The notes under the pieces: model-generated
Told to the model about the DNA's origin: nothing
The model's database searches: none
The model's input: the letters and a program-made list of their open reading frames with translations, nothing else
Translations under genes and position numbers: made by a program
In this document: positions 1 to 55,186 of the stretch, one piece after another
How positions within the stretch are numbered: the first letter of the stretch is position 1
Layout: each line of letters opens with the position of its first letter
DNA from: a virus
IMG/VR virus record: IMGVR_UViG_3300037587_000342
Coordinates: 1-55,186 of that record
Strand: one strand, 5' to 3'
DNA: 55,186 nucleotides

Positions 1-1
1 G

Positions 2-835
2 GCCACGATGGTTGAGGTGTTCCGGGGGGTCCACCGAGTACTCCGAGCGGACGGGACGCTCTGGCTGAATCTGGGCGATTCGTACTGCGGGCAGCCGTCG
101 GCGTGCCAGAACCCCAGGAGTTTCCGGCGGGATCGGCTTGAGAGCCAAGTCATGGACAAGCGGGCGCCGGGGTTGAAGCCGAAGGACCTGTGCATGATTC
201 CGGCGCACGTGGCAATGGCGCTGCGAGACGATGGCTGGTGGCTACGCGACTGCATCATCTGGCACAAGCCGAACCCCATGCCCGAGAGCGTGACCGACAG
301 AACCACGAGGGCGCACGAGTTCATCTTCCTTCTGAGTAAATCGGCTCGCTACTTCTACGATCAGGAGGCGATCCGGGAGCGCCAAGTCGCGCCCGAGGCG
401 AGTACCCCGGAGGACCTGCGGCGCGCCCACAACTCGCGGCGTGAGCAAACTCCGAATCCCCGCCAGGACCGCATCCCGAGCGGCTGGGAGACAGAAGGCG
501 GCAACCACCGGGACAAGAAGGGGCGGTACGCGAAGGCCCGCGACCCGAAGAAGCGGCGCACCGGCAAGCACTCTGTTCGGCCTGGGGTGGACACGAAGGG
601 CGGGAAGCAGGGCCGCGGCGAGGACATGCAACCCGAGAACGGTCTGCGCAACAAGCGCAGCGTGTGGACGATCCCGACCCAACCGTATCCCGTCGCCGGC
701 AGTGGCACTACGCTGCTGGTGGCGATCGACCACCAGCGGAGCGCCATCGGAATCGAGCTCAGTTCCGAGTACGCGGAGATGGCTCGGCAACGGCTGCGCG
801 AGCGGAACCCGCTATTCGCCAAGGAGATCCCGTAG
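2..835 (+). CDS. DNA amino-methyltransferase (N4-C/N6-A type), 5' partial and internally shortened
   Basis: This is a DNA modification methylase that would transfer a methyl group from AdoMet to an exocyclic amino group of adenine or cytosine. The frame is open to the window edge and the first visible residues (ATMVEVFR) match the part of such enzymes that follows the catalytic (D/S)PPY motif, so the N-terminus lies upstream. Visible landmarks are LWLNLGDSY, WHKPNPMPESVTDR, a hydrophilic Lys/Arg-rich middle section and the C-terminal GIELSSEYAEMARQRL. In relatives, TQPYP is followed by roughly 30 or more residues ending in DPFxGSGTT, the AdoMet-binding loop. Here TQPYPV runs straight into AGSGTT, so the DPF half of that loop is gone although the frame is intact. 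The enzyme may be inactive. Its stop overlaps the next methyltransferase start by one base (TAGTG). Confidence 0.85.
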   Translation, partial: ATMVEVFRGVHRVLRADGTLWLNLGDSYCGQPSACQNPRSFRRDRLESQVMDKRAPGLKPKDLCMIPAHVAMALRDDGWWLRDCIIWHKPNPMPESVTDRTTRAHEFIFLLSKSARYFYDQEAIRERQVAPEASTPEDLRRAHNSRREQTPNPRQDRIPSGWETEGGNHRDKKGRYAKARDPKKRRTGKHSVRPGVDTKGGKQGRGEDMQPENGLRNKRSVWTIPTQPYPVAGSGTTLLVAIDHQRSAIGIELSSEYAEMARQRLRERNPLFAKEIP

Positions 836-2178
836 TGCGCTACCTCTCGGTGTGCAGTGGGATCGAGGCAGCCAGCTGTGCGTGGCGCCCACTCGGGTGG
901 GAGCCGATCGCATTCAGCGAGATCGAGAAGTATCCCTCAGCGATGCTGGCGCACCACTACCTAGGCGTGCCGAATCACGGGGATCTGAGGCGCTACAAGG
1001 AGTGGCCTGATGTCGGAGCAGTTGACGTTCTTGTCGGGGGAACCCCCTGTCAATCCTTCAGCGTTGCCGGACTCCGAAAGGGCATGGACGATCCTCGTGG
1101 AAAGTTGGTCCTCACGTTTCTTGGACTTGTTGATCGCACACGGCCCCGGTGGGTGGTCTGGGAGAACGTCCCCGGCGTCCTGTCATCCAACGGCGGACGG
1201 GACTTTGGTTCCCTCCTCGGGGCATTGGGCGAACTCGGGTATGGGTGGGCCTACCGAGTGCTGGACGCTCAGTATTGGGGACTGGCCCAGCGACGGAAGC
1301 GTGTGTTCGTTGCCGGCTATCTTGGAAGTTGGACCCGTGCCGCGGCGGTACTATTTGAGCGCGCGGGCCTGCGCGGGGATCCTCCGCCGAGCCGCGAAGC
1401 GGGGGAAGAAGCTGCCGGAACCCTTACGGCTCGCACTGGAGGCGGTAGTGGCCCAGAGGGACCAGATTCGGCCGCCGTCGGGCACCTCATCGCCGGACAG
1501 TGCCAAGGCAGCAACGTAGGCGAGCCTGGAACCCTGAAGGGCGACGGTGTCACCTCGGGCATTCCCTTCGTGGCGATGTCGCTGACTGCAAAAGGCGACA
1601 GTGGCCGGATGGACGCGGAGAGCGAGACGCTGATCACGCATCCGCTCAAAGGTGAGGGGTTCGATGCCAGTGAGGACGGGACTGGGCGCGGGACGCCGCT
1701 CGTGGCTGGCGCGCTTCAGGCCGGCGGGAAGACGGCGGGCAGCGCCACGACGCAGGATGCGATGTCAGGCTTACTGGTGCCCTACCGGAAGGTCCACCGA
1801 GCTCACGACGCCGATGACGGAGAGACGTGGGACCGAGCAGATGTTGCGAACACCCTGAATCCCCACGATGTTGGGGAACGGGACACTCACGCGATCGCCT
1901 TCCACAACCGCCAGGACCCGAATGTGTCAGGCGATGTGACGCCCCCGCTCGGCGCCGCAGACAAGGGGCTCGGCGTGCTGTACGACGGGGTGCGCCGGCT
2001 CACGCCGCTCGAGTGCGAGCGCCTGCAGGGGTTTCCGGACGGCTACACGCTGATCGAATACCGGGGGAAGCCGGCGAAGGATGGTCCCCGCTACCGCGCG
2101 CTCGGCAACTCCATGGGGGTACCGGTGATGCGGTGGCTCGGGAAGCGGATTGGGTTGGTGGAGACGCTGTGCGCATAG
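835..2178 (+). CDS. dcm: C5-cytosine DNA methyltransferase
   Basis: This enzyme methylates cytosine C5 in DNA and probably protects phage DNA from host restriction. The protein is 447 residues from the GTG at 835. The canonical motifs are in order: motif I LSVCSGIEAA near residue 4, motif IV GGTPCQSFS with catalytic Cys72, motif VI WENVPG near 109, motif VIII AQRRKRVF near 151, a variable target-recognition region of about 200 residues, LTPLECERLQGFPDGY (motif IX), and RALGNSMGVPV (motif X) near 421. An upstream extension of the frame to 664 is rejected because it overlaps the previous gene and motif I begins right after the GTG. A complete second ORF lies inside codons 59-228 in another frame. 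Confidence 0.95.
   Translation: MRYLSVCSGIEAASCAWRPLGWEPIAFSEIEKYPSAMLAHHYLGVPNHGDLRRYKEWPDVGAVDVLVGGTPCQSFSVAGLRKGMDDPRGKLVLTFLGLVDRTRPRWVVWENVPGVLSSNGGRDFGSLLGALGELGYGWAYRVLDAQYWGLAQRRKRVFVAGYLGSWTRAAAVLFERAGLRGDPPPSREAGEEAAGTLTARTGGGSGPEGPDSAAVGHLIAGQCQGSNVGEPGTLKGDGVTSGIPFVAMSLTAKGDSGRMDAESETLITHPLKGEGFDASEDGTGRGTPLVAGALQAGGKTAGSATTQDAMSGLLVPYRKVHRAHDADDGETWDRADVANTLNPHDVGERDTHAIAFHNRQDPNVSGDVTPPLGAADKGLGVLYDGVRRLTPLECERLQGFPDGYTLIEYRGKPAKDGPRYRALGNSMGVPVMRWLGKRIGLVETLCA
997..1002 (+). promoter_or_regulatory. Perfect Shine-Dalgarno AAGGAG inside dcm, serving the nested ORF
   Basis: AAGGAG sits 7 bases before the ATG at 1010, ideal spacing for ribosome binding, although it lies within the dcm coding sequence (codons for Tyr-Lys-Glu). 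It decides the start of the nested gene. Confidence 0.6.
1010..1519 (+). CDS. Nested ORF inside dcm (169 aa), conserved-looking phage protein
   Basis: An ATG-started ORF of 169 codons lies wholly within dcm in the +1 frame and has its own perfect ribosome site. Its N-terminus (MSEQLTFLSGEPP) and C-terminal block (ILEVGPVPRRYYLSARACAG, then GILRRAAKRGKKLP) resemble, from memory, hypothetical proteins annotated beside or inside phage cytosine methyltransferase genes, where an RYYLS..AC.GILRRAEKRGK pattern recurs. The C-terminal half is basic and helical. Function is unknown; a partner or regulator of the methyltransferase is only a guess. Conservation in this frame could be a by-product of selection on dcm, so expression is not proven. 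Confidence 0.55.
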   Translation: MSEQLTFLSGEPPVNPSALPDSERAWTILVESWSSRFLDLLIAHGPGGWSGRTSPASCHPTADGTLVPSSGHWANSGMGGPTECWTLSIGDWPSDGSVCSLPAILEVGPVPRRYYLSARACAGILRRAAKRGKKLPEPLRLALEAVVAQRDQIRPPSGTSSPDSAKAAT

Positions 2179-2411
2179 CCAAGGGCTTCTGCACGATCTG
2201 CGGCCGGGACCGGCACCCGATCAAGATCGCGACGCAGCACAACATCTCGAACACGATCCTGGTGCCGCACTGCATCGACAACACGCTCTGCACGGAGACG
2301 GCGAGGCGCGCGGCGGCTGGGGAAAACGTGGTGCTGAAGACGCCGGACTCCTCTGAGGATCAGTACGATGGGGATGTGGAAAACTCGGGGGAAGGGTTCG
2401 AGGACTTCTGA
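2169..2411 (+). CDS. Small Cys-containing protein, function unknown
   Basis: An 80-residue product from a GTG at 2169 that overlaps the last codons of dcm. It begins VRIAKGFCTICGRDRHPIK and has CxxC near the N-terminus and two further Cys (HCIDNTLC) about 22 residues later, which could bind one zinc. The C-terminus is acidic. Its stop overlaps the next start as TGATG, which supports this frame over the alternative reading at 2150. Confidence 0.6.
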   Translation: MRIAKGFCTICGRDRHPIKIATQHNISNTILVPHCIDNTLCTETARRAAAGENVVLKTPDSSEDQYDGDVENSGEGFEDF

Positions 2412-2944
2412 TGCCGCGTCCCACGAAGCTGACGATGGAGCGCCAGATCGCCATTGTGGAGTGGATCCGCAAGGGCGCCTTCAACCACATCGCGGCGGAG
2501 GCGAACAGCATCACGAGCCGTACTTTCGACAACTGGATGCGGCGCGGACGTAACGCCATGCTGGAACTGGAGAAAGAGAACGGGAGCATCAGGGCTCGCG
2601 AGTACCGGTACCTCGCGTTCTTTCTGTCCGTTCGCAAGGCGCACGCAGAGTGTCGCGCAGAAGCTGAGCACCAAGTCCTGATGACAGATCCCCGCACGTG
2701 GTTACGCGCAGGGCCGGGTCGCCCGAAGCCCGATCTGGAAGGCTGGATGGAGCCGCGCCGAGTTGAGATCACGGGGAAGGACGGAGAGCCCGTCAAGGTG
2801 GAGCACGTGTTGGCCGACGCGCTGCAGGAGTTGGAGCACGAGGAGTTGGCTGAGGCCGAGTTCGCGGTGGTGGAGGAGCCCCCGAAGTTGCCGGCGCCGA
2901 AGAAGAACGGCGTCATTGAGCCGGCGGAGGAGTTCGACGGATGA
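2411..2944 (+). CDS. HTH protein resembling phage terminase small subunits
   Basis: A 177-residue protein. It opens with PRPTKLTMERQIAIVEWIRK, a helix-turn-helix of the type that starts many phage DNA-packaging or recombinase-like HTH proteins (AAEANSITSRTFDNWMRRG is the recognition part). A central segment DPRTWLRAGPGRPKPDLEGW resembles a stretch seen in proteins annotated as small terminase. The C-terminus is acidic and Pro/Lys-rich. The large terminase lies 8 kb downstream with no better small-subunit candidate next to it, so a packaging role is possible but the separation is unusual. A transcription regulator is the alternative. Confidence 0.6.
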   Translation: MPRPTKLTMERQIAIVEWIRKGAFNHIAAEANSITSRTFDNWMRRGRNAMLELEKENGSIRAREYRYLAFFLSVRKAHAECRAEAEHQVLMTDPRTWLRAGPGRPKPDLEGWMEPRRVEITGKDGEPVKVEHVLADALQELEHEELAEAEFAVVEEPPKLPAPKKNGVIEPAEEFDG

Positions 2945-3249
2945 AGCCTGCACTGATCGAGCGCGAGCAGATGGATTTCGGCATGGTGACGACGAAGTCG
3001 CCATCGCTCCCGAAACAGCACCTCGGGCAGAAGCCCAAGGGCATGTGGGACGACGGAGGGATGTTCACGGTGCGGAAGGGGTTCGCGTACGCGCACCACG
3101 GAGAGGGCAAGGTCATTCTGGGCAGTGCTCGGTGCCAACTCACGCTGTACCAGGCCTACGCGAATCGCCACAAGCTCGTGGAGGCTGCCGAGATCAAGTG
3201 GCGCTACGAAGTGCAGCGGCAGACGATGATGGCGGCGGCCCGTGGCTGA
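2941..3249 (+). CDS. Hypothetical protein (102 aa)
   Basis: No family recognised. A soluble basic protein with an aromatic, helical C-terminal half (LYQAYANRHKLVEAAEIKWR). Its ATG overlaps the previous stop (ATGA), consistent with translational coupling. Confidence 0.6.
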   Translation: MKPALIEREQMDFGMVTTKSPSLPKQHLGQKPKGMWDDGGMFTVRKGFAYAHHGEGKVILGSARCQLTLYQAYANRHKLVEAAEIKWRYEVQRQTMMAAARG

Positions 3250-3439
3250 TCTGACCGTCTCGCTGCGTGGCTACGTGATCGTGCCGGCGCCGACGAATCC
3301 AGTCCTGCATCTCCGCAGTCGTAAGTTCCGGGACGAGACGCTGTGCGGACTAGGGATCTCCGTGAAGCGGCCGACGGACGAGCAGTTGGACTGGCGGATC
3401 TGCGAACGCTGCGAGAAACGGTGGCGCGATGGCCGCTGA
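3242..3439 (+). CDS. Hypothetical protein with C-terminal CxxC (65 aa)
   Basis: GTG start with an 8-base overlap to the previous gene. The C-terminus WRICERCEKRWRDGR carries a CxxC knuckle, with another Cys at ETLCGLG about 20 residues before it. Possibly a small zinc-binding protein; no family recognised. Confidence 0.55.
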   Translation: MADLTVSLRGYVIVPAPTNPVLHLRSRKFRDETLCGLGISVKRPTDEQLDWRICERCEKRWRDGR

Positions 3440-3644
3440 GGAACCGAAGAGGATCATGTCCGTACTGAAGGGCTTGGAGACCTACGTGGACTGCCCCAAG
3501 TGCGGGGAGCCGATGGCGGTCAACGGGGTGGTGGATCTGGGGCATGCGTATTTGACGGTGCGCTGCAGCCCGTGCGGGTATGCTGCGCGCTACATGCGAG
3601 AACCAACTTCTACCGGGAGGGAAGGAAGCGATGCTGATAGATGA
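3429..3644 (+). CDS. Zinc-ribbon-like small protein (71 aa)
   Basis: Two CxxC knuckles (CPKCGEPM and CSPCGYAAR) separated by about 24 residues make a classic zinc ribbon. The start codon lies inside the end of the previous gene. Function unknown; such proteins can bind nucleic acids or proteins. Confidence 0.65.
   Translation: MAAEEPKRIMSVLKGLETYVDCPKCGEPMAVNGVVDLGHAYLTVRCSPCGYAARYMREPTSTGREGSDADR
3612..3622 (+). repeat. Recurring leader element ACCGGGAGGRAC (copy 1 of 7)
   Basis: A 12-base element containing the ribosome site is repeated almost exactly before seven genes: 3612, 6707, 19449 (TCCGGGAGGAAC), 22503, 39395, 43219 and 53346. This copy reads ACCGGGAGGGA. Conservation extends beyond the part that can pair with 16S rRNA. 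All copies precede genes that are not overlapped by their upstream neighbour or that follow a gap. Confidence 0.6.
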
Positions 3645-4128
3645 GTACCTGAGAGCCAGGATCGAGGCCGTAAAGGCCCAGCTGGAGCGCGAGGGCTACC
3701 AGCCCGAATCTGAAGAGGTGAAGCCCGTTGGCCCAGATGTGCCGGTGGACTTCCGGGAGTCGCGCCCCGTGTTCGTGCCCGTGATGGGCAGCCAGCTTGA
3801 GGCGCTGTGCGATGTCGCGAAGGCGGCGCGCGAGCACTGGAACTACTCGGGCGAGTGCTCCAGCGGCGATATCACCGGCTGCGACCTGTGTGAGGCGATG
3901 GCGAAGCTCGAGGATCCGAACCTGCCGGAGCCTGAGGTTCGGAAGCCTGCCGAAGTGAAGCCCGGCAAGCCAGAACGCCGCACCTACTCAAAATCTCTAC
4001 TTGAGGCCGACATGAGGGTGACGATCGGCGAGCCAGAGGATGACGGTCGTATCCGCATGACCATCGACTCGATCGATCCCGGCGTTCATGCGGTGCTGGT
4101 CGCGAACGGCTGGGCGCTGGAGCAGTGA
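3631..4128 (+). CDS. Hypothetical protein (165 aa)
   Basis: No family recognised. The start is placed at ATG 3631, 8 bases after a strong GGGAGGGAAGGAAG ribosome site, rather than at 3580. An N-terminal charged helix (DEYLRARIEAVKAQLEREGY) is followed by a middle segment with four Cys (LCDV, ECSS, GCDLC) and a C-terminal IRMTIDSIDPGVHAVLVANG that looks like a small beta-alpha unit. The Cys cluster suggests another metal site. Confidence 0.6.
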   Translation: MLIDEYLRARIEAVKAQLEREGYQPESEEVKPVGPDVPVDFRESRPVFVPVMGSQLEALCDVAKAAREHWNYSGECSSGDITGCDLCEAMAKLEDPNLPEPEVRKPAEVKPGKPERRTYSKSLLEADMRVTIGEPEDDGRIRMTIDSIDPGVHAVLVANGWALEQ

Positions 4129-4307
4129 CCGATCTCGCAGACAGGTTCGAGCGGGACGAGAATCCCGATCTGAGCGAGAAGGAACTGCGCGAGGCCGTCG
4201 CCCAGACGCGCCGCAGCCAAGCTGCCCTCGGTAATTGGCGGGAGCGGATAGCGACGATGCGCGCGAAGTGGGCGGCCGAGGACGCGCGGAAGGCTGCCGA
4301 TGCCTGA
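4125..4307 (+). CDS. Small charged helical protein (60 aa)
   Basis: GTG start overlapping the previous stop (GTGA). The product is almost entirely helical and highly charged (EKELREAVAQTRRSQAAL), possibly a short coiled coil. No family recognised. Confidence 0.5.
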   Translation: MTDLADRFERDENPDLSEKELREAVAQTRRSQAALGNWRERIATMRAKWAAEDARKAADA

Positions 4308-4725
4308 CCCTCGTCGCATCCACGTCAAGGTAGGTGGCCGCATTCAGGAGGTCGACCTGCCGGCTAGGCCGTTCATCTGGGGCATGGCCGACTACTACGA
4401 CAGGCAGCGGCCGTGGTGGAAGCGGCGGCGCTGGCACTGGCTCCGCAAGCTACTCCGAACGGTGTGGCACCACGGATGGGGTGCGGTGTGGTTCCCGGTC
4501 AGGTGGACCGTGCGGCTGCAGCACTCAGACGATGGCGTGACGTGGGGGACGTTGGACCACAAGCGGCGCGTGCGGGCCGTGCCCTACCGTGCGTCCATGT
4601 TCGTCGAGCCCGGCGCGCTGGAGCGGTCCATGATCGTCAAGCGGACCAGCGACGGCATCGCCATAGGCACGGCCACCAAGTACGCGAGGCTGCACGCGAA
4701 GACGGGAGGAGAGCAGGATGCCTGA
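4300..4725 (+). CDS. Hypothetical protein, Trp/Arg-rich (141 aa)
   Basis: The start overlaps the previous stop through the 8-base junction ATGCCTGA. A striking basic aromatic stretch, DRQRPWWKRRRWHWLRKLLR, occurs near residues 33-53. It could bind membrane or nucleic acid. The second half is predicted to be beta-rich (WTVRLQHSDDGVTWGTL). No family recognised. Confidence 0.6.
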   Translation: MPDPRRIHVKVGGRIQEVDLPARPFIWGMADYYDRQRPWWKRRRWHWLRKLLRTVWHHGWGAVWFPVRWTVRLQHSDDGVTWGTLDHKRRVRAVPYRASMFVEPGALERSMIVKRTSDGIAIGTATKYARLHAKTGGEQDA

Positions 4726-4957
4726 GCCGGCCCCCCACGAATGCACGTGCGGCTGCGTCCTGGTCCTCACAGACGGCCAGCACAACGAGGGCTGCTGCTG
4801 CCGCGTGAAGGCCGAGCCCGTCTGCCACGACACGCCGATGACGTGGTGGGAGTTGGTGAACGATTGGGTGTGCGACCCGTGCGGCCGGGTCGGAGTCGCG
4901 TCCGACTGTACGTGCGGCTGTCCGAAACCTGAGCCGACGGGAGGTTCCGATGCCTGA
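4718..4957 (+). CDS. Cysteine-rich small protein (79 aa)
   Basis: Twelve cysteines in 79 residues, in the pairs CTCGC, GCCCR, CDPCG and CTCGCP. Two or more zinc sites are plausible. Joined to both neighbours by the ATGCCTGA overlap. No family recognised. Confidence 0.6.
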   Translation: MPEPAPHECTCGCVLVLTDGQHNEGCCCRVKAEPVCHDTPMTWWELVNDWVCDPCGRVGVASDCTCGCPKPEPTGGSDA

Positions 4958-5360
4958 GCCCGTCCCAGCGGACCAGAAGCAGGCGTACACGTGTAGCTTC
5001 TGCGGCCGAGAGTACGAGAAGACCCGCAGCGACGTTGAGGCGATGGCCGAGGCTATCGAGCGATTCGGCGTTGCCGAGATGGCGGACGACCCGGCAATTG
5101 TGTGCGACGACTGCTACCGCGCCACGAAGGCCATGAGCGATGCAGGCGTATGGAGCAAGCAGGCGGCGCTGAACGCCAGCGAGCAGATTCGCGAAGCGGT
5201 TGAAGCTGCCCACACAGACCAGCGGGAGCGGGACGCGAAGATCGTCACCGCTCCTCACGCACTGACCAAAAGCGGTGGCTCGGTCACAGCGAAAGGCGTG
5301 GCCGTGATCCTCGCGGACAAGGCCCGCGCCATCCGGAGGGGCGATGGCAACCCGCGCTAG
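4950..5360 (+). CDS. Zinc-finger-type hypothetical protein (136 aa)
   Basis: An N-terminal zinc knuckle pair (YTCSFCGREYEK, then VCDDCY about 34 residues later) precedes a helical charged region. The first pair is preceded by MPEPVPADQKQ, similar to the N-terminus of the gene before it. Unknown function. Confidence 0.6.
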   Translation: MPEPVPADQKQAYTCSFCGREYEKTRSDVEAMAEAIERFGVAEMADDPAIVCDDCYRATKAMSDAGVWSKQAALNASEQIREAVEAAHTDQRERDAKIVTAPHALTKSGGSVTAKGVAVILADKARAIRRGDGNPR

Positions 5361-5604
5361 CATCACAGTCCGGCGCGGTGAGGAATCGTGGACGGTCAAG
5401 CTCGACCTGATGAAAAGGGAAAACAGATCACTCGCCCTGGCTGTCTGTGAGTGGGTGGGCACGTTCACCAAGGACTGGCCCACCGAGGAAATCAAGCTGC
5501 TGTGGTTGTACCTGAGCGAGCAACTACAGTGGCGAGACGAGCAGGACCGCGGAATCGCGAACATTGTCGTTGAGTTGCCGGCGAGAGGTGGTGCCAGTGC
5601 CTGA
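5344..5604 (+). CDS. Hypothetical protein (86 aa)
   Basis: A small soluble protein beginning MATRASITVRRGEESWTVKL (a beta pair), followed by a helix with Trp and Leu residues. It overlaps its upstream neighbour by 17 bases. No family recognised. Confidence 0.55.
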   Translation: MATRASITVRRGEESWTVKLDLMKRENRSLALAVCEWVGTFTKDWPTEEIKLLWLYLSEQLQWRDEQDRGIANIVVELPARGGASA

Positions 5605-5995
5605 CCCCAACTACCAGACGACCCCTGAGCAGCTGCACGACGCGCTCGAGGAAGAGAGCGGCGTGACCGAGGAGCAGCGCGCGGAGAAGACGGCCGAGTT
5701 GCAGGGCCAGGTCAGTGCGCTGGAGCGGGAGGCGTGTGCAGTGTTGGCGAAGGTGGCACTGAAGGAGCGGGACGAGGCGAACGGCCGAGCGTTGCGCTAC
5801 AAATCCGAGCGGGACCAACTGCGGGAGCAGATGAGAGAGTATCTGGACGAGGCAATCACCAGTTGGCGCGCGATCCGCAATGACGAGAACCACGAGCACA
5901 AGGATCTCGCGCCCTACTACGTTGACGCCTTCCAGTCGGTGCGCGTTTCCATGCTCGGTACAATGCTGCCGAAAGAGGGAACGCCCGATGGCTGA
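5597..5995 (+). CDS. Coiled-coil hypothetical protein (132 aa)
   Basis: Start chosen at GTG 5597, which gives the same 8-base junction (GTGCCTGA) seen between other genes here; an upstream GTG or TTG is possible. Residues 15-90 form a long Glu/Lys/Arg/Leu-rich helix, probably a coiled coil. No family recognised. Confidence 0.6.
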   Translation: MPDPNYQTTPEQLHDALEEESGVTEEQRAEKTAELQGQVSALEREACAVLAKVALKERDEANGRALRYKSERDQLREQMREYLDEAITSWRAIRNDENHEHKDLAPYYVDAFQSVRVSMLGTMLPKEGTPDG

Positions 5996-6209
5996 GAAGC
6001 GCCTGGTCGTGATCATCAGGGGCGACCACCGCTTCGCCTTCCGCTACACCCGCGGCAGCGAGGGCACGCTGCTCGCCGCGCTGCTCACGGCCACGCGCGA
6101 TCGCGACAACCCCCTCGAGTGGCGCGACATGCTGCCGGTGCTGGTGCGGCTGCGGGACTACATCCTCTCGAACAGCACCAAGCCCGTCGTGATCCGGCGC
6201 GAGACGTGA
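5988..6209 (+). CDS. Hypothetical protein (73 aa)
   Basis: ATG at 5988 is preceded by GAAAGAGGGA. The product is soluble and begins MAEKRLVVIIRGDHRFAF, a probable beta hairpin, followed by two helices. No family recognised. Confidence 0.55.
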   Translation: MAEKRLVVIIRGDHRFAFRYTRGSEGTLLAALLTATRDRDNPLEWRDMLPVLVRLRDYILSNSTKPVVIRRET

Positions 6210-6430
6210 CGGCGACCTACAAGCCCGGCGAGAAGGACCCGACCGCCATGCTCTGTGTGACGTGCCCCAGCTGCGGGGCCAAGCCGAGCGAGCCCTGTAC
6301 GAACTTCCGAACCGGAGAGCCCCTTGGAGCGATCCACTCACATGGACCCCGTGGTCGCGCCCTCTTCCGCCGAATGCATCCAGATCGCCATGAGGCCGCA
6401 CTGGCACCAGGAGCGTCCAATGACCTGTAG
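6206..6430 (+). CDS. Phage zinc-finger protein of the CPxCxAxPxxPC type (74 aa)
   Basis: GTG start overlapping the previous stop (GTGA). The core VTCPSCGAKPSEPC followed by a downstream His (IHSHGPR) matches a small zinc-finger pattern common in phages, CP.C.A.PG.PC...H..R. Four metal ligands are visible. Role unknown, probably nucleic-acid binding. Confidence 0.65.
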   Translation: MTATYKPGEKDPTAMLCVTCPSCGAKPSEPCTNFRTGEPLGAIHSHGPRGRALFRRMHPDRHEAALAPGASNDL

Positions 6431-6677
6431 CTACCCAGGTTGCCAGGAGCCCGGATTCTACGCGGAGGCCGGCAGCGATCGCCGCTGGTGCATCAAGCAC
6501 CGCCCCAAGAACCCTCCGGCACCCTGCGACTTCATCGTGAAGAGCGACCCGGTCGAGCGGTGCGGCACCATGGAGGACACGATCTGGTTCCGGACCCCTG
6601 GGGGCGTGGAGTTGATCCGATGCCAAGAGCACCGGAAGGCGCAAGCACTGCTCGAGAAGCCAGAATACGGGTATTGA
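6420..6677 (+). CDS. Small Cys/His-rich protein (85 aa)
   Basis: The ATG at 6420, just after CAGGAG, overlaps the end of the previous gene. MTCSYPGCQEPGFY, then RRWCIKHRP, CDFIV, RCGTM and RCQEH give several possible metal ligands, with the first four residues arranged like a treble-clef or FCS-type finger. No family recognised. Confidence 0.6.
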   Translation: MTCSYPGCQEPGFYAEAGSDRRWCIKHRPKNPPAPCDFIVKSDPVERCGTMEDTIWFRTPGGVELIRCQEHRKAQALLEKPEYGY

Positions 6678-6700
6678 CTCGCTGGATCCCGCGCTAGAAT
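6674..6700 (+). promoter_or_regulatory. Candidate sigma70-like promoter (TTGACT-15-TAGAAT)
   Basis: TTGACT at 6674-6679 and TAGAAT at 6695-6700 lie in a short gap before the gene at 6720. The 15-base spacer is short. A leader with the recurring ACCGGGAGG element follows. Confidence 0.5.
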
Positions 6701-6719
6701 CGGCGCACCGGGAGGAACG

Positions 6720-6911
6720 ATGGAAGAACTGCCAATCCACAAGGTCGAGTCGTGCGGCTGGAGCAAGCTGCCTGAGAAGCTGAACGACCTCAAGACCCTG
6801 GAGTTCTACCGACTCCACACGGTCACCGAGGTCGCAGACGGCAGCAGCACGCTCTACACGCTGATCTGGGAACTCCGCGAGGTGCGGGACCCGGACGCGC
6901 CGACCGACTGA
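6720..6911 (+). CDS. Hypothetical protein (63 aa)
   Basis: The first gene after the candidate promoter at 6674, with a strong ribosome site (GGGAGGAA). Small soluble product with a C-terminal beta-rich half (SSTLYTLIWELREV). No family recognised. The following start overlaps as TGATG. Confidence 0.55.
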   Translation: MEELPIHKVESCGWSKLPEKLNDLKTLEFYRLHTVTEVADGSSTLYTLIWELREVRDPDAPTD

Positions 6912-7144
6912 TGCCCGACTATCAGGTCGAGATCTGCACCCCCGACGGGGTGCTCGAGAAGATGCTGATCGTCACGGCCAACTCGGTGGACTTCCCGCCG
7001 AGCGGCGGCATCTGCTTCACGCACAAGGACGTGTCCAAGATCACTGGGCAGAAGGACGTGAAGCTCGTGCTGGCGGTGGCGCCTGGTCGGTGGACGAAGG
7101 TGACGCCGCAGTCGGAGAACATGACGCTGGGGTCTACGTCGTGA
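6911..7144 (+). CDS. Hypothetical protein (77 aa)
   Basis: Predominantly beta: YQVEICTPDGVLEKMLIVTA and VKLVLAVAPGRWTKV. Probably a small beta-barrel or sandwich. No family recognised. Confidence 0.55.
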   Translation: MPDYQVEICTPDGVLEKMLIVTANSVDFPPSGGICFTHKDVSKITGQKDVKLVLAVAPGRWTKVTPQSENMTLGSTS

Positions 7145-7344
7145 CCCGCACTGTTCAAGAGCAGATACGCTGGCTCAACGAGGTCCACGACAAGATCGAC
7201 CGGGCCATCGGCGCCGAGTACTTCTGGATGCTGGCGTGCATCTGGACGGCCATCCTGCTCGTGCCGCTGCTGATCACCGTGCCGATGCTGTGGCGGAGCA
7301 ATCGCAGGATCGCTCGCCTGCAGGAGGAGGCTGATCGTGGCTGA
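7141..7344 (+). CDS. Single-pass membrane protein (67 aa)
   Basis: GTG start overlapping the previous stop (GTGA). An amphipathic N-terminus is followed by one hydrophobic span (FWMLACIWTAILLVPLLITV) and a basic C-terminus (WRSNRRIARLQ), so the C-terminus is likely cytoplasmic. It might act in superinfection exclusion or lysis, but nothing nearby supports a specific role. Confidence 0.6.
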   Translation: MTRTVQEQIRWLNEVHDKIDRAIGAEYFWMLACIWTAILLVPLLITVPMLWRSNRRIARLQEEADRG

Positions 7345-7633
7345 CCCTCTCCGAAAGCTGGCGCGGGCGATCGCGATAGCGATTCACGGTCCAGACGTGA
7401 CCGACGATGAGTTGCGGACAGCGAGCAGCGATCTACGGCCGCTGATTGCGGCGCGTGCGGAGAGGCGACGACTCACCGAAGACCGGGTGGACGCCGCTCT
7501 CCGCGCCACCGTGCGGGACTGCGCGAAGGCTTGCGTGGACACATACGAGGGCGTGGAGGCAATCGGTGACCATCCGACGCCGGAGATGTGCGCCCGCAAA
7601 ATCCTCAAGCGGTACGACCTGGAGGCCGAGTGA
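7337..7633 (+). CDS. Hypothetical helical protein (98 aa)
   Basis: GTG start (GTGGCTGAC). Mostly alpha-helical and charged, with two Cys in RDCAKACVD. No family recognised. Confidence 0.55.
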   Translation: MADPLRKLARAIAIAIHGPDVTDDELRTASSDLRPLIAARAERRRLTEDRVDAALRATVRDCAKACVDTYEGVEAIGDHPTPEMCARKILKRYDLEAE

Positions 7634-7755
7634 CCCATCGCTGCCCTACCTGCCGCAACGTCATCTCCAAGGGGTCCGGCAAGAAGGCCCGCATCAGGGG
7701 GATCGACCGCCTGCACGCCCATGTCCAGCGCAAGCACCCCAAGGGCAAGCAGTGA
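7630..7755 (+). CDS. C2H2-type mini zinc finger (41 aa)
   Basis: A GTG-started 41-residue ORF between overlapping neighbours: VTHRCPTCRNVISKG, a short basic linker, then IDRLHAHVQRKHPKG. CxxC followed by HxHxxxxxH gives a complete finger with a basic helix, suited to DNA or RNA binding. It overlaps the flanking genes by 4 bases at each end, which supports it despite its size. Confidence 0.55.
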   Translation: MTHRCPTCRNVISKGSGKKARIRGIDRLHAHVQRKHPKGKQ

Positions 7756-8024
7756 GCGAGCCCCGTGGTACCGTCGGCACGCTGGAGGAACGCGCTCGCG
7801 ATCTGTGCCCGTACATGGATGGGAGTCACGACCTAGACGACGGCGGGACGCGCAACCCGAAGTGCTGGTGCAAGGCGAACCTCAGAGCCCTCCGCGCCGT
7901 CGCGCTGGAGTGCGTGGAGGCGATCGAGAAGACCCGGCGTCATTGGGGTTGCGACGGTAATGCCGTCAGGGCGTGTCGAGAGGCAATCTCCGCCATCGTC
8001 AAGCGGTTCGGGCTGAGGGACTGA
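7752..8024 (+). CDS. Hypothetical protein with Cys residues (90 aa)
   Basis: GTG start. Six Cys are spread through a helical protein (LCPYMD, PKCWCKAN, LECVEA, GCDGN, ACREA). No family recognised. Confidence 0.55.
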   Translation: MSEPRGTVGTLEERARDLCPYMDGSHDLDDGGTRNPKCWCKANLRALRAVALECVEAIEKTRRHWGCDGNAVRACREAISAIVKRFGLRD

Positions 8025-8212
8025 TGGCGTCGCGAGTAACCAACTGCGCGCGCTGCGGCGAGACGCACGACGCGATCGAGTGGCACGAGTTCCAGTGCCC
8101 CTGCATGGGCCGCACACACTGGTCGGCGTGCCCGACAACCGGCGAGCCGATCCTGATGATGATTGTTCGGGTGGACGCTGTAGACGCACCGTCACCTGAG
8201 GAGGCCACATGA
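8024..8212 (+). CDS. Small zinc-binding-type protein (62 aa)
   Basis: NCARCGETHD and FQCPCMGRTHWSACP supply CxxC, CxC and His ligands. Overlaps both neighbours (TGATG and ATGA). No family recognised. Confidence 0.55.
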   Translation: MASRVTNCARCGETHDAIEWHEFQCPCMGRTHWSACPTTGEPILMMIVRVDAVDAPSPEEAT

Positions 8213-8613
8213 CCGAGAAGCAGGAAACCCCCCAGGCCAAGTTCGAGCGCGAGATGCCCGAGATGGCGGCCCGTGCCTCCAGGCTCGAGATGCAGGGCGT
8301 CCTGATCCTCGTGGCCCAGCTGCCGGCGGACACCATCACATCCGGTGGGATCGTGATCCCCGACAGCGCCAAGGAGCGGCCGAAGGAAGGGCTGGTGCTG
8401 GCGATCGGTGACGGAGCGCGCGAGGACGGGAAGATCATCGCGCTCCGGATGAAGGTGGGGGACCGGGTGTTCTTCCCGGCGAACAGCGGCAAGGCTGTGT
8501 GGCGGGAACTGGACGAACTCGTGGTGATGAACGCTGGGGCCGTGCTTGCTATCGTGAAGCCCGAGAAGGGCTACACAGAGGACTTCTTCAAGGGCAAGGA
8601 GGCAGGCGAATGA
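8209..8613 (+). CDS. groES: GroES-like co-chaperonin
   Basis: GroES-type proteins cap GroEL and release folded substrate; phage versions such as T4 gp31 replace host GroES for capsid folding. Residues about 30-117 match the fold: GVLILVAQLPADT (strand 1), the mobile loop with GGIVIPDSAKERPKEG at 46-61 (the GIVI anchor that docks on GroEL), GLVLAIGDGAREDGK, VGDRVFFP, and the closing LVVMNAGAVLAIV. An N-terminal extension of about 28 residues and a short C-terminal tail are extra. No GroEL is encoded here, so it would use the host chaperonin. It lies just before a prohead-protease-like gene. Confidence 0.88.
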   Translation: MTEKQETPQAKFEREMPEMAARASRLEMQGVLILVAQLPADTITSGGIVIPDSAKERPKEGLVLAIGDGAREDGKIIALRMKVGDRVFFPANSGKAVWRELDELVVMNAGAVLAIVKPEKGYTEDFFKGKEAGE

Positions 8614-8756
8614 CCGAGGAGAAGAACCCCGAGCCAGGTCCGTCCAAGAAGCGGCTGAAGGACTTCGCGGGAGACCGTGAGGTGCGGCGCGACTCGCATC
8701 CGGTGACGGAGAAGGAAGCGCCGCGCGAGGAGCCGAAGGAGCGCGAGGGCGAGTGA
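8610..8756 (+). CDS. Short charged protein (48 aa)
   Basis: ATG overlapping the groES-like stop (ATGA). Consists almost only of charged residues and Pro, with no hydrophobic core, so it is probably disordered. No family recognised. Confidence 0.45.
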   Translation: MTEEKNPEPGPSKKRLKDFAGDREVRRDSHPVTEKEAPREEPKEREGE

Positions 8757-9280
8757 TGGCTGACCTACACGGATGCAAGGATTCTGAGGCCCATCAGACT
8801 TGGGCCTACCAGCCGGATCCGGTACCCGACACGACCGAGAACCCGCCGGAACGCTGCGCCATGTGCGACCTCATCGAAGCTCGCAACTACGGGCGGAGAT
8901 CCGCGAAGGCGCTGGAAAAGGTTCGCGCAGAATTCGACCGCGTGCACAAGAACCAATACATCTGTGATCTGCCTCTTGGCGATACGCCAGATGCGCAGGG
9001 CGATGTCATCGCTCCCGGTGCGTTCCGCGACTCGATCGAGCGGTTCATGGTCAACCCAGTCGTGCTCTCATCTGAACGGAAGATCATGGGTCGCGTTCTG
9101 GAGGTTCAAGAAGTGGAGCCCAGTGAGGCCCGGATCACGGTGCGCATTGAGTTCGCGCCAGAGTGTCCAGCCGAGATCCTTGACGCGATGGTCAAGGGCA
9201 AGTTGCACGTGGAGCCCGAGTTCGTCGATAAGGGCAACGGCGAGTACGAACTGCTCAGCGTGAGCGTGGTGCCGGTGTGA
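8756..9280 (+). CDS. Prohead-protease-like protein lacking catalytic residues
   Basis: Residues 70-174 follow the fold order of the HK97/S78 prohead protease: an opening strand, DAQGDVIAPGAFRDSI (typical D.xGD.I.PGAF), MVNPVVL, GRVLEV, ITVRIEF, KLHVEPEF and a closing LLSVSVVPV. The two catalytic positions are not kept. The His usually following PVVLW is replaced by SSE, and the Ser of the usual LSIGF is replaced within HVEPEF. It therefore looks like a pseudoprotease. A Cys-containing N-terminal section (CAMCDLIEAR) is added. A second, intact protease is encoded at 16413. Start taken at ATG 8756 (TGATG); a GTG at 8753 is also possible. Confidence 0.6.
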   Translation: MADLHGCKDSEAHQTWAYQPDPVPDTTENPPERCAMCDLIEARNYGRRSAKALEKVRAEFDRVHKNQYICDLPLGDTPDAQGDVIAPGAFRDSIERFMVNPVVLSSERKIMGRVLEVQEVEPSEARITVRIEFAPECPAEILDAMVKGKLHVEPEFVDKGNGEYELLSVSVVPV

Positions 9281-9522
9281 GCGATCGCATCGGCCCCGCC
9301 CCCCTCGGGTTCCTGGACAGCTGGCGTGCCAAGCTGGAGCGGACGCCGATGCCAGATCGCGACCCGCGCAGCGGCAAGAAGTGCAGGCCTAAGAAGACCG
9401 TCTACGGGCTCTCCACCAAGGCGCCTGTGCAGAGGCTCGCTGAGGGCGACTGGCTCTCACATGGAGAGTTGCGTCGCATGCAGCGCCAGAGCGCCAAGGC
9501 CGCGAAGGCACGAGGTCTCTGA
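9277..9522 (+). CDS. Basic hypothetical protein (81 aa)
   Basis: GTG start. Strongly basic with a helical C-terminus (ELRRMQRQSAKAAKARGL). No family recognised; nucleic-acid binding is possible from charge alone. Confidence 0.5.
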   Translation: MSDRIGPAPLGFLDSWRAKLERTPMPDRDPRSGKKCRPKKTVYGLSTKAPVQRLAEGDWLSHGELRRMQRQSAKAAKARGL

Positions 9523-9770
9523 TGGCCCGCAAGAAGGGCCGCAAGAAGGGCCGCAAGATGACCACCGAGGAGCGCGCGGCAGTCTCCGCGATGCTCCAGG
9601 GGCACACGTCCTCCGGCAAGGCGCTGCTCGAGGAGTTGGCGGTCGCGGCCCAAGCCGTGGTCGATAACGGGAAATGGGACGGCAAGAGCAATCGGGTCAC
9701 GGTGCCGCTGGCGTACTTCGAGCGGCTGCGCGAGGCGGCAGCGGCGGTGCTGCGCGAGCACCCCGAGTGA
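9522..9770 (+). CDS. Small protein with Lys/Arg-rich N-terminus (82 aa)
   Basis: Starts with a duplicated basic motif (ARKKGRKKGRKM), followed by helices. Start overlaps the previous stop (TGATG). No family recognised. Confidence 0.5.
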   Translation: MARKKGRKKGRKMTTEERAAVSAMLQGHTSSGKALLEELAVAAQAVVDNGKWDGKSNRVTVPLAYFERLREAAAAVLREHPE

Positions 9771-10159
9771 GTGCCGAACCTCGTCCCAAGAAGGGCGCCT
9801 ACGCTCGGCGCCGCAAGCGGGCCAAGGCACGCGAGCGCAGCGCCCGGTTCTACGGCTCCCCCGAGTACGCGGCGGCCGTGCGCTCCGAGGGCTGTGCAGT
9901 CCCGCGCCTCTCCCCGGCCCCCACGGAATGCTGGGGGCGTCCGACAGTGGCGCACCTGGAGAAGCGCAACCGCGCCGAAGCGGACTGGAGGCGGGTCTAC
10001 TGCCTCTGTCTCCACCACCACATTGACGAGCAGGAAGGGAACGCAGAGGCGTTCGCTATGCAGTACGAGTTCGACGATGAAGCCGAAGCAGCGCGCATGG
10101 TCAAGAACCACGGGCATCTCGTGGAGGCTGCGGTAGAATCCACCTCCAACGGGGAATAG
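9767..10159 (+). CDS. HNH-like putative nuclease (130 aa)
   Basis: A basic N-terminus is followed by YGSPEYAAAVRSEGCAV, a second Cys (TECWGRP), VAHLEKRN and VYCLCLHHHIDEQEGN. The arrangement (Cys, Cys, AH, then LCxxHHxxxH-like) resembles the treble-clef HNH domains of phage recombination nucleases (NinG, Ref and DUF968 types). His and Cys residues for metal binding are present, but the final zinc or catalytic positions are not all clear. GTG start overlapping the previous gene. It may process DNA during recombination or packaging; its position just before the terminase region is suggestive only. Confidence 0.55.
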   Translation: MSAEPRPKKGAYARRRKRAKARERSARFYGSPEYAAAVRSEGCAVPRLSPAPTECWGRPTVAHLEKRNRAEADWRRVYCLCLHHHIDEQEGNAEAFAMQYEFDDEAEAARMVKNHGHLVEAAVESTSNGE

Positions 10160-10171
10160 GCCCCGTGGAGG
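10143..10171 (+). other. Hairpin in the gap before a mini ORF
   Basis: Stem CCTCCA-CGGGG pairs with CCCCG-TGGAGG (11 pairs, one bulged A), loop AATAGG. It overlaps the end of the upstream gene and contains the GGAGG that would serve the mini ORF at 10178. Confidence 0.5.
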
Positions 10172-10177
10172 AGTCGT

Positions 10178-10225
10178 ATGGGCATGCGTCGTCAAGCTGC
10201 GAAGAAGAAGGCCACCAAGAAGTAG
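10178..10225 (+). CDS. Possible 15-aa basic leader peptide
   Basis: ATG with GGAGG 7 bases upstream encodes MGMRRQAAKKKATKK. Too short for confidence, but the Lys/Ala tail echoes the H1-like tails encoded at 12178 and 12797. Confidence 0.25.
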   Translation: MGMRRQAAKKKATKK

Positions 10226-10252
10226 GCAAGGCCAAGAGAACATCCAAGGTGC

Positions 10253-10284
10253 AACAGGGCTCCTGCTCCGGTAGGGGCCTTGTT
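10253..10284 (+). terminator. Terminator-like hairpin
   Basis: Twelve-base stem AACAGGGCTCCT / AGGGGCCTTGTT (two G-U pairs), 8-base loop, followed by CTTT. It sits 4 bases before the next start codon and separates the early small-gene block from the terminase block. The U-tract is short. Confidence 0.55.
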
Positions 10285-10288
10285 CTTT

Positions 10289-10627
10289 ATGGCTGAATAC
10301 CTCACGAAGACATGTGGCGGTCCATGCGGGCGCGAACTGCCTATCGCGGCGTTCGCCAGGCGCGCGGCAGCTGGCGATGGACTCCAGGGCTACTGCCGCG
10401 AGTGCATGAACGAGTACGGCCGCGATCGCACGCGGCAACTCCCGAAGCGTCGGCGCCGGCAGTCCAAGGCCGACATGAACCGCCCCAAGAAGCGGTGCCC
10501 ACTGTGCGTCGGTCACAAGACCGCCCAACTGCTCCACCACGACGGCAGCCGTGACTTCGTGCGGTGCCCCAAGTGCCGCGGCAAAGGATGGGTGTGGGCC
10601 GAAACCTTGACGAGCTCACCAAGCTAG
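10289..10627 (+). CDS. Two-part zinc protein next to terminase (112 aa)
   Basis: Two metal modules are visible: an N-terminal KTCGGPCGRELPIAAF ... GYCRECMNEYGR finger, of the kind found in small phage and HNH-associated proteins, and a C-terminal zinc ribbon RCPLCVGHKTA ... RCPKCRGKGW, joined by a basic linker. No good ribosome site precedes ATG 10289 (a hairpin lies there); a TTG at 10280 would be in frame. It overlaps the terminase start and may be involved in packaging DNA recognition, but that is inference from position. Confidence 0.6.
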   Translation: MAEYLTKTCGGPCGRELPIAAFARRAAAGDGLQGYCRECMNEYGRDRTRQLPKRRRRQSKADMNRPKKRCPLCVGHKTAQLLHHDGSRDFVRCPKCRGKGWVWAETLTSSPS

Positions 10628-12168
10628 ACCCTCGCTGGCCCTCGGTCCTGCAGGACGCACGGACCTTCGACGGCTTCTGCAAGTGGATCAAGATCCGGCC
10701 CGAGGAGGGCGGGAGGCTGATCCGGTTCAAGCAGAATCCCGCCCAGCGGCGGATCCTGAAGGAGTGCGAGGGCAAGCCGCGCGTGCTGATCCTGAAGGGT
10801 CGGCGCCTCGGGGTCACGACCCTCTTCCTCGCCCGGCAGCTTCACATGATCTGGAAGCGCCAGCACATGCAGGCGGTGATGTTGGCGCAGCGCGACCCGG
10901 ACGCCACCGACATCTTCAACACCGCCCAGATCATGCACGACAACCTGCCGGACGCTCTCCGGCATCACCGGCCGACCAGCAGCCGGCGAGAGATCTACTA
11001 CGACAAGATGGGCAGCCGGATCGGCATCGGGACTGCCGGCGGAACGGGCGTGAAGCGCGGCAGTGGCCTCCAGATGGTCCACCTGACAGAGGCCGCGTTC
11101 TATCCGCCGAATGCTGAGGTGCTGATCAACGGGCTACTCGAGGCGACCCGCGCCGGCCAAGTCGTAGCCGAGACGACGGCCAACGGCGCCAAGGGCTGGT
11201 TCTACGACACTTGGATGGCGAACCGGGACGGGCAGGGCGAGTGGCACTGCATCTTCGCTCCGTGGTGGTGGGACGATCGCAACGTCGCGCCACTGACGGA
11301 GGAGGAGCGCCGCACCTTCAAGCTCACGTCCGAGGAGAAGGTCTGGGCCGAGCCCAACAAGCTGTCGGTCGAGCAGGTCCAGTGGTACCGGCGCAAGAAG
11401 CGGCTGCTGGGGAAGCTCGTCAAACAGGAATATCCATGTACGGATCTGGAGGCCTTCACCGTTTCGGGTCGCCACTACTTCGACCAGGAGGTCATCCTGG
11501 GGATGGCGACGGACCTCCCCAAGCCAGTCAAGATGTGGGACGGACCTTCCGGGAAGATCTGGGAGTACCCCGAGGAGGGGGTGAAGTACGTGATCGGGGC
11601 CGACCCGTCGGAGGGCACGCTGGCTGGCGACTACAGCTATGCGAGCGTCCACCGGGCCGACGACGGAGCCCAGGTCGCTAGGTACCACCGCAGGATGACG
11701 CCCCCCGTGTTCGCAGCCGTCCTGGCCCGACTAGGCCGGCGGTACAACAATGCCCTGGTCGCCGTGGAGCGGGCTGGAGGTGGCCACGAGTGCCTGCGGG
11801 TGCTCCGGAAGGGGCAGATGCACGTCGGCCGGAAGGTGAAGGCCTACCGGAAGCTGTACTACCGTCGGAGCCCGAAGACGAAGGACCGGGATCCGCTGCC
11901 AGGCTGGATCACCAATACCCAGACCCGGCCGCTGATGCTGGCCCACTTCAAGGATGCGCTCGAGGGCGATGCCGATTCCCGGAAAGAGGGCTGGTTGGTG
12001 TTGCGGGATCCGTTGGTGTTTGCTGAGATAACCACGTTCGAGGAGCAGACCTCAGGGCAGTACGCGGCGCCCTCGGGCAAACATGACGACTCGATCATCG
12101 CTGTAGCGATCGCTTTGCAAGCACGGCAACAGCCCGTGCAGCGACCGCCACGCTACCTGAACATGTAG
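10594..12168 (+). CDS. terL: Terminase large subunit
   Basis: This ATP-driven DNA-packaging motor and nuclease cuts concatemeric DNA and pumps it into proheads. The ATPase motifs are an unusual Walker A LKGRRLGVTT (residues about 67-76, the deviant RxLGxTT form without the usual GKT) and Walker B MVHLTEAAF near 161, followed by ETTANG (coupling motif). The C-terminal RNase-H-like nuclease is visible as GADPSEGTLAGDYSY near 335, VAVERAGG near 389 and KHDDSI near 496, supplying acidic metal ligands. Length (524 residues) is normal. The start is placed at GTG 10594, 5 bases after AAAGGA; ATG 10588 is in frame too. Confidence 0.93.
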   Translation: MGRNLDELTKLDPRWPSVLQDARTFDGFCKWIKIRPEEGGRLIRFKQNPAQRRILKECEGKPRVLILKGRRLGVTTLFLARQLHMIWKRQHMQAVMLAQRDPDATDIFNTAQIMHDNLPDALRHHRPTSSRREIYYDKMGSRIGIGTAGGTGVKRGSGLQMVHLTEAAFYPPNAEVLINGLLEATRAGQVVAETTANGAKGWFYDTWMANRDGQGEWHCIFAPWWWDDRNVAPLTEEERRTFKLTSEEKVWAEPNKLSVEQVQWYRRKKRLLGKLVKQEYPCTDLEAFTVSGRHYFDQEVILGMATDLPKPVKMWDGPSGKIWEYPEEGVKYVIGADPSEGTLAGDYSYASVHRADDGAQVARYHRRMTPPVFAAVLARLGRRYNNALVAVERAGGGHECLRVLRKGQMHVGRKVKAYRKLYYRRSPKTKDRDPLPGWITNTQTRPLMLAHFKDALEGDADSRKEGWLVLRDPLVFAEITTFEEQTSGQYAAPSGKHDDSIIAVAIALQARQQPVQRPPRYLNM

Positions 12169-12177
12169 GAGGGGACG

Positions 12178-12696
12178 ATGGCGAAGAAGGACGCAGCGGT
12201 CAGCTACTTGGCGGTTCGCAAGGAAGTCACGAAGGACTACGGCGAGACGCGCGAGCAGTCGAAGGACGGCAAGGCGCGGCCGAAGGTCCGGCGGCGCATG
12301 GTGTGGCCGACGGTCGCGACATGCAAGAACGCGGGCCAGCTGACGCGGCTGACCCCCACGGGCACAGAGGCCAACCTGTTCCAGGGTCTGCTGAAGCAGA
12401 TCCACCACGAGAGGGACGGGCAGGATGTCCTGGTGCCGACCCACGTGCTGATGGCGCGTGACGACACGGCCTGGGCGACCGAGCCGTGCGACGGCTGCTG
12501 CGGCTGGCCGAAGGACGATCCGAACCGGATGGACGGCCCGACGCGCGATGCGGCGTACGCGGATGCGGACGCGGCGATCGGCAAGAAGGCGGCGAAGAAG
12601 CCGAAGCGGAAGGCGGCGAAGAAGCCGGCGAAGCGCAAGCCGGCCAAGAAGGCCGCGAAGAAGCCCACCAAGAAGAAGGCCAAGCGCGGGCGATAG
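12178..12696 (+). CDS. Protein with histone-H1-like Lys/Ala/Pro tail (172 aa)
   Basis: Strong ribosome site (AGGAGGGGACG). The first 135 residues are a folded-looking domain with CDGCCGWPKDDP. The last 37 residues are repeats of KKAAKKP/KRKAAKKPAKR type, like eukaryotic histone H1, bacterial AlgP or HctB tails. Such tails bind DNA without sequence preference. It follows terL directly, so it may coat DNA during packaging or in early infection. Function not established. Confidence 0.6.
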   Translation: MAKKDAAVSYLAVRKEVTKDYGETREQSKDGKARPKVRRRMVWPTVATCKNAGQLTRLTPTGTEANLFQGLLKQIHHERDGQDVLVPTHVLMARDDTAWATEPCDGCCGWPKDDPNRMDGPTRDAAYADADAAIGKKAAKKPKRKAAKKPAKRKPAKKAAKKPTKKKAKRGR

Positions 12697-12756
12697 CAGG
12701 AACCCAATTCAGGCGCGATAGGCGCCCCGGTGGAACGGCATCGGATTGACGATGTG

Positions 12757-12779
12757 AGCGGGGGCCGCTTCCTCCCGCT
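12757..12779 (+). other. Hairpin in 100-base gap
   Basis: AGCGGG / CCCGCT with an 11-base interior. The surrounding gap 12697-12796 has no other clear signal apart from GGCGC-GATAG-GCGCC at 12713-12727 (approximate). Confidence 0.35.
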
Positions 12780-12796
12780 GTTCGATCGGAGCAGCC

Positions 12797-13060
12797 ATGC
12801 AGAACGTCGAGTGGAAGGTGATCGGTGAGTGGCGCAGCGTCGGCACGCTGGTCAACGGCGCGATCAGGCTGCACAAGCGCGGCCAGTTCCTCACCAGCCG
12901 CTTCCATCACAAGCTGCCCAAGGGCTGGAAGACGGAGTCGCGCGAGGACGGCCAGTACCTGACGCTGCCGACCGGCTGGAAGAAGCGGGCCGACTGGCGC
13001 AGCCCCGAGAGCAAGGTCGCCAAGAAGGCTGCGAAAAAGAAGGCGAGGAAACATGCGTAA
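12797..13060 (+). CDS. Small protein with basic Lys/Ala tail (87 aa)
   Basis: A compact beta-looking N-terminal domain (VEWKVIGEWRSVGTLVNG) is followed by KVAKKAAKKKARKHA, an H1-like tail shorter than but similar to that of the gene at 12178. The N-terminal domain could be a phage capsid or tail accessory fold, but I do not recognise it. Confidence 0.55.
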   Translation: MQNVEWKVIGEWRSVGTLVNGAIRLHKRGQFLTSRFHHKLPKGWKTESREDGQYLTLPTGWKKRADWRSPESKVAKKAAKKKARKHA

Positions 13061-13373
13061 ACTGGACGAGATCGCGAGCGAGATCAGCGAGAAGGTCAGC
13101 GGGCTCAAGGTGGTCACGTGTGACAGCTGCGGGCGCAAGCCAGAAGTCGTCGGCGACATCCATTGGGGACGTAGTGCATTCGATGGCGGCGAAGTGTTGA
13201 GTAACAACCCGATTTCGATAGAACTTTGTATCTCAGCAGATCTGACGGGCTGGGTCGGCTTCCGTTGGAACTCCATGATGGACAACGAGAAGTATGAGTC
13301 CAAAGGCAAGTGGTTGGTCTGCCCCGACTGCGCACCGGCTTTGGAGAAGATGCTGGAGAGCAAGAAGCGGTGA
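13053..13373 (+). CDS. Zinc-ribbon-type hypothetical protein (106 aa)
   Basis: CDSCGRKPE near residue 23 and CPDCAPALE near residue 90 make a split zinc ribbon around a beta-rich centre (ISIELCISADLTGWVGFRW). The centre (about 13170-13280) is visibly less GC-rich than its surroundings, a possible sign of different origin. No family recognised. Confidence 0.6.
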   Translation: MRKLDEIASEISEKVSGLKVVTCDSCGRKPEVVGDIHWGRSAFDGGEVLSNNPISIELCISADLTGWVGFRWNSMMDNEKYESKGKWLVCPDCAPALEKMLESKKR

Positions 13374-13711
13374 GCCGGCGCGTCTTCTACGCGCTCAACG
13401 TGCGGCTCGCGAAGCCGCTCGAGAAGTGTCCCGAGGCGGCACGGCTGGCCGTCGAGCAGAAGGCCCGCAAGGATGCGATCGCGGCCGGCTACGAACCCGA
13501 GGGCAAGTGCATCTGGGAATGCATCGACATCGAGAAGTACGACTACCTCTGCAAGCAGCCGGCGATCGCGCCTTCCGAACCGAGCAACGAACTAAGAGCA
13601 GATGCCTCCGCGACGCGCGCCGACAAACACTCCGCGCAAACAAACGCGCCGACGTCGTCGTCGCGCGGGGAAGCTGTCTCCACGTCCGGGCTCGGTTCCG
13701 AGGGCGCGTGA
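13370..13711 (+). CDS. Hypothetical protein with Ser/Ala-rich tail (113 aa)
   Basis: GTG start (GTGA overlap). An N-terminal region (RRVFYALNVRLAKPLEKCPE, then GKCIWECIDIEKYDYLC) with four Cys is followed by a low-complexity Ser/Thr/Ala tail. No family recognised. Confidence 0.55.
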   Translation: MSRRVFYALNVRLAKPLEKCPEAARLAVEQKARKDAIAAGYEPEGKCIWECIDIEKYDYLCKQPAIAPSEPSNELRADASATRADKHSAQTNAPTSSSRGEAVSTSGLGSEGA

Positions 13712-13920
13712 TGCCGCGGGCGCGGCCTCTCAACTGGGAGCGCGTCCCGGTCAGTGAGGCTGCCCATTTCCTCGGCGTCAGCACCCGCACCATCAGCCGG
13801 ATGGTGAAGGACGAGATCCTGAAGGACGTGACCTACACGCCTGGTGGTCACCGGCGGTTCGGTACGAGTGAACTGCGGCGCCTTCGTCGGAAGCAGAAAC
13901 GGCGCAAACAGGCCTCCTGA
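13711..13920 (+). CDS. MerR/excisionase-type HTH DNA-binding protein (69 aa)
   Basis: VSEAAHFLGVSTRTISRMVKDEIL is a helix-turn-helix and TPGGHRRFGTSELRRL is the wing and helix signature of MerR/BldC-like and HTH_17 excisionase-type proteins. A basic tail follows (RRKQKRRKQ). It sits immediately before a tandem repeat and the portal gene, so it could bind that repeat and regulate the head operon; this is inference. Start overlaps the previous stop (TGATG). Confidence 0.75.
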   Translation: MPRARPLNWERVPVSEAAHFLGVSTRTISRMVKDEILKDVTYTPGGHRRFGTSELRRLRRKQKRRKQAS

Positions 13921-13922
13921 AT

Positions 13923-13948
13923 CCGGGCCAAACCGGGCCAAACCGGGA
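13923..13948 (+). repeat. 10-bp tandem repeat CCGGGCCAAA, 2.6 copies
   Basis: Two perfect copies at 13923-13932 and 13933-13942 and a partial third (CCGGGA). It lies between the HTH gene and the portal gene in a gap of 84 bases without genes. It could be an operator or packaging-related site. Confidence 0.6.
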
Positions 13949-14004
13949 CACGCTCACCGACACGTTCTCCCCGGCTTCCTGTGTAGCACTCAGACTACGC
14001 AGGA

Positions 14005-16410
14005 ATGCTCGGGTGGCTGCGTAACTTCTCGCGCCGGATGACGGATGCGCTCGCCGGCAAGGCCGGCTTCGTCTCGGTCAGGCAGCTGCGCCAAGACAAG
14101 GCGGGGCTGCAGTTCCTCCAGAAGCAGTTCAATCTCGACCCCACGTTCTTCCAGCGGTTCGGGGTCGAAACGCTCAGCGCCCCGGGCGGGATGCGCAGCC
14201 CGTTCAACGAGCACCCGTGGGTGTTCGCGGTACTCGCGAGCCGTGCGCGCCAGATGGCGCAGGTCCCGTTCGTGATCGCGAATCGCGGCCAGAACGGCAC
14301 CACCAAGGAACTCCCGCCCACCGATCCGCTCGTCCAGCTGTTCGAGCGGCCCAACCGGGTCATGACGGGCGAGCAGATGTGGTCGCTCACCAACACGTGG
14401 ATCGACCTGCTGGGAGAGGCCTTCTGGATCCTCGAGCGCAAGACCATCGCCCAGGACCCGACCAGGATCTGGCCGTGGGCCGGCGGCCGGCGCTGGGAGC
14501 CTGGGCGCCTCGGGGATGACAAGTTTCCGATCGAGTGGATCCTGACGAAGCCCGATGGGCAGCGCGTGCGGATCCCGGTCGAGCAGATCATCCACTTCCA
14601 TCTGCCGAACCCCGACAACCCGCTGCGGGGCACGCCCCCGCTGGCATCAGCGCACATCACCCTGGTCGCTGACAAGCTCTCGGAGGTCTACACCGAGAAG
14701 TTCTTCGAGAACGGCGCGCAGCCCAGCGGCTGGATCAAATACAAGGAATCGCTGGACGAGGACGAGTTCGAGGCCGTCCGGATCCGCCACGAGGACAGCC
14801 ACAAGGGCGCTGGCAAGTCGCACCGGATCGGCGTGCTCGACGATGGCGCGGAGTTCATCGAGAGCAAGCTGACGAACCGCGACATGGAGTTCCTGAAGCT
14901 CCGCGAGTGGGCTCGGGAAGTGGTGTGCGCGATCTACGGGTGGCCCAAATGGGCACTGGGGATCACGGACACCATGAACTTTGCCACGGCAGTCGCTGCC
15001 AAGCAGACGCTGTGGGAGGAGAACCTGATCCCGATGTTCCGCTCCAAGGAGCGGACGCTGGACGCGCAGCTGTTCCGGTGGATCCGCGGCGGCCGGATCA
15101 CGGGGTTCTTCGATGAGACGAACGTGCCGGCCATGCAGCAGGTCCGTGAGGCCAAGATCGAGAGCCTGAACAACCTGATCAAGGCCGGGATGACGCTGAA
15201 GGACGCGGGTGAGTGGCTGGACATGGACATCCCGCGCCAGCCGGCCGACACCGTCGTCTTCAAGCCGATCAACTTGGTACCGGTCGGGGATCTGCTGGGC
15301 GAGATCGAGCCGCCGGCCCCGGAGCCTCCTACCGACGAACCCGAGGATGAGCCCGAAGACGAGCCGGAAGAGGAGACGGTGCCGGCACCGGTCTTCCGGT
15401 ACGACAACATCATCGAGGCCGAGTTCGCAGAAGAAGACGCGAAGGACCGCGTGTTCGAGCGGGCGATGGCCAAGAAGATCGCGGCGCTGCCGACCAAGGC
15501 TGAGCGCCAGAGCGCCCGGGTCAAGCGGCAGCAATGGCGGGCGTGGATCCAGGCCGTCATCCGCCCGAGCGAGCGCCAGATGATGCGGCGCCTCATGCCG
15601 TACTTCGCGGCGCTGACGGCCGAGCAGCAGCGGCTGTTCAACAAGGCGGCGCGCGAAAGCAAGGAGATCTCCGGCAGCACCCGGCAGATCACCAGTCCGG
15701 ACGACATCCTGTTCGACCGCGCCGAGTGGACGCCGAAGCTCAAGCGCGTGATGCGGCCGATCATGCAGGCCTCGCTCGGGCTGTCCGAGACCTTCACCGA
15801 GGGCCAACTGGGGCCGCAGAGCAGCGTGGATCTGCTCGAGCCCGCGGTGCAGCGGTTCCTGGAGGCTCGAGTCTCGCTGCTCGACGACATCAACAAGCGG
15901 CTGCAGACCAGCTTGGCGCGGTCGCTCCAGGCCGGCATCAACGCTGGCGAGACGATCGCTGAGCTCCGGTCGCGCGTCGATACGATGCTGGGCACCTGGA
16001 CCTCGCCGGCACGCAGCCTCCGGATCGCACGCACCGAGGCCGGCACGCTCGCCAACACGATGCGGTTCCAGATGGGCCAGGCGGATGGCGATCGCTGGGA
16101 GTGGGTGACGGCGCTGGACGAGCAGGTCCGCGACTCCCACATCAACGCTGAGTTCCAGAGCGAGATCGAGCCGGTGAAGATCGGCCAAGCGTTCGAGACC
16201 TTCACGCCCATCATGTTCCCGCTGGATCCCGGTGGGCCGTCTGGCGAGACCGTCAACTGCCGGTGCGGCACCGTGTTCACGCCGCGCAGCGAGAACCCCG
16301 AGAACAGCGCCCGCGCGATGACGCGCGAGGAGTTCCTGGCAGCGTTCCGCGCCGGGATGGACCAGCAGACGAACCGAATCACTGCCTACCTGGCGGAGAT
16401 CGAGGAGTAG
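14005..16410 (+). CDS. Portal protein fused to a MuF/SPP1 gp7-type head morphogenesis domain
   Basis: Residues 1 to about 430 match HK97-family portal proteins, the dodecameric DNA gate of the head (HPWVFAVLASRARQMAQVPF, EQIIHFHLPNPDNPLRGTPP, DREFLKLREW-like NRDMEFLKLREWAREVV, AIYGWPKWALGI). A Pro/Glu/Asp-rich linker spans about 434-462. The C-terminal part (about 480-780) is a MuF-type minor head domain: SLRIARTEAGTLANTMRF near 670, VTALDEQVRDSHINAEFQ near 701 and NCRCGTVF near 750. These two functions are usually separate genes. At 801 residues it is about the sum of both. No good ribosome site precedes the ATG; a stop lies 7 codons upstream. Confidence 0.9.
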   Translation: MLGWLRNFSRRMTDALAGKAGFVSVRQLRQDKAGLQFLQKQFNLDPTFFQRFGVETLSAPGGMRSPFNEHPWVFAVLASRARQMAQVPFVIANRGQNGTTKELPPTDPLVQLFERPNRVMTGEQMWSLTNTWIDLLGEAFWILERKTIAQDPTRIWPWAGGRRWEPGRLGDDKFPIEWILTKPDGQRVRIPVEQIIHFHLPNPDNPLRGTPPLASAHITLVADKLSEVYTEKFFENGAQPSGWIKYKESLDEDEFEAVRIRHEDSHKGAGKSHRIGVLDDGAEFIESKLTNRDMEFLKLREWAREVVCAIYGWPKWALGITDTMNFATAVAAKQTLWEENLIPMFRSKERTLDAQLFRWIRGGRITGFFDETNVPAMQQVREAKIESLNNLIKAGMTLKDAGEWLDMDIPRQPADTVVFKPINLVPVGDLLGEIEPPAPEPPTDEPEDEPEDEPEEETVPAPVFRYDNIIEAEFAEEDAKDRVFERAMAKKIAALPTKAERQSARVKRQQWRAWIQAVIRPSERQMMRRLMPYFAALTAEQQRLFNKAARESKEISGSTRQITSPDDILFDRAEWTPKLKRVMRPIMQASLGLSETFTEGQLGPQSSVDLLEPAVQRFLEARVSLLDDINKRLQTSLARSLQAGINAGETIAELRSRVDTMLGTWTSPARSLRIARTEAGTLANTMRFQMGQADGDRWEWVTALDEQVRDSHINAEFQSEIEPVKIGQAFETFTPIMFPLDPGGPSGETVNCRCGTVFTPRSENPENSARAMTREEFLAAFRAGMDQQTNRITAYLAEIEE

Positions 16411-16412
16411 GT

Positions 16413-17573
16413 ATGCCCACACAGATCGAGCCGTGCAAGAAGGAACGCCGCAGCTGGTTCTCGGTGGCGCGTGGCTTCAACGAGGACGGGACGCTCAACA
16501 TCATGGCGAGCACCGAGAACGTCGATCGTCACGGCGAGATCGTGCGGGCCGAGGCCTTCAAGCCCAACATGAAGGTCTATCGCACCAACCCGGTGATCTT
16601 GGCGGCGCACGAGCACTGGCTGCTGTCCGGTGAGTCGCCCGTCATCGCGCGCTCCGAGAAGGAAACGATCATCCCCAAGGTGGGGCTGGAGCAGTTGATC
16701 CGGTTCATCCCGGCCGAGCTCTATCCCGCCGGCACGCTGCAGCTGGGTCCGCTCTACGAGGCCCTGTACCGCCAGAAGTTCATGAACACCTTCTCGATCG
16801 GCTTCATCCCGGTCGAGTGGCGGCGCGAGGATCCCGAGAGTCGGCTGGAGTACATCGAGATCGACCACCTGGAGACGAGTGCGGTGGTCGTGCCCTCCAA
16901 CCGCGAGAGCTTGGCGAAGGCGGCGGACGAGAACGGTGCCGGCTCCAAGCTCGCCAAGTGGTGCCTGAAGCACCTCAGCGGCGACCTGTCCGAGCGCGAC
17001 TGGGATCCCCAGGTCGTGCGGAACAACCTGCGCGCACTGCAGGGTGCGGTGCGCAGCCTGAGGATCGAGATCGGTGAGGCGATCGAGGAGTCGCGGGCCG
17101 CCATCATCGCCAACGCCGACACCGGCAACGTGAACATCCAGCTAGATCCCGAGGTCGACACACTGGAAGTGATCGACGATGCCGCGAAGGCCGCGAAGGC
17201 TGCGAGCGCCGCGCAGGACCCGATCTACGACGACCTCCCGGAGCGTGGTGCCGAGGTCGAGAAGCCGGCCGAAGAGCCGACCGGGGAGCCCTGCACACAC
17301 TGCGGCATCACGTCGGAAGACGTGGACCGGGTCGAGCAGTCGTCCCGCCTGATGCAGGACGCGACCGAGCGCAACGAGTTCGTACTGGCCCAGATGGAGG
17401 GCTTGGTCGTGAGGGCCGAGTCCGCCGCCAAGGGCCATCCCACAAGCACAGAGCCGAGTCAACGTGACAGCGACGCGACGGGCGCCGCGGCGGATGACAA
17501 GGCAGACGAGATCCGACGCGGTCTCGACAGGATCAATGCTGCCGCCAAGGCGGCGCACAACGGGCGCAGCTAG
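16413..17573 (+). CDS. Prohead maturation protease (S78/HK97 family)
   Basis: Cleaves capsid and scaffold proteins inside the prohead. NIMASTENVDRHGEIVRAEAF, then NPVILAAHEH with the likely catalytic His66, and NTFSIGFIPVEW with the likely catalytic Ser128, give the family pattern. ETSAVVVPSNRESL closes the protease domain. The C-terminal half (from about 190) is helical and charged, carries CTHCGITSEDVD, and may act as a scaffold, since this phage has no separate scaffold gene. Start ATG 16413, after GAGGAG, two bases after the portal stop. Confidence 0.88.
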   Translation: MPTQIEPCKKERRSWFSVARGFNEDGTLNIMASTENVDRHGEIVRAEAFKPNMKVYRTNPVILAAHEHWLLSGESPVIARSEKETIIPKVGLEQLIRFIPAELYPAGTLQLGPLYEALYRQKFMNTFSIGFIPVEWRREDPESRLEYIEIDHLETSAVVVPSNRESLAKAADENGAGSKLAKWCLKHLSGDLSERDWDPQVVRNNLRALQGAVRSLRIEIGEAIEESRAAIIANADTGNVNIQLDPEVDTLEVIDDAAKAAKAASAAQDPIYDDLPERGAEVEKPAEEPTGEPCTHCGITSEDVDRVEQSSRLMQDATERNEFVLAQMEGLVVRAESAAKGHPTSTEPSQRDSDATGAAADDKADEIRRGLDRINAAAKAAHNGRS

Positions 17574-17594
17574 CGCGGAAGCAAGGAGGAAGCC

Positions 17595-18848
17595 ATGCCG
17601 GACACGGCAACCCTGGAGACGATCCAGGAGGGTGTGGACAACGTCGAGAAGTCCGTGGGGGATCTCGGCGGAGAGGTGACGGCGATCAAGACCTCGGTGG
17701 AGGAACTGAAGACAGCCAACGAGGCACACGAAGCTCAGATCGCAGCGATCAACGAGCAGCGTGCGTCGCAGGGTGCCCCGGGCATCCACGGCGGAGAGGG
17801 CAGCAAGCACAAGTACGCCTTCTCCCTGCACGACATGCTGAAGCATGCGGCGAAGATCACGAACGGCAAGGAGAACACGCTCGATTGCCCGGCAGACGCA
17901 CGTGAGAAGATCATGTCCACCGAGATCGGCCCCGACGGCGCCTATACGGTGCCGCCGGAGTTCGCTCCGGAACTGATCGAGCGTCTGAAGGCCGAGCAGG
18001 TCCTGGTCAAGGCCGGCATGCGCACCTTCACGGTGGACGCCGGCTTCGGCGCCGTGCATCTGCCGCGGCTCGAGAGCGGAATGACCATCGGCGAGATCGG
18101 TGAGGCCGGAGTGCCCGCCGTCTCGACGCCGCAGGTCGAACTGCTCGTGGCCAACGTGAAGCGGATCGCAGGCGTGGTGGAGGTGCCCAACGACCTCCTG
18201 CGCATGAACGGTGTGGGGCTCGAGGACGCGCTGCGCCAGGACTTCATCGAGGACGGCGCGTTGCGTGCCGACATCCTCGGTCTGCGCGGCACTGGTGCGA
18301 GCAATCAGCCCCGCGGCATCGTGAACACACCGGGCATCGGCTCGGTGGTGATCGGTGCGACGGGTGGCCCGATCACGATCGACCTCCTGCTGGACCTCCA
18401 GAAGGATGTCGCCGGGGCCAACAGCATGATGCGGCGACCGGCCTACATCATGCACTCCAACGTCTGGTACAACACCCTGCAGATCACCGAGGACAGCAAG
18501 CACGTCTTCCCGTCCGTCTTCTTCGCTCCTGGCATCCAGGAGATCCCGAAGATGGAGGCCGGTCTGCTCGGGCACATGGCCCTCAAGAGCAACCAGATCC
18601 CGACCAACCTCGAGAAGAGCACGTCGGGCCAGATCCTCTCCGAGATCTACTTCGGTGACTGGAGCGACTTCATCCAGGTCCGCTGGGGCAACCTGGAGCT
18701 CCGCACGTCGCGCGAGGCGACCCACCCGACCACGGGCCGGAGCGCCTTCCACCAGGACCTGACCGTGTTCCTGCTCATCCAGCGGCTGGACTACGTGGTC
18801 CGGCACCCGGGCAGCTTCTCGGTCATCACCGACGTCGAGGCCAACTAG
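17595..18848 (+). CDS. Major capsid protein (HK97 fold)
   Basis: The N-terminal 70 residues form a helical coiled-coil delta domain (EGVDNVEKSVGDLGGEVTAI) probably removed by the protease upstream. The rest matches HK97-family capsid proteins: DGAYTVPPEFAPELIERL, VLVKAGMRTFTV, a surface strand (VHLPRLESGMTIGEIGE), LVANVKRIAGVVEVPNDLLR, LRGTGASNQPRGIVNTP and a C-terminal LEKSTSGQILSEIYFGDWSD. 417 residues. Strong ribosome site (AAGGAGGAAGCC). Confidence 0.93.
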   Translation: MPDTATLETIQEGVDNVEKSVGDLGGEVTAIKTSVEELKTANEAHEAQIAAINEQRASQGAPGIHGGEGSKHKYAFSLHDMLKHAAKITNGKENTLDCPADAREKIMSTEIGPDGAYTVPPEFAPELIERLKAEQVLVKAGMRTFTVDAGFGAVHLPRLESGMTIGEIGEAGVPAVSTPQVELLVANVKRIAGVVEVPNDLLRMNGVGLEDALRQDFIEDGALRADILGLRGTGASNQPRGIVNTPGIGSVVIGATGGPITIDLLLDLQKDVAGANSMMRRPAYIMHSNVWYNTLQITEDSKHVFPSVFFAPGIQEIPKMEAGLLGHMALKSNQIPTNLEKSTSGQILSEIYFGDWSDFIQVRWGNLELRTSREATHPTTGRSAFHQDLTVFLLIQRLDYVVRHPGSFSVITDVEAN

Positions 18849-18858
18849 CGACTGATCC

Positions 18859-18889
18859 AGGGCGGGGGCGTGCCCGGCGCCCCCGCCCT
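18859..18889 (+). terminator. Very stable hairpin after the capsid gene
   Basis: Perfect 12-base stem AGGGCGGGGGCG / CGCCCCCGCCCT with loop TGCCCGG, 10 bases after the capsid stop. There is no U-tract, so it may act as a partial terminator or protect the capsid mRNA 3' end rather than be an intrinsic terminator. Confidence 0.6.
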
Positions 18890-18947
18890 TCACCCACCGG
18901 GCACAGTGGCGAAACCAGTCAACGAGTAACGAAAGAAGGAGTGAAGC

Positions 18948-19361
18948 ATGTTCACCGGAAGCAAGCCGCAGGTCGCGGGCGGCACCCGGCGAGTCGTGTT
19001 GGATCAGGACACCGTCACCGCGGATGCCCAGGGCTCGGGTGTGGATGTCACGGATCTGATCGGGCTCGGCCTGGTGCTAGTCACGATCGGCGTGCCCGCG
19101 AACGCGGACAACACGATCGAGGCGCAGTTGCAGGAGTCCACGGACGACGCAGCGGCAGACGCCTACGAGGACATCGCTGGCGCGACCACGGGGATCATCA
19201 CCTCGGATGTCGCGACGGTGGAGGAGATCGTGGACGTGGATCTGGACGCGGCCGAGGACTTCATCCGGGTCAGCTACGAGAACGTGGCCGGCACGAGTCC
19301 GTCCTACGAGGTCGCGGTCGTCCTGATCGCTGGTGCGCAGGTTCTGCCGAACGATCCCTAG
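18948..19361 (+). CDS. Probable capsid accessory or decoration protein (137 aa)
   Basis: Beta-rich protein (GTRRVVLDQDTVTADAQGSG, IGLGLVLVTIGVPANADNTI) with strongly acidic composition and no Cys. Its position just after the major capsid gene, with a strong ribosome site (GAAGGAG), suits a head decoration or stabilising protein, but I cannot match a named family. Confidence 0.55.
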   Translation: MFTGSKPQVAGGTRRVVLDQDTVTADAQGSGVDVTDLIGLGLVLVTIGVPANADNTIEAQLQESTDDAAADAYEDIAGATTGIITSDVATVEEIVDVDLDAAEDFIRVSYENVAGTSPSYEVAVVLIAGAQVLPNDP

Positions 19362-19412
19362 GCCATAGGGCTAGAGCGAAGTAAAGTCCCTCCCGGGACA
19401 TAGGGAGTGGTG

Positions 19413-19433
19413 GGGGTCGGACGTACCGGCCCC
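19413..19433 (+). other. Hairpin upstream of the 19465 gene
   Basis: GGGGTCGG / CCGGCCCC (one G-U pair) with a five-base loop in the 103-base gap between two head genes. The gap also has the leader element at 19449. Confidence 0.45.
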
Positions 19434-19464
19434 TGCCCTCCCGACCTTTCCGGGAGGAACAACC

Positions 19465-19776
19465 ATGACACGCGAGAAGCTCGAGAAGAAGCCGGCCCGC
19501 AACCAGTACCAACTGCGGGAGGGCTACAGCATCAAGGAGGGCGACGTTCTCGTCTCGGGACCGGACTTCATCACCCGGTCACTGGAAGAGGCGTTCAAGA
19601 TCAAGCACATGCTCGAAGAGGCGCACACGGTCGAAGCCCAGTGGAAAGCGCGCCAGAGTGAGCGCAACGCCACGCGACGCGACTCGAAGTTGCGCGCCGC
19701 AGCGATCGCACGTGGTCTGGATCCAGACGAGGTGATGCGGAACCGTCCAGGCAATGACGGTGGAGGCGGCGACTAA
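19465..19776 (+). CDS. Hypothetical head-region protein (103 aa)
   Basis: Preceded by the leader element TCCGGGAGGAAC. The N-terminus is basic (TREKLEKKPARNQYQLREGY); the middle is a long charged helix; the C-terminus is Gly/Asp-rich. Position between capsid and connector suggests a structural or assembly role. No family recognised. Confidence 0.55.
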   Translation: MTREKLEKKPARNQYQLREGYSIKEGDVLVSGPDFITRSLEEAFKIKHMLEEAHTVEAQWKARQSERNATRRDSKLRAAAIARGLDPDEVMRNRPGNDGGGGD

Positions 19777-20421
19777 TTGGCAACCTTCCTCCTCAGTGAC
19801 CTGAATGCGGTGAAGACCGCTCTGAAAGCCGAGGGGGAGAGCGACGATGGCGTTCTCACGCTCTGGTTGAGGACCGTTAGCGCCGAGGCCGCGAAGATCA
19901 TGAAGCGGCCGACTGGTATCCGGCAGGAAGCCCGGGTAGAGACCGTGAACGTGCGGCGCGGTCAACGGGTGTTCCCCGTCCGTGGCTGGCCGATCGTCAG
20001 CATCGCGTCGATCGAGTGGGATCCGCTCAGCAGCTTCATCACGCCCACGACGCTCGATACCAACCTCTACACATTCGATCCCCGCAAGGGGCTCGTGTAT
20101 CTGCGGCTCGACCTCAATACCCACTTCGGGCACATCCACGGGGGCCACGGCTCGCACACGGATCTCGCACCGCAGTCGCTGCGCGTCACCTACATGGGTG
20201 GGATCGCAACCGACATCGAGGCGCTGCGCGCGGATGACGAGTACGACGACATCGAGCAGGCCGTGCTGCTCCAGATCCATGCAATGTGGAAGCGGCGCGA
20301 TTCGACGCCGGGCGACTTTGCGATAAGCGGGCAGGGCGGATCCACGCGCCAGCCGGCGCTGGATTGGGTGCCGCAGGCATTCAAGATTCTGAAGCGCCAC
20401 GCGAGGCGGAACGTTGCCTGA
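19777..20421 (+). CDS. Head-tail connector (HK97 gp6-like)
   Basis: Forms a ring under the portal that closes the DNA channel. Consistent with this family: an N-terminal helix (LSDLNAVKTALKAEGESDDG), SAEAAKIMKRPTGI, a beta section with GWPIVSIASIEWD and a helical C-terminal part (DDIEQAVLLQIHAMWKRRD). The start is TTG directly after the previous stop, with GGAGG about 9 bases upstream. The assignment rests on fold-like pattern and position. Confidence 0.65.
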   Translation: MATFLLSDLNAVKTALKAEGESDDGVLTLWLRTVSAEAAKIMKRPTGIRQEARVETVNVRRGQRVFPVRGWPIVSIASIEWDPLSSFITPTTLDTNLYTFDPRKGLVYLRLDLNTHFGHIHGGHGSHTDLAPQSLRVTYMGGIATDIEALRADDEYDDIEQAVLLQIHAMWKRRDSTPGDFAISGQGGSTRQPALDWVPQAFKILKRHARRNVA

Positions 20422-21046
20422 CCTCCTGACGTTCGACATCCCCATCGCGCGCCTGGTGCGCAAGCTCTTCGACGAAGGCCCCAAGAAGGTCGAGAAGGAA
20501 CTGGATCGAGTCCTGGTGGACATCGGCCGCAAGTTCGAGCGGCACATCGTCAAGAACCGGCTGCGCGGCGGACCGAGTGCCAGGGCCGTAGGCAAGCGCA
20601 CGGGCCAGCTGCGGAACAGCTTCGGCACCCGGGCACTGGCGCGGGGGCTCGACGGCATCGTTGTCGTGGGGTTCGGTCCGCCGGCCACAGCATGGACCGG
20701 AGGCGCTGAGCGGTACGCGGCCGTCCACGAAGGACTCGTGGACATGCCCATCGAGCCGAAGAGAGGCACGTACTTGGCGATCCCGATCGCAGAGAACCTG
20801 ACCGGCTCCGGGGTCGCGCGTATCCAGAGTCCACGAGATCTCGCGGATCCGGAGTTCGTGCCGTGGCTGTTCACGACCGGACCTGGCTTCCTGGTGTTCG
20901 ATGCGGATCAGCTGATGTTCGCGCTCGTGCTCCAGGTCAGGATCCCTGCGCGGCTTCACTTCCGCGAAGACTGGGCGCGGCTGAAGCCCGAGTACCAAGC
21001 AGACATCTTCAAGGCCGTCGATCGAGGCCTGAATGCGACTCGCTGA
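20414..21046 (+). CDS. Head-tail joining or minor tail protein (gpZ / HK97-gp10-like)
   Basis: TTG start using the 8-base junction TTGCCTGA. Long helix (LVRKLFDEGPKKVEKELDRV) followed by TGQLRNSFGTRALARGLDGI and RYAAVHEGLVDMPIEP, a pattern resembling tail-completion proteins of the HK97 gp10 / lambda Z class (LRNS..., YA..HE.G). 210 residues. Order after the connector supports it. Confidence 0.6.
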   Translation: MPDLLTFDIPIARLVRKLFDEGPKKVEKELDRVLVDIGRKFERHIVKNRLRGGPSARAVGKRTGQLRNSFGTRALARGLDGIVVVGFGPPATAWTGGAERYAAVHEGLVDMPIEPKRGTYLAIPIAENLTGSGVARIQSPRDLADPEFVPWLFTTGPGFLVFDADQLMFALVLQVRIPARLHFREDWARLKPEYQADIFKAVDRGLNATR

Positions 21047-21540
21047 TGCCGAGCGTCCGCCAGAACATCATGACGGCCATCGTGGCGGCTTTCGAAAAGC
21101 TGGACCTAGGCGGCGTGCCGCGACAGCGTGTGCAGCGAGTCACGGAAGAGTGGAAGGGCGCGGAACTCGAGAGCAACCTGCCGCTGATCGTGGTGCTGGA
21201 TCCCAGCGAGGACGACTTCACGGGCAGCAACAACGCTCCGATGATGCACTACCTGAACGAGCTCGATGTCCTCGTCTTCGTGATCCTGGATGCTGGCAAC
21301 CGCGACGAATCACGGGCGAAGACCATGCGGCGCGCACTGGCCGCCGCCAAGAACGTGGTGATGACCCAGGGGGTGCCCGACACGGGCACGGTCAAGCAGG
21401 TCAACGGTGTCAACTGGTGGCACCTCAAGAACAACCAACTGGTGGAGTTCGGATCCGGAGGCAACGTGGTTGCGGTGAAGTTGGGGACGAGTGTTCTCTA
21501 CTTGCACAGTGACACAGACGCAAACGTCGGGAGGCAGTAA
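21046..21540 (+). CDS. Tail terminator or completion protein (lambda gpU-like position)
   Basis: A 164-residue alpha/beta protein: MPSVRQNIMTAIVAAFEKLD, a beta strand block LNELDVLVFVILDAGN, and a C-terminal sheet (NVVAVKLGTSVLYLHS). This layout is like the tail terminators that cap the tube next to the head. Assigned largely by position just before the tail tube gene; both junctions overlap (TGATG and TAATG). Confidence 0.55.
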   Translation: MPSVRQNIMTAIVAAFEKLDLGGVPRQRVQRVTEEWKGAELESNLPLIVVLDPSEDDFTGSNNAPMMHYLNELDVLVFVILDAGNRDESRAKTMRRALAAAKNVVMTQGVPDTGTVKQVNGVNWWHLKNNQLVEFGSGGNVVAVKLGTSVLYLHSDTDANVGRQ

Positions 21541-22484
21541 TGGCCGTCATCCTCAAGGAACGTGGAATGATTGCGGTGGAACTCGAGGCCGTGAAAGGTA
21601 CGGCTGAAACCCCCGACGCTGCTGACGCCGGGATCGAGGTCTTCGATCCCGAGGTGGACGAGGACATCCCCATCGCACGTCGGAACTCGGTGGAGGCCAG
21701 CTTCGACAAGCGGCCCGGGATCTCAGGGAACCAGATGCGCACGGTCACGTTCCGGGTGCCCATGAAGGGCTCCGGAGTTGCCGGCACGGTCACCGAGATC
21801 ACCAAGTTGCTGCAGGCATGCGGGCTCACCGAGACGGTCAACATTGGCGTTGATGTCCTGTACGACCCGGAATCGGACGACGCGGTCAATCAGAGCGCCA
21901 CGATCGATGTCTACCAGGACAAGCTGCGCAAGCGCACGCACGGCTGCATGGGCAACGTGAAGTTCGTGATCGCGCAGAACGAGGTCCCGGTGATGGAGTT
22001 CACCTACATCGGCCTCTATAACGCAGCCTCCGACGTGCCGCTCCTGACCGGCATCAGCTACGGCACCGTGAGCCCGCCGAACCCGGTCGGTATGACCTGC
22101 ACGTGGGCCGGCTTCACGTTCCGCCTCACCAACTTCTCTCTGGACCTCGGCAACGATGTCCAGCTGCGCGAGGACATCTGCGCAGCCACCGGCTTCCTCC
22201 ACGCCTACATCGCGGATCGGCTGCCGGTGATCGAGGTGGACCCCGAGGAGGAACTGGTCGCCACCGTGGACTGGGTCGAGCAGATGCGCACCGCAACGCT
22301 GGGGGCGCTCCTGATCACCATCGGCGGGACCGCCGGCAATGTCTGGACGTTCAACGCGCCCAACGCGCAGATCGTGGACAGCACTCCGGGCGACCGGAAC
22401 CTGATGCAGATCAAGCAGCTGGTGCTGGAAGCACTGGCGAACACGGACGATGGAGACGACAGCGTCAATCTGACGCTGACCTAA
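21540..22484 (+). CDS. Major tail tube protein
   Basis: A 314-residue protein with the typical tube-protein start ERGMIAVELEAVKGTAETPD, then FRVPMKGSGVAGTVTEITKLLQACG, a beta-rich centre and a C-terminal segment rich in Asp/Thr strands. It precedes the tail chaperones, as in lambda-like phages. It would hexamerise around the tape measure to form the tail tube. Confidence 0.75.
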   Translation: MAVILKERGMIAVELEAVKGTAETPDAADAGIEVFDPEVDEDIPIARRNSVEASFDKRPGISGNQMRTVTFRVPMKGSGVAGTVTEITKLLQACGLTETVNIGVDVLYDPESDDAVNQSATIDVYQDKLRKRTHGCMGNVKFVIAQNEVPVMEFTYIGLYNAASDVPLLTGISYGTVSPPNPVGMTCTWAGFTFRLTNFSLDLGNDVQLREDICAATGFLHAYIADRLPVIEVDPEEELVATVDWVEQMRTATLGALLITIGGTAGNVWTFNAPNAQIVDSTPGDRNLMQIKQLVLEALANTDDGDDSVNLTLT

Positions 22485-22486
22485 CC

Positions 22487-22502
22487 GACACGCTCGCGTG
22501 TC
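22487..22502 (+). other. Small hairpin before the tail chaperone gene
   Basis: GACACG / CGTGTC with loop CTCG, immediately before the ACCGGGAGGGAC leader element at 22503. It may limit translation or stabilise the mRNA. Confidence 0.45.
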
Positions 22503-22519
22503 ACCGGGAGGGACACACA

Positions 22520-22954
22520 ATGGGACGACCGAAGGCACTAGCGGAACTGCACGTGACACCCTACGTGCTCCGCAACAACCGAGAGGATCCGGAATCGGAG
22601 CAGGTCAAGTGGATGATCCGCGGGCTCGAGACAGAGGAGCGCAACGTGCTGTTCCAACGCATGCGGCGCGAATGCGTGTTCAAGCCCGACGGATCGTTCG
22701 ACCTGAAGAAGAGCGAGCACTTGGCGGTAACGCAGTGCATGCGGGAGGCCTGTCGCTACGGCCTGAAGGGCTGGCACAACCTCAAGCAGCCCGTGGTCGA
22801 TCCGGCTACTCGCAAGATGGTGGGTGAGGAGGATCTGCCGTTCCCCGGTTCTGGCGATGCGTCAGTGCGGAAGATCGACAATGACATCGCGATCGAACTC
22901 GGCCTAGAGATCCTCGTGCGCAGCAGGCTCACGGAGGAGGAATCGGGAAACTGA
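22520..22954 (+). CDS. Tail assembly chaperone, short form (gpG-like)
   Basis: A 144-residue protein between tail tube and tape measure. MGRPKALAELHVTPYVLRNN begins the usual helix-rich assembly chaperone; the C-terminus (IELGLEILVRSRLTEEESGN) ends at a slippery GGGAAAC heptamer placed exactly before the stop. In lambda the equivalent protein assists tape measure and tube assembly. Strong leader element and ribosome site precede the start. Confidence 0.75.
   Translation: MGRPKALAELHVTPYVLRNNREDPESEQVKWMIRGLETEERNVLFQRMRRECVFKPDGSFDLKKSEHLAVTQCMREACRYGLKGWHNLKQPVVDPATRKMVGEEDLPFPGSGDASVRKIDNDIAIELGLEILVRSRLTEEESGN
22945..22951 (+). promoter_or_regulatory. -1 ribosomal frameshift site GGGAAAC
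   Basis: G GGA AAC in the reading frame of the chaperone gene, followed directly by its TGA stop. It fits the X XXY YYZ heptamer exactly and slips into the frame that continues to 23415. Same type as the lambda G-GT site (GGGAAAG). Confidence 0.85.
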
Positions 22955-23415
22955 GATTGGCCACGGCTGTCGCGTCGGGGCGATGGCCGTGCGCCTGTGA
23001 CCGACAACGGCGGCTTGAAGCCGCGCACCCGACACTGAAGCAGGAGCGCCCGTGGCACTGGGAAGAGATGAACGGCTGTCAGCGCCCCGCCGCAGCAGCG
23101 GTGGCGTACTGGGACACCAAGCCGATGTACCGGTGCCCCGCCCTGCTGGTCGATCCGGAGTGGTGGCCGTATCTGAGCCTGTACCGGCTGTGGCGGGAGG
23201 GGCGTCCCCTGGTAGCAGCAACGGTGGCGAAGGAACCGGCGGTCCTCGTGGACATCATGCAGACGATCAGCGAGGAGATCGCGAAGCTCCAAGCCGAGGA
23301 GATGGAGCGGCAGCAGGCGTCGAGCCAGAAGCCCGGGGAAAAGCGTCGAGCGATCTCGCCCGTGAGGCCCAGCACGGGACCGAAGGCCCCGAAGCGCCGG
23401 AGCCGCCGGAGGTGA
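22951..23415 (+). CDS. Tail assembly chaperone extension (gpT-like), made by -1 frameshift
   Basis: The open frame downstream of the slippery site encodes LRLATAVASGRWPC and onwards for 154 residues with WHWEEMNGCQRPAAAAVAYW, a helix (PAVLVDIMQTISEEIAKLQ) and a basic C-terminus. A TTG at 22957 could also start it, but there is no convincing ribosome site there, and the heptamer predicts a fusion of about 298 residues (144 + 154). The fused form would recruit the tape measure, as lambda gpGT does. The tape measure gene begins 3 bases after its stop. Confidence 0.8.
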   Translation: MRLATAVASGRWPCACDRQRRLEAAHPTLKQERPWHWEEMNGCQRPAAAAVAYWDTKPMYRCPALLVDPEWWPYLSLYRLWREGRPLVAATVAKEPAVLVDIMQTISEEIAKLQAEEMERQQASSQKPGEKRRAISPVRPSTGPKAPKRRSRRR

Positions 23416-23418
23416 TCG

Positions 23419-25677
23419 GTGGCTGACCAACGCGACCTCAGCATCTTCATTCGCCTGAAGGACGGGATCACCAAGCAGTTCTCCCGGGTGGGGAAGTTCC
23501 TGGTCGGGGAGTCGGGCCGCATCGGGAAGGCCATCAAGGGCATCTCCAAGCGGTTCGTGAATCTGCGCAATATCATCGTCGGCCTGGTCGCCGGCAAGGT
23601 GGTTGGTGGTCTCACCAGCGCCTTCTTCGCGCAGGAGAAGGCCGTCGCGTCGCTCGACCAGTCGATCAAGTCGATGGGCCGGACCACCGAGGGCCTGAGT
23701 GGTCAGCTGCAGGAACTCGCCACCCAGATCCAGCGCGAGGGGATCATCGGGGACGAGGCGATCATCGCGGGCCAGTCGTTCCTCACGACCTACGGGGCCA
23801 TCACAGATGAACTGTTGCCGCGCACCTCCATCATCATGGCCGACATCTCGGCCAAGATGGGCGGCGACATCGTGCGGGCCGCCAACCTGCTCGGCAAGGC
23901 GTCGCTGGGCATGGTGGGCGAGCTCAGCCGGGTCGGCATCACGCTCTCGGATACGGCGAAGGAGACGAAAGACTTCCAGCTGATCCTGACCGAGATCGAG
24001 GATCAGGTTGGCGGCATGAACAAGGCGCTGGCGAAGACCGCGTTCGGTGGCGCCAAGCAGATGGCCAACGCCTTCGGGGACCTCAAGGAATCGGCCGGAT
24101 CCTTCTTCGCGGCGATCCTCGAGTCCGGGTTGAGCGAGTTCCTGAAGACCACGTTCGAGGTCCTGACCGAGGATCTGGACGAGGCGGTGAAGTCGTTCAA
24201 GGACAGTGAAGGTGCCGCCAAGACGTTCTCAGACATCGCAGTCGGCGCCCTGAAGGCTGTGGCGTTCGCGATCGCGGCGGCAGTGGACGGCTTTCGCGTA
24301 CTGATCAAGACGCTGAACATCCTCGAGCGCGCCGCAGTCGCCGTCAAACTCGCAAAGCTCCGCGGAGACCTGCTGAATCTGAAAGGCTCACTCAGGAGCA
24401 CGAATAGAGAAGCAGCACGTCTCAACATCGTTTTCGAGGAAGGAGTTGGATCCACCGACAAACTCGCGTTGTCGTTGCTCAATCAGAAAATCGCACAAGA
24501 AAAACTCATCGATGAGACCAGAAGAACTATCACGGCACTTCGCAAAGAGCAGGGCGAGCTCGAAGGTACGGGTCTCAAGGTCGGAGACCTCGATAAGGCC
24601 TTCAAGTTCATCGAGAAGACGCTGAAGGACGTCGAGGAACGGATGAAGAAGAATGCCGCTGCCGAGGCGGCGGCGGCGGTGGCAGCCGCGAAGCAAGCCG
24701 CAGCACTCAAGGTGGTGGCGACAGAGGCCCAGAAGGCCGCAGCCGGCGTGAGTCTGCTCCGGAAGGCCGACGTCGCATTCGCTGAGACCCTTCTGGAAGA
24801 CATCGATGCACTGAAGGCCGTGGCCGATGCAATGGGCACAGGCAGTGCAGCAGCCGAGCAGTTCCAAGCAGTGCAGGATCTGCTGCGGGGTTCGAGTGAA
24901 GACCTAGGCGCCGTGCTCGCAAAGGCCTTCGAGGACATTGGTGCCGGTGTCTCGGACCTGTCGGACACCGACCTCGTGAACCTGATCGAGACGTTCAACG
25001 CGGTCCAGGCCAAGATCAAGGAGTTCGACAAAGCCAACGACGATCGCAACAAGAAGATGGTGGCCGCAGAGAAGGCGACCGTCGCCAGCATCATCGGCTT
25101 CTGGCAGGACGGGCAGACCACCCTGCTCGCCATCACCAAGAATTTCACGAGCTCAGTGCTCGACTTCACCAGCCAGGTGATCGACAAGGCGTTCGAAGGG
25201 CAGATCCAGAGCATCAAGGATGTGGGTGAGATCGCCCAGGACGTGCTGAAGCAACTCGTGAAGAGCGTGATTCAGCAGCTGCTCCAGTTGGCGATCACTG
25301 CCGCCACGACCCGGGCAGTGGCCGGCGCTGCGGGCGGTGGCGTGTTCGAGGGTGGGCTTGGGGACCTGACGCCAGTGGCAGCGTTCGCGGGCGGTGGCGT
25401 GGTGACTCAGCCCACCGTGGCCCTGATCGGTGAGGGACAGGGCGATGAGGCCATAATCCCGATGAAGAACGGCGCCGTCCCAGTGATGTTCATGGGTGGA
25501 GATGGCCAGGGCGGACGTGGCACGACCGAAGTCTCGCTCACGATCAACGCGATCGACTCCGGGGACGTGAGCCGTGTGTTCACGAGTCCCCAGGGCCAAG
25601 AGAGCATTCGCAGGGTGCTCTCCGATTCGATGGATCGCTCACAGGAGTTCCGCGCCAAGATCCGAGGGAGCCTCTAG
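23419..25677 (+). CDS. Tape measure protein
   Basis: Sets tail length and is ejected through the tube. 752 residues, mostly helical: hydrophobic region IIVGLVAGKVVGGLTSAFFA near 53, long Ala/Lys coiled coil near 400-440 (AAAEAAAAVAAAKQAAALK) and the common C-terminal AFAGGGVVTQPTVALIGEGQ followed by DEAIIPM. GTG start. Length suggests a tail of about 110 nm by the usual 1.5 Å per residue rule (an estimate). The section about 24380-24560 is clearly less GC-rich than the rest, a possible recombined piece. Confidence 0.88.
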   Translation: MADQRDLSIFIRLKDGITKQFSRVGKFLVGESGRIGKAIKGISKRFVNLRNIIVGLVAGKVVGGLTSAFFAQEKAVASLDQSIKSMGRTTEGLSGQLQELATQIQREGIIGDEAIIAGQSFLTTYGAITDELLPRTSIIMADISAKMGGDIVRAANLLGKASLGMVGELSRVGITLSDTAKETKDFQLILTEIEDQVGGMNKALAKTAFGGAKQMANAFGDLKESAGSFFAAILESGLSEFLKTTFEVLTEDLDEAVKSFKDSEGAAKTFSDIAVGALKAVAFAIAAAVDGFRVLIKTLNILERAAVAVKLAKLRGDLLNLKGSLRSTNREAARLNIVFEEGVGSTDKLALSLLNQKIAQEKLIDETRRTITALRKEQGELEGTGLKVGDLDKAFKFIEKTLKDVEERMKKNAAAEAAAAVAAAKQAAALKVVATEAQKAAAGVSLLRKADVAFAETLLEDIDALKAVADAMGTGSAAAEQFQAVQDLLRGSSEDLGAVLAKAFEDIGAGVSDLSDTDLVNLIETFNAVQAKIKEFDKANDDRNKKMVAAEKATVASIIGFWQDGQTTLLAITKNFTSSVLDFTSQVIDKAFEGQIQSIKDVGEIAQDVLKQLVKSVIQQLLQLAITAATTRAVAGAAGGGVFEGGLGDLTPVAAFAGGGVVTQPTVALIGEGQGDEAIIPMKNGAVPVMFMGGDGQGGRGTTEVSLTINAIDSGDVSRVFTSPQGQESIRRVLSDSMDRSQEFRAKIRGSL

Positions 25678-26375
25678 TGGCGGTTGAGCTCTTCGATCCG
25701 CCGATCAACCCCTCGTTCGCATGGGACGTGACAGACCGCTTCTCAACGATCGAGAACCAGCCCGAGCGTGGGCACAGAATCACGCGGCCGCGGCGCGATC
25801 GGAAGTTGCGGGCCTGGAATCTGCGATGGGAGAACGCGGACCAGGCGACAGCCGACTATCTGCGCGCGTTTGCCGAGTACCACCTGGGCGCTGCGGTCGG
25901 ATTCAACTACGACCTGCCATGCGTCGATCTCTACACACCGGGGCCAGCGTTCTTCCCCACGGGTCTGCTCGCTCAAGGCACCGGGGGCTCGCTCGCGGAC
26001 GGCACCTACAACGTCCGGTACACATTCGAGAATGGCAACGGCGAGACGGTGGCAGCGCCGCGCGAGCAACTTGTGATCGCAGCGGGTGGCGGAACGGCAG
26101 CGATCGACTTCACGATGCCGCCCCGGTTGCCGGCTGACGCGACACTCTTCGGCATCTACGCGAGCCTCGATCCTGCTGTTGAGACGAAGCAGACGACGAA
26201 CAGCAACCCAGGCTCAGTCGAGTCGATCACGTCCCTCATCGCGGGCGCGGCGCTCCCGACCGCGAACGGGATGCAGGGCCGCGTACTCGCAAACTTCACT
26301 GACACACCACGGCCTCGGCTCGTAGCAGCGGGCATCTGGGTCGTCGAAATCATCATTCTTGAGTTGCTGGCGTAG
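25677..26375 (+). CDS. Minor tail protein (lambda gpM position) with an inserted beta domain
   Basis: GTG start directly at the tape measure stop. The N-terminus resembles distal-tail proteins: DVTDRFSTIENQPERGHRIT, LRWENADQATADYLRAFAEY and FNYDLP. Residues about 100-170 (SLADGTYNVRYTFENGNGET, then DATLFGIYAS) look like a fibronectin-type III or immunoglobulin-like domain, often used for surface adhesion. The C-terminal strand (WVVEIIILELLA) closes the first fold. Belongs to the tail tip complex. Confidence 0.65.
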   Translation: MAVELFDPPINPSFAWDVTDRFSTIENQPERGHRITRPRRDRKLRAWNLRWENADQATADYLRAFAEYHLGAAVGFNYDLPCVDLYTPGPAFFPTGLLAQGTGGSLADGTYNVRYTFENGNGETVAAPREQLVIAAGGGTAAIDFTMPPRLPADATLFGIYASLDPAVETKQTTNSNPGSVESITSLIAGAALPTANGMQGRVLANFTDTPRPRLVAAGIWVVEIIILELLA

Positions 26376-26378
26376 CCC

Positions 26379-27044
26379 ATGGCGAAGGCGTTCTCGGCTG
26401 CGCTGCTCGCCGCGAAGAACGAGCACCACTCAGGGAATCCGATGGTGCGGCTCTATAGGATCCGACGTGACACGACGCCAGCGAACGACCTCTTCCTGGC
26501 CGACTATCACGAGGACCTGAGCTACGACCCCAACGACGGTGGTGGCGTGCGTACCTGGCTCAAGTTCTGGTTCCAGATGCAGCCGCAGACCGAGCAGCGC
26601 GGCGACATGACCGAGCAGAAGATCACGGTCAGCAACGTCGATCGGCAGATCGCTGACTTCGTGACGGCCGGCGAGATCAAGGGGCAGCGCACGGACATCC
26701 TGCTCGTGAGTCTGCGCGACCTAGCCATAGCTGGGCACCACGACAAGATCAGCGGCGTCGTGCGCGATGTGACGCTGGACGAGCAGGGAGCGACGTTCAC
26801 GCTCGGCAGCTTCCCGTTCCTGAGTTGGATGTTTCCCGGCGATCGCTACTACCGGGACCGCTGCCACTTCCCCTATGAGGGCGGCACCAACCCGACGACG
26901 GACGGGCGCTGCGGGGCGATCGATGTGAGCGAGACGTGCGACAAGAGCCTTGAGGGCGCAGGCGGCTGCGCGGGCAGGAACAACGAACAGAACTTCGGTG
27001 GGAAGCCGAACCTGCTGGTCGGGCCTCACCCGTTGCTCCCATGA
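26379..27044 (+). CDS. Minor tail protein L-like, probable Fe-S cluster
   Basis: A 221-residue protein: an N-terminal beta domain followed by a C-terminal segment with four Cys at positions 162, 178, 187 and 197, in RYYRDRCHFPYEGG, GRCGAI, ETCDKS and GGCAGRNN, and a closing FGGKP. In lambda gpL four Cys in such an arrangement bind a [4Fe-4S] cluster and FGG(F/K)P is the conserved end. Position before the NlpC/P60-like gene matches lambda L-K order. Confidence 0.78.
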   Translation: MAKAFSAALLAAKNEHHSGNPMVRLYRIRRDTTPANDLFLADYHEDLSYDPNDGGGVRTWLKFWFQMQPQTEQRGDMTEQKITVSNVDRQIADFVTAGEIKGQRTDILLVSLRDLAIAGHHDKISGVVRDVTLDEQGATFTLGSFPFLSWMFPGDRYYRDRCHFPYEGGTNPTTDGRCGAIDVSETCDKSLEGAGGCAGRNNEQNFGGKPNLLVGPHPLLP

Positions 27045-27283
27045 CGACAATCGACATCCCTCAAGCCCGACCAGATGACGTGTGGCTCACGGACCCAGGT
27101 CCGCTGTGGCGCGGTGCCATGCTCGACGGCAAGCGGAGCGCGATAGTGAGTTGCGACAAGGGCCACGCGGCCTACCTGGCTCACGAGATCGCCGCTGACG
27201 GCAAGCTGACCCCGAGCCTGATCTGTCCCGAGAAGGGCTGCGGGTGGCACGTCTGGGCCAAGCTGGTGGGGTGGACCCCATGA
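27041..27283 (+). CDS. Zinc-type protein between tail genes L and K (80 aa)
   Basis: CDKGHAAYLAHEIA and ICPEKGCGWHVW supply Cys and His ligands (C..H, CxxxxC..H). In lambda-like phages nothing lies between L and K, so this is an insertion into the tail block. ATGA overlaps at both ends. No family recognised. Confidence 0.55.
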   Translation: MTTIDIPQARPDDVWLTDPGPLWRGAMLDGKRSAIVSCDKGHAAYLAHEIAADGKLTPSLICPEKGCGWHVWAKLVGWTP

Positions 27284-27717
27284 CTGTCGCTACCAGCCAC
27301 AGGGCCGATGTCGCTGAACTGCTGCGCCTTCCCTACGTCGAGGGCGGCCGGATGGTGGATGGTCAACTCCCCTCGGGCGGTCTGGACTGCTGGGGCTTCG
27401 TGGTGGAGTTCAGACGCCGTCAGGGGCTCTGGACGCCTGATCCCTGGGCGGACGGTCTCTTCGGTTGCGATGCGGACCCTGACGGGCTTCCTGGCGACCT
27501 GACCGTTGCACTGGTGCGGCTCGAGGCTCCGCAACCCTTCTGCTGTGTCCAGCTTCGCTCCGACTGGGTTGGGGGGCACGCCGGGATCTGGCTGCCGAAC
27601 AGCACGCTTGCCCACCTCGGCCGCAAGGGGGCGTGGGAGGAACGCTGGCACAAGGTCGTGGGCCGGCATGGCCGGGTGCTGGGGATCTTCGACTTCGACC
27701 AGGAGCTTGCACCGTGA
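27280..27717 (+). CDS. NlpC/P60-type peptidase, tail tip protein K-like
   Basis: 145 residues. The NlpC/P60 catalytic Cys is in GGLDCWGFVVEF (Cys37) and the catalytic His in WVGGHAGIWL (His100). These enzymes cut peptidoglycan stem peptides; at the tail tip they help DNA entry. The start overlaps the previous stop (ATGA). It lacks the JAB/MPN domain seen fused in lambda gpK. It is the only peptidoglycan-acting enzyme I can recognise in the window. Confidence 0.85.
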   Translation: MTVATSHRADVAELLRLPYVEGGRMVDGQLPSGGLDCWGFVVEFRRRQGLWTPDPWADGLFGCDADPDGLPGDLTVALVRLEAPQPFCCVQLRSDWVGGHAGIWLPNSTLAHLGRKGAWEERWHKVVGRHGRVLGIFDFDQELAP

Positions 27718-30503
27718 GTTGCGCAGTGATCCGTCGGACCCTGGTGCACGATCCGCTCCGCGGCGAGCAGGGCCGCGAGATCGACACGATCCCGTTCGGT
27801 GCTGGGATGACGCTGGCCGACGCACTGCCCGTAGCCTGCTTCGAGCCCGGTATCCCGCTTGATCGACTCGCCATCTCCCACAACGGCGGGATCGTGCTGC
27901 GGCCCGACTGGGCCACGGTCCAACTCGGACCTGGCGACCACGTCGGTGGTCAGATTCTTCCAGGCGACCCGGGCACGCTGATCATCACGGCCATCACCGT
28001 CGTCATCAGCGCGTGGCAGATCTACGACGCGACACGACGCGCGAAGATCCAGGGCCACCATGCAGCGCGGCGCGCGGCGTCTCGAGCCAAGCAGATGCAG
28101 GACTCACCGACCTACGGGTTCGGTGGCATCGTCAACGTCGTCAACCCTGGTGGCCCGATCCAGGTGCTTGTTGGCCGTCACAAGGTCGGCGGTCAGGTCA
28201 TCATGGGCGAGCCGCAGGGCGGCACGATCGGCATGAAGATCGGGATCTCCGAGGGCCGTTGCCACGGCTACGAGTCGGGCAGCGCCGAAATCAACGGCAA
28301 GCCGATCAGCAAGTACCCGAACGTCAACATCTTGAGCGCACCCGGCATCGACGCCGGCACCAGCTTCGGCAACCTCTTCTCGATCGGTGGCTCGTTGGTG
28401 ATGCAGGCGGGCCTGACCTCGGGCATCCCGCCGCTGGGCACAGGGGTCAACAGCCTGGTTACGGGTGGGCAGAACGCCGGCGCGTACTGGTGGGGGAACG
28501 GAACGTTCTGGTCCGGCACCGGGGCCATCATCGGCAACGGCGTCACGAACCCGCTCTCGCAGACGAAGCCGACCGGCAACACGAGCGGGGCGGTCACTGG
28601 CGATATCGACGCATTCGCCACAAGCATCGCCATCAACAGCGGGGCCAGCGTGTTCAACCGGGCTGTCAACGGGACGGCGCTGCTGAGCTTCGATGTCGAG
28701 CACCGGACCCCGCAGGGTGGCGGGGCCTTCACCAGCACCGGCACGATGACCCTCGGGCCGTTCCGGGTGATCGGTGGCGCCTCACCCGGCGTCATCATCA
28801 GCAACATCTTCAAGAGCGGGCTGCTGGCGCTCGCTCCGTACGACGTGCGGGTCACGCTGAACGTCGGCAACAGTACGCTCGTGGCCGACGACGGCGCGGC
28901 CGTGACGCCGCACAACAACCTCGCCCTGTCGCTCCAGCCGCTTCTCGAGTTCCGGCAGTTCGACCGGACCAACCCAGGCCTCGCCGTGCTCGGTGTCCAG
29001 GGGATCCCCAGCGCAGCGGTCGGTGGCGTGCTGCCGAACGTGACCTCGATCTGGGAGGGCGTGCAGGTCGCGAATATCACAGCGGTCGGGCCACCGGGAA
29101 CGTTCGGCACGCCCACCTACACGTCGGCCACCATCGCCGGCTACACCCAGGGCCAGAACCCGGCGCTCGTCATCCTGCACATCCTGCGGAATCTGCGGTT
29201 CGGCGTGGGCGGTCAGCTGGACGAGAACGACGACATCGACCTACAGACATTCGTGGACTCTCGCGACTTCTGCGACGAGCTCGTGCCGCGAGGCCTGGGC
29301 ATCCAGACGACAGATGCACCTTTCGGAGCCGTGATCGAGAGCGGCAGCGGTGATGGCGATGTGTCGGCCGCCGACCAGTTCGACACCACCCAGGTCGGGG
29401 TGGACTTCACGGAGACGGTCAAGATCGATGACGTGATCCGGCTGACGAGCGGCTTGAACCAAGCCACGTATCGGGTCGGCTCCGTGATCGATGCCAACAG
29501 CCTCCGGCTCACCACCGCAACGGCACCGTTCCAGACGGTGACGCTCACCATCGAAAGCGGCATTGACTGGGAGATACAGGCGACAGAGCGGCGCAGCATC
29601 ATCGACTACTACTTCGACGGGGTCACGAACGTCTGGGATGCGGTCAGCGCGATCGCCAGGACGGCGCGGCTCGCCGTGGTGTGGACCTCAGGGAAGATCC
29701 AACTCGTGGCCGACGACGATCGTGGTGGCGTCATCGCGCAGCGGTTCCACATGGGCAACCTCGAGAAGTTCACCATGCAGATCACGGGGGAGCAGACGAG
29801 CAACCGGGTTGAGATCCAGTTCCTAGATGCCGCGAAGAACTGGGAGCAGGCTCTTGCCGAGTTCGAGGATCCGGACCAGCTGGCGAGCCGACTCCAGATC
29901 GTGCGAACCGGGCTTGAGGCCTACGGCATCACGCGCCGCTCGCAGGCGCTACGGCTCGCCAAGTACCACTGGATCAGCAACCGGCTCGAGCGCGTGGTGA
30001 TCGAGTTCGAGTGCGATGCGACCGCGCTGACCCTAGTGTGGGGCGACGTGCTTGAAGTGCTTCACGACGCAGTAGACACGGGTGCAGGTCGCACGCTGCC
30101 AAGCGGTCGCATCCGGGATGTCCAGGGCACAACACTCATCTTCGACGACTGGCACACGTTCCCGAGTTCGGAGGGTCAGAGGCTCATCATCCAGCGCAGC
30201 GACACCGACGCTTCGCACGTCATTCCGATCCCTGGCGGGCAGCAGGACCTCAAGACTGATCGGTTCACCGGGCTCACGTTCGGTGCCTATACGCCGGTTC
30301 CGGGCGACCTCTTCCACCAGCAGCTAGCGGTTATCGACTCGCCGTTGCCGAACCTCTACAAAGTAGTGAGCATCACGCTCACCGAAGACCACCGGCGAAA
30401 GATCCGGGCCGTCAAGCACAACCCGACCATGTTCAACTTCGATTCGCTCTCCGCTGGCGATTGGATTGAGAACGCGCCGCTCGCAGAGAGTGAGCCCGGA
30501 TGA
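27714..30503 (+). CDS. Tail tip / host specificity protein J-like (with gpI-like N-terminus)
   Basis: 929 residues from GTG 27714. Residues 1-150 resemble the gpI-like domain with a hydrophobic patch (TLIITAITVVISAW). The centre contains AINSGASVFNRAVNGTALLS and the J-family NPALVILHILRNLRFGVGG. It then continues with beta domains (VRIEIQFLDAAKNWEQ-like; LRLAKYHWISNRLERVVIEF). It forms the trimeric central fibre that reads the host surface. The start is preceded by CAGGAGCTTGCACC. Confidence 0.82.
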   Translation: MSCAVIRRTLVHDPLRGEQGREIDTIPFGAGMTLADALPVACFEPGIPLDRLAISHNGGIVLRPDWATVQLGPGDHVGGQILPGDPGTLIITAITVVISAWQIYDATRRAKIQGHHAARRAASRAKQMQDSPTYGFGGIVNVVNPGGPIQVLVGRHKVGGQVIMGEPQGGTIGMKIGISEGRCHGYESGSAEINGKPISKYPNVNILSAPGIDAGTSFGNLFSIGGSLVMQAGLTSGIPPLGTGVNSLVTGGQNAGAYWWGNGTFWSGTGAIIGNGVTNPLSQTKPTGNTSGAVTGDIDAFATSIAINSGASVFNRAVNGTALLSFDVEHRTPQGGGAFTSTGTMTLGPFRVIGGASPGVIISNIFKSGLLALAPYDVRVTLNVGNSTLVADDGAAVTPHNNLALSLQPLLEFRQFDRTNPGLAVLGVQGIPSAAVGGVLPNVTSIWEGVQVANITAVGPPGTFGTPTYTSATIAGYTQGQNPALVILHILRNLRFGVGGQLDENDDIDLQTFVDSRDFCDELVPRGLGIQTTDAPFGAVIESGSGDGDVSAADQFDTTQVGVDFTETVKIDDVIRLTSGLNQATYRVGSVIDANSLRLTTATAPFQTVTLTIESGIDWEIQATERRSIIDYYFDGVTNVWDAVSAIARTARLAVVWTSGKIQLVADDDRGGVIAQRFHMGNLEKFTMQITGEQTSNRVEIQFLDAAKNWEQALAEFEDPDQLASRLQIVRTGLEAYGITRRSQALRLAKYHWISNRLERVVIEFECDATALTLVWGDVLEVLHDAVDTGAGRTLPSGRIRDVQGTTLIFDDWHTFPSSEGQRLIIQRSDTDASHVIPIPGGQQDLKTDRFTGLTFGAYTPVPGDLFHQQLAVIDSPLPNLYKVVSITLTEDHRRKIRAVKHNPTMFNFDSLSAGDWIENAPLAESEPG

Positions 30504-31633
30504 GCCTCGGCGTACCGTTCGAGACGGGCGAGCTCAAGCAGCGGGACGGCGGCCCCGACAACGTCACCATTCCGGGGGCGGCGGTCAGCCAGCGCACCCA
30601 GTACGCGCCGGACAATCGCAAGGTGCCGCCCGAGCCGCGGCGCGCGATCGATGACGTAACGGGCGTGGCTGTGCCCAGCGCGAGCGACCTGTTCGCCGAT
30701 GCGCTCGGCGCGGTCCAGAACACCGTGCTCAGCCCAGATGGCTCGATCATGCACGGGGTACTTGTCTCGTTCACGCCCTCGAACTGGTGGGGCACCGCCT
30801 CGAGGTTCGATGTCTATGCGGCTGACGAGAGCGACTTCCCTGCCGACTGCTTCATCCGGATCGGCTCGATCCAGACGGAGCCAGGCAAGAGCTTCGATCA
30901 GTTCGTGCCGGCGCCGCAGCTGATCCGCGGCCGCACCTACACGATCGCTGTAGTGCCGGTGAACGCGGACGGCGCCGGCATCGAAGCCGAGGCCGCGCCT
31001 CAGGTCACGGGCGTCTCGTTCGGGGCGTCGGGCCAGGTACCGCCGGACGTGGCGGACTTCGATACGTTCGTGGACTGCTGCGACATCCTCTTCTCGTGGA
31101 CCCCGGTGACCTCGGTACGGAATGACGTGGCGTACTACGAGGTGCGCCAGGGCGCGAACTTCGCGGGCGGTGTCTTCATCGGCCGGGCCTGGGGCTGGAA
31201 CCAGGGCGCACTGCGAGTGCCGATCGGTCAGGTGCCGAACGCGCTGTCAGCACCGGACAACGAGTTCCACATGAAGGCGTTCACCCAACTCGGAGCAGAG
31301 AGCGCGGCCGAAGACAGCGACACGCTCACCACGATCCAGATCAACAACCTCCAGGCCTACTGCTGCACCAAGGTCCGTGAGATCACGCCGACGCCTGGGC
31401 TCGACACGGTCGCGATCACGAATCTTGCCCCGACGCCGGCAGGCCTCCAGCCGAACGTCAACATCGGTGCCGGCGCTGGCAACCCTGGCCCGAACGGCGT
31501 GCTGCGCGGCGCGATCGTCCCCACGAGCTTCACGCCCAACGGCAGCCGCTGGGACTACAGCGTGGTACTCAGCGACATCGCCATCTCGGGCGATCGGATC
31601 TACGTCACTGAGGGAGTGAGGTTGGCGGTCTAG
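30500..31633 (+). CDS. Tail fibre-associated protein with fibronectin-like domains (377 aa)
   Basis: ATGA overlap with the J-like gene. Two or three beta-sandwich-like domains are visible (ASRFDVYAADESDFPADCFI; VAYYEVRQGANFAGGVFIGR; PNEFHMKAFTQLG-like APDNEFHMKAF), comparable to the domains that follow J in other phages. It has CC pairs (VDCCDILF, AYCCTKV). Probably extends the central tip. No exact family recognised. Confidence 0.6.
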   Translation: MSLGVPFETGELKQRDGGPDNVTIPGAAVSQRTQYAPDNRKVPPEPRRAIDDVTGVAVPSASDLFADALGAVQNTVLSPDGSIMHGVLVSFTPSNWWGTASRFDVYAADESDFPADCFIRIGSIQTEPGKSFDQFVPAPQLIRGRTYTIAVVPVNADGAGIEAEAAPQVTGVSFGASGQVPPDVADFDTFVDCCDILFSWTPVTSVRNDVAYYEVRQGANFAGGVFIGRAWGWNQGALRVPIGQVPNALSAPDNEFHMKAFTQLGAESAAEDSDTLTTIQINNLQAYCCTKVREITPTPGLDTVAITNLAPTPAGLQPNVNIGAGAGNPGPNGVLRGAIVPTSFTPNGSRWDYSVVLSDIAISGDRIYVTEGVRLAV

Positions 31634-34240
31634 ATGGCGGTACAGACTACCTGGGACCGGATCCGCAACGTCCAGACGGCGAACCCGACGTGGAGCGTGC
31701 TGCTCGACGCTGGCAACATCTCGGCCGCAAATCACGACTTCAACATCTACGCCGACGATCCCGCCATCGGCACGCACGCGCTCCGAGTCCGCGTCAACGC
31801 AGGGACGCCGAACGTCGATGTTGAATCGCTAGCCGCAGGCACGAAGAACCTCGGCGTCGCCACGAACCCGTGGACGAACGTGCAGACCCAGAACCTCGCG
31901 CTGGTCGGTACGAGTAGCGGGGTACTGACCCTCAAGGCACCGGCAGTTGTAACCAGCTATACGGCGACCTGGCCGACCGCGGTGGGTGCAGCAAACACAG
32001 TGCTGGCCGATACAGCCGGATCTGGCATGCTCTCGTGGGCCACGCTGGCCGGTCTCGGTGGAGTGACAGGGAGCGGAGCAGCAAACCGCGTCACCTACTG
32101 GACGGGTTCGAACACGATCAGCGGCGCGGCCAACTTCCAATTCGACGGGACGAATGTTCGTGCCGCAGTAGGGTTGCAGGTCGGAGGTACTGCAGAGTCG
32201 CTTGCCACAGGCACCCTGTTCGTTGGCGAGGCGCATGGAACCCCGGTAGCTGGAGCGCGAGTCATATTCGGCGAAACGGTCACGACCGCGGAGAGCGCCG
32301 AGCCCTATATCCAGCAGAGCAGCGACGGGCATTTTGTTGCCGCTGGTGTTGTTCAGGATCTCGGGCTCTACGCGCCCAGCACGGGCGGCAGCATCGTTTT
32401 CTATACGACGGGAATTGCGCGCTGGGCGGTACGCGGCAGCAGTCAGGGCCATCTGTTGCCGATCGCCACCAACACCTACGACATCGGCTCCACGACGTTG
32501 GCGGTACGGGCGGTCTATACGCGCGCCCTCCAACCCGATACTGGGCAGACCCTCAGCCTCAACCGCAGCGGCGGCTCGACTTGGGCTAGCCTGACAACGG
32601 GCGCGACGAACATAGGGATTTCGACGGTGTTCCTTGACAACGTGATCTTCCAACTGGGGACCGGTGGGGCCGACAGTGCGCTTGACTGGAGCACGGCTCA
32701 GACGAACGACGGCATCGTGTGGGCCACTACCGTCAACTCTTCCAGTGGGTCTGGGAACTTCGTCTTCACCGCATTCGCCAATCGGGACACCAACCACGCC
32801 TACGTGGTCAGCCCCGATCCTCGCCTCTACCTCGCGAGCGCCACGACGCCGGGAACGAACTGGTGGAGCATCCACCACGACGCGACCAACGCGCGGTACG
32901 GTCGAGGCGCAGGCGTCCACGTCTTCGACTCCACCATTCGGACCACGCCCGGCACGGTCTCCCTCCCCGCCTACTCGTTCGATGGTGACGAGGACACCGG
33001 CATGTACCGGGTCGGCACGAACCTGCTCGGCTTCGCGACGACTGGACTGGTGCGGTGGACGATCGACAGCCTCGGTGATCTCTCGCCCGGCATCACCGCC
33101 ACCTACGATATTGGCACCACAATTCTTGCCGTGGCCGACATTCACACGACGCGGCTTCTCTTCAAGGGCACCACCGCCGGCCTACTCACGATGGCGGTGC
33201 CGACAACGGTCACCTCCTACACCGTGACATGGCCCAGCGCCCAAGCGTCGGGCGCACAGTTCCTTCGGAACAACGGAGCCGGCGTCCTGTCCTGGGCAAC
33301 AGTGCTGGTGCCTTCCGACATCGGGAGCACGGTGCAGGCTTTCGATGTCGTCCTGGAGGATCTGGCCGCACTGTCGGTTGTGGCTGATAACGAGTTCATC
33401 GTAGGTACTGGCGCAGGCGTGTATGCCCACGAGAGCGGAGCAACGGCCCGGACAAGCCTCGGAGTAGCTATCGGTAGCGATGTGCAGGCATGGGGCGCTG
33501 CTCTCGACGACCTGAGTGCGTTGGGTGCGCCAGGCTCGGCAGACCTGTTCATCGTGTCCACGGGGATCGGCGTCTTCGCTTACGAGTCCGGTGCGACTGC
33601 GCGAACCTCTATGGGTGCCGCGGCAACAGTCCACTCCCACGCTGCAAGCGACATCACCAGCGGCACCATGGCCGTAGCTCGAGGCGGTACGAACATCGGC
33701 AGCTACACCATCGGGGACATCCTGTACGCCAGTGCTGCGGGCGTGCTCTCGAAGCTGGCGGCGGGAACCGCGACGTACGCCCTGACCAGCAACGGCGCGG
33801 GCGTTGCCCCCAGTTGGCAAGCCATCCCTTCGGGTGTCGGCACCAGCGGCACGCCCGTCAACAATCAGGTCGCGATCTTCACGGATGCCAACACGATCGA
33901 GGGCGTCTCTGCTCTGACCTGGGACGGCACCATACTCAACGCGGATGGTGGCCTTCTCGTCAACGCTGCCGGCGCTGACCGTGACTCTCGGATCGCGGGC
34001 GACACGCTCACCCACATGCTCTACCTGGAAGGCAACGCGGCGAGCGAGAACATCGCGCTACTCGCCGCGGGCCTCCCGAGCTGGAACAGCGGGGACCGCA
34101 TCATGTTCCTCGGGGGCATGACCACAGAACCCATCGGCAACCCTTCGGGCGGCTGCTACCTCTGGTTCAACACCTCTAGCAACAAGCTCAAGGCGCGACT
34201 GCCGAACGGTGACATCATCGAGATTGCGGGACCGGTCTAG
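31634..34240 (+). CDS. Tail fibre / receptor-binding protein with internal repeats (868 aa)
   Basis: Long fibre with duplicated modules. VTSYTATWP with SGMLSWATL near 86-137 is repeated as VTSYTVTWP with AGVLSWATV near 506-556; TYDIGSTTLAVRAVYTR is matched by TYDIGTTILAVADIHTT. PAYSFDGDEDTGMYRVG is a motif found in many phage fibres. Another repeat pair is AYESGATARTS / AHESGATARTS. The C-terminal GGCYLWFNTSSNKLKARLPN is a typical fibre end. The start directly follows the previous stop. Confidence 0.78.
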   Translation: MAVQTTWDRIRNVQTANPTWSVLLDAGNISAANHDFNIYADDPAIGTHALRVRVNAGTPNVDVESLAAGTKNLGVATNPWTNVQTQNLALVGTSSGVLTLKAPAVVTSYTATWPTAVGAANTVLADTAGSGMLSWATLAGLGGVTGSGAANRVTYWTGSNTISGAANFQFDGTNVRAAVGLQVGGTAESLATGTLFVGEAHGTPVAGARVIFGETVTTAESAEPYIQQSSDGHFVAAGVVQDLGLYAPSTGGSIVFYTTGIARWAVRGSSQGHLLPIATNTYDIGSTTLAVRAVYTRALQPDTGQTLSLNRSGGSTWASLTTGATNIGISTVFLDNVIFQLGTGGADSALDWSTAQTNDGIVWATTVNSSSGSGNFVFTAFANRDTNHAYVVSPDPRLYLASATTPGTNWWSIHHDATNARYGRGAGVHVFDSTIRTTPGTVSLPAYSFDGDEDTGMYRVGTNLLGFATTGLVRWTIDSLGDLSPGITATYDIGTTILAVADIHTTRLLFKGTTAGLLTMAVPTTVTSYTVTWPSAQASGAQFLRNNGAGVLSWATVLVPSDIGSTVQAFDVVLEDLAALSVVADNEFIVGTGAGVYAHESGATARTSLGVAIGSDVQAWGAALDDLSALGAPGSADLFIVSTGIGVFAYESGATARTSMGAAATVHSHAASDITSGTMAVARGGTNIGSYTIGDILYASAAGVLSKLAAGTATYALTSNGAGVAPSWQAIPSGVGTSGTPVNNQVAIFTDANTIEGVSALTWDGTILNADGGLLVNAAGADRDSRIAGDTLTHMLYLEGNAASENIALLAAGLPSWNSGDRIMFLGGMTTEPIGNPSGGCYLWFNTSSNKLKARLPNGDIIEIAGPV

Positions 34241-34572
34241 TGGCGACGGTTGACTACGCGCGGCTCATCCCGAAAGCCTGGGTCAACTTCACTGGCTCGG
34301 GCGTGGTGGCGATCAAGGATGACGAGAACGTTGCGAGCATCACCGACCATGGTGTGGGGCTCTACACGATCAACTTCATCGACAGCTTCGCGGCTGCGGA
34401 CTACTGCTACGTGAGCATGGCCCGCGACTCCGTGAATAACGTTTGTGTCTCTGGAGAGGTATCAGTAGCGGCTACGTCGTCGTCGCACCGGATCCGAGTG
34501 GTCGTCAACGAAAACGGTGTGTTGCTCGACCCCGAAGATGCTTGTCTAGCCTATCTTGGAGCCTTGGCCTGA
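34240..34572 (+). CDS. Short fibre domain protein (110 aa)
   Basis: KAWVNFTGSGVVAIKDDENV with ITDHGVGLYTINF and YCYVSMARDS matches the KAWVNFxGTG..I..S.NVxSITDxGxGxYTVNF domain common in phage tail fibres. Probably binds or extends the main fibre. GTG start overlapping the previous stop. Confidence 0.7.
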   Translation: MATVDYARLIPKAWVNFTGSGVVAIKDDENVASITDHGVGLYTINFIDSFAAADYCYVSMARDSVNNVCVSGEVSVAATSSSHRIRVVVNENGVLLDPEDACLAYLGALA

Positions 34573-35090
34573 TGCCTAGCGGCCTCATCAGGATCGTGTT
34601 CGAGCGGCCCGACGGCGGCGTGAGCATTGACACGCCGATTGCTAGGATTGCGGGAAGCGCCGAGGCGCTCGCTGCTCACATCGCCCGAATAGAGACAACG
34701 AACGGTATCCCGGGCACGGGCGGGACGATCGACCTCAAGTGGAGGCATCGCGCCACGATCACGGTGGCCGAGTTGCCGAGTTCTCGGCCAGGCCAGAGCC
34801 GAAAGCTCCGTAACGCTTGGCGCTGGACCGGGACTGCGGTCGAAACGGATGTACCGGCAGGCCGCGCGGTGATCCTCGCGGCACTCCGAGCCGAACGAGC
34901 CCGCCGGCTCCTGAACAGCGACGGGAAGCTGGTCCGCGCCAATGAGGTAGAGCCCGCCATGGTGCCGGCCTGGAAAGCCTATCGACAAGAGTTGCGCGAC
35001 TTGCCTAGTGTGGTCGAGACAATCATTGCGGTCATCGCGGACGCTGTGGCGCTGGAAGCCTACGCGCCCGATTGGCCCCAGAGCCCCTGA
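34572..35090 (+). CDS. Tail fibre assembly-like protein (172 aa)
   Basis: The C-terminal part (AEEARRLLN-like LRAERARRLLNSDG, VEPAMVPAWKAYRQELRDLP) resembles the W..YRQALRDLP end of tail fibre assembly chaperones (caudo_TAP type). The N-terminal half has DTPIARIAGSAEALAAHIAR and a beta section. Located directly after fibre genes, as expected. TGATG start overlap. Confidence 0.6.
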   Translation: MPSGLIRIVFERPDGGVSIDTPIARIAGSAEALAAHIARIETTNGIPGTGGTIDLKWRHRATITVAELPSSRPGQSRKLRNAWRWTGTAVETDVPAGRAVILAALRAERARRLLNSDGKLVRANEVEPAMVPAWKAYRQELRDLPSVVETIIAVIADAVALEAYAPDWPQSP

Positions 35091-35101
35091 CAGGAGACAC
35101 G

Positions 35102-35449
35102 ATGCAGGTCACGCTAGAGATCCCCGACGCTTCGGCATCCGCACTCCGCGATGAGTACCGCCGACGGCTGGGTAACCAGTTCCCGCAGGTCAAGGTCGAA
35201 GACCCTGGTCCCAAGGGTACGGTCATCATTCGCCACGAAGACGATCCCGACGTGGATCCGCTCGTGCTGTGGCTGGAGGACTTCGCAGAGAACGAGGTGA
35301 TCGCAGCCGACATGACGGCAGCGCGGCAGGCAGCGGACGCGGCCGAAGACGACGACGCCCGCAAGGATGCGCTGCTGGCGGCAGACAACGCGGAGCGCGC
35401 GAAGGTGGCGGTCAACCGAAGTCGGCAACTGCGAGGCGCGCAGAAGTAG
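35102..35449 (+). CDS. Hypothetical charged helical protein (115 aa)
   Basis: Start ATG 35102 after CAGGAGACACG. A beta N-terminus (QVTLEIPDASASALRDEYRR) and a long Ala/Asp-rich helix (MTAARQAADAAEDDDARKDA). Position in the fibre region suggests a structural or chaperone role. No family recognised. Confidence 0.55.
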   Translation: MQVTLEIPDASASALRDEYRRRLGNQFPQVKVEDPGPKGTVIIRHEDDPDVDPLVLWLEDFAENEVIAADMTAARQAADAAEDDDARKDALLAADNAERAKVAVNRSRQLRGAQK

Positions 35450-35757
35450 TGGCGACCACGCCCGAGAAGATCATTGCCGCGACGCGCTCGGCGCTGCCGG
35501 GCACGGCCATCGACATGTCGGGCGACTCGATCCGGTTCAAGACGCTGGCGGGTAACACGGTGTTCACGATCTCGAATCCGTTGCTCGATCGGGTTGTCGT
35601 CGTCGAGCTGGACGGCGTCTTCACGGTCGCGCTGCCGGGCACGGTGGACGTGGTGAACGGTGACTACCTCCCGAACCTGGGGAAGAACTACCTGTACCTC
35701 CATTGCGTCGATGCTGTAGCGCCCGCCTACGTCGGGACCTGGAGCACCGGGGTATGA
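35449..35757 (+). CDS. Hypothetical beta-rich protein (102 aa)
   Basis: GTG start immediately at the previous stop. Beta-rich (VVVVELDGVFTVALPGTVDV). No family recognised; probably a fibre or baseplate accessory because of its location. Confidence 0.5.
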   Translation: MATTPEKIIAATRSALPGTAIDMSGDSIRFKTLAGNTVFTISNPLLDRVVVVELDGVFTVALPGTVDVVNGDYLPNLGKNYLYLHCVDAVAPAYVGTWSTGV

Positions 35758-36671
35758 CCGTCCAGCCGCCAGCGATCAAAGGCGCGATGGCCAACACCGT
35801 CTACGCCAGCCACAAGTCGCTCACGTTCGACGGGATCCAGGAGTGGATGGCCAACTTCAACCTGTTTGGGATCTCGACGTTCCCGATTCGGCGCTTCAAC
35901 CCTGTCACCGTCAGCATGTGGGTCAAGAGCACGAAGGCGCTCGCGCCCAACAACGCCCACCAGACCATCGTGGGTCGGTGGTTCCCGACGTTCGGCGGCG
36001 GCCTCGCGATCAACGAGGGCGGCTGGCGCTGGATGATCAACGATATCGCGACGGGGCCAGGCACTAGGCCGCTGCACTTCCACCTCTGCACTCACTTCCT
36101 GAACGGCCTGTGGATCTACTCGAACGTCGATTTCCCGCTGAACCAATGGGTCCACGTCTGCATGACCTACGCGGGCCTCGGGGTCGCCGCGGGGTTGCGC
36201 ATGTATTGGGATGGACAGCCGGTAGCAACCTCAACGATCGGCACTACCACGTGGACCACTTCCGCTCTCAACTCCAACGCCTTCTCGAGCCTCCTGTGGG
36301 GCACGCAATACACGGTTTGGCCCACCGGCCCGGCCGTCCCGGTTGTGCCCCCCATCCTCACGTGGTTCTTCGAGGGACTGATGGACGAGTCTGCGTTCTG
36401 GCGATTCGAGTTGAACGCAACCGAGGTGCTGGACCTCTACAACGGAGGCCATCCGGCCGATCCGTTGCACGTCGGCTTGGCCAACGGGAGGACCGTCGAT
36501 CGCTACTTCCGAATGGGGGAGCACACCGACGGGACGCCCTTCGTTCTGCCGGGCAGCAGCATTAGCTGGGACCGCATGCCCATCTCGCCACCAGCGACCC
36601 TCTCCAACGGCTTCTGGAACAACGACGGGGCGACGCCCCCGCTGCGGGTGAGTGAGGACGTGGCGCCATGA
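35754..36671 (+). CDS. LamG / concanavalin-type lectin domain protein (305 aa)
   Basis: The sequence has the signature of the laminin-G-like fold: SLTFDGIQEWMANFNLFGIS, FNPVTVSMWVKSTKAL, a central LNQWVHVCMTYAGLGVAAGL (W-V-H-V-x-x-T-Y), MYWDGQPVATSTI and FFEGLMDESAFWRFELNATE. Such domains bind carbohydrate. It is a candidate receptor-binding protein. Start ATGA overlap with the previous gene. Confidence 0.75.
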   Translation: MTVQPPAIKGAMANTVYASHKSLTFDGIQEWMANFNLFGISTFPIRRFNPVTVSMWVKSTKALAPNNAHQTIVGRWFPTFGGGLAINEGGWRWMINDIATGPGTRPLHFHLCTHFLNGLWIYSNVDFPLNQWVHVCMTYAGLGVAAGLRMYWDGQPVATSTIGTTTWTTSALNSNAFSSLLWGTQYTVWPTGPAVPVVPPILTWFFEGLMDESAFWRFELNATEVLDLYNGGHPADPLHVGLANGRTVDRYFRMGEHTDGTPFVLPGSSISWDRMPISPPATLSNGFWNNDGATPPLRVSEDVAP

Positions 36672-36877
36672 GGTACTTCCGGCAGAGCGAGGAGCCGACG
36701 CGGGAGCAATTGGCGCAGATCAGTAGCGAGGTGCGGACGCTGGCTATCCCCAACGACGCCGTCTACATCACGGTCGAGGACGATGATGAGGAGCTACCGA
36801 ACTGGCTGCAAGCGGCCGAGGTGCTGAATGTGCCGGGTGAGCCCGCGCGCTGCAGGAATTGTGGGGCATTGATCTAG
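36668..36877 (+). CDS. Hypothetical acidic protein with C-terminal CxxC (69 aa)
   Basis: REQLAQISSEVRTLAIPNDA then an acidic stretch (EDDDEELPNWLQ) and a terminal CRNCGALI. Acidic/Trp plus CxxC suggests another small zinc-type protein. ATGA overlap. No family recognised. Confidence 0.5.
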   Translation: MRYFRQSEEPTREQLAQISSEVRTLAIPNDAVYITVEDDDEELPNWLQAAEVLNVPGEPARCRNCGALI

Positions 36878-38542
36878 ATGCCGTCTCTGAACGTACCACT
36901 GGGCGATGCTCTCCCGCTGAGCCTCACTCTGCACGACGGAGCCACGGGACTCTTCCCGCGGGCCACGGTCTACGACAGCGCCGGGGCCGTGGTGTCTGGA
37001 CCAACCGACTTGACCGAGGTGGGCGCGACAGGCCGATACACGGACATGAGCTACGTGCCGACGATCCTGGACATCTATACAGTCCACTACATCACCTACA
37101 CGAATGCAGGGCACACGACAGAGAGCGCCCTGCACGGCCGCGTAGAGGACCAATTCGAGGTGAATGACCTTGAGGGCCAGATCAGCCGCATCGCCGTCAC
37201 GGGCGCGGCGATCAACCAAGTTGCGGCTTCGGTCGTGGTGACGACTGGTACGCCGTCGGGCACGCTCGAAAACACGTTCGCCCAGGACAACGCCTATCAC
37301 CAGGTAGCCGAGGCTGCCGGTGAGATCGATGTCTACTACGAGTTCGAGTTGCCGGCCGATGGCGTGCCGACGGGCACAACGTTCAACGGCCGGCTGGATC
37401 GCATTGGTGGTGCCTCTTCGGTCATCCTGGTCCAAGCCTGGAACTGGGTGACATTGCAGTGGGATGGGGTCGGCACGCTGTTCAGCGTGAACAACTCGAC
37501 CGTGCTCGACGATGAGACCACGGCCTTCGCGCTACTGACGGGACACGTCGGGACCGGGCTGAACCTGGGCCTGGTCAGGGTCCGGTTCACGCAGACGGGC
37601 TTCACGCGGTCAGAGGAGCTATTCACTGACCAGATCTTCGTGAGCTATGCGGTGGTCTTCCGTAGCGTCGGCTACGCGCAGGGCAAGATCTGGATTGACA
37701 CGATCAACGGCTCGCCTGGCACCACGCCCTTTTTCAACGGCGTCGCAGACAACCCGGTGGATAGCCTCGCGGATGCTACGGCGCTCGCGGTGGCTCTCGG
37801 GATTCGGCGGTTCGCCATCGCGCCGAGCAGCGTCATCGCGCTCGCCCAGGCTTACGATGAATACACCTTCGCTGGCGTCCACTGGTTCCTCGATCTGGGC
37901 GGCCAGTCGATCGATGAAGCGGCGTTTGCTGGAGCCGAAGTCAACGGGATCGGCGTGGCAGTCGGGCTACCGCACTTCTTCGACTGTGACGTACAGGTGG
38001 CGTCGCTGCCGTCCTGTCATCTCCATAAGTCGATCCTGGCGGGAACGCTGACGCTGGTGACTGCTGGCTTCTATCACCTCGACGCCTGCTCATCCGGAGT
38101 CGCCGGCGTCGCCACGCCAACGATCGACTTCGGCGTGGCTGTCGGCGCAACGGATCTCAACATGCGCCATTACAGCGGTGGCGTGACGCTCGAGAACATG
38201 AAGCCCGGCGACACCATGTCGCTGGAGGGCTGGGGCCAGATCATCCTCGCGGCCAGCTGCACGGGCGGCACGATCACGCTGCGCGGCCACTTCGACATCA
38301 CCGACAACTCCGGCGGTGCCGTGACGCTCGTGAAGACCACACTGATGCTCGACGAGACCGATACCGTGATGACCGGCTACAGCCAAGCTCGCGTCCTGCG
38401 ATCGATCCACGCAGCCACGTGCGGCGAGAGCGAAGGCGGGCTCGCGAACCAGAAGTTCAAGCGCGCCGACACAGACGCGGTGCAGCTGGACATGGACGCC
38501 GACGTGAACGGCGATCGCACGAGGAACAGTGAAGGCCCGTAG
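36878..38542 (+). CDS. Tail fibre / spike protein, beta-solenoid type (554 aa)
   Basis: The N-terminal 100 residues are a beta domain (PLGDALPLSLTLHDGATGLF). Residues about 270-310 carry KIWIDTINGSPGTTP and NPVDSLADATALAVALGIRR, a motif found in phage and metaviral tail proteins that introduces a beta-helix. The rest has many short beta segments (GGTITLRGHFDITDNSGGAV). No obvious catalytic residues. Ends with a probable short Asp-rich coiled section (LDMDADVNGDRTRN). Confidence 0.65.
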   Translation: MPSLNVPLGDALPLSLTLHDGATGLFPRATVYDSAGAVVSGPTDLTEVGATGRYTDMSYVPTILDIYTVHYITYTNAGHTTESALHGRVEDQFEVNDLEGQISRIAVTGAAINQVAASVVVTTGTPSGTLENTFAQDNAYHQVAEAAGEIDVYYEFELPADGVPTGTTFNGRLDRIGGASSVILVQAWNWVTLQWDGVGTLFSVNNSTVLDDETTAFALLTGHVGTGLNLGLVRVRFTQTGFTRSEELFTDQIFVSYAVVFRSVGYAQGKIWIDTINGSPGTTPFFNGVADNPVDSLADATALAVALGIRRFAIAPSSVIALAQAYDEYTFAGVHWFLDLGGQSIDEAAFAGAEVNGIGVAVGLPHFFDCDVQVASLPSCHLHKSILAGTLTLVTAGFYHLDACSSGVAGVATPTIDFGVAVGATDLNMRHYSGGVTLENMKPGDTMSLEGWGQIILAASCTGGTITLRGHFDITDNSGGAVTLVKTTLMLDETDTVMTGYSQARVLRSIHAATCGESEGGLANQKFKRADTDAVQLDMDADVNGDRTRNSEGP

Positions 38543-38983
38543 ATGGCGCTGCACTGGAAGGCCCAGTATTGGAAGGCGTTCCACTGGCGAGCCACCCACT
38601 GGCGCGGGGACATACAGGCTGCGCCCGGGGCGTTCCCGACCGACCTCTACGGAGCCCGAACAGCACAGGCCGAACTGGAGGGCGGTGCCGATGACCGGGT
38701 CGATCTGCTCGGTTCACGGACGGCGCGGACGCGGCTGGGGGGTGCAGATACCTTCAGGGCCGACCTCTACGGGAGCCGGACGGCTCGAGCCAGGTTGCTG
38801 GGCAGCGACACTGACCGGGCGGATCTGCTGGGGGCGCGCACGGCGCGGGCCGAGCTCAAGGGCTCAGACACGTTCCGGGCCGATCTGTACGGTGGCAGGA
38901 GCGAGCCGACTGACCTCGAGGGCGGGGGCGCCGACGCGGATCTGATCGGCTCCAAGGATGATGAGGAAATCGAGGGAACGTAG
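38543..38983 (+). CDS. Trp-rich plus 20-residue tandem-repeat structural protein (146 aa)
   Basis: The first 20 residues are LHWKAQYWKAFHWRATHWRG, a W-every-4-to-5 pattern. After this come about five tandem 20-residue units of the type RADLYGSRTARARLLGSDTD, most similar in the DL.G.RTA..L.G segment (DNA period 60 bases, 38640-38960). The spacing suits a beta-solenoid or pentapeptide-like stack. Probably a fibre shaft element. No family recognised. Confidence 0.6.
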   Translation: MALHWKAQYWKAFHWRATHWRGDIQAAPGAFPTDLYGARTAQAELEGGADDRVDLLGSRTARTRLGGADTFRADLYGSRTARARLLGSDTDRADLLGARTARAELKGSDTFRADLYGGRSEPTDLEGGGADADLIGSKDDEEIEGT

Positions 38984-39011
38984 GCTACGGCTCGCATAGA
39001 CTGAGGGCGAC

Positions 39012-39389
39012 ATGGGCACCATCGTACGTACACGCAAGGCCGGGGCATTCGGGAAGCCGATTCCCTGGACGCTGCTCGACGGCGATGGCAACCCCGAGGA
39101 CTTCAGCACGCTCGACGGTGGGAGCCCGGTGCCGATCGGTCGCTTCACGGTGCGGCTGAAGACGCTGCCTGATGGCACGCCGGCCGATAGCGTCGGCACG
39201 ATCGTCTTCGACGACGCCGGCACTGGCCAGGACGGTAAGGTGAACTTCACGCCGGCCGATGCCGAGGTGGAAGAGGCAGATGTCGGGAAGATCCAGGCAT
39301 GGGTGGTGGTAGACATCGACGGTGCCGGCGGGCTCGAGATCTACCCGACCCGCGACGAATTTGTGATCAACTTGGAATCGGCGCTGTAG
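39012..39389 (+). CDS. Putative tail/baseplate beta protein (125 aa)
   Basis: A beta-rich acidic domain (IVRTRKAGAFGKPIPWTLLD, RFTVRLKTLPDG, VNFTPADAEVEEADVGK, IQAWVVVDIDG), like the N-terminal domains of upper-baseplate or fibre-adaptor proteins. Located at the end of the fibre block. No clear ribosome site (GAGGGCGAC). Uncertain family. Confidence 0.5.
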   Translation: MGTIVRTRKAGAFGKPIPWTLLDGDGNPEDFSTLDGGSPVPIGRFTVRLKTLPDGTPADSVGTIVFDDAGTGQDGKVNFTPADAEVEEADVGKIQAWVVVDIDGAGGLEIYPTRDEFVINLESAL

Positions 39390-39409
39390 CGCCAACCGGG
39401 AGGAACAGG

Positions 39410-39925
39410 ATGACCGACGAAGCTGACACCGTTGCCGAGGAGGGCCGCGCCGTACCAGTCAACGGGACGCAGATGGGGCTGCTGTGGCAGGCCCACGCGC
39501 TCAAGGGTTGCGACGACCACCAGTCGGACAAGGCGCGCATCTCGCGCAAGTTCAAGTGTCGGATGGTCACCGCCATGGTCTTCCAGCCCATACCGGGCGG
39601 GGGCTTTGCCGAGCAGGAGGATCCGCGGGGCAACAAGATCTTCGAGGAGAAGACGCACATGTTGCCGCTCACGCCAGCTGAGGCTGAGAACTTCGAGACC
39701 TTGCTGACGGAGTTGAAGAAGAAGAAGGACCCAAAGGACGGGACACCCGTGATCGACGCCACGGTGGCCGATGAAGTCGAGGACCTGGAGAAGCGCGCCT
39801 TCCTGATGTGGAAGGCCAAGGTTCCCGGTGGCAACGGGTCGGCGCCGGAACTCGAGGCCCACGAAACCCCGCTTATCGAATCCAAGGAACCGGCTGTGAC
39901 AGCCGAGGGAGGAACCGATGCGTAG
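39410..39925 (+). CDS. Hypothetical protein (171 aa)
   Basis: Preceded by the leader element ACCGGGAGGAAC. Contains MGLLWQAHALKGCDDHQSDK and a helical, Lys/Asp-rich second half (LLTELKKKKDPKDGTP). No family recognised. Its stop overlaps the following lipoprotein gene by 8 bases. Confidence 0.55.
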   Translation: MTDEADTVAEEGRAVPVNGTQMGLLWQAHALKGCDDHQSDKARISRKFKCRMVTAMVFQPIPGGGFAEQEDPRGNKIFEEKTHMLPLTPAEAENFETLLTELKKKKDPKDGTPVIDATVADEVEDLEKRAFLMWKAKVPGGNGSAPELEAHETPLIESKEPAVTAEGGTDA

Positions 39926-40214
39926 GCTCTGGCTCTTGCTGATCCTGGTCGCAGCCACGGGCTGCGGCATCACCTTCACCGAGAAGACCGTGGCGGTGGT
40001 CGAAGAGAACGTCACGGCCTGGCATCGCGTCAGTGAATTCGTGCGCGGCAACGGGCTCGCGGACGATGTCGTGCTGGCGGGCAAGACCCACGCGCAGTGG
40101 GTGAAGTACGTGCGAGGCGCACTGGCGAACGCGCTGGTGCTGCAGGCGAAGGCCCGCGGCGAGAAGATCACGTTCGTCGAGGCGCTGAACATCGCGAAGG
40201 AGGAGACGCCGTGA
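39918..40214 (+). CDS. Small lipoprotein, possible outer-membrane lysis protein
   Basis: N-terminal RRLWLLLILVAATGC is a lipoprotein signal peptide (hydrophobic core, then ATGC with the lipidated Cys at 16). The mature 83-residue part is helical (VVEENVTAWHRVSEFVRGNG). In a phage, a small lipoprotein next to holin-like genes is a candidate outer spanin; it is less Pro-rich than classic Rz1. It implies a Gram-negative host if real. Confidence 0.6.
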   Translation: MRRLWLLLILVAATGCGITFTEKTVAVVEENVTAWHRVSEFVRGNGLADDVVLAGKTHAQWVKYVRGALANALVLQAKARGEKITFVEALNIAKEETP

Positions 40215-40528
40215 GCGACAAGCTGATCAACGCGATCGAGGCAGGGCTGGAAGGTCTGGGCAGGATCGACGTGATCCACAAGATCGTGGACCCGGCAGTC
40301 CGGACCATCGCGAAGGACATGGGCACGGCGTTCTCCAAGTCAGGCGAGGAGAAGCCCGAAGACTTCTTCTCCGAGAGCGACCCCGAGTACAACCGGATGA
40401 TCATGAAGGGCGTGGCGCTGGCGAACGAGATCAACTCCGAGATCGACTGGGCCAGCGTGCCCGGCGCGGTGCTGAAGGATGCGTTCGTGGCTCTGCGCAT
40501 GGCGGCGGCGATCTCCGCGCTGCTCTGA
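40211..40528 (+). CDS. Hypothetical protein next to holin-like genes (105 aa)
   Basis: GTG start, GTGA overlap. Helical with acidic patches (GEEKPEDFFSESDPEYNR) and a hydrophobic C-terminus (VALRMAAAISALL) that may be amphipathic rather than transmembrane. No family recognised. Position within the probable lysis cassette is the only functional hint. Confidence 0.5.
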   Translation: MSDKLINAIEAGLEGLGRIDVIHKIVDPAVRTIAKDMGTAFSKSGEEKPEDFFSESDPEYNRMIMKGVALANEINSEIDWASVPGAVLKDAFVALRMAAAISALL

Positions 40529-40540
40529 AAGGACAGACCA

Positions 40541-40819
40541 ATGGCAGAGGTTCCGACGGTGACGCTGGAAGTGACGAACCCCACCGGGCAGAAGCCCTGG
40601 TACAAGCGTGAGAAGTTCTGGCTGGGCGTGGTGATCGCCCTGGTGCCGGCCGTCAACGAAGCGACGGGGATGAACCTGAGCGGCGCGACCATCCTGCAGA
40701 TCGTTGCAGTGTTGGGCAGCGTGCTGGGTATGAAGATGCTGGCGAGCGCGGCCGCGCACGTGCAGGACAAGAAGGCCGAGGTGGAGCGAATCAAGGCCAA
40801 CGGGAGCGCACTCAAGTAG
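40541..40819 (+). CDS. Putative holin (92 aa, two membrane segments)
   Basis: Strong ribosome site (AAAGGACAGACC). Two hydrophobic stretches, FWLGVVIALVPAVNEATG near 27-44 and ATILQIVAVLGSVLGMKMLA near 49-68, with a basic N-terminal loop (YKREK) and a Lys/Glu-rich C-terminus. This looks like a small class II holin or a holin-like membrane protein. Assignment rests on topology and neighbours only. Confidence 0.5.
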   Translation: MAEVPTVTLEVTNPTGQKPWYKREKFWLGVVIALVPAVNEATGMNLSGATILQIVAVLGSVLGMKMLASAAAHVQDKKAEVERIKANGSALK

Positions 40820-40909
40820 CCAGGTGGCCGCCGGTGGAATGGTCAGATACGCAGCGACGACTACTCGCCAAGCTGGACAAGACCACCAGCAAGACCGAAT
40901 CGGCCATCC

Positions 40910-41221
40910 ATGACCGACCAGGAAATCGAGGGCCTGCTCAACCGGCTGGACGAGCGCACCGCGCGAATGGACCGCTACACGACGGAGCGGTTGGATCGGA
41001 TGGAGGCGGTGCTGCCTGTGCTGCACCTCAGGATCGACAAGAACCGGGACTCGATCGACTCGTTGAGAGGGTCCAGGCAGTTCCTGAAAGGCGCACGCGA
41101 GGGCGAGGCCTCTTCGCGGCGCTCCGGCGAATCCTCGCGGCGCTGGGCTTGGTCCACGGTGCTTGAGGTCATCGGGATCCTGGTGGCGATCGTGCTGGGC
41201 GCCCTCGCGCTGATCCTCTAG
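40910..41221 (+). CDS. Membrane-anchored coiled-coil protein (holin accessory type, 103 aa)
   Basis: N-terminal coiled coil (EIEGLLNRLDERTARMDRYT ...) and a C-terminal membrane span (VIGILVAIVLGALALIL), the layout of XhlA-type holin accessory proteins. No ribosome site precedes ATG 40910. A GTG-started frame at 40834 (VEWSDTQRRLLAKLDKTTSK) encodes a helical N-terminus that would join this one only through a +1/-2 shift, so an unannotated frameshift or sequencing error is possible. Confidence 0.6.
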   Translation: MTDQEIEGLLNRLDERTARMDRYTTERLDRMEAVLPVLHLRIDKNRDSIDSLRGSRQFLKGAREGEASSRRSGESSRRWAWSTVLEVIGILVAIVLGALALIL

Positions 41222-41224
41222 CCG

Positions 41225-41371
41225 ATGATGCGGTCGGGGTTCCGGCCGTGGTCGCGCGGGCTGAAGGCCTCCGAGCGCCGGCTGCGACGGTGGCGGGTGG
41301 CGGCGCTGGTCGCGCTGGCCGTCGGGCTCACGGCGGCTGCGCTGCGGTTCACGGGCGTCTGGTAGTTGACG
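41225..41371 (+). CDS. Small membrane peptide (48 aa)
   Basis: ATG ATG start 3 bases after the previous stop. Basic N-terminus, a hydrophobic segment (VAALVALAVGLTAAA) and a Cys-containing tail. Too small for family assignment; weak ribosome site. If real it extends the lysis cassette. Its end overlaps the following promoter. Confidence 0.35.
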
Positions 41372-41396
41372 GTCGCTGGGATGCCCCCTAAGATGC
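41368..41396 (+). promoter_or_regulatory. Strong sigma70-like promoter TTGACG-17-TAAGAT
   Basis: -35 TTGACG at 41368-41373 and -10 TAAGAT at 41391-41396 with the ideal 17-base spacer. The expected transcription start is near 41402-41404, which coincides with the ATG of the next gene, suggesting a leaderless or nearly leaderless mRNA. Confidence 0.7.
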
Positions 41397-41401
41397 GTGT
41401 C

Positions 41402-41602
41402 ATGGATCCTGAGGCGTCCGACAGCCAAGTCGCGGTAGGTGACATGATCCGCTGCGAGTGGTGCGGCGAAGAGACCACAGCCGTCCGGACTACCCAGCGA
41501 TTCTGCCCCGGCGGGAAGTGCCGAGACGCCTTCCATAAGTCCGTACGCACTAAGGCGATGCGCGAGTACCGCGAGCGCCATAGCGCCGGCCGCTCCGCCT
41601 AG
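41402..41602 (+). CDS. Zinc-finger-type protein behind promoter (66 aa)
   Basis: Start taken at ATG 41402 (an in-frame ATG lies at 41393 inside the -10 box). IRCEWCGEETTAVRTTQRFC then GGKCRDAFHK provides CxxC...C...C..H, an FCS-like or treble-clef finger seen in small phage proteins. The first gene of the transcript from the promoter at 41368. No ribosome site precedes it. Confidence 0.6.
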   Translation: MDPEASDSQVAVGDMIRCEWCGEETTAVRTTQRFCPGGKCRDAFHKSVRTKAMREYRERHSAGRSA

Positions 41603-41615
41603 TTCCCGAGGGGAC

Positions 41616-41644
41616 TAGAACCGTGGGCACGGATCTGCTATGAT
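41616..41644 (+). promoter_or_regulatory. Weak promoter candidate (TAGAAC-17-TATGAT)
   Basis: TATGAT at 41639-41644 is a good -10 with a poor -35, in a short gap between genes. The downstream ORF has its start 7 to 25 bases later. Confidence 0.4.
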
Positions 41645-41668
41645 CCGGGCATGAGGAAGGGGGCCACA

Positions 41669-41848
41669 ATGCCCGAGACGACGAAGGCGATCGAGTGCGA
41701 GGGCTGCCCCGGCAACGGCGAGGCGGCCACGCGGACCTACCGCGACCAGGACGGCGCGCTGGTGCGCTACTGCGACGACTGCGGCGAGTTGGCGGAGATG
41801 GGCTGGAACGGCCGCACGTACGAGCGGGTCGAGACGAAGGAGGCATAG
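41669..41848 (+). CDS. Small zinc-type protein (59 aa)
   Basis: Start at ATG 41669, 5 bases after AGGAAGGGGG; ATG 41651 is in frame. IECEGCPGNGE and RYCDDCGELAEMG make two CxxC pairs. No family recognised. Confidence 0.55.
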   Translation: MPETTKAIECEGCPGNGEAATRTYRDQDGALVRYCDDCGELAEMGWNGRTYERVETKEA

Positions 41849-41850
41849 CC

Positions 41851-41904
41851 ATGAGCACAGCAAACACGATGGACGGGATGCGCAGGAGGAGCACGTCCAC
41901 GTGA
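41851..41904 (+). CDS. Possible 17-aa peptide
   Basis: ATG with the strong ribosome site AAGGAGG 10 bases upstream; encodes MSTANTMDGMRRRSTST and its stop overlaps the next start (GTGA). May be a leader peptide that couples translation. Confidence 0.3.
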   Translation: MSTANTMDGMRRRSTST

Positions 41905-42044
41905 AGGCCGAGCGCGTCAAGCTGCGGAAAGCTCTGGAGGCGCTGGTAGAGAGCCTAGAGTGCGACGACGGGCTCGACGAGGATCAAGAGGCAGCCTACA
42001 ACGCGGCGCTTCTGGTGCTTGCGTCCATCCCGGAGGGTCGGTAG
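41901..42044 (+). CDS. Small helical protein (47 aa)
   Basis: GTG start with AGGAGG about 11 bases upstream. Encodes a helical acidic protein (VKAERVKLRKALEALVESLE) with an internal helix pair. No family recognised. Fills the gap between the flanking genes with overlaps. Confidence 0.5.
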   Translation: MKAERVKLRKALEALVESLECDDGLDEDQEAAYNAALLVLASIPEGR

Positions 42045-42047
42045 CCC

Positions 42048-42317
42048 GTGGCCACCGACCCCGAAGGACTCCCGTGGACCGCAGAGCGGATCGCCCACAT
42101 GCTGGAGATCCCGATCGAGGAGGCGCGCAAGATGGCCGCCGCCCCCGATCTACTGGCGGCGCTGCGTGAGTGCGAGTGGCGAGGCGGCGGCCCGGAGGAT
42201 ACGGAGCACTTCTACTGCCCGGTCTGCAAAGCGCACGATGAGGACTGCGAGAAGATCCTGCACGCCGACAACTGCAAGTTGGCCTTCGCCATCGCCAGGG
42301 CCGAGGGGAAGGCGTAA
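42048..42317 (+). CDS. Phage protein with C-terminal metal motif (89 aa)
   Basis: GTG start. MAAAPDLLAALRECEWRGGG then FYCPVCKAHDEDC and HADNCKLAFAIARAEGK resembles a common small phage protein (APELLEAL... CP.C...H..DC.L..AIA). Four Cys and two His could hold one or two zinc ions. Role unknown. Confidence 0.6.
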   Translation: MATDPEGLPWTAERIAHMLEIPIEEARKMAAAPDLLAALRECEWRGGGPEDTEHFYCPVCKAHDEDCEKILHADNCKLAFAIARAEGKA

Positions 42318-42496
42318 TGCGGTGCGGCGTGTGTCGCAGTCCGCTGCGCCGCATCGGCTCTAAGCGGAAGGATTACCGCGACGCTGATGGACGGGTTTAC
42401 AAGTCGATCAACTGGCCGCGCTACGCGCCATGCCCGCGCCTCGATGATCCAGAGGCACACCCGGCGCGTGCTAAGGCCGAAGGGAGGACTCCGTGA
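42317..42496 (+). CDS. Small basic protein with CxxC (59 aa)
   Basis: TAATG overlap with the previous gene. MRCGVCRSPLRRIGSKRKDY begins with a zinc knuckle followed by a basic stretch, then WPRYAPCPRLDDPE. Overlaps the next gene by 4 bases (GTGA). No family recognised. Confidence 0.5.
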   Translation: MRCGVCRSPLRRIGSKRKDYRDADGRVYKSINWPRYAPCPRLDDPEAHPARAKAEGRTP

Positions 42497-42933
42497 CCCC
42501 TAACCAGAAGAAGGCCAGAGAGATAGCGGCCGTAGCCTCACCCTGCTACTGGCCCTCTTTCGCGTCTATCTCGGTTGAGCCCGTACTTGACTGCGCCACC
42601 AAGGGCCGCGTGTTCGACAGCGAGCAGCCTCTCAACGAAGCGTGTGGTGGCTGCTACAGAGCAAGAAAGATCACCCCGACTATCCAGGCCGCCCTAGACG
42701 AGAAGGACCAGCACTACCAGCAACTCGTGAGGGAAGCCCAGAACGGCTCTGAGGGCTGTCTGCGGGCGGTCAAGAGCATGAAGATCGAAATTGATGCGAT
42801 CTGGGCCGCCCTCGGGGAGCCACCGGGCCCACCCATGAGCGGGACCGGCAAGATCAGCGCGAAGGTCGCCAAGATGCGAGAGCGGGCCGAACGAGCCGAA
42901 GCTGCTCTCGCAGCACTCAAGGAGACCACATGA
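42493..42933 (+). CDS. Hypothetical protein with Cys N-terminus and coiled-coil C-terminus (146 aa)
   Basis: GTG start. N-terminal SPCYWP, LDCATK and EACGGCYRARK carry four Cys; the C-terminus is a Lys/Glu/Ala helix (VAKMRERAERAEAALAALKE). No family recognised. Confidence 0.55.
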   Translation: MTPNQKKAREIAAVASPCYWPSFASISVEPVLDCATKGRVFDSEQPLNEACGGCYRARKITPTIQAALDEKDQHYQQLVREAQNGSEGCLRAVKSMKIEIDAIWAALGEPPGPPMSGTGKISAKVAKMRERAERAEAALAALKETT

Positions 42934-43172
42934 GCCGCCGACACAACGCCAAGCCGGGCTTCCACTCCAACCCCGAGCCGCTCGAGGAGTCCGACCCGAT
43001 GTGTCCGGGGGGCTGCGGCTGGGAGATCTCGCGCTGCGAGTGCGTCTTCGCCGCGTGTCTGTGGTGTGGGAAGGATGCCGTGCTGGATGCCGACTTCTAC
43101 TGCTCCGATTGCGAGCACCAGAAGCCGAGTCGGCCATCACCGACCGCGAAGATTCCGCAAAATAATATCTAG
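42930..43172 (+). CDS. Cysteine-rich small protein (80 aa)
   Basis: Eight Cys in pairs: MCPGGCGW, RCECVFAACLWCG, FYCSDCEHQ. At least two zinc sites are possible. The last codons run into the phased repeat region. No family recognised. Confidence 0.55.
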   Translation: MSRRHNAKPGFHSNPEPLEESDPMCPGGCGWEISRCECVFAACLWCGKDAVLDADFYCSDCEHQKPSRPSPTAKIPQNNI

Positions 43173-43202
43173 AGTTCCGCGAAACTTCCGCTAAGGTTTC
43201 GC
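43142..43202 (+). repeat. Helically phased 11-bp repeat array (TTCCGC units)
   Basis: Units start at 43142 (GACCGC), 43153 (TTCCGC), 43175 (TTCCGC), 43186 (TTCCGC) and 43197 (TTTCGC), each 11 bases or a multiple apart, with an AT-rich non-matching turn (AATATCTAGAG) at 43164. It spans the end of one gene and most of the 59-base gap before the recombination genes. The spacing of one helical turn puts all units on the same face. Confidence 0.7.
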
Positions 43203-43231
43203 ACATCGCCAACGTCTCACCGGGAGGGACC

Positions 43232-43483
43232 ATGGCACAGGACGGGGCGCTGCACTGGCGCCGCAAGACCGCCGATCAGCGCGAGCGCAGCGACTTGACG
43301 CTGCGGCTGCTGAAGCTGAACGGGATGTACCCGCGCCCGGTGGCCTCTGTGCGGTTCCACAAGTCCGGGATCACGATTCGGGTGGGACACGAGAGCGTGC
43401 TGGTTGACACGTTGCGGGAGGCGTCGCGGCTGATCGAGGGGGTACTGGCAGGCGCGCGATTGGAGCGCGCCGAGGAGGTGTGA
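43232..43483 (+). CDS. Hypothetical protein at the head of the recombination block (83 aa)
   Basis: Preceded by the leader element ACCGGGAGGGAC at 43219. Basic N-terminus, then a beta pair (GMYPRPVASVRFHKSGITIR) and a helix. It is the first gene after the phased repeats. No family recognised. Confidence 0.55.
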   Translation: MAQDGALHWRRKTADQRERSDLTLRLLKLNGMYPRPVASVRFHKSGITIRVGHESVLVDTLREASRLIEGVLAGARLERAEEV

Positions 43484-44247
43484 TGGCAGATCTGAACCTA
43501 GTCCCGTTGGACGCTCCAGCGATGGAGCTCAGGCACTTCGCCGGAGACGAGGGCCAGCGTCGGATGATCGCGCTTGCCAACGAGTTCAAGGCGGTCTGCG
43601 AGAACCGCGTGAAGCGCGGCGAGAAACCCTGGATCGTGAAGATCGGCGACGGTCAGCACGCGCGCATCGAGGCGTGGCAGTACATCGGCCAGCGTGCCGG
43701 CGTCACAACGCGATGGGTCGCGAGCCACGACGTACGCCATCCCAAGACCGGGGAGTACGAGGGCTGCAGTTCGACGATGGAGGCGATCCTGATCGCCACG
43801 GGCCAGCCCATCACCAGCGCGCAGTGCGACTGCTACGCCGACGAGGTGCAGAAGAAGAAAAAGGGCGGCGGGCTGTTCAAGCGGTGGCTGGACCCCGAGG
43901 GCAAGCCCAATCGCCAGGCCATCAAGGGCATGTCACAGACTCGAGCGGCGTCGCGTGCGCTGGCAGCTGCGCTGCGGTTCCTCGTTGAAATGGCGGGCTA
44001 CGACGGCACTCCGGCCGAGGAGATGGACGGGGTCGATACCGGGCCTCCCAAGCCCGCTCCGGTCCAGGAGCCCCAGGCCACCAGCAACGGCGACGCCCCG
44101 AGTTGGAGGGAGATGAACGCGAGGTTCGACAGCCAGTGCCATCACTGCGGCGCAGAGATCAAGAAGGACGATCCGATCCTCTCCGGCAACGGCAAGTCCA
44201 TCCATCCGAAGTGCAAGGCCGATTTCGAAGCGGGCGAAGACTTTTGA
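43480..44247 (+). CDS. Phage recombination protein of the MSQTRAASRAL / annealing type, with zinc finger
   Basis: A conserved phage family often found next to a nuclease and likely to be an annealing or recombination mediator protein. Visible: QRRMIALANEFKAVCENRVK, HARIEAWQYIGQRAGVTTRW, SSTMEAILIATGQPITSAQC, GMSQTRAASRALAAALRFLV and MAGYDGTPAEEMD. The C-terminal CHHCGAEIKKDDPILSGN ... HPKC adds a zinc finger (about residues 222-246). The start is GTG 43480 (GTGATG) with an internal ATG at 43483. Next gene is a nuclease. Confidence 0.65.
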   Translation: MMADLNLVPLDAPAMELRHFAGDEGQRRMIALANEFKAVCENRVKRGEKPWIVKIGDGQHARIEAWQYIGQRAGVTTRWVASHDVRHPKTGEYEGCSSTMEAILIATGQPITSAQCDCYADEVQKKKKGGGLFKRWLDPEGKPNRQAIKGMSQTRAASRALAAALRFLVEMAGYDGTPAEEMDGVDTGPPKPAPVQEPQATSNGDAPSWREMNARFDSQCHHCGAEIKKDDPILSGNGKSIHPKCKADFEAGEDF

Positions 44248-44852
44248 GCCTCACGTTCAACGAGGAGGAGCACGTCTACCGCTGGCAGGGCCGAGTCGTG
44301 CCCTCCGTCACGGCTGTCATCGCGGCGGCCGGCTGCATGGGCGACCTCTCGTTCATCGATCCTTGGTACATGCGCCGGGGCACCGCGCTCCACAAGGCGA
44401 CCAAGCTGTGGGACGAGGGACGGCTCGACGAAGCGACAGTGGACCCAGCGATTGCCCCGCATCTCAGAGCTTGGCGTGAATTCGTGACGATGAATCGGGC
44501 CGATCTTGAGATCCTGGAGAGCGAGCACCCGCGGTACAACGCGACGTACGGCTATGCAGGGACACCAGACAGAATCGCACTGTGGCGTGGGAAGCTGGCC
44601 GTGATCGACTTGAAGGCCGGCGGCAAGATGCCGTTCCACGCTCTGCAACTCAGCGGATATGCCGGCATGATCGATGACTGCGAGGTGCGCCTCGCGGTGC
44701 ATCTTGGTGGTGATGAGAGATGGAAGCTGGAGACCTACGCCGACCGAGGCGATTGGCAGGTCTTCACGAGCGCGCTCGCCCTGTACCAGTGGAAGGAACG
44801 CAACGGGCTCAAGCCCGGGAAGGCAGCGAACAATGGTGGTCGAGACAACTGA
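44244..44852 (+). CDS. PD-(D/E)XK family exonuclease
   Basis: Start TTG 44244 overlapping the previous stop (TTGA). RecB-like nuclease core: YAGTPDRIALW with Asp109, GKLAVIDLKAGGKMPFHA with Asp122 and Lys124, and LQLSGYA with Gln135, in the order expected. SVTAVIAAAG and MRRGTALHKATKLWDEG form the N-terminal helical part, as in lambda-type or Cas4-like exonucleases. It probably resects DNA ends for the annealing protein encoded upstream. Confidence 0.8.
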   Translation: MSLTFNEEEHVYRWQGRVVPSVTAVIAAAGCMGDLSFIDPWYMRRGTALHKATKLWDEGRLDEATVDPAIAPHLRAWREFVTMNRADLEILESEHPRYNATYGYAGTPDRIALWRGKLAVIDLKAGGKMPFHALQLSGYAGMIDDCEVRLAVHLGGDERWKLETYADRGDWQVFTSALALYQWKERNGLKPGKAANNGGRDN

Positions 44853-45483
44853 GATCGAGAGCGATGCGACGGCGCTGGTCGAGCGCAGCGAGCAGATCGT
44901 GGTAGAGGACGCGCCCAGCTACGAGGTAGCTGGCGAGTTCCTTCTCGGGGTCAAGGCGTACCAGAAGAACGTCCGTGACCTCTTCCGGCCCCACAAGCAG
45001 GCCGCGAACAAGGTCCACAAAGGCCTCTGTGACGATGAGAGCAAGCACCTGAAGGCCCCAGACAAGGCCGAGAAAATCGTGAAGGGCCGGATGGGCACGT
45101 GGAAGGAGGCAGAGGAGCGCGCAGCCGCCGAGGAGCGTCGGATCGCAGAGGCCAAGGCCCGCGAGGAAGCCGAAAAGGCGCAACTCGCAGAAGCCGAGGC
45201 AGCAGAGGCGGCCGGCAGGAAGGCCGAGGCCGATGCAATCCTCGAGCGTCCGACCGAAGTGGCGCCGGTAGCGACCAGGCGTGCAGTGCCCCAGGTCGCC
45301 GGCATCAAGCACACGAAGCGGTGGACCTGCGAGGTCATCGAAGGCGAGGAGGACTTGATCCCGCGTGAGTTCATGCTGATCGACATGGTGAAGCTCCGGA
45401 GGTACGCCACGACCATGAGGGAGCAGGCGAAGGTGACTGGCGTGCGGTTCTTCCAGACCGGTGGCGTGGCGGCCGGGCGGTGA
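44833..45483 (+). CDS. Conserved coiled-coil recombination-module protein (216 aa)
   Basis: Start ATG 44833, inside the end of the nuclease gene. A helical N-terminus (DLFRPHKQAANKVHKGLCDD), a long Glu/Ala/Lys coiled coil (residues about 80-130), then KHTKRWTCEVIEGEEDLIPR, the typical KRTW..E..D...VPREFLMPD pattern and a VPGVRFF...VAAGR ending, here VTGVRFFQTGGVAAGR. From memory this pattern recurs beside phage annealing proteins. Possibly a nuclease modulator; not proven. Confidence 0.6.
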   Translation: MVVETTEIESDATALVERSEQIVVEDAPSYEVAGEFLLGVKAYQKNVRDLFRPHKQAANKVHKGLCDDESKHLKAPDKAEKIVKGRMGTWKEAEERAAAEERRIAEAKAREEAEKAQLAEAEAAEAAGRKAEADAILERPTEVAPVATRRAVPQVAGIKHTKRWTCEVIEGEEDLIPREFMLIDMVKLRRYATTMREQAKVTGVRFFQTGGVAAGR

Positions 45484-45935
45484 GCTTCGTTACCACTGAA
45501 ACGGCCACGGTCTACAAGGGCGGCGGCCGGCGGTTCTTCACTCGCTACCACGCCTACCGTCACGCGGCCAAGGCGCTCCTGCGGGATCGGATGGAGCGCG
45601 ACGACTACGACGCGCTGGTGTCGCCACCATGGATCCACACGCCTGAAGGGGGCGAGGAGTCAGCCGAACCAACGAACACCGATGGTCGCGGCGAGCGTTG
45701 GCTCCGATGCGTTGCCGGCATGATTCGCTACTGGCAGTGGAAGGACGGCGTGACGGCTCGGCCGCGCAAGGTGCCGTGGGTGAACGGACACGGGTTTGAT
45801 TGGTCGACGAAGCGGAAGCCCAAGGCCCTGCGCTGCGAGATCCTGGCCGCGTTGGGGTTGCCGCAGAACGCATCGCTCGACGATGTGAAGCAGCAGATCG
45901 CAAATGGAAGTAACGAAAGGAGACACGATGGCTGA
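45480..45935 (+). CDS. Hypothetical protein (151 aa)
   Basis: GTG start. Starts with SFVTTETATVYKGGGRRFFT (beta) and a helix pair (TRYHAYRHAAKALLRDRME), followed by GRGERWLRCVAGMIRYWQWK. No family recognised. Its last part overlaps the next start. Confidence 0.55.
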   Translation: MSFVTTETATVYKGGGRRFFTRYHAYRHAAKALLRDRMERDDYDALVSPPWIHTPEGGEESAEPTNTDGRGERWLRCVAGMIRYWQWKDGVTARPRKVPWVNGHGFDWSTKRKPKALRCEILAALGLPQNASLDDVKQQIANGSNERRHDG

Positions 45936-46140
45936 CCGCAAACTCGTGGAAGGCAGAGAGCGTTACGAGATCGGCGACGGCGCCAAGACCCGAACCGGCG
46001 TGAAGGACCTCGGCGTCACGCTGGTCTGGGGCAAGGGCCGCAAAGTCGAATCCGTCTCGGTGGACCACCGGGTCCTGACCCGCAAGGGCATCGAGAGCCT
46101 GATGCTGCTCGTGAAGCACCGTGAGGAGAAGCGGGGATGA
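45928..46140 (+). CDS. Small basic protein (70 aa)
   Basis: Start ATG 45928 after GAAAGGAGACACG. Basic beta-rich protein (RYEIGDGAKTRTGVKDLGVT). Overlaps the resolvase gene (ATGA). No family recognised. Confidence 0.5.
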   Translation: MADRKLVEGRERYEIGDGAKTRTGVKDLGVTLVWGKGRKVESVSVDHRVLTRKGIESLMLLVKHREEKRG

Positions 46141-46637
46141 GCCTCATGATCGGCGTCGATCCTGGCGCCAAGTGCGGAATCGCGGTGGTGCGGGAGGCGC
46201 CGAACAAGGTGCCTGAGTGCCTGTGGACCGCGACGGTGGGGATCGACAAGTTGAGTGTGGCGTTGCCGACGTTGCTGGACAGCTGGCGGCTCGACTTCAC
46301 GGTGCCGTTCTGCGTCGAGACCGCGAGCTTCCATGCGCACCGGGGTTCATCGCAACGCAGCGCGACGATCTGTGCTCGGAACGCAGGCTTCATCCACGGC
46401 TACCTGGTCGGTGCTGGTGTCGATCGAATCGAGATCGTGACGGTGGCGCAGACCCGGAAGGCGCTGGGGCTCTCCGGCAACTGCTCCAAGAAGGAGCTAC
46501 ACGCATTTCTGGAGAACCCGTCGGTTGTGTGTGGAGAACGTGGCAGCAACGAGCACACGCGGGATGCGATCGCGATCGCGCTCGCCGGCCACTCTCGGAT
46601 TCGACAGCGGGAAGTTCTTGATCGGGCCCGAGAGTGA
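46137..46637 (+). CDS. RuvC-like Holliday-junction resolvase
   Basis: RNase-H-fold endonuclease that cuts branched DNA during recombination or packaging. MIGVDPGAKCGIAVV carries the first catalytic Asp (Asp8); FCVETASFHAHRGSS the Glu (Glu61); and NEHTRDAIAIALAGH the closing His/Asp (His140, Asp143), as in RuvC (D, E, H/D..D). 166 residues is the normal size. It follows the annealing protein and exonuclease, completing the module. Confidence 0.82.
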   Translation: MSLMIGVDPGAKCGIAVVREAPNKVPECLWTATVGIDKLSVALPTLLDSWRLDFTVPFCVETASFHAHRGSSQRSATICARNAGFIHGYLVGAGVDRIEIVTVAQTRKALGLSGNCSKKELHAFLENPSVVCGERGSNEHTRDAIAIALAGHSRIRQREVLDRARE

Positions 46638-46645
46638 GGCATGAT
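46618..46645 (+). promoter_or_regulatory. Promoter candidate TTGATC-16-CATGAT
   Basis: -35 TTGATC at 46618-46623 and -10 CATGAT at 46640-46645 overlap the resolvase stop. Transcription would start near 46652, at the first arm of the interleaved inverted repeats. Confidence 0.4.
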
Positions 46646-46650
46646 GCGGG

Positions 46651-46772
46651 TGGCAGAGATATGGAACGGACCGCACCCTTCACGACTTCCAAGCAGTCCG
46701 ACCCCGCGCCAGCGGTTCGCCATATCTCTGCCAGAGTGTGGTGCGCGACGCAGCCGGGGTCGGACGCCTTGG
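46651..46772 (+). repeat. Two interleaved inverted repeats (A-B-A'-B') in the replication gene leader
   Basis: Arm A TGGCAGAGATATGG (46651-46664) pairs with CCATATCTCTGCCA (46720-46733), 14 perfect pairs. Arm B CCAAGCAGTCCGACCCCG (46689-46706) pairs with CGGGGTCGGACGCCTTGG (46755-46772), 16 of 18. Because the arms alternate, only one full hairpin or a pseudoknot can form in RNA. Arm B' reaches the GGGAG ribosome site at 46771. Confidence 0.75.
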
Positions 46773-46781
46773 GAGCCGTGC

Positions 46782-47462
46782 ATGGCGCGTAAGAAGCGGC
46801 GACCGTCGCCAGCGTTCCCGATGTACCCCAAGGACTTCCTGGGGGACGTGAACACGATCACGATGACCGCCGAGGAGTTCGGCGCGTACTCGTTACTGAT
46901 CCTGCACGCCTGGGAGCAGGGTGCCGAGTTGCGCTACGACCTCGATGAGCTCTCGGCGCTCGCCAGGGTCAAGCGCCCCAAGTTCGACAAGATGTGGGAG
47001 CAGAAGTTGTCCCGGTGCTTCACCGTAGCGCGCAGCAAACGAACCATTTCGAACCCCCGACAGAGACGGGAAGCTGTAAAACAGCGTAGGTATTCTGCAT
47101 CACAATCCACAAAGGCTAGGCAGCGTTGGGATAACGACGATGCTGCGGCAGTGCCGGGGGATAGCCGGGGCAGTGCCGCGGGTATGCCCCCAACTCCTAC
47201 TCCTACTCCTCCTTCATCTCTAGACGTACGTACGTCGGAGGATCTGAGCAGGGTTCGCTGCAACCGCTGTCCGACCGATGGGGAGCACTGGGGGCTGCTG
47301 TACGCCGGCACCAAGGATCAGACAACCTGCCGCTGCAAACGGGGCAAGGCTCGCAAGAAGTGGTACGCGCAGAAATGCGATCGCGAGGAGCAGGACGCAG
47401 GACGTTCACGCGGGAAGCGTGGTGATGGCCCGACGCGGATCGGGCCTGGAGACGTGGCGTGA
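46782..47462 (+). CDS. DUF1376 replication protein
   Basis: Phage replication-initiator or replisome-organiser family related to YdaU. PAFPMYPKDFLGDVNTITMT, AEEFGAYSLLILHAWEQGAE and LDELSALARVKRPKFDKMWE are the family signature in the first 80 residues. The middle is basic and Ser/Gln-rich with an AT-richer base composition (about 47035-47125), then a Pro/Thr spacer (TPTPTP) and a C-terminal zinc knuckle (RCNRCPTDGEHWG, CRCKRGKARKK). Start at ATG 46782, after the leader; an upstream ATG at 46641 would run through the inverted repeats and is rejected. Confidence 0.75.
   Translation: MARKKRRPSPAFPMYPKDFLGDVNTITMTAEEFGAYSLLILHAWEQGAELRYDLDELSALARVKRPKFDKMWEQKLSRCFTVARSKRTISNPRQRREAVKQRRYSASQSTKARQRWDNDDAAAVPGDSRGSAAGMPPTPTPTPPSSLDVRTSEDLSRVRCNRCPTDGEHWGLLYAGTKDQTTCRCKRGKARKKWYAQKCDREEQDAGRSRGKRGDGPTRIGPGDVA
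47146..47236 (+). repeat. Iteron-like and palindromic sites within the replication gene
   Basis: GGCAGTGCC occurs at 47147-47155 and again at 47169-47177 (22 bases apart); the first copy extends to CGGCA-G-TGCCG at 47146-47156. ACTCCT is repeated three times at 47193-47210, then GACGTACGTACGTC at 47223-47236 is a perfect 14-base palindrome. Lambda-type replication genes contain their own origin, so this may be the origin. Confidence 0.45.
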
Positions 47463-47644
47463 GCGCCAAGAAGATCACGCACTGCCGGAACCCGCGCTGC
47501 GGCAAGCGACTCACGCCCATCCAGATCAAGCGCAAGAACCACTTCTGCTCGCACCACTGCAGCATCTGGGATAAGCGGCATCGGAAGTGGAACACGGTGC
47601 CAGTGGAGTTCGAGACCGTGAAGAGCAGGAGGAACGATGCCTGA
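47459..47644 (+). CDS. Small basic zinc-type protein (61 aa)
   Basis: GTG start overlapping the previous stop. THCRNPRCGKRLTPIQIKRK, then NHFCSHHCSIWDKRHRKW: four Cys plus His, very basic, a finger like those of small HNH-related proteins. No family recognised. Confidence 0.6.
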   Translation: MSAKKITHCRNPRCGKRLTPIQIKRKNHFCSHHCSIWDKRHRKWNTVPVEFETVKSRRNDA

Positions 47645-47963
47645 CACCCCCAGCTTGAGGGACGCGCTGGAGCGGGAGGAAGCCTGCGACCCCGACGGCT
47701 ACGCGATGGTCAGGCACGGCTGGTTGGCTGACGTTCTCCGCGCCGCTCTCGCCGCTCCACGGGTAGACCTGAAGGTGGTCGATGGCCTGCTGATAGCGCG
47801 CTGCCCGAAGTGCCGCGCGTGTTCCTGGAAGCATCGCGGGGAGGATGGGCTGCGGTGCTGCGAGTGCAACGAGCCGTACCCCGACCAGACCATCGCAGTC
47901 GCCGCGCTGGCCGCTACCCCCCTGGGTGGTGGAGAAGTACACAACCGAAAGGACAAACCATGA
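47637..47963 (+). CDS. Small zinc-type protein (108 aa)
   Basis: ATGCCTGA junction. RCPKCRACSWKHRG and LRCCECNEPY make a zinc ribbon in the second half. The first half is helical (GWLADVLRAALAAPRVDL). No family recognised. Confidence 0.55.
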   Translation: MPDTPSLRDALEREEACDPDGYAMVRHGWLADVLRAALAAPRVDLKVVDGLLIARCPKCRACSWKHRGEDGLRCCECNEPYPDQTIAVAALAATPLGGGEVHNRKDKP

Positions 47964-48142
47964 AGCGCGTAATCGAAGTGAAGGCTGGCAACGTCAAGAT
48001 CAAGGCCGAGGTCAACATGGTGGGGTTGACTCGCTACGAGATTGAACGAATCGTCAGCGAGTTGGCCGATCGGCTCATGCTCGCAGCGAAGGACCTCCCC
48101 TACGATGTCGGCGGCAACCTCAGTCGGCAGAAGGTCCGATGA
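47960..48142 (+). CDS. Hypothetical protein (60 aa)
   Basis: ATG 47960 after GAAAGGACAAACC. Starts with KRVIEVKAGNVKIKAEVNM (beta) and a helix (YEIERIVSELADRLMLAA). No family recognised. Confidence 0.5.
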   Translation: MKRVIEVKAGNVKIKAEVNMVGLTRYEIERIVSELADRLMLAAKDLPYDVGGNLSRQKVR

Positions 48143-48357
48143 ACTGCTCCGGCTGCGGCGGGATGTGCGACCGATACGAGCGTGGGTGGGAGTGCCGCGA
48201 CTGCGGTGACCGCTACGACCCGTTCGGGCATCTCGCTGCACCGGACAAGAAGATCGGCGAACGCAGGGTGCCGCTACGACTGTTCGTCATCGAGCACAAG
48301 GGCCGCGATCCCGGCACTTCCGGCAGGACTTACGGAGGAGACACCAATGCCCCCTGA
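48139..48357 (+). CDS. Zinc-ribbon small protein (72 aa)
   Basis: MNCSGCGGMCDRYERGWECR followed by DCGDRYDPFGH, two CxxC knuckles, then a beta-type tail. ATGA overlap with the previous gene. Function unknown. Confidence 0.6.
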   Translation: MNCSGCGGMCDRYERGWECRDCGDRYDPFGHLAAPDKKIGERRVPLRLFVIEHKGRDPGTSGRTYGGDTNAP

Positions 48358-48874
48358 CCCCACCCCCCAGGACCAGACCGAGAGTGAGGTTGCCAGAGTG
48401 GAGCAAGCCGAGTGTCGCTTCCAGGAAGGCGTGCAGGCCAGCAAGGACCGCGCCGACGCCAAGAAGCCGCGCATTCACAGCGAGCCGGCGATCAAGCGCG
48501 ACCCCGATTGCCCATGGAAGGTCTTCCAGGGCGAGGTCGATTGGGTTGTTGCCAAGGACGCAGAGGATGCGCTTGCAGCCCTAGCCGAACACTACGGCGA
48601 CCCCTATCACAAGACCGTAGGAATTTCGGAAGCCGAGGCGCGAGAGGAATGGGAGGTGCCTTGCGATCCCGACAGCCCGCTCACCATCTGGATCGAACCC
48701 GATGAGTGGAGCTTCCGTGAGCCGAAGGCCGGCGAGGTCTACGCGCGGCAATGGCCTATCGTGACGCGCTATCACTCGACGGACCCAGAGTTCTGGCTCG
48801 TCAAGCAGACGGCCCCGAAGTGGTGGTGGGCGCAGACGAACGGGCGGGGATTCCTCTGCTCGACGGAGTACTAG
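48347..48874 (+). CDS. Hypothetical protein (175 aa)
   Basis: Start ATG 48347 after TACGGAGGAGACACC. Acidic N-terminus; RDPDCPWKVFQGEVDWVVAK, LAALAEHYGDPYHKTVGISE and a C-terminal WLVKQTAPKWWWAQTNGRGF with a Trp run. No family recognised. Confidence 0.55.
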   Translation: MPPDPTPQDQTESEVARVEQAECRFQEGVQASKDRADAKKPRIHSEPAIKRDPDCPWKVFQGEVDWVVAKDAEDALAALAEHYGDPYHKTVGISEAEAREEWEVPCDPDSPLTIWIEPDEWSFREPKAGEVYARQWPIVTRYHSTDPEFWLVKQTAPKWWWAQTNGRGFLCSTEY

Positions 48875-48875
48875 C

Positions 48876-49094
48876 GTGGCTGACGTGACCCCCCAGGACC
48901 AGGAATACCGCGCAGGGCAGGCCGTCGAGGTGCAGCGAGGGTTCGGCGACGAGTGGGTGCGCGGGCGCGTGGAGTCCGTCTTCCTCTCCTACTTCGCCAA
49001 CTCCGTCGTCGTGCGGTTTGACGAATGCCCGCTGCCGACCGACACCGTGCGCGGCGCGTTCACGCCGGGCGTTGGGATTCGCCATGCCCGCTGA
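48876..49094 (+). CDS. Hypothetical beta protein (72 aa)
   Basis: GTG start. Beta-rich SH3-like pattern (QAVEVQRGFGDEWVRGRVES and VVVRFDECPLPTDT). Possibly a small barrel. No family recognised. Confidence 0.5.
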   Translation: MADVTPQDQEYRAGQAVEVQRGFGDEWVRGRVESVFLSYFANSVVVRFDECPLPTDTVRGAFTPGVGIRHAR

Positions 49095-49584
49095 GCCGAC
49101 CAAGCAGGAGCAGTGGAAGCCGATTCCGCGATTCCCGCAATACGAGGCCAGCGATCAAGGTCGTATTCGCGGGCGGAAGGTGCTCAAACCGTGGACAGAC
49201 CACGGGGGTTATCGATGCGTGGCGGTTCGCGCCCACAACAAGAAGCGCACGACGAAGGTTCACGTGCTTGTGTTGGGGGCGTTTGTTGGCCCACGCCCAG
49301 AAGGCTACGAATGCTCCCACGAGAACGGTGACCAACTGGACAACCGGCTTTCGAATCTCCGATGGGCCACATCCAGTCACAACAAGCGCAAGCAGCAAGA
49401 ACACGGCACCGCTTCGCGGGGCGAGCGTCATGCGTTGGCGAAGCTGGACGAGAATGCGGTCAGGGCGATCCGTCGCCTAGCCGCTGATGGCGAGTCGCAT
49501 TCTGGCCTCGCTCGCCGCTACGCCGTCAGCCAGAGCCTGATCTGGGCGGTCATCCATCGGAGAAGTTGGGCGCATGTCTCCTAG
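49084..49584 (+). CDS. HNH homing endonuclease (NUMOD4-HNH with C-terminal HTH)
   Basis: Free-standing homing nuclease. Residues 10-30 (QWKPIPRFPQYEASDQGRIR) are the NUMOD4 motif; residues 60-100 (VHVLVLGAFVGPRPEGYECS, HENGDQLDNRLSNLRWATSS) are the HNH core with His79 and Asn87; residues about 112-163 (GERHALAKLDENAVRAIRRL and LARRYAVSQSLIWAVIHRRS) form a DNA-binding helix-turn-helix. The gene overlaps its neighbours by 11 bases on each side and is not inside another gene. Such genes spread by cutting sites in related genomes. Confidence 0.88.
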   Translation: MPAEPTKQEQWKPIPRFPQYEASDQGRIRGRKVLKPWTDHGGYRCVAVRAHNKKRTTKVHVLVLGAFVGPRPEGYECSHENGDQLDNRLSNLRWATSSHNKRKQQEHGTASRGERHALAKLDENAVRAIRRLAADGESHSGLARRYAVSQSLIWAVIHRRSWAHVS

Positions 49585-49837
49585 CGAGCAGGACGCAGAG
49601 CGGGCGCGGGAGAGCGCAGGCCCGTGCCTTTACGCAGACCCCGACTGCATCACGTGGGGGGCTCAACTGCCCTGTGCGCCGTGCGAGGAAACCGAGCGAA
49701 CTGCCACCGCCCTCGCGGAGCAGCGGGAGCGGCATGAGGATGCCGTCAACGATCTGGTAGAGCAATCTCAGCGCGACCAGGCAGTCAAGTTCACTCGCGC
49801 CAACGTCATCGCCGCCATCAGGAAGGGCACCGCATGA
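49574..49837 (+). CDS. Hypothetical Cys-containing protein (87 aa)
   Basis: ATG inside the end of the homing endonuclease gene. PCLYADPDCITWG, LPCAPCEETERT then a long acidic/basic helix. Possibly one zinc site. No family recognised. Confidence 0.5.
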   Translation: MSPSEQDAERARESAGPCLYADPDCITWGAQLPCAPCEETERTATALAEQRERHEDAVNDLVEQSQRDQAVKFTRANVIAAIRKGTA

Positions 49838-49983
49838 CCGAGAAGTCCTACTGCCCGAAGTGCGAGACCGATCGAGAGCACATCTGCGGCGTCGGCAAGA
49901 TGGACGGTGTGGCCGTCTACTTCCCGATCTACCCAGGCGTGGACTACGGCGGGCCAGAGCCGATTGAGGAAGGAGATCAGTAG
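49834..49983 (+). CDS. Small Cys protein (49 aa)
   Basis: ATGA overlap with the previous gene. MTEKSYCPKCETDREHICGV then an aromatic stretch (VYFPIYPGVDYGGPEP). One CxxC and one further Cys/His. No family recognised. Confidence 0.5.
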   Translation: MTEKSYCPKCETDREHICGVGKMDGVAVYFPIYPGVDYGGPEPIEEGDQ

Positions 49984-49985
49984 GC

Positions 49986-50366
49986 ATGACTGACTCACCC
50001 AAGGAAGACGGGCAGAGGGGCATTGAGGGGCTTGGCGATGGTCTTGCAGAGGCGTGGGCCAAGTACGCGGAGTTCTTCGGAGAGCCGCCGCACGGCACAG
50101 TCGCGCAGATGCGCGCACTGTGCTGCTTACTGCCCACCACCGCCCTAGAGGCAGTCCGTACCAAGGCGCTGGGTGAGCCTGTGTGCTGGATAGCGATGTG
50201 CGCTGAGGGCTGCCCGCCGAGCGATGAGCCGGTAGCTTTTGTCAGGAAGAAGTGGGCGGAGCAGAACGCGAAAGCGGCTGATCGTTGGTCGTGCGGACCA
50301 CACGCGGTTGTCCCGCTCTACACCGCACCCCCTACAGCTACAGACGAGGGGCTGGAGCCGCAGTGA
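49986..50366 (+). CDS. Hypothetical phage protein (126 aa)
   Basis: Starts 2 bases after the previous stop; GAAGGAGATCAG provides the ribosome site. The C-terminal part (WIAMCAEGCPPSDEPVAF ... VVPLYTAPP) resembles phage proteins ending in PLYT(A/R). Six Cys in total. No exact family. Confidence 0.5.
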   Translation: MTDSPKEDGQRGIEGLGDGLAEAWAKYAEFFGEPPHGTVAQMRALCCLLPTTALEAVRTKALGEPVCWIAMCAEGCPPSDEPVAFVRKKWAEQNAKAADRWSCGPHAVVPLYTAPPTATDEGLEPQ

Positions 50367-50692
50367 GCAAGCACGTGATCGACCTCCTCGGCCGCGCCCG
50401 CGCCTTCATCGAACGGGGCTGGGTGCAGGGCACGTTCGCGGTGAACGATGCGGACGAGCCCGTAGACCCGACTGATCCCGGCGCGATCGCCTGGTGCGTG
50501 TACGGGGCGATACTGGCGGCGCGGGAGGAACTTGGCCTGACCTGGGTGCGGGCAGCTTGGATCGCGGTCGCGACGACGGTGGAGTGTCGTGGCGCGCTGG
50601 GCGACTGGAACGACAGTCTCATCCGGACGAAGCCGGACGTGTTGCGGGCGATCGACTGGACGCAGGAGCGACTACGCAAGGAGGCACGATGA
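50363..50692 (+). CDS. DUF6197-like protein (109 aa)
   Basis: GTG start (GTGA overlap). LLGRARAFIERGWVQGTFAV, GAIAWCVYGAILAAREELGL and WNDSLIRTKPDVLRAIDWTQ match the small DUF6197-type pattern (alpha repeats with W(C)..GAL.AA and WND...RT..EVL..D). Function unknown. Family name recalled from memory. Confidence 0.6.
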   Translation: MSKHVIDLLGRARAFIERGWVQGTFAVNDADEPVDPTDPGAIAWCVYGAILAAREELGLTWVRAAWIAVATTVECRGALGDWNDSLIRTKPDVLRAIDWTQERLRKEAR

Positions 50693-51966
50693 AGGACGAT
50701 GCCATTCAGGCAACGGTGATGGCACTGGACAAGATCAGGGCCGAGAAGAAGTTCAAGCACCGCGCCAAGAAGGCGGGGTGGACGGAGAACGAACCCGACG
50801 AGTTGATGCCTCACTGCAAGGATTGTGATTCGCGGGCGGAATGGGCTGGGGGTGTCCGCAGCGATGACGTTCAGGTCGCGCGGAGTGGAGCGCCGCTCAT
50901 TGGCGTGTATCGCTGCACACCCTGCCTCCAGAAGCACCTAGAACAGCAGGAGACGCCGCAAATCGACAGCTGGATCTGCGACGCCAAGTGCGGCACGGTC
51001 ATCAAGATCGCGGTCGATCCACACGCCATTGAGGCCGGCGACTCCGAGAGGCGCTACTGCCAGCCGTGTGCCGAGGCGCGCGGGTTGTGGCCGAAGCCTG
51101 TGGAGCCATTTCCACAGGACACAGAGCCCCGTTCTGCGCCGAACGGAGGCTGCGGCAGGCGCCTCGCGCAACACGAGGATGATGAATACTGCCGCAAGGT
51201 CGCAGTCGCCACGATCAAGCCTGGGGAGAAGATCGGCAACCCGTGGCGAGCGTGCGAAGAGCACACACAGACAGCCGAGAAGGCGAATCTGCCAGTGACG
51301 GTGATCAAGCGCGACATGCCGAAGCCGGTTGCGCCAGGCGGGATCGTGAAGGGCCGGCGCCTCGGGATCACAAAGTCATCGCGTCTCGTTGGTTGCCCCG
51401 AGGGCAAGACGGAGGCGATCGTGCCGCTGCCTCCCGGAACGGAGCTCCCGGTAGTCCTCTATGAATCCTGCGGCTGCTACGACTGCGGGCTCGAGCGAAG
51501 CAACGAGAAGTTCCTGCAGCGCATCGTGCTGGAGTGGCCGAGCGGGCATCGGGAGCCGGCGCGTGCCGCGATCCTCGATCATCGGCTCCACGGGATGATG
51601 GTCGGGGCCAAGATCATCGACCCCAAGCAGGTCAGCGACCGAGATCCCTGGCAGGGAACGTGGTGCATCGCATCGCTGGAGCCGCGGCCAGATGGGAGCG
51701 TGGCTGTTCGGGCGATGAATCAGCGCGGGCGCAACTACACCTTCTGCGGCCCTGTGATTCGTTGGACCCACGACTTCTCACGCTGCTTCAAGATCCAGGA
51801 TGCCGAACGCACAGCGGCGCGCAAGGAAACCGCCGAGAACCCGAGCGAGGAGCGGGTCACGGCACTTCAGCAGCACGCGGACGATGATGTGCGCCGACAG
51901 CGGTACTGGCATCCCGCGCCGGGCCGGCCGGAGCCGCGCGGCTGGGACCGGAAGTTCACAATCTGA
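50689..51966 (+). CDS. Large multi-Cys hypothetical protein (425 aa)
   Basis: About 18 Cys in groups: HCKDCDSRAE, YRCTPCLQKH, ICDAKCGT, RYCQPCAEAR, GCGRR, YESCGCYDCGLE. The last 150 residues look beta-rich and may form a separate domain (DPWQGTWCIASLEPRPDGSV). Nothing identifies a reaction. The length and number of Cys pairs make it stand out from its neighbours. TGATG joins it to the next gene. Confidence 0.55.
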   Translation: MKDDAIQATVMALDKIRAEKKFKHRAKKAGWTENEPDELMPHCKDCDSRAEWAGGVRSDDVQVARSGAPLIGVYRCTPCLQKHLEQQETPQIDSWICDAKCGTVIKIAVDPHAIEAGDSERRYCQPCAEARGLWPKPVEPFPQDTEPRSAPNGGCGRRLAQHEDDEYCRKVAVATIKPGEKIGNPWRACEEHTQTAEKANLPVTVIKRDMPKPVAPGGIVKGRRLGITKSSRLVGCPEGKTEAIVPLPPGTELPVVLYESCGCYDCGLERSNEKFLQRIVLEWPSGHREPARAAILDHRLHGMMVGAKIIDPKQVSDRDPWQGTWCIASLEPRPDGSVAVRAMNQRGRNYTFCGPVIRWTHDFSRCFKIQDAERTAARKETAENPSEERVTALQQHADDDVRRQRYWHPAPGRPEPRGWDRKFTI

Positions 51967-53006
51967 TGGGCGTAGAGACGGGGATTCAATGGACAGACAG
52001 CACATGGAACGTCGTGCGTGGCTGTTCCAAGGTCAGCGCCGGCTGCAAGAATTGTTACGCGGAGCGGGAGGCCAATCGGCACGGCGGTCCGGGTCGGCCC
52101 TACGAGGGCTTGGTCAAGGATGGCCGGTGGACGGGTGAGGTGCGACTGATCGAGAAGCACCTTCTCGATCCGCTGCGCTGGCAGAAGCCGCGCCGGGTGT
52201 TCGTGAACAGCATGTCGGACCTGTTCCACGAGGAGGTTGCTGACGAGACGATCGACCGCATCTTCGCGGTGATGGCGCTGGCGCCGCGCCACCAGTTCCA
52301 AGTGCTGACGAAGCGCGCAGAGCGGATGCAGGCCTACCTCTCCACGCCGAAGCGGCAGGCAACGGTTCTTGGATGTGCGTGGGAGATGCTGGGGAACACG
52401 AAGTACCGGCTGACGAAATACCGACACGAGAACGTTGTGAGCCGTCCCTGGCCGCTCCCGAATGCCTGGATGGGCGTAAGCGCGGCGGATCAGGAAACGC
52501 TGGAGTCGCGGCTCGACCACCTACACCGGACGCCGGCCGCAGTGCGGTTCCTGAGCCTGGAGCCGCTCGTGGGTGCGATCGACCTAGAGGGCGCTGGCGC
52601 AATCGAACGGGATAGCGTCGGCGGTAACACTCCCGGTGAAGGCGAGTCGTTCACGCGCGGTCTGCTGGACTGGGTGATCGTCGGCGGCGAGAGCGGGCCC
52701 GGCGCTCGGCCGTGCGATGTGGTGTGGGTCGAACGCATCGTGGCAGACTGTGGCACAGCTGGTGTCCCGTGCTTCGTGAAGCAGTTGGGGGGAAACGCCA
52801 CAGATGCCCGTCTGCGAGACGTTTGGGGCCCGACCGGGAAGCACCACTACACCCGGCCATTCGGTGACCCGCTGCTCGACGAGGCGATGGAATGTGATGG
52901 CTACACGGTCACGGACCACAAGCTCAGTCGATTGATCGCTGCCAAGAAGGGCGACAGCCCGGAGCAGTGGCCTGAGCACCTACGGGTGCAGGAGTGGCCG
53001 GCATGA
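51966..53006 (+). CDS. Gp37/Gp68-family (DUF5131) three-cysteine protein
   Basis: TIM-barrel-like phage protein. TDSTWNVVRGCSKVSAGC with KNCYAE gives Cys20, Cys27 and Cys30, the three-Cys motif that suggests an iron-sulphur or radical SAM-like site. RRVFVNSMSDLFHEEVAD, HQFQVLTKRAERMQAYL, WMGVSAADQETLESRLDHL, VRFLSLEPLVGAIDL and DWVIVGGESGPGARP are the family landmarks. 346 residues. The substrate is not known. Confidence 0.88.
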   Translation: MGVETGIQWTDSTWNVVRGCSKVSAGCKNCYAEREANRHGGPGRPYEGLVKDGRWTGEVRLIEKHLLDPLRWQKPRRVFVNSMSDLFHEEVADETIDRIFAVMALAPRHQFQVLTKRAERMQAYLSTPKRQATVLGCAWEMLGNTKYRLTKYRHENVVSRPWPLPNAWMGVSAADQETLESRLDHLHRTPAAVRFLSLEPLVGAIDLEGAGAIERDSVGGNTPGEGESFTRGLLDWVIVGGESGPGARPCDVVWVERIVADCGTAGVPCFVKQLGGNATDARLRDVWGPTGKHHYTRPFGDPLLDEAMECDGYTVTDHKLSRLIAAKKGDSPEQWPEHLRVQEWPA

Positions 53007-53329
53007 ACCTCCCCCTCTTCGATGGCCAGCCGAGCGCCCGCGACTTCAACAAGCCGAACCTGCGCAGGGCGTGGAAGAAGTTCCGGGCCGAAAACCCCGA
53101 GGTATGGAAGAAACTGGTGCGCCGCTCGCTCCAGCTGCGGATCCGGGGCGTGAAGCGGATCGGGATCGCCACGCTGTTCGAGGCGATGCGGTACGACCAC
53201 ATCCTGAAGACCGCCAGTGACGACGACTGGAAGCTCAACCAGAATCACCGGGCGTACGCGGCGCGTGACCTGATGTTCGAGATCCCTGGGCTGGAGGGAC
53301 TGTTCGAAGTGCGCGGGGTGCGTTCGTAG
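53003..53329 (+). CDS. Conserved phage protein of the KLNxxxRxYxARxLM type (108 aa)
   Basis: Start ATG 53003 with GGAG 8 bases before. WKKFRAENPEVWKKLVRRSL, KRIGIATLFEAMRYDHILKT, DDDWKLNQNHRAYAARDLMF and EIPGLEGLFEVRGV match a conserved phage protein pattern often found near replication or restriction genes. Function unknown; helical. Confidence 0.65.
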   Translation: MNLPLFDGQPSARDFNKPNLRRAWKKFRAENPEVWKKLVRRSLQLRIRGVKRIGIATLFEAMRYDHILKTASDDDWKLNQNHRAYAARDLMFEIPGLEGLFEVRGVRS

Positions 53330-53358
53330 TAGGATCTTCACGTCCACCGGGAGGGACG

Positions 53359-53562
53359 ATGGCGGAACGCGGACAATACACCGTCGCAGTTTTCAGTGTG
53401 TGGTGTCCCTTCTGTGGTGCGCCGCGCTTTCGTTACTGCGCGACCTGGGCACCCGACAGGAAGCCGCCGAAGTTCTGGAAGCGTGCCGGCCGACCGCACA
53501 TGGCGCGGGTCCGGCTTGCCGCTGAAATGCCGCAGCCACAGCGCCGGAGGACCGATGCCTGA
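53359..53562 (+). CDS. Small zinc-type basic protein (67 aa)
   Basis: Leader element ACCGGGAGGGAC at 53346. VWCPFCGAPRFRYCATWAPD then basic tail (KFWKRAGRPHMARVRL). One CxxC plus Cys. A weak TAGGAT -10 at 53330. No family recognised. Confidence 0.55.
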   Translation: MAERGQYTVAVFSVWCPFCGAPRFRYCATWAPDRKPPKFWKRAGRPHMARVRLAAEMPQPQRRRTDA

Positions 53563-54319
53563 GAAAATTGATCCGCAGATGCGGGACGCCTTCAGGATCC
53601 CGATGGAGTTGCCGGCGCCAGCGCCCCAACTTCGCGACCACATCACGCCGGAGGCGTTGGAGTCGCAGATCCGCGAGGACATCGCGCGAGACGTGGAGGA
53701 GAAGGTGGCTGAGCGCAACGGCTGGATGACCACGGCGAGCGGCATGCGCTTCCATCCGTTGGATCCCAGGCCGGAAGAGGTCGTGCCGTACGACTTGGCC
53801 CACGGGCTCTCGCACGTCTGCCGGTTCGCCGGCCAGTGCACGAGGTTCTACAGCGTGGCCCAGCACAGCGTTCTCGTCTCGCTCGAGGTCGGGCGCCGCG
53901 CCGGGGAGCCAGGCGACTGGGACGGCCAGGGGATCAGCTGGCGCGTGCTCGCGCTCTACGCGCTGCTCCACGACGGCTCCGAGGCCTACACCTCAGACAT
54001 CCCGAAGCCCGTGAAGAAGGGGATCCCTGGATTCAAGGCGATCGAGGACCGGCTGACAGCGGCGATCCACGAGCACTTCAATCTCCGGCCGAACAACCCG
54101 GAGGTCGAGGCCGAGATCAAGCGGGCGGACATACGGTTGCTTGCTACCGAGGCCCGCGATCTGACCGTGCTGGAGGTCTCCACCGACCCGTGGCTCGCGG
54201 AGGTCGAGCCGCTGCCGGAGACGATCATCCCGCTGGGACCGGACGAGGCGCGGGCCATGTTCACGGGCCGGCTGCACTTCCTCCTGCGCGCAGACGTGGC
54301 GTTGAAGTCCGATGGGTAA
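53555..54319 (+). CDS. HD-domain phosphohydrolase (YfbR-like)
   Basis: Start ATG 53555 using the ATGCCTGA junction. After a 55-residue extension, WMTTASGMRFHPLDPRPEEV, YDLAHGLSHVCRFAGQCTRF, YSVAQHSVLVSLEV (His104), LALYALLHDGSEAYTSDIPK (His139-Asp140, the HD pair) and a final Asp148 give the metal-binding pattern of HD 5'-nucleotidase-like enzymes. It may degrade nucleotides or hydrolyse nucleotide signals in the infected cell. Confidence 0.85.
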   Translation: MPEKIDPQMRDAFRIPMELPAPAPQLRDHITPEALESQIREDIARDVEEKVAERNGWMTTASGMRFHPLDPRPEEVVPYDLAHGLSHVCRFAGQCTRFYSVAQHSVLVSLEVGRRAGEPGDWDGQGISWRVLALYALLHDGSEAYTSDIPKPVKKGIPGFKAIEDRLTAAIHEHFNLRPNNPEVEAEIKRADIRLLATEARDLTVLEVSTDPWLAEVEPLPETIIPLGPDEARAMFTGRLHFLLRADVALKSDG

Positions 54320-55103
54320 GACCGCCAAGAAGCCCACGAAGAAGTGGACGGCCGATGAGGTCAAGGCGCTCCTGCACGACTACTACTCGGCCAGTGATTG
54401 GTGGCGGCAGGAGTGGTTGGCGGTGGCCGAGATGGAGTTGCCGGCGGTGAACGAGTTGGGTGGAAACCGCCGCATCGACTTCCTGGCTGTCAACCTGTGG
54501 TGGGGCACTCGCGGCTTCCAGGTCGTGGGGCACGAGATCAAGGTCTCGCGCGCCGACTGGCTCAACGAACTGAGCCTGTTCGGGAAGGCCGATGAGACGG
54601 CCCGCTACTGCACAGCTTGGTGCATCGTGTGTCCCCGCGGCATCGTCCAGGAGGGCGAGCTACCAGAGGGCTGGGGCCTGATGGAGGTGGTGGGGAAGGG
54701 CAAGGTGCGTCGGAACGTGACGCCTGAGCCGCGCGAGGCGATCTTCGACCGGGAGTTCGCGTGGCGCCTGATGCACAAGGCCACGAAGACGCACGTGCAG
54801 GCGCTACGGGATCTGGAGAGCAAGCAGCGTGAGAGCCAAACTGAGGATGTCGAGGAGCGCGTACGCGAGGTAGCGAAGGCCGAGGAGCAGCGCGCGGAGA
54901 AGGCGGAAGCCAAGCTCCAGGAGATCCGCACGGTCACGGGGCTGGACCTGGGCCGCTGGGGCGAGATCCAGGAGAGCGACGTGAAGGCGGCGCGCGAGAT
55001 GTCTCGGTTGCTTCGGATGTCCGGCGGTGTGCGCAAGAGGATTCTGGACCAACTGGAAGATCTCCGTGACGAGGTTGCCAAGTTCGAGAAGGCGCTGGCG
55101 TGA
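54312..55103 (+). CDS. MmcB-like PD-(D/E)XK nuclease with coiled-coil tail (263 aa)
   Basis: A basic N-terminus (GKTAKKPTKKW) is followed by a nuclease-like core: ELGGNRRIDFLAVNLWWG (Asp), GFQVVGHEIKVSRADWLNEL (Glu and Lys, the E-x-K) and ARYCTAWCIVCPRGIV with ELPEGWGLMEVV. This order matches the MmcB DNA repair family. The last 120 residues are a coiled coil. Function in the phage is not known; DNA repair or host DNA processing is possible. Confidence 0.7.
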   Translation: MGKTAKKPTKKWTADEVKALLHDYYSASDWWRQEWLAVAEMELPAVNELGGNRRIDFLAVNLWWGTRGFQVVGHEIKVSRADWLNELSLFGKADETARYCTAWCIVCPRGIVQEGELPEGWGLMEVVGKGKVRRNVTPEPREAIFDREFAWRLMHKATKTHVQALRDLESKQRESQTEDVEERVREVAKAEEQRAEKAEAKLQEIRTVTGLDLGRWGEIQESDVKAAREMSRLLRMSGGVRKRILDQLEDLRDEVAKFEKALA

Positions 55104-55112
55104 GGAGGGCTC

Positions 55113-55186
55113 ATGGCACTTCAGCGGACGAGTAGGTGGTGTGGCCGATGCGGCGCTCAGGTCTTGGCGACTCGCCCCGGCACGAA
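55113..55186 (+). CDS. Small zinc-knuckle protein, 3' partial
   Basis: ATG after TGAGGAGGGCTC encodes MALQRTSRWCGRCGAQVLATRPG and runs off the window end. The CxxC knuckle resembles small phage proteins. Confidence 0.45.
   Translation, partial: MALQRTSRWCGRCGAQVLATRPGT

Follow-up and report, generated by a model that had tools for sequence, protein, structure and literature searches.

Does the 144-base stretch ahead of a presumed phage replication gene act as an RNA element that controls translation, and if so, how do its two interleaved inverted repeats pair? The stretch lies in a 55,186-base virus record (IMGVR_UViG_3300037587_000342), the whole of which was analyzed and is called the window here. 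The window is about 65% G+C and contains phage head, tail, exonuclease and methyltransferase genes. On its plus strand, a gene for a RuvC-like Holliday junction resolvase (46137-46637; PHROG 1770, E 5.6e-07; PHROG 159, E 6.3e-06) ends with a stop codon at 46637, directly 5' of the leader (plus strand, 46638-46781), which is non-coding by codon usage. The leader is followed on the same strand by a 226-aa gene (46782-47462) of the DUF1376 (YdaU/primosomal-type) family (Pfam PF07120, E 1.6e-08; PHROGs 9327 and 3992). Its product is presumed to be a replication protein that probably helps to start DNA copying. The label of replication gene given in the first-pass annotation is fair, but it is indirect because it derives from the DUF1376 and PHROG "primosomal protein" profiles. 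No promoter for the leader was found in a test that is weak.

Several other features of the window were recorded. Two adjacent frames (8-835 and 1010-1519) have similarity to DNA methyltransferases and are possibly a split gene, and the open frame at 49018-49584 looks, by eye, like that of an HNH-type endonuclease. A 30-nt direct repeat that is 90% identical between its copies (10788-10817 and 51342-51371) falls once in the terminase large-subunit gene and once in an unrelated early gene, with the in-frame translation KGRRLGIT at 51342. Three places (6706, 43218 and 53345) share a near-identical 19-nt cassette of the CACCGGGAGGGACNATGGC type, which contains a ribosome site and a start codon. 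An overlapping palindrome (GCGATCGCGATCGCGCTCGC; 46566-46585) lies towards the end of the RuvC-like gene.

The repeat arms in the leader, given here on the plus strand, follow one another in the order A-B-A'-B', as stated in the first-pass annotation. Arm A (TGGCAGAGATATGG; 46651-46664) is complementary at 14 of 14 positions to arm A' (46720-46733), with 55 nt in between, exactly as had been reported. Beyond a 2-nt AA bulge, this helix is extended inward by 8 of 8 pairs, including one G-U, between 46667-46674 (CGGACCGC) and 46712-46719 (GCGGTTCG). Arm B (46681-46706) is located inside the loop of the A hairpin and pairs with arm B' (46755-46780) at 23 of 26 positions, one of them a G-U, so that the 16 of 18 pairs originally noted are part of a larger element. 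The core of this helix (46696-46706/46755-46765) has 11 of 11 pairs, and complementarity is still 80% when B is taken as a 35-nt arm. As described previously, B' reaches the ribosome site: it covers an SD-like GGGAG (46771-46775), read in the sequence 6 nt 5' of the start codon (ATG, 46782), and stops a single base short of that codon. Arm A' falls within the apical part of the B hairpin and pairs locally in that fold. Because the A stem is extended, the two helices would define two mutually exclusive states.

The interleaved pattern is genuine and very unlikely to have arisen by chance. In 55 kb, one perfect repeat of 14 bp is only slightly unusual by itself: when the whole window was shuffled 60 times, 4 of the shuffled sequences reached that length. 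The crossed pair has a score of 35, and all 1500 dinucleotide shuffles fall below it (maximum 26.5). It ranks first of 1529 tiles of the window and is also the top score in 683 kb made up of the window and fetched loci, where G+C-rich loci and a repeat array (L103) have the next-best crossed scores. Taken alone, each hairpin is exceptional, with z scores of -6.2 for A (46651-46733) and -6.8 for B (46681-46781) and 0 of 200 shuffles matching either one. The whole leader treated as a nested fold is unexceptional (z about -2.9; rank 38 of 1101), which is expected if the two helices cannot coexist. The L103 array (6381-6755; Hymenobacter daecheongensis) consists of palindromic GTCGGACCCC / GAAATCGGG units and was picked up by chance with the B pattern.

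The two states have nearly equal computed energies. When each pairing is forced in 46638-46790, the A:A' fold has an energy of -70.6 kcal/mol and the B:B' fold one of -73.7 kcal/mol. The gap is about 3 kcal/mol on this stretch and about 5.5 kcal/mol on 46600-46860, and the predicted balance between the states is close yet context-dependent. Folding of the growing transcript has A:A' present at 46737-46761, and B:B' takes over from 46773.

Access to the ribosome site depends on which state forms. In the free ensemble, GGGAG is paired with a probability of about 1. Opening 46770-46785 costs 17.4 kcal/mol, the second highest value among 22 gene starts (the median of the other 21 is about 7.5 kcal/mol), and this unmasked cost varies with the stretch that is folded, being 17.4 kcal/mol from 46600 and 11.7 kcal/mol from 46560. 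The same opening costs 12.0 kcal/mol with A forced and 20.0 kcal/mol with B forced. The SD is partly paired in the A state too, and this state is predicted to be less closed rather than clearly open. A ribosome-sized mask placed on A closes the SD-ATG region further (18.6-21.0 kcal/mol), and one placed on B opens it to a cost near that of the other starts (8.8-8.9 kcal/mol). As computed, the leader forms two stable and exclusive hairpins, one of which sequesters the SD more than the other.

The computed pairings depart from chance, are close to each other in energy and differ in how far they leave the SD open, and on this basis we propose with moderate confidence that the leader is an orphan cis-acting translational switch with competing hairpins. 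We infer that the RNA exists as such and controls translation in the cell. During transcription, A:A' (14 bp, AA bulge, 8 bp) would pair first and keep B single-stranded in the loop. Once B' is transcribed, it could pair with B, and the resulting 26-position helix would displace A:A' and bury the SD. The start would be less closed in the A:A' state and closed in the B:B' state. An occupant of B, such as a ribosome moving through the leader, would then open the gene, and an occupant of A would shut it. A ribosome within the leader would be the simplest candidate for the trigger of the switch.

The first-pass annotation had suggested either a pseudoknot or two exclusive hairpins. Exclusive hairpins are best supported because both are significant alone, their energies are close, and SD opening is state-dependent. 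A pseudoknot would require A:A' to coexist with some or all of B:B', and the compact fold might block or recruit the ribosome or bind a protein, which could be the replication protein itself. The A-B-A'-B' order is that of a pseudoknot, and a rough energy estimate for it (-64.7 kcal/mol) is not far above the nested folds, but the best nested fold, at -74 kcal/mol, is more stable by about 9 kcal/mol. The extended A stem also leaves junctions of only 6 and 5 nt to bridge the 26-bp B helix. These are too short to accommodate both full helices and fall below the loop lengths of an H-type pseudoknot if both helices are complete, so a full pseudoknot is sterically unlikely. Taken as a whole, including its partial forms, we consider the pseudoknot reading unlikely.

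The stretch could instead act as DNA, as an origin, as a set of initiator or repressor sites, or as a cruciform for the neighboring RuvC-like resolvase. Its position, flanked by a resolvase gene and a replication-type gene, is consistent with such a role, and inverted repeats are common in origins. However, neither arm recurs above chance in the rest of the window, and iterons are absent around the DUF1376 gene, so the DNA binding array that had been suggested is not supported. By eye, the arms do not look like palindromic sites. One of the four non-Watson-Crick positions of B is a G-U, which is tolerated in RNA pairing and is weak evidence against a DNA-level role. Overall, this explanation is improbable.

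Other classes of element were rejected as candidates. For an intrinsic terminator or attenuator, 45900-47000 contains no G+C-rich hairpin followed by a T run, and for an iteron origin or operator array, there are no repeated sites in or near the DUF1376 gene. For a dispersed hairpin element of the MITE or REP type, the A pattern has 0 matches in other genomes, and the B pattern has 1 and 6 matches with no similarity outside the arms, the six in genome contigs being unrelated. The same B arms at locus L007 are in an unrelated intergenic place and were judged to be a chance occurrence.

Could the repeats be coding sequence? The leader is open in two frames, one an in-frame extension of the DUF1376 gene from 46641 and the other an overlapping plus-strand frame of 52 codons (46634-46792), which begins with a GTG that overlaps the upstream stop, ends with a TAA just beyond the ATG at 46782, and could be a leader ORF. 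If the true gene start were 46641, or if the 52-codon frame were a gene, then the repeats would be coding and would reflect mRNA structure or accident. The ATG at 46641 comes immediately after the upstream stop and has the purine-rich AGAGTGAGG ahead of it, and opening this start costs 8.5 kcal/mol. Against this, codon-usage scoring with leave-one-out training ranks both frames among the bottom 0.5% of true-frame windows. The first 47 codons from 46782 score like a true frame, and the phiAX1 homologue begins at the residue that matches this position. Based on the low codon scores and the phiAX1 start, we place the start at 46782 and treat the leader as non-coding. The earlier description of the leader as non-coding is thus borne out by codon usage, although two frames stay open, and a coding origin of the repeats is quite improbable.

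The C4 antisense RNA of phages P1 and P7 (RF01695) also occupies a short phage leader with two pairs of complementary segments, the downstream one at the ribosome site in both cases. In P1, C4 is a small RNA that is cut from the transcript and acts in trans (PMC5320573). The sites of C4 are 7-8 nt and nested (b'-a'-a-b in P1), an order that allows a continuous antisense duplex, whereas the arms here are 14 and 26 nt and crossed. An Rfam covariance search of the leader found no family above its gathering score and no match to C4 even at E 10, whereas the P1 control was detected. It is thus highly improbable that the A-B half is excised to give a small RNA working in trans, like C4, on the A'-B' of other transcripts, even though this half is poorly structured alone (z +1.3), its target would cover the ribosome site, and the distance from A to the ATG (131 nt) is like that from c4 to icd in P1 (127 nt). 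The crossed order favors a switch that acts in cis.

A cis-acting switch with competing hairpins has closer counterparts. In attenuator-type and erm leaders, the classical layouts pair neighboring segments (1:2, 2:3 and 3:4). As in erm-type leaders, alternative hairpins here set the pairing of the SD of the next gene, but 1:3 competes with 2:4, the arms are very long, and there is no established leader peptide. In the repY-repZ leader of IncI-type plasmids, two short loop segments pair to form a pseudoknot and activate expression. That leader likewise precedes a replication gene, pairs near the ribosome site and has an overlapping upstream frame, but the present one has two long competing helices and a DUF1376 gene downstream. 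The downstream gene belongs to the family found in phage DUF1376/YdaU replication modules, whose members, in contrast, mostly lie directly next to the upstream gene and lack a leader of this kind. It is conceivable, if rather unlikely, that the leader belongs to a class of phage RNA switch not yet described, where long crossed helices (1:3 versus 2:4) compete and translation of the replication protein depends on a passing ribosome or a factor bound to the loop segment.

Comparison with relatives bears on how widely the leader is distributed. DNA similarity searches of phages and plasmids gave nothing beyond chance for the leader, and searches of viral contigs found no close protein relatives of the DUF1376, RuvC-like, portal or major head protein; the collections used may omit very near records. 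A separate protein (51966-53006) matches PHROG 2045 (E 4.9e-91), and some records assign it to the Gp37/Gp68 or DUF5131 family. Many proteins of Mycobacterium and Gordonia phages are 41-50% identical to it, although the capsid genes have no such kin. In four contigs that share this protein, neither the DUF1376 nor the RuvC-like protein has a match. In 10 annotated phages with a DUF1376 gene, the gene is either directly behind the upstream gene or separated from it by a gap without comparable annotation. A family-wide scan of DUF1376 at 80 viral contig loci found a comparable leader in none, and the best crossed score among them (25.5) is within the shuffle range. With 0 of 90 DUF1376 relatives having a comparable leader, these surveys show that it does not go with the gene family as such. 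The first-pass annotation had named relatives that keep the gene and lose the pairing as evidence against the structure. Such relatives do occur, but all are distant, and they say only that the leader is not a family feature.

The leader is a single orphan sequence so far, and its worth hinges on relatives or bench data. If the switch is real, then this phage would control its replication gene by a compact RNA switch rather than by a repressor, and it would do so with a layout that is outside any Rfam family.
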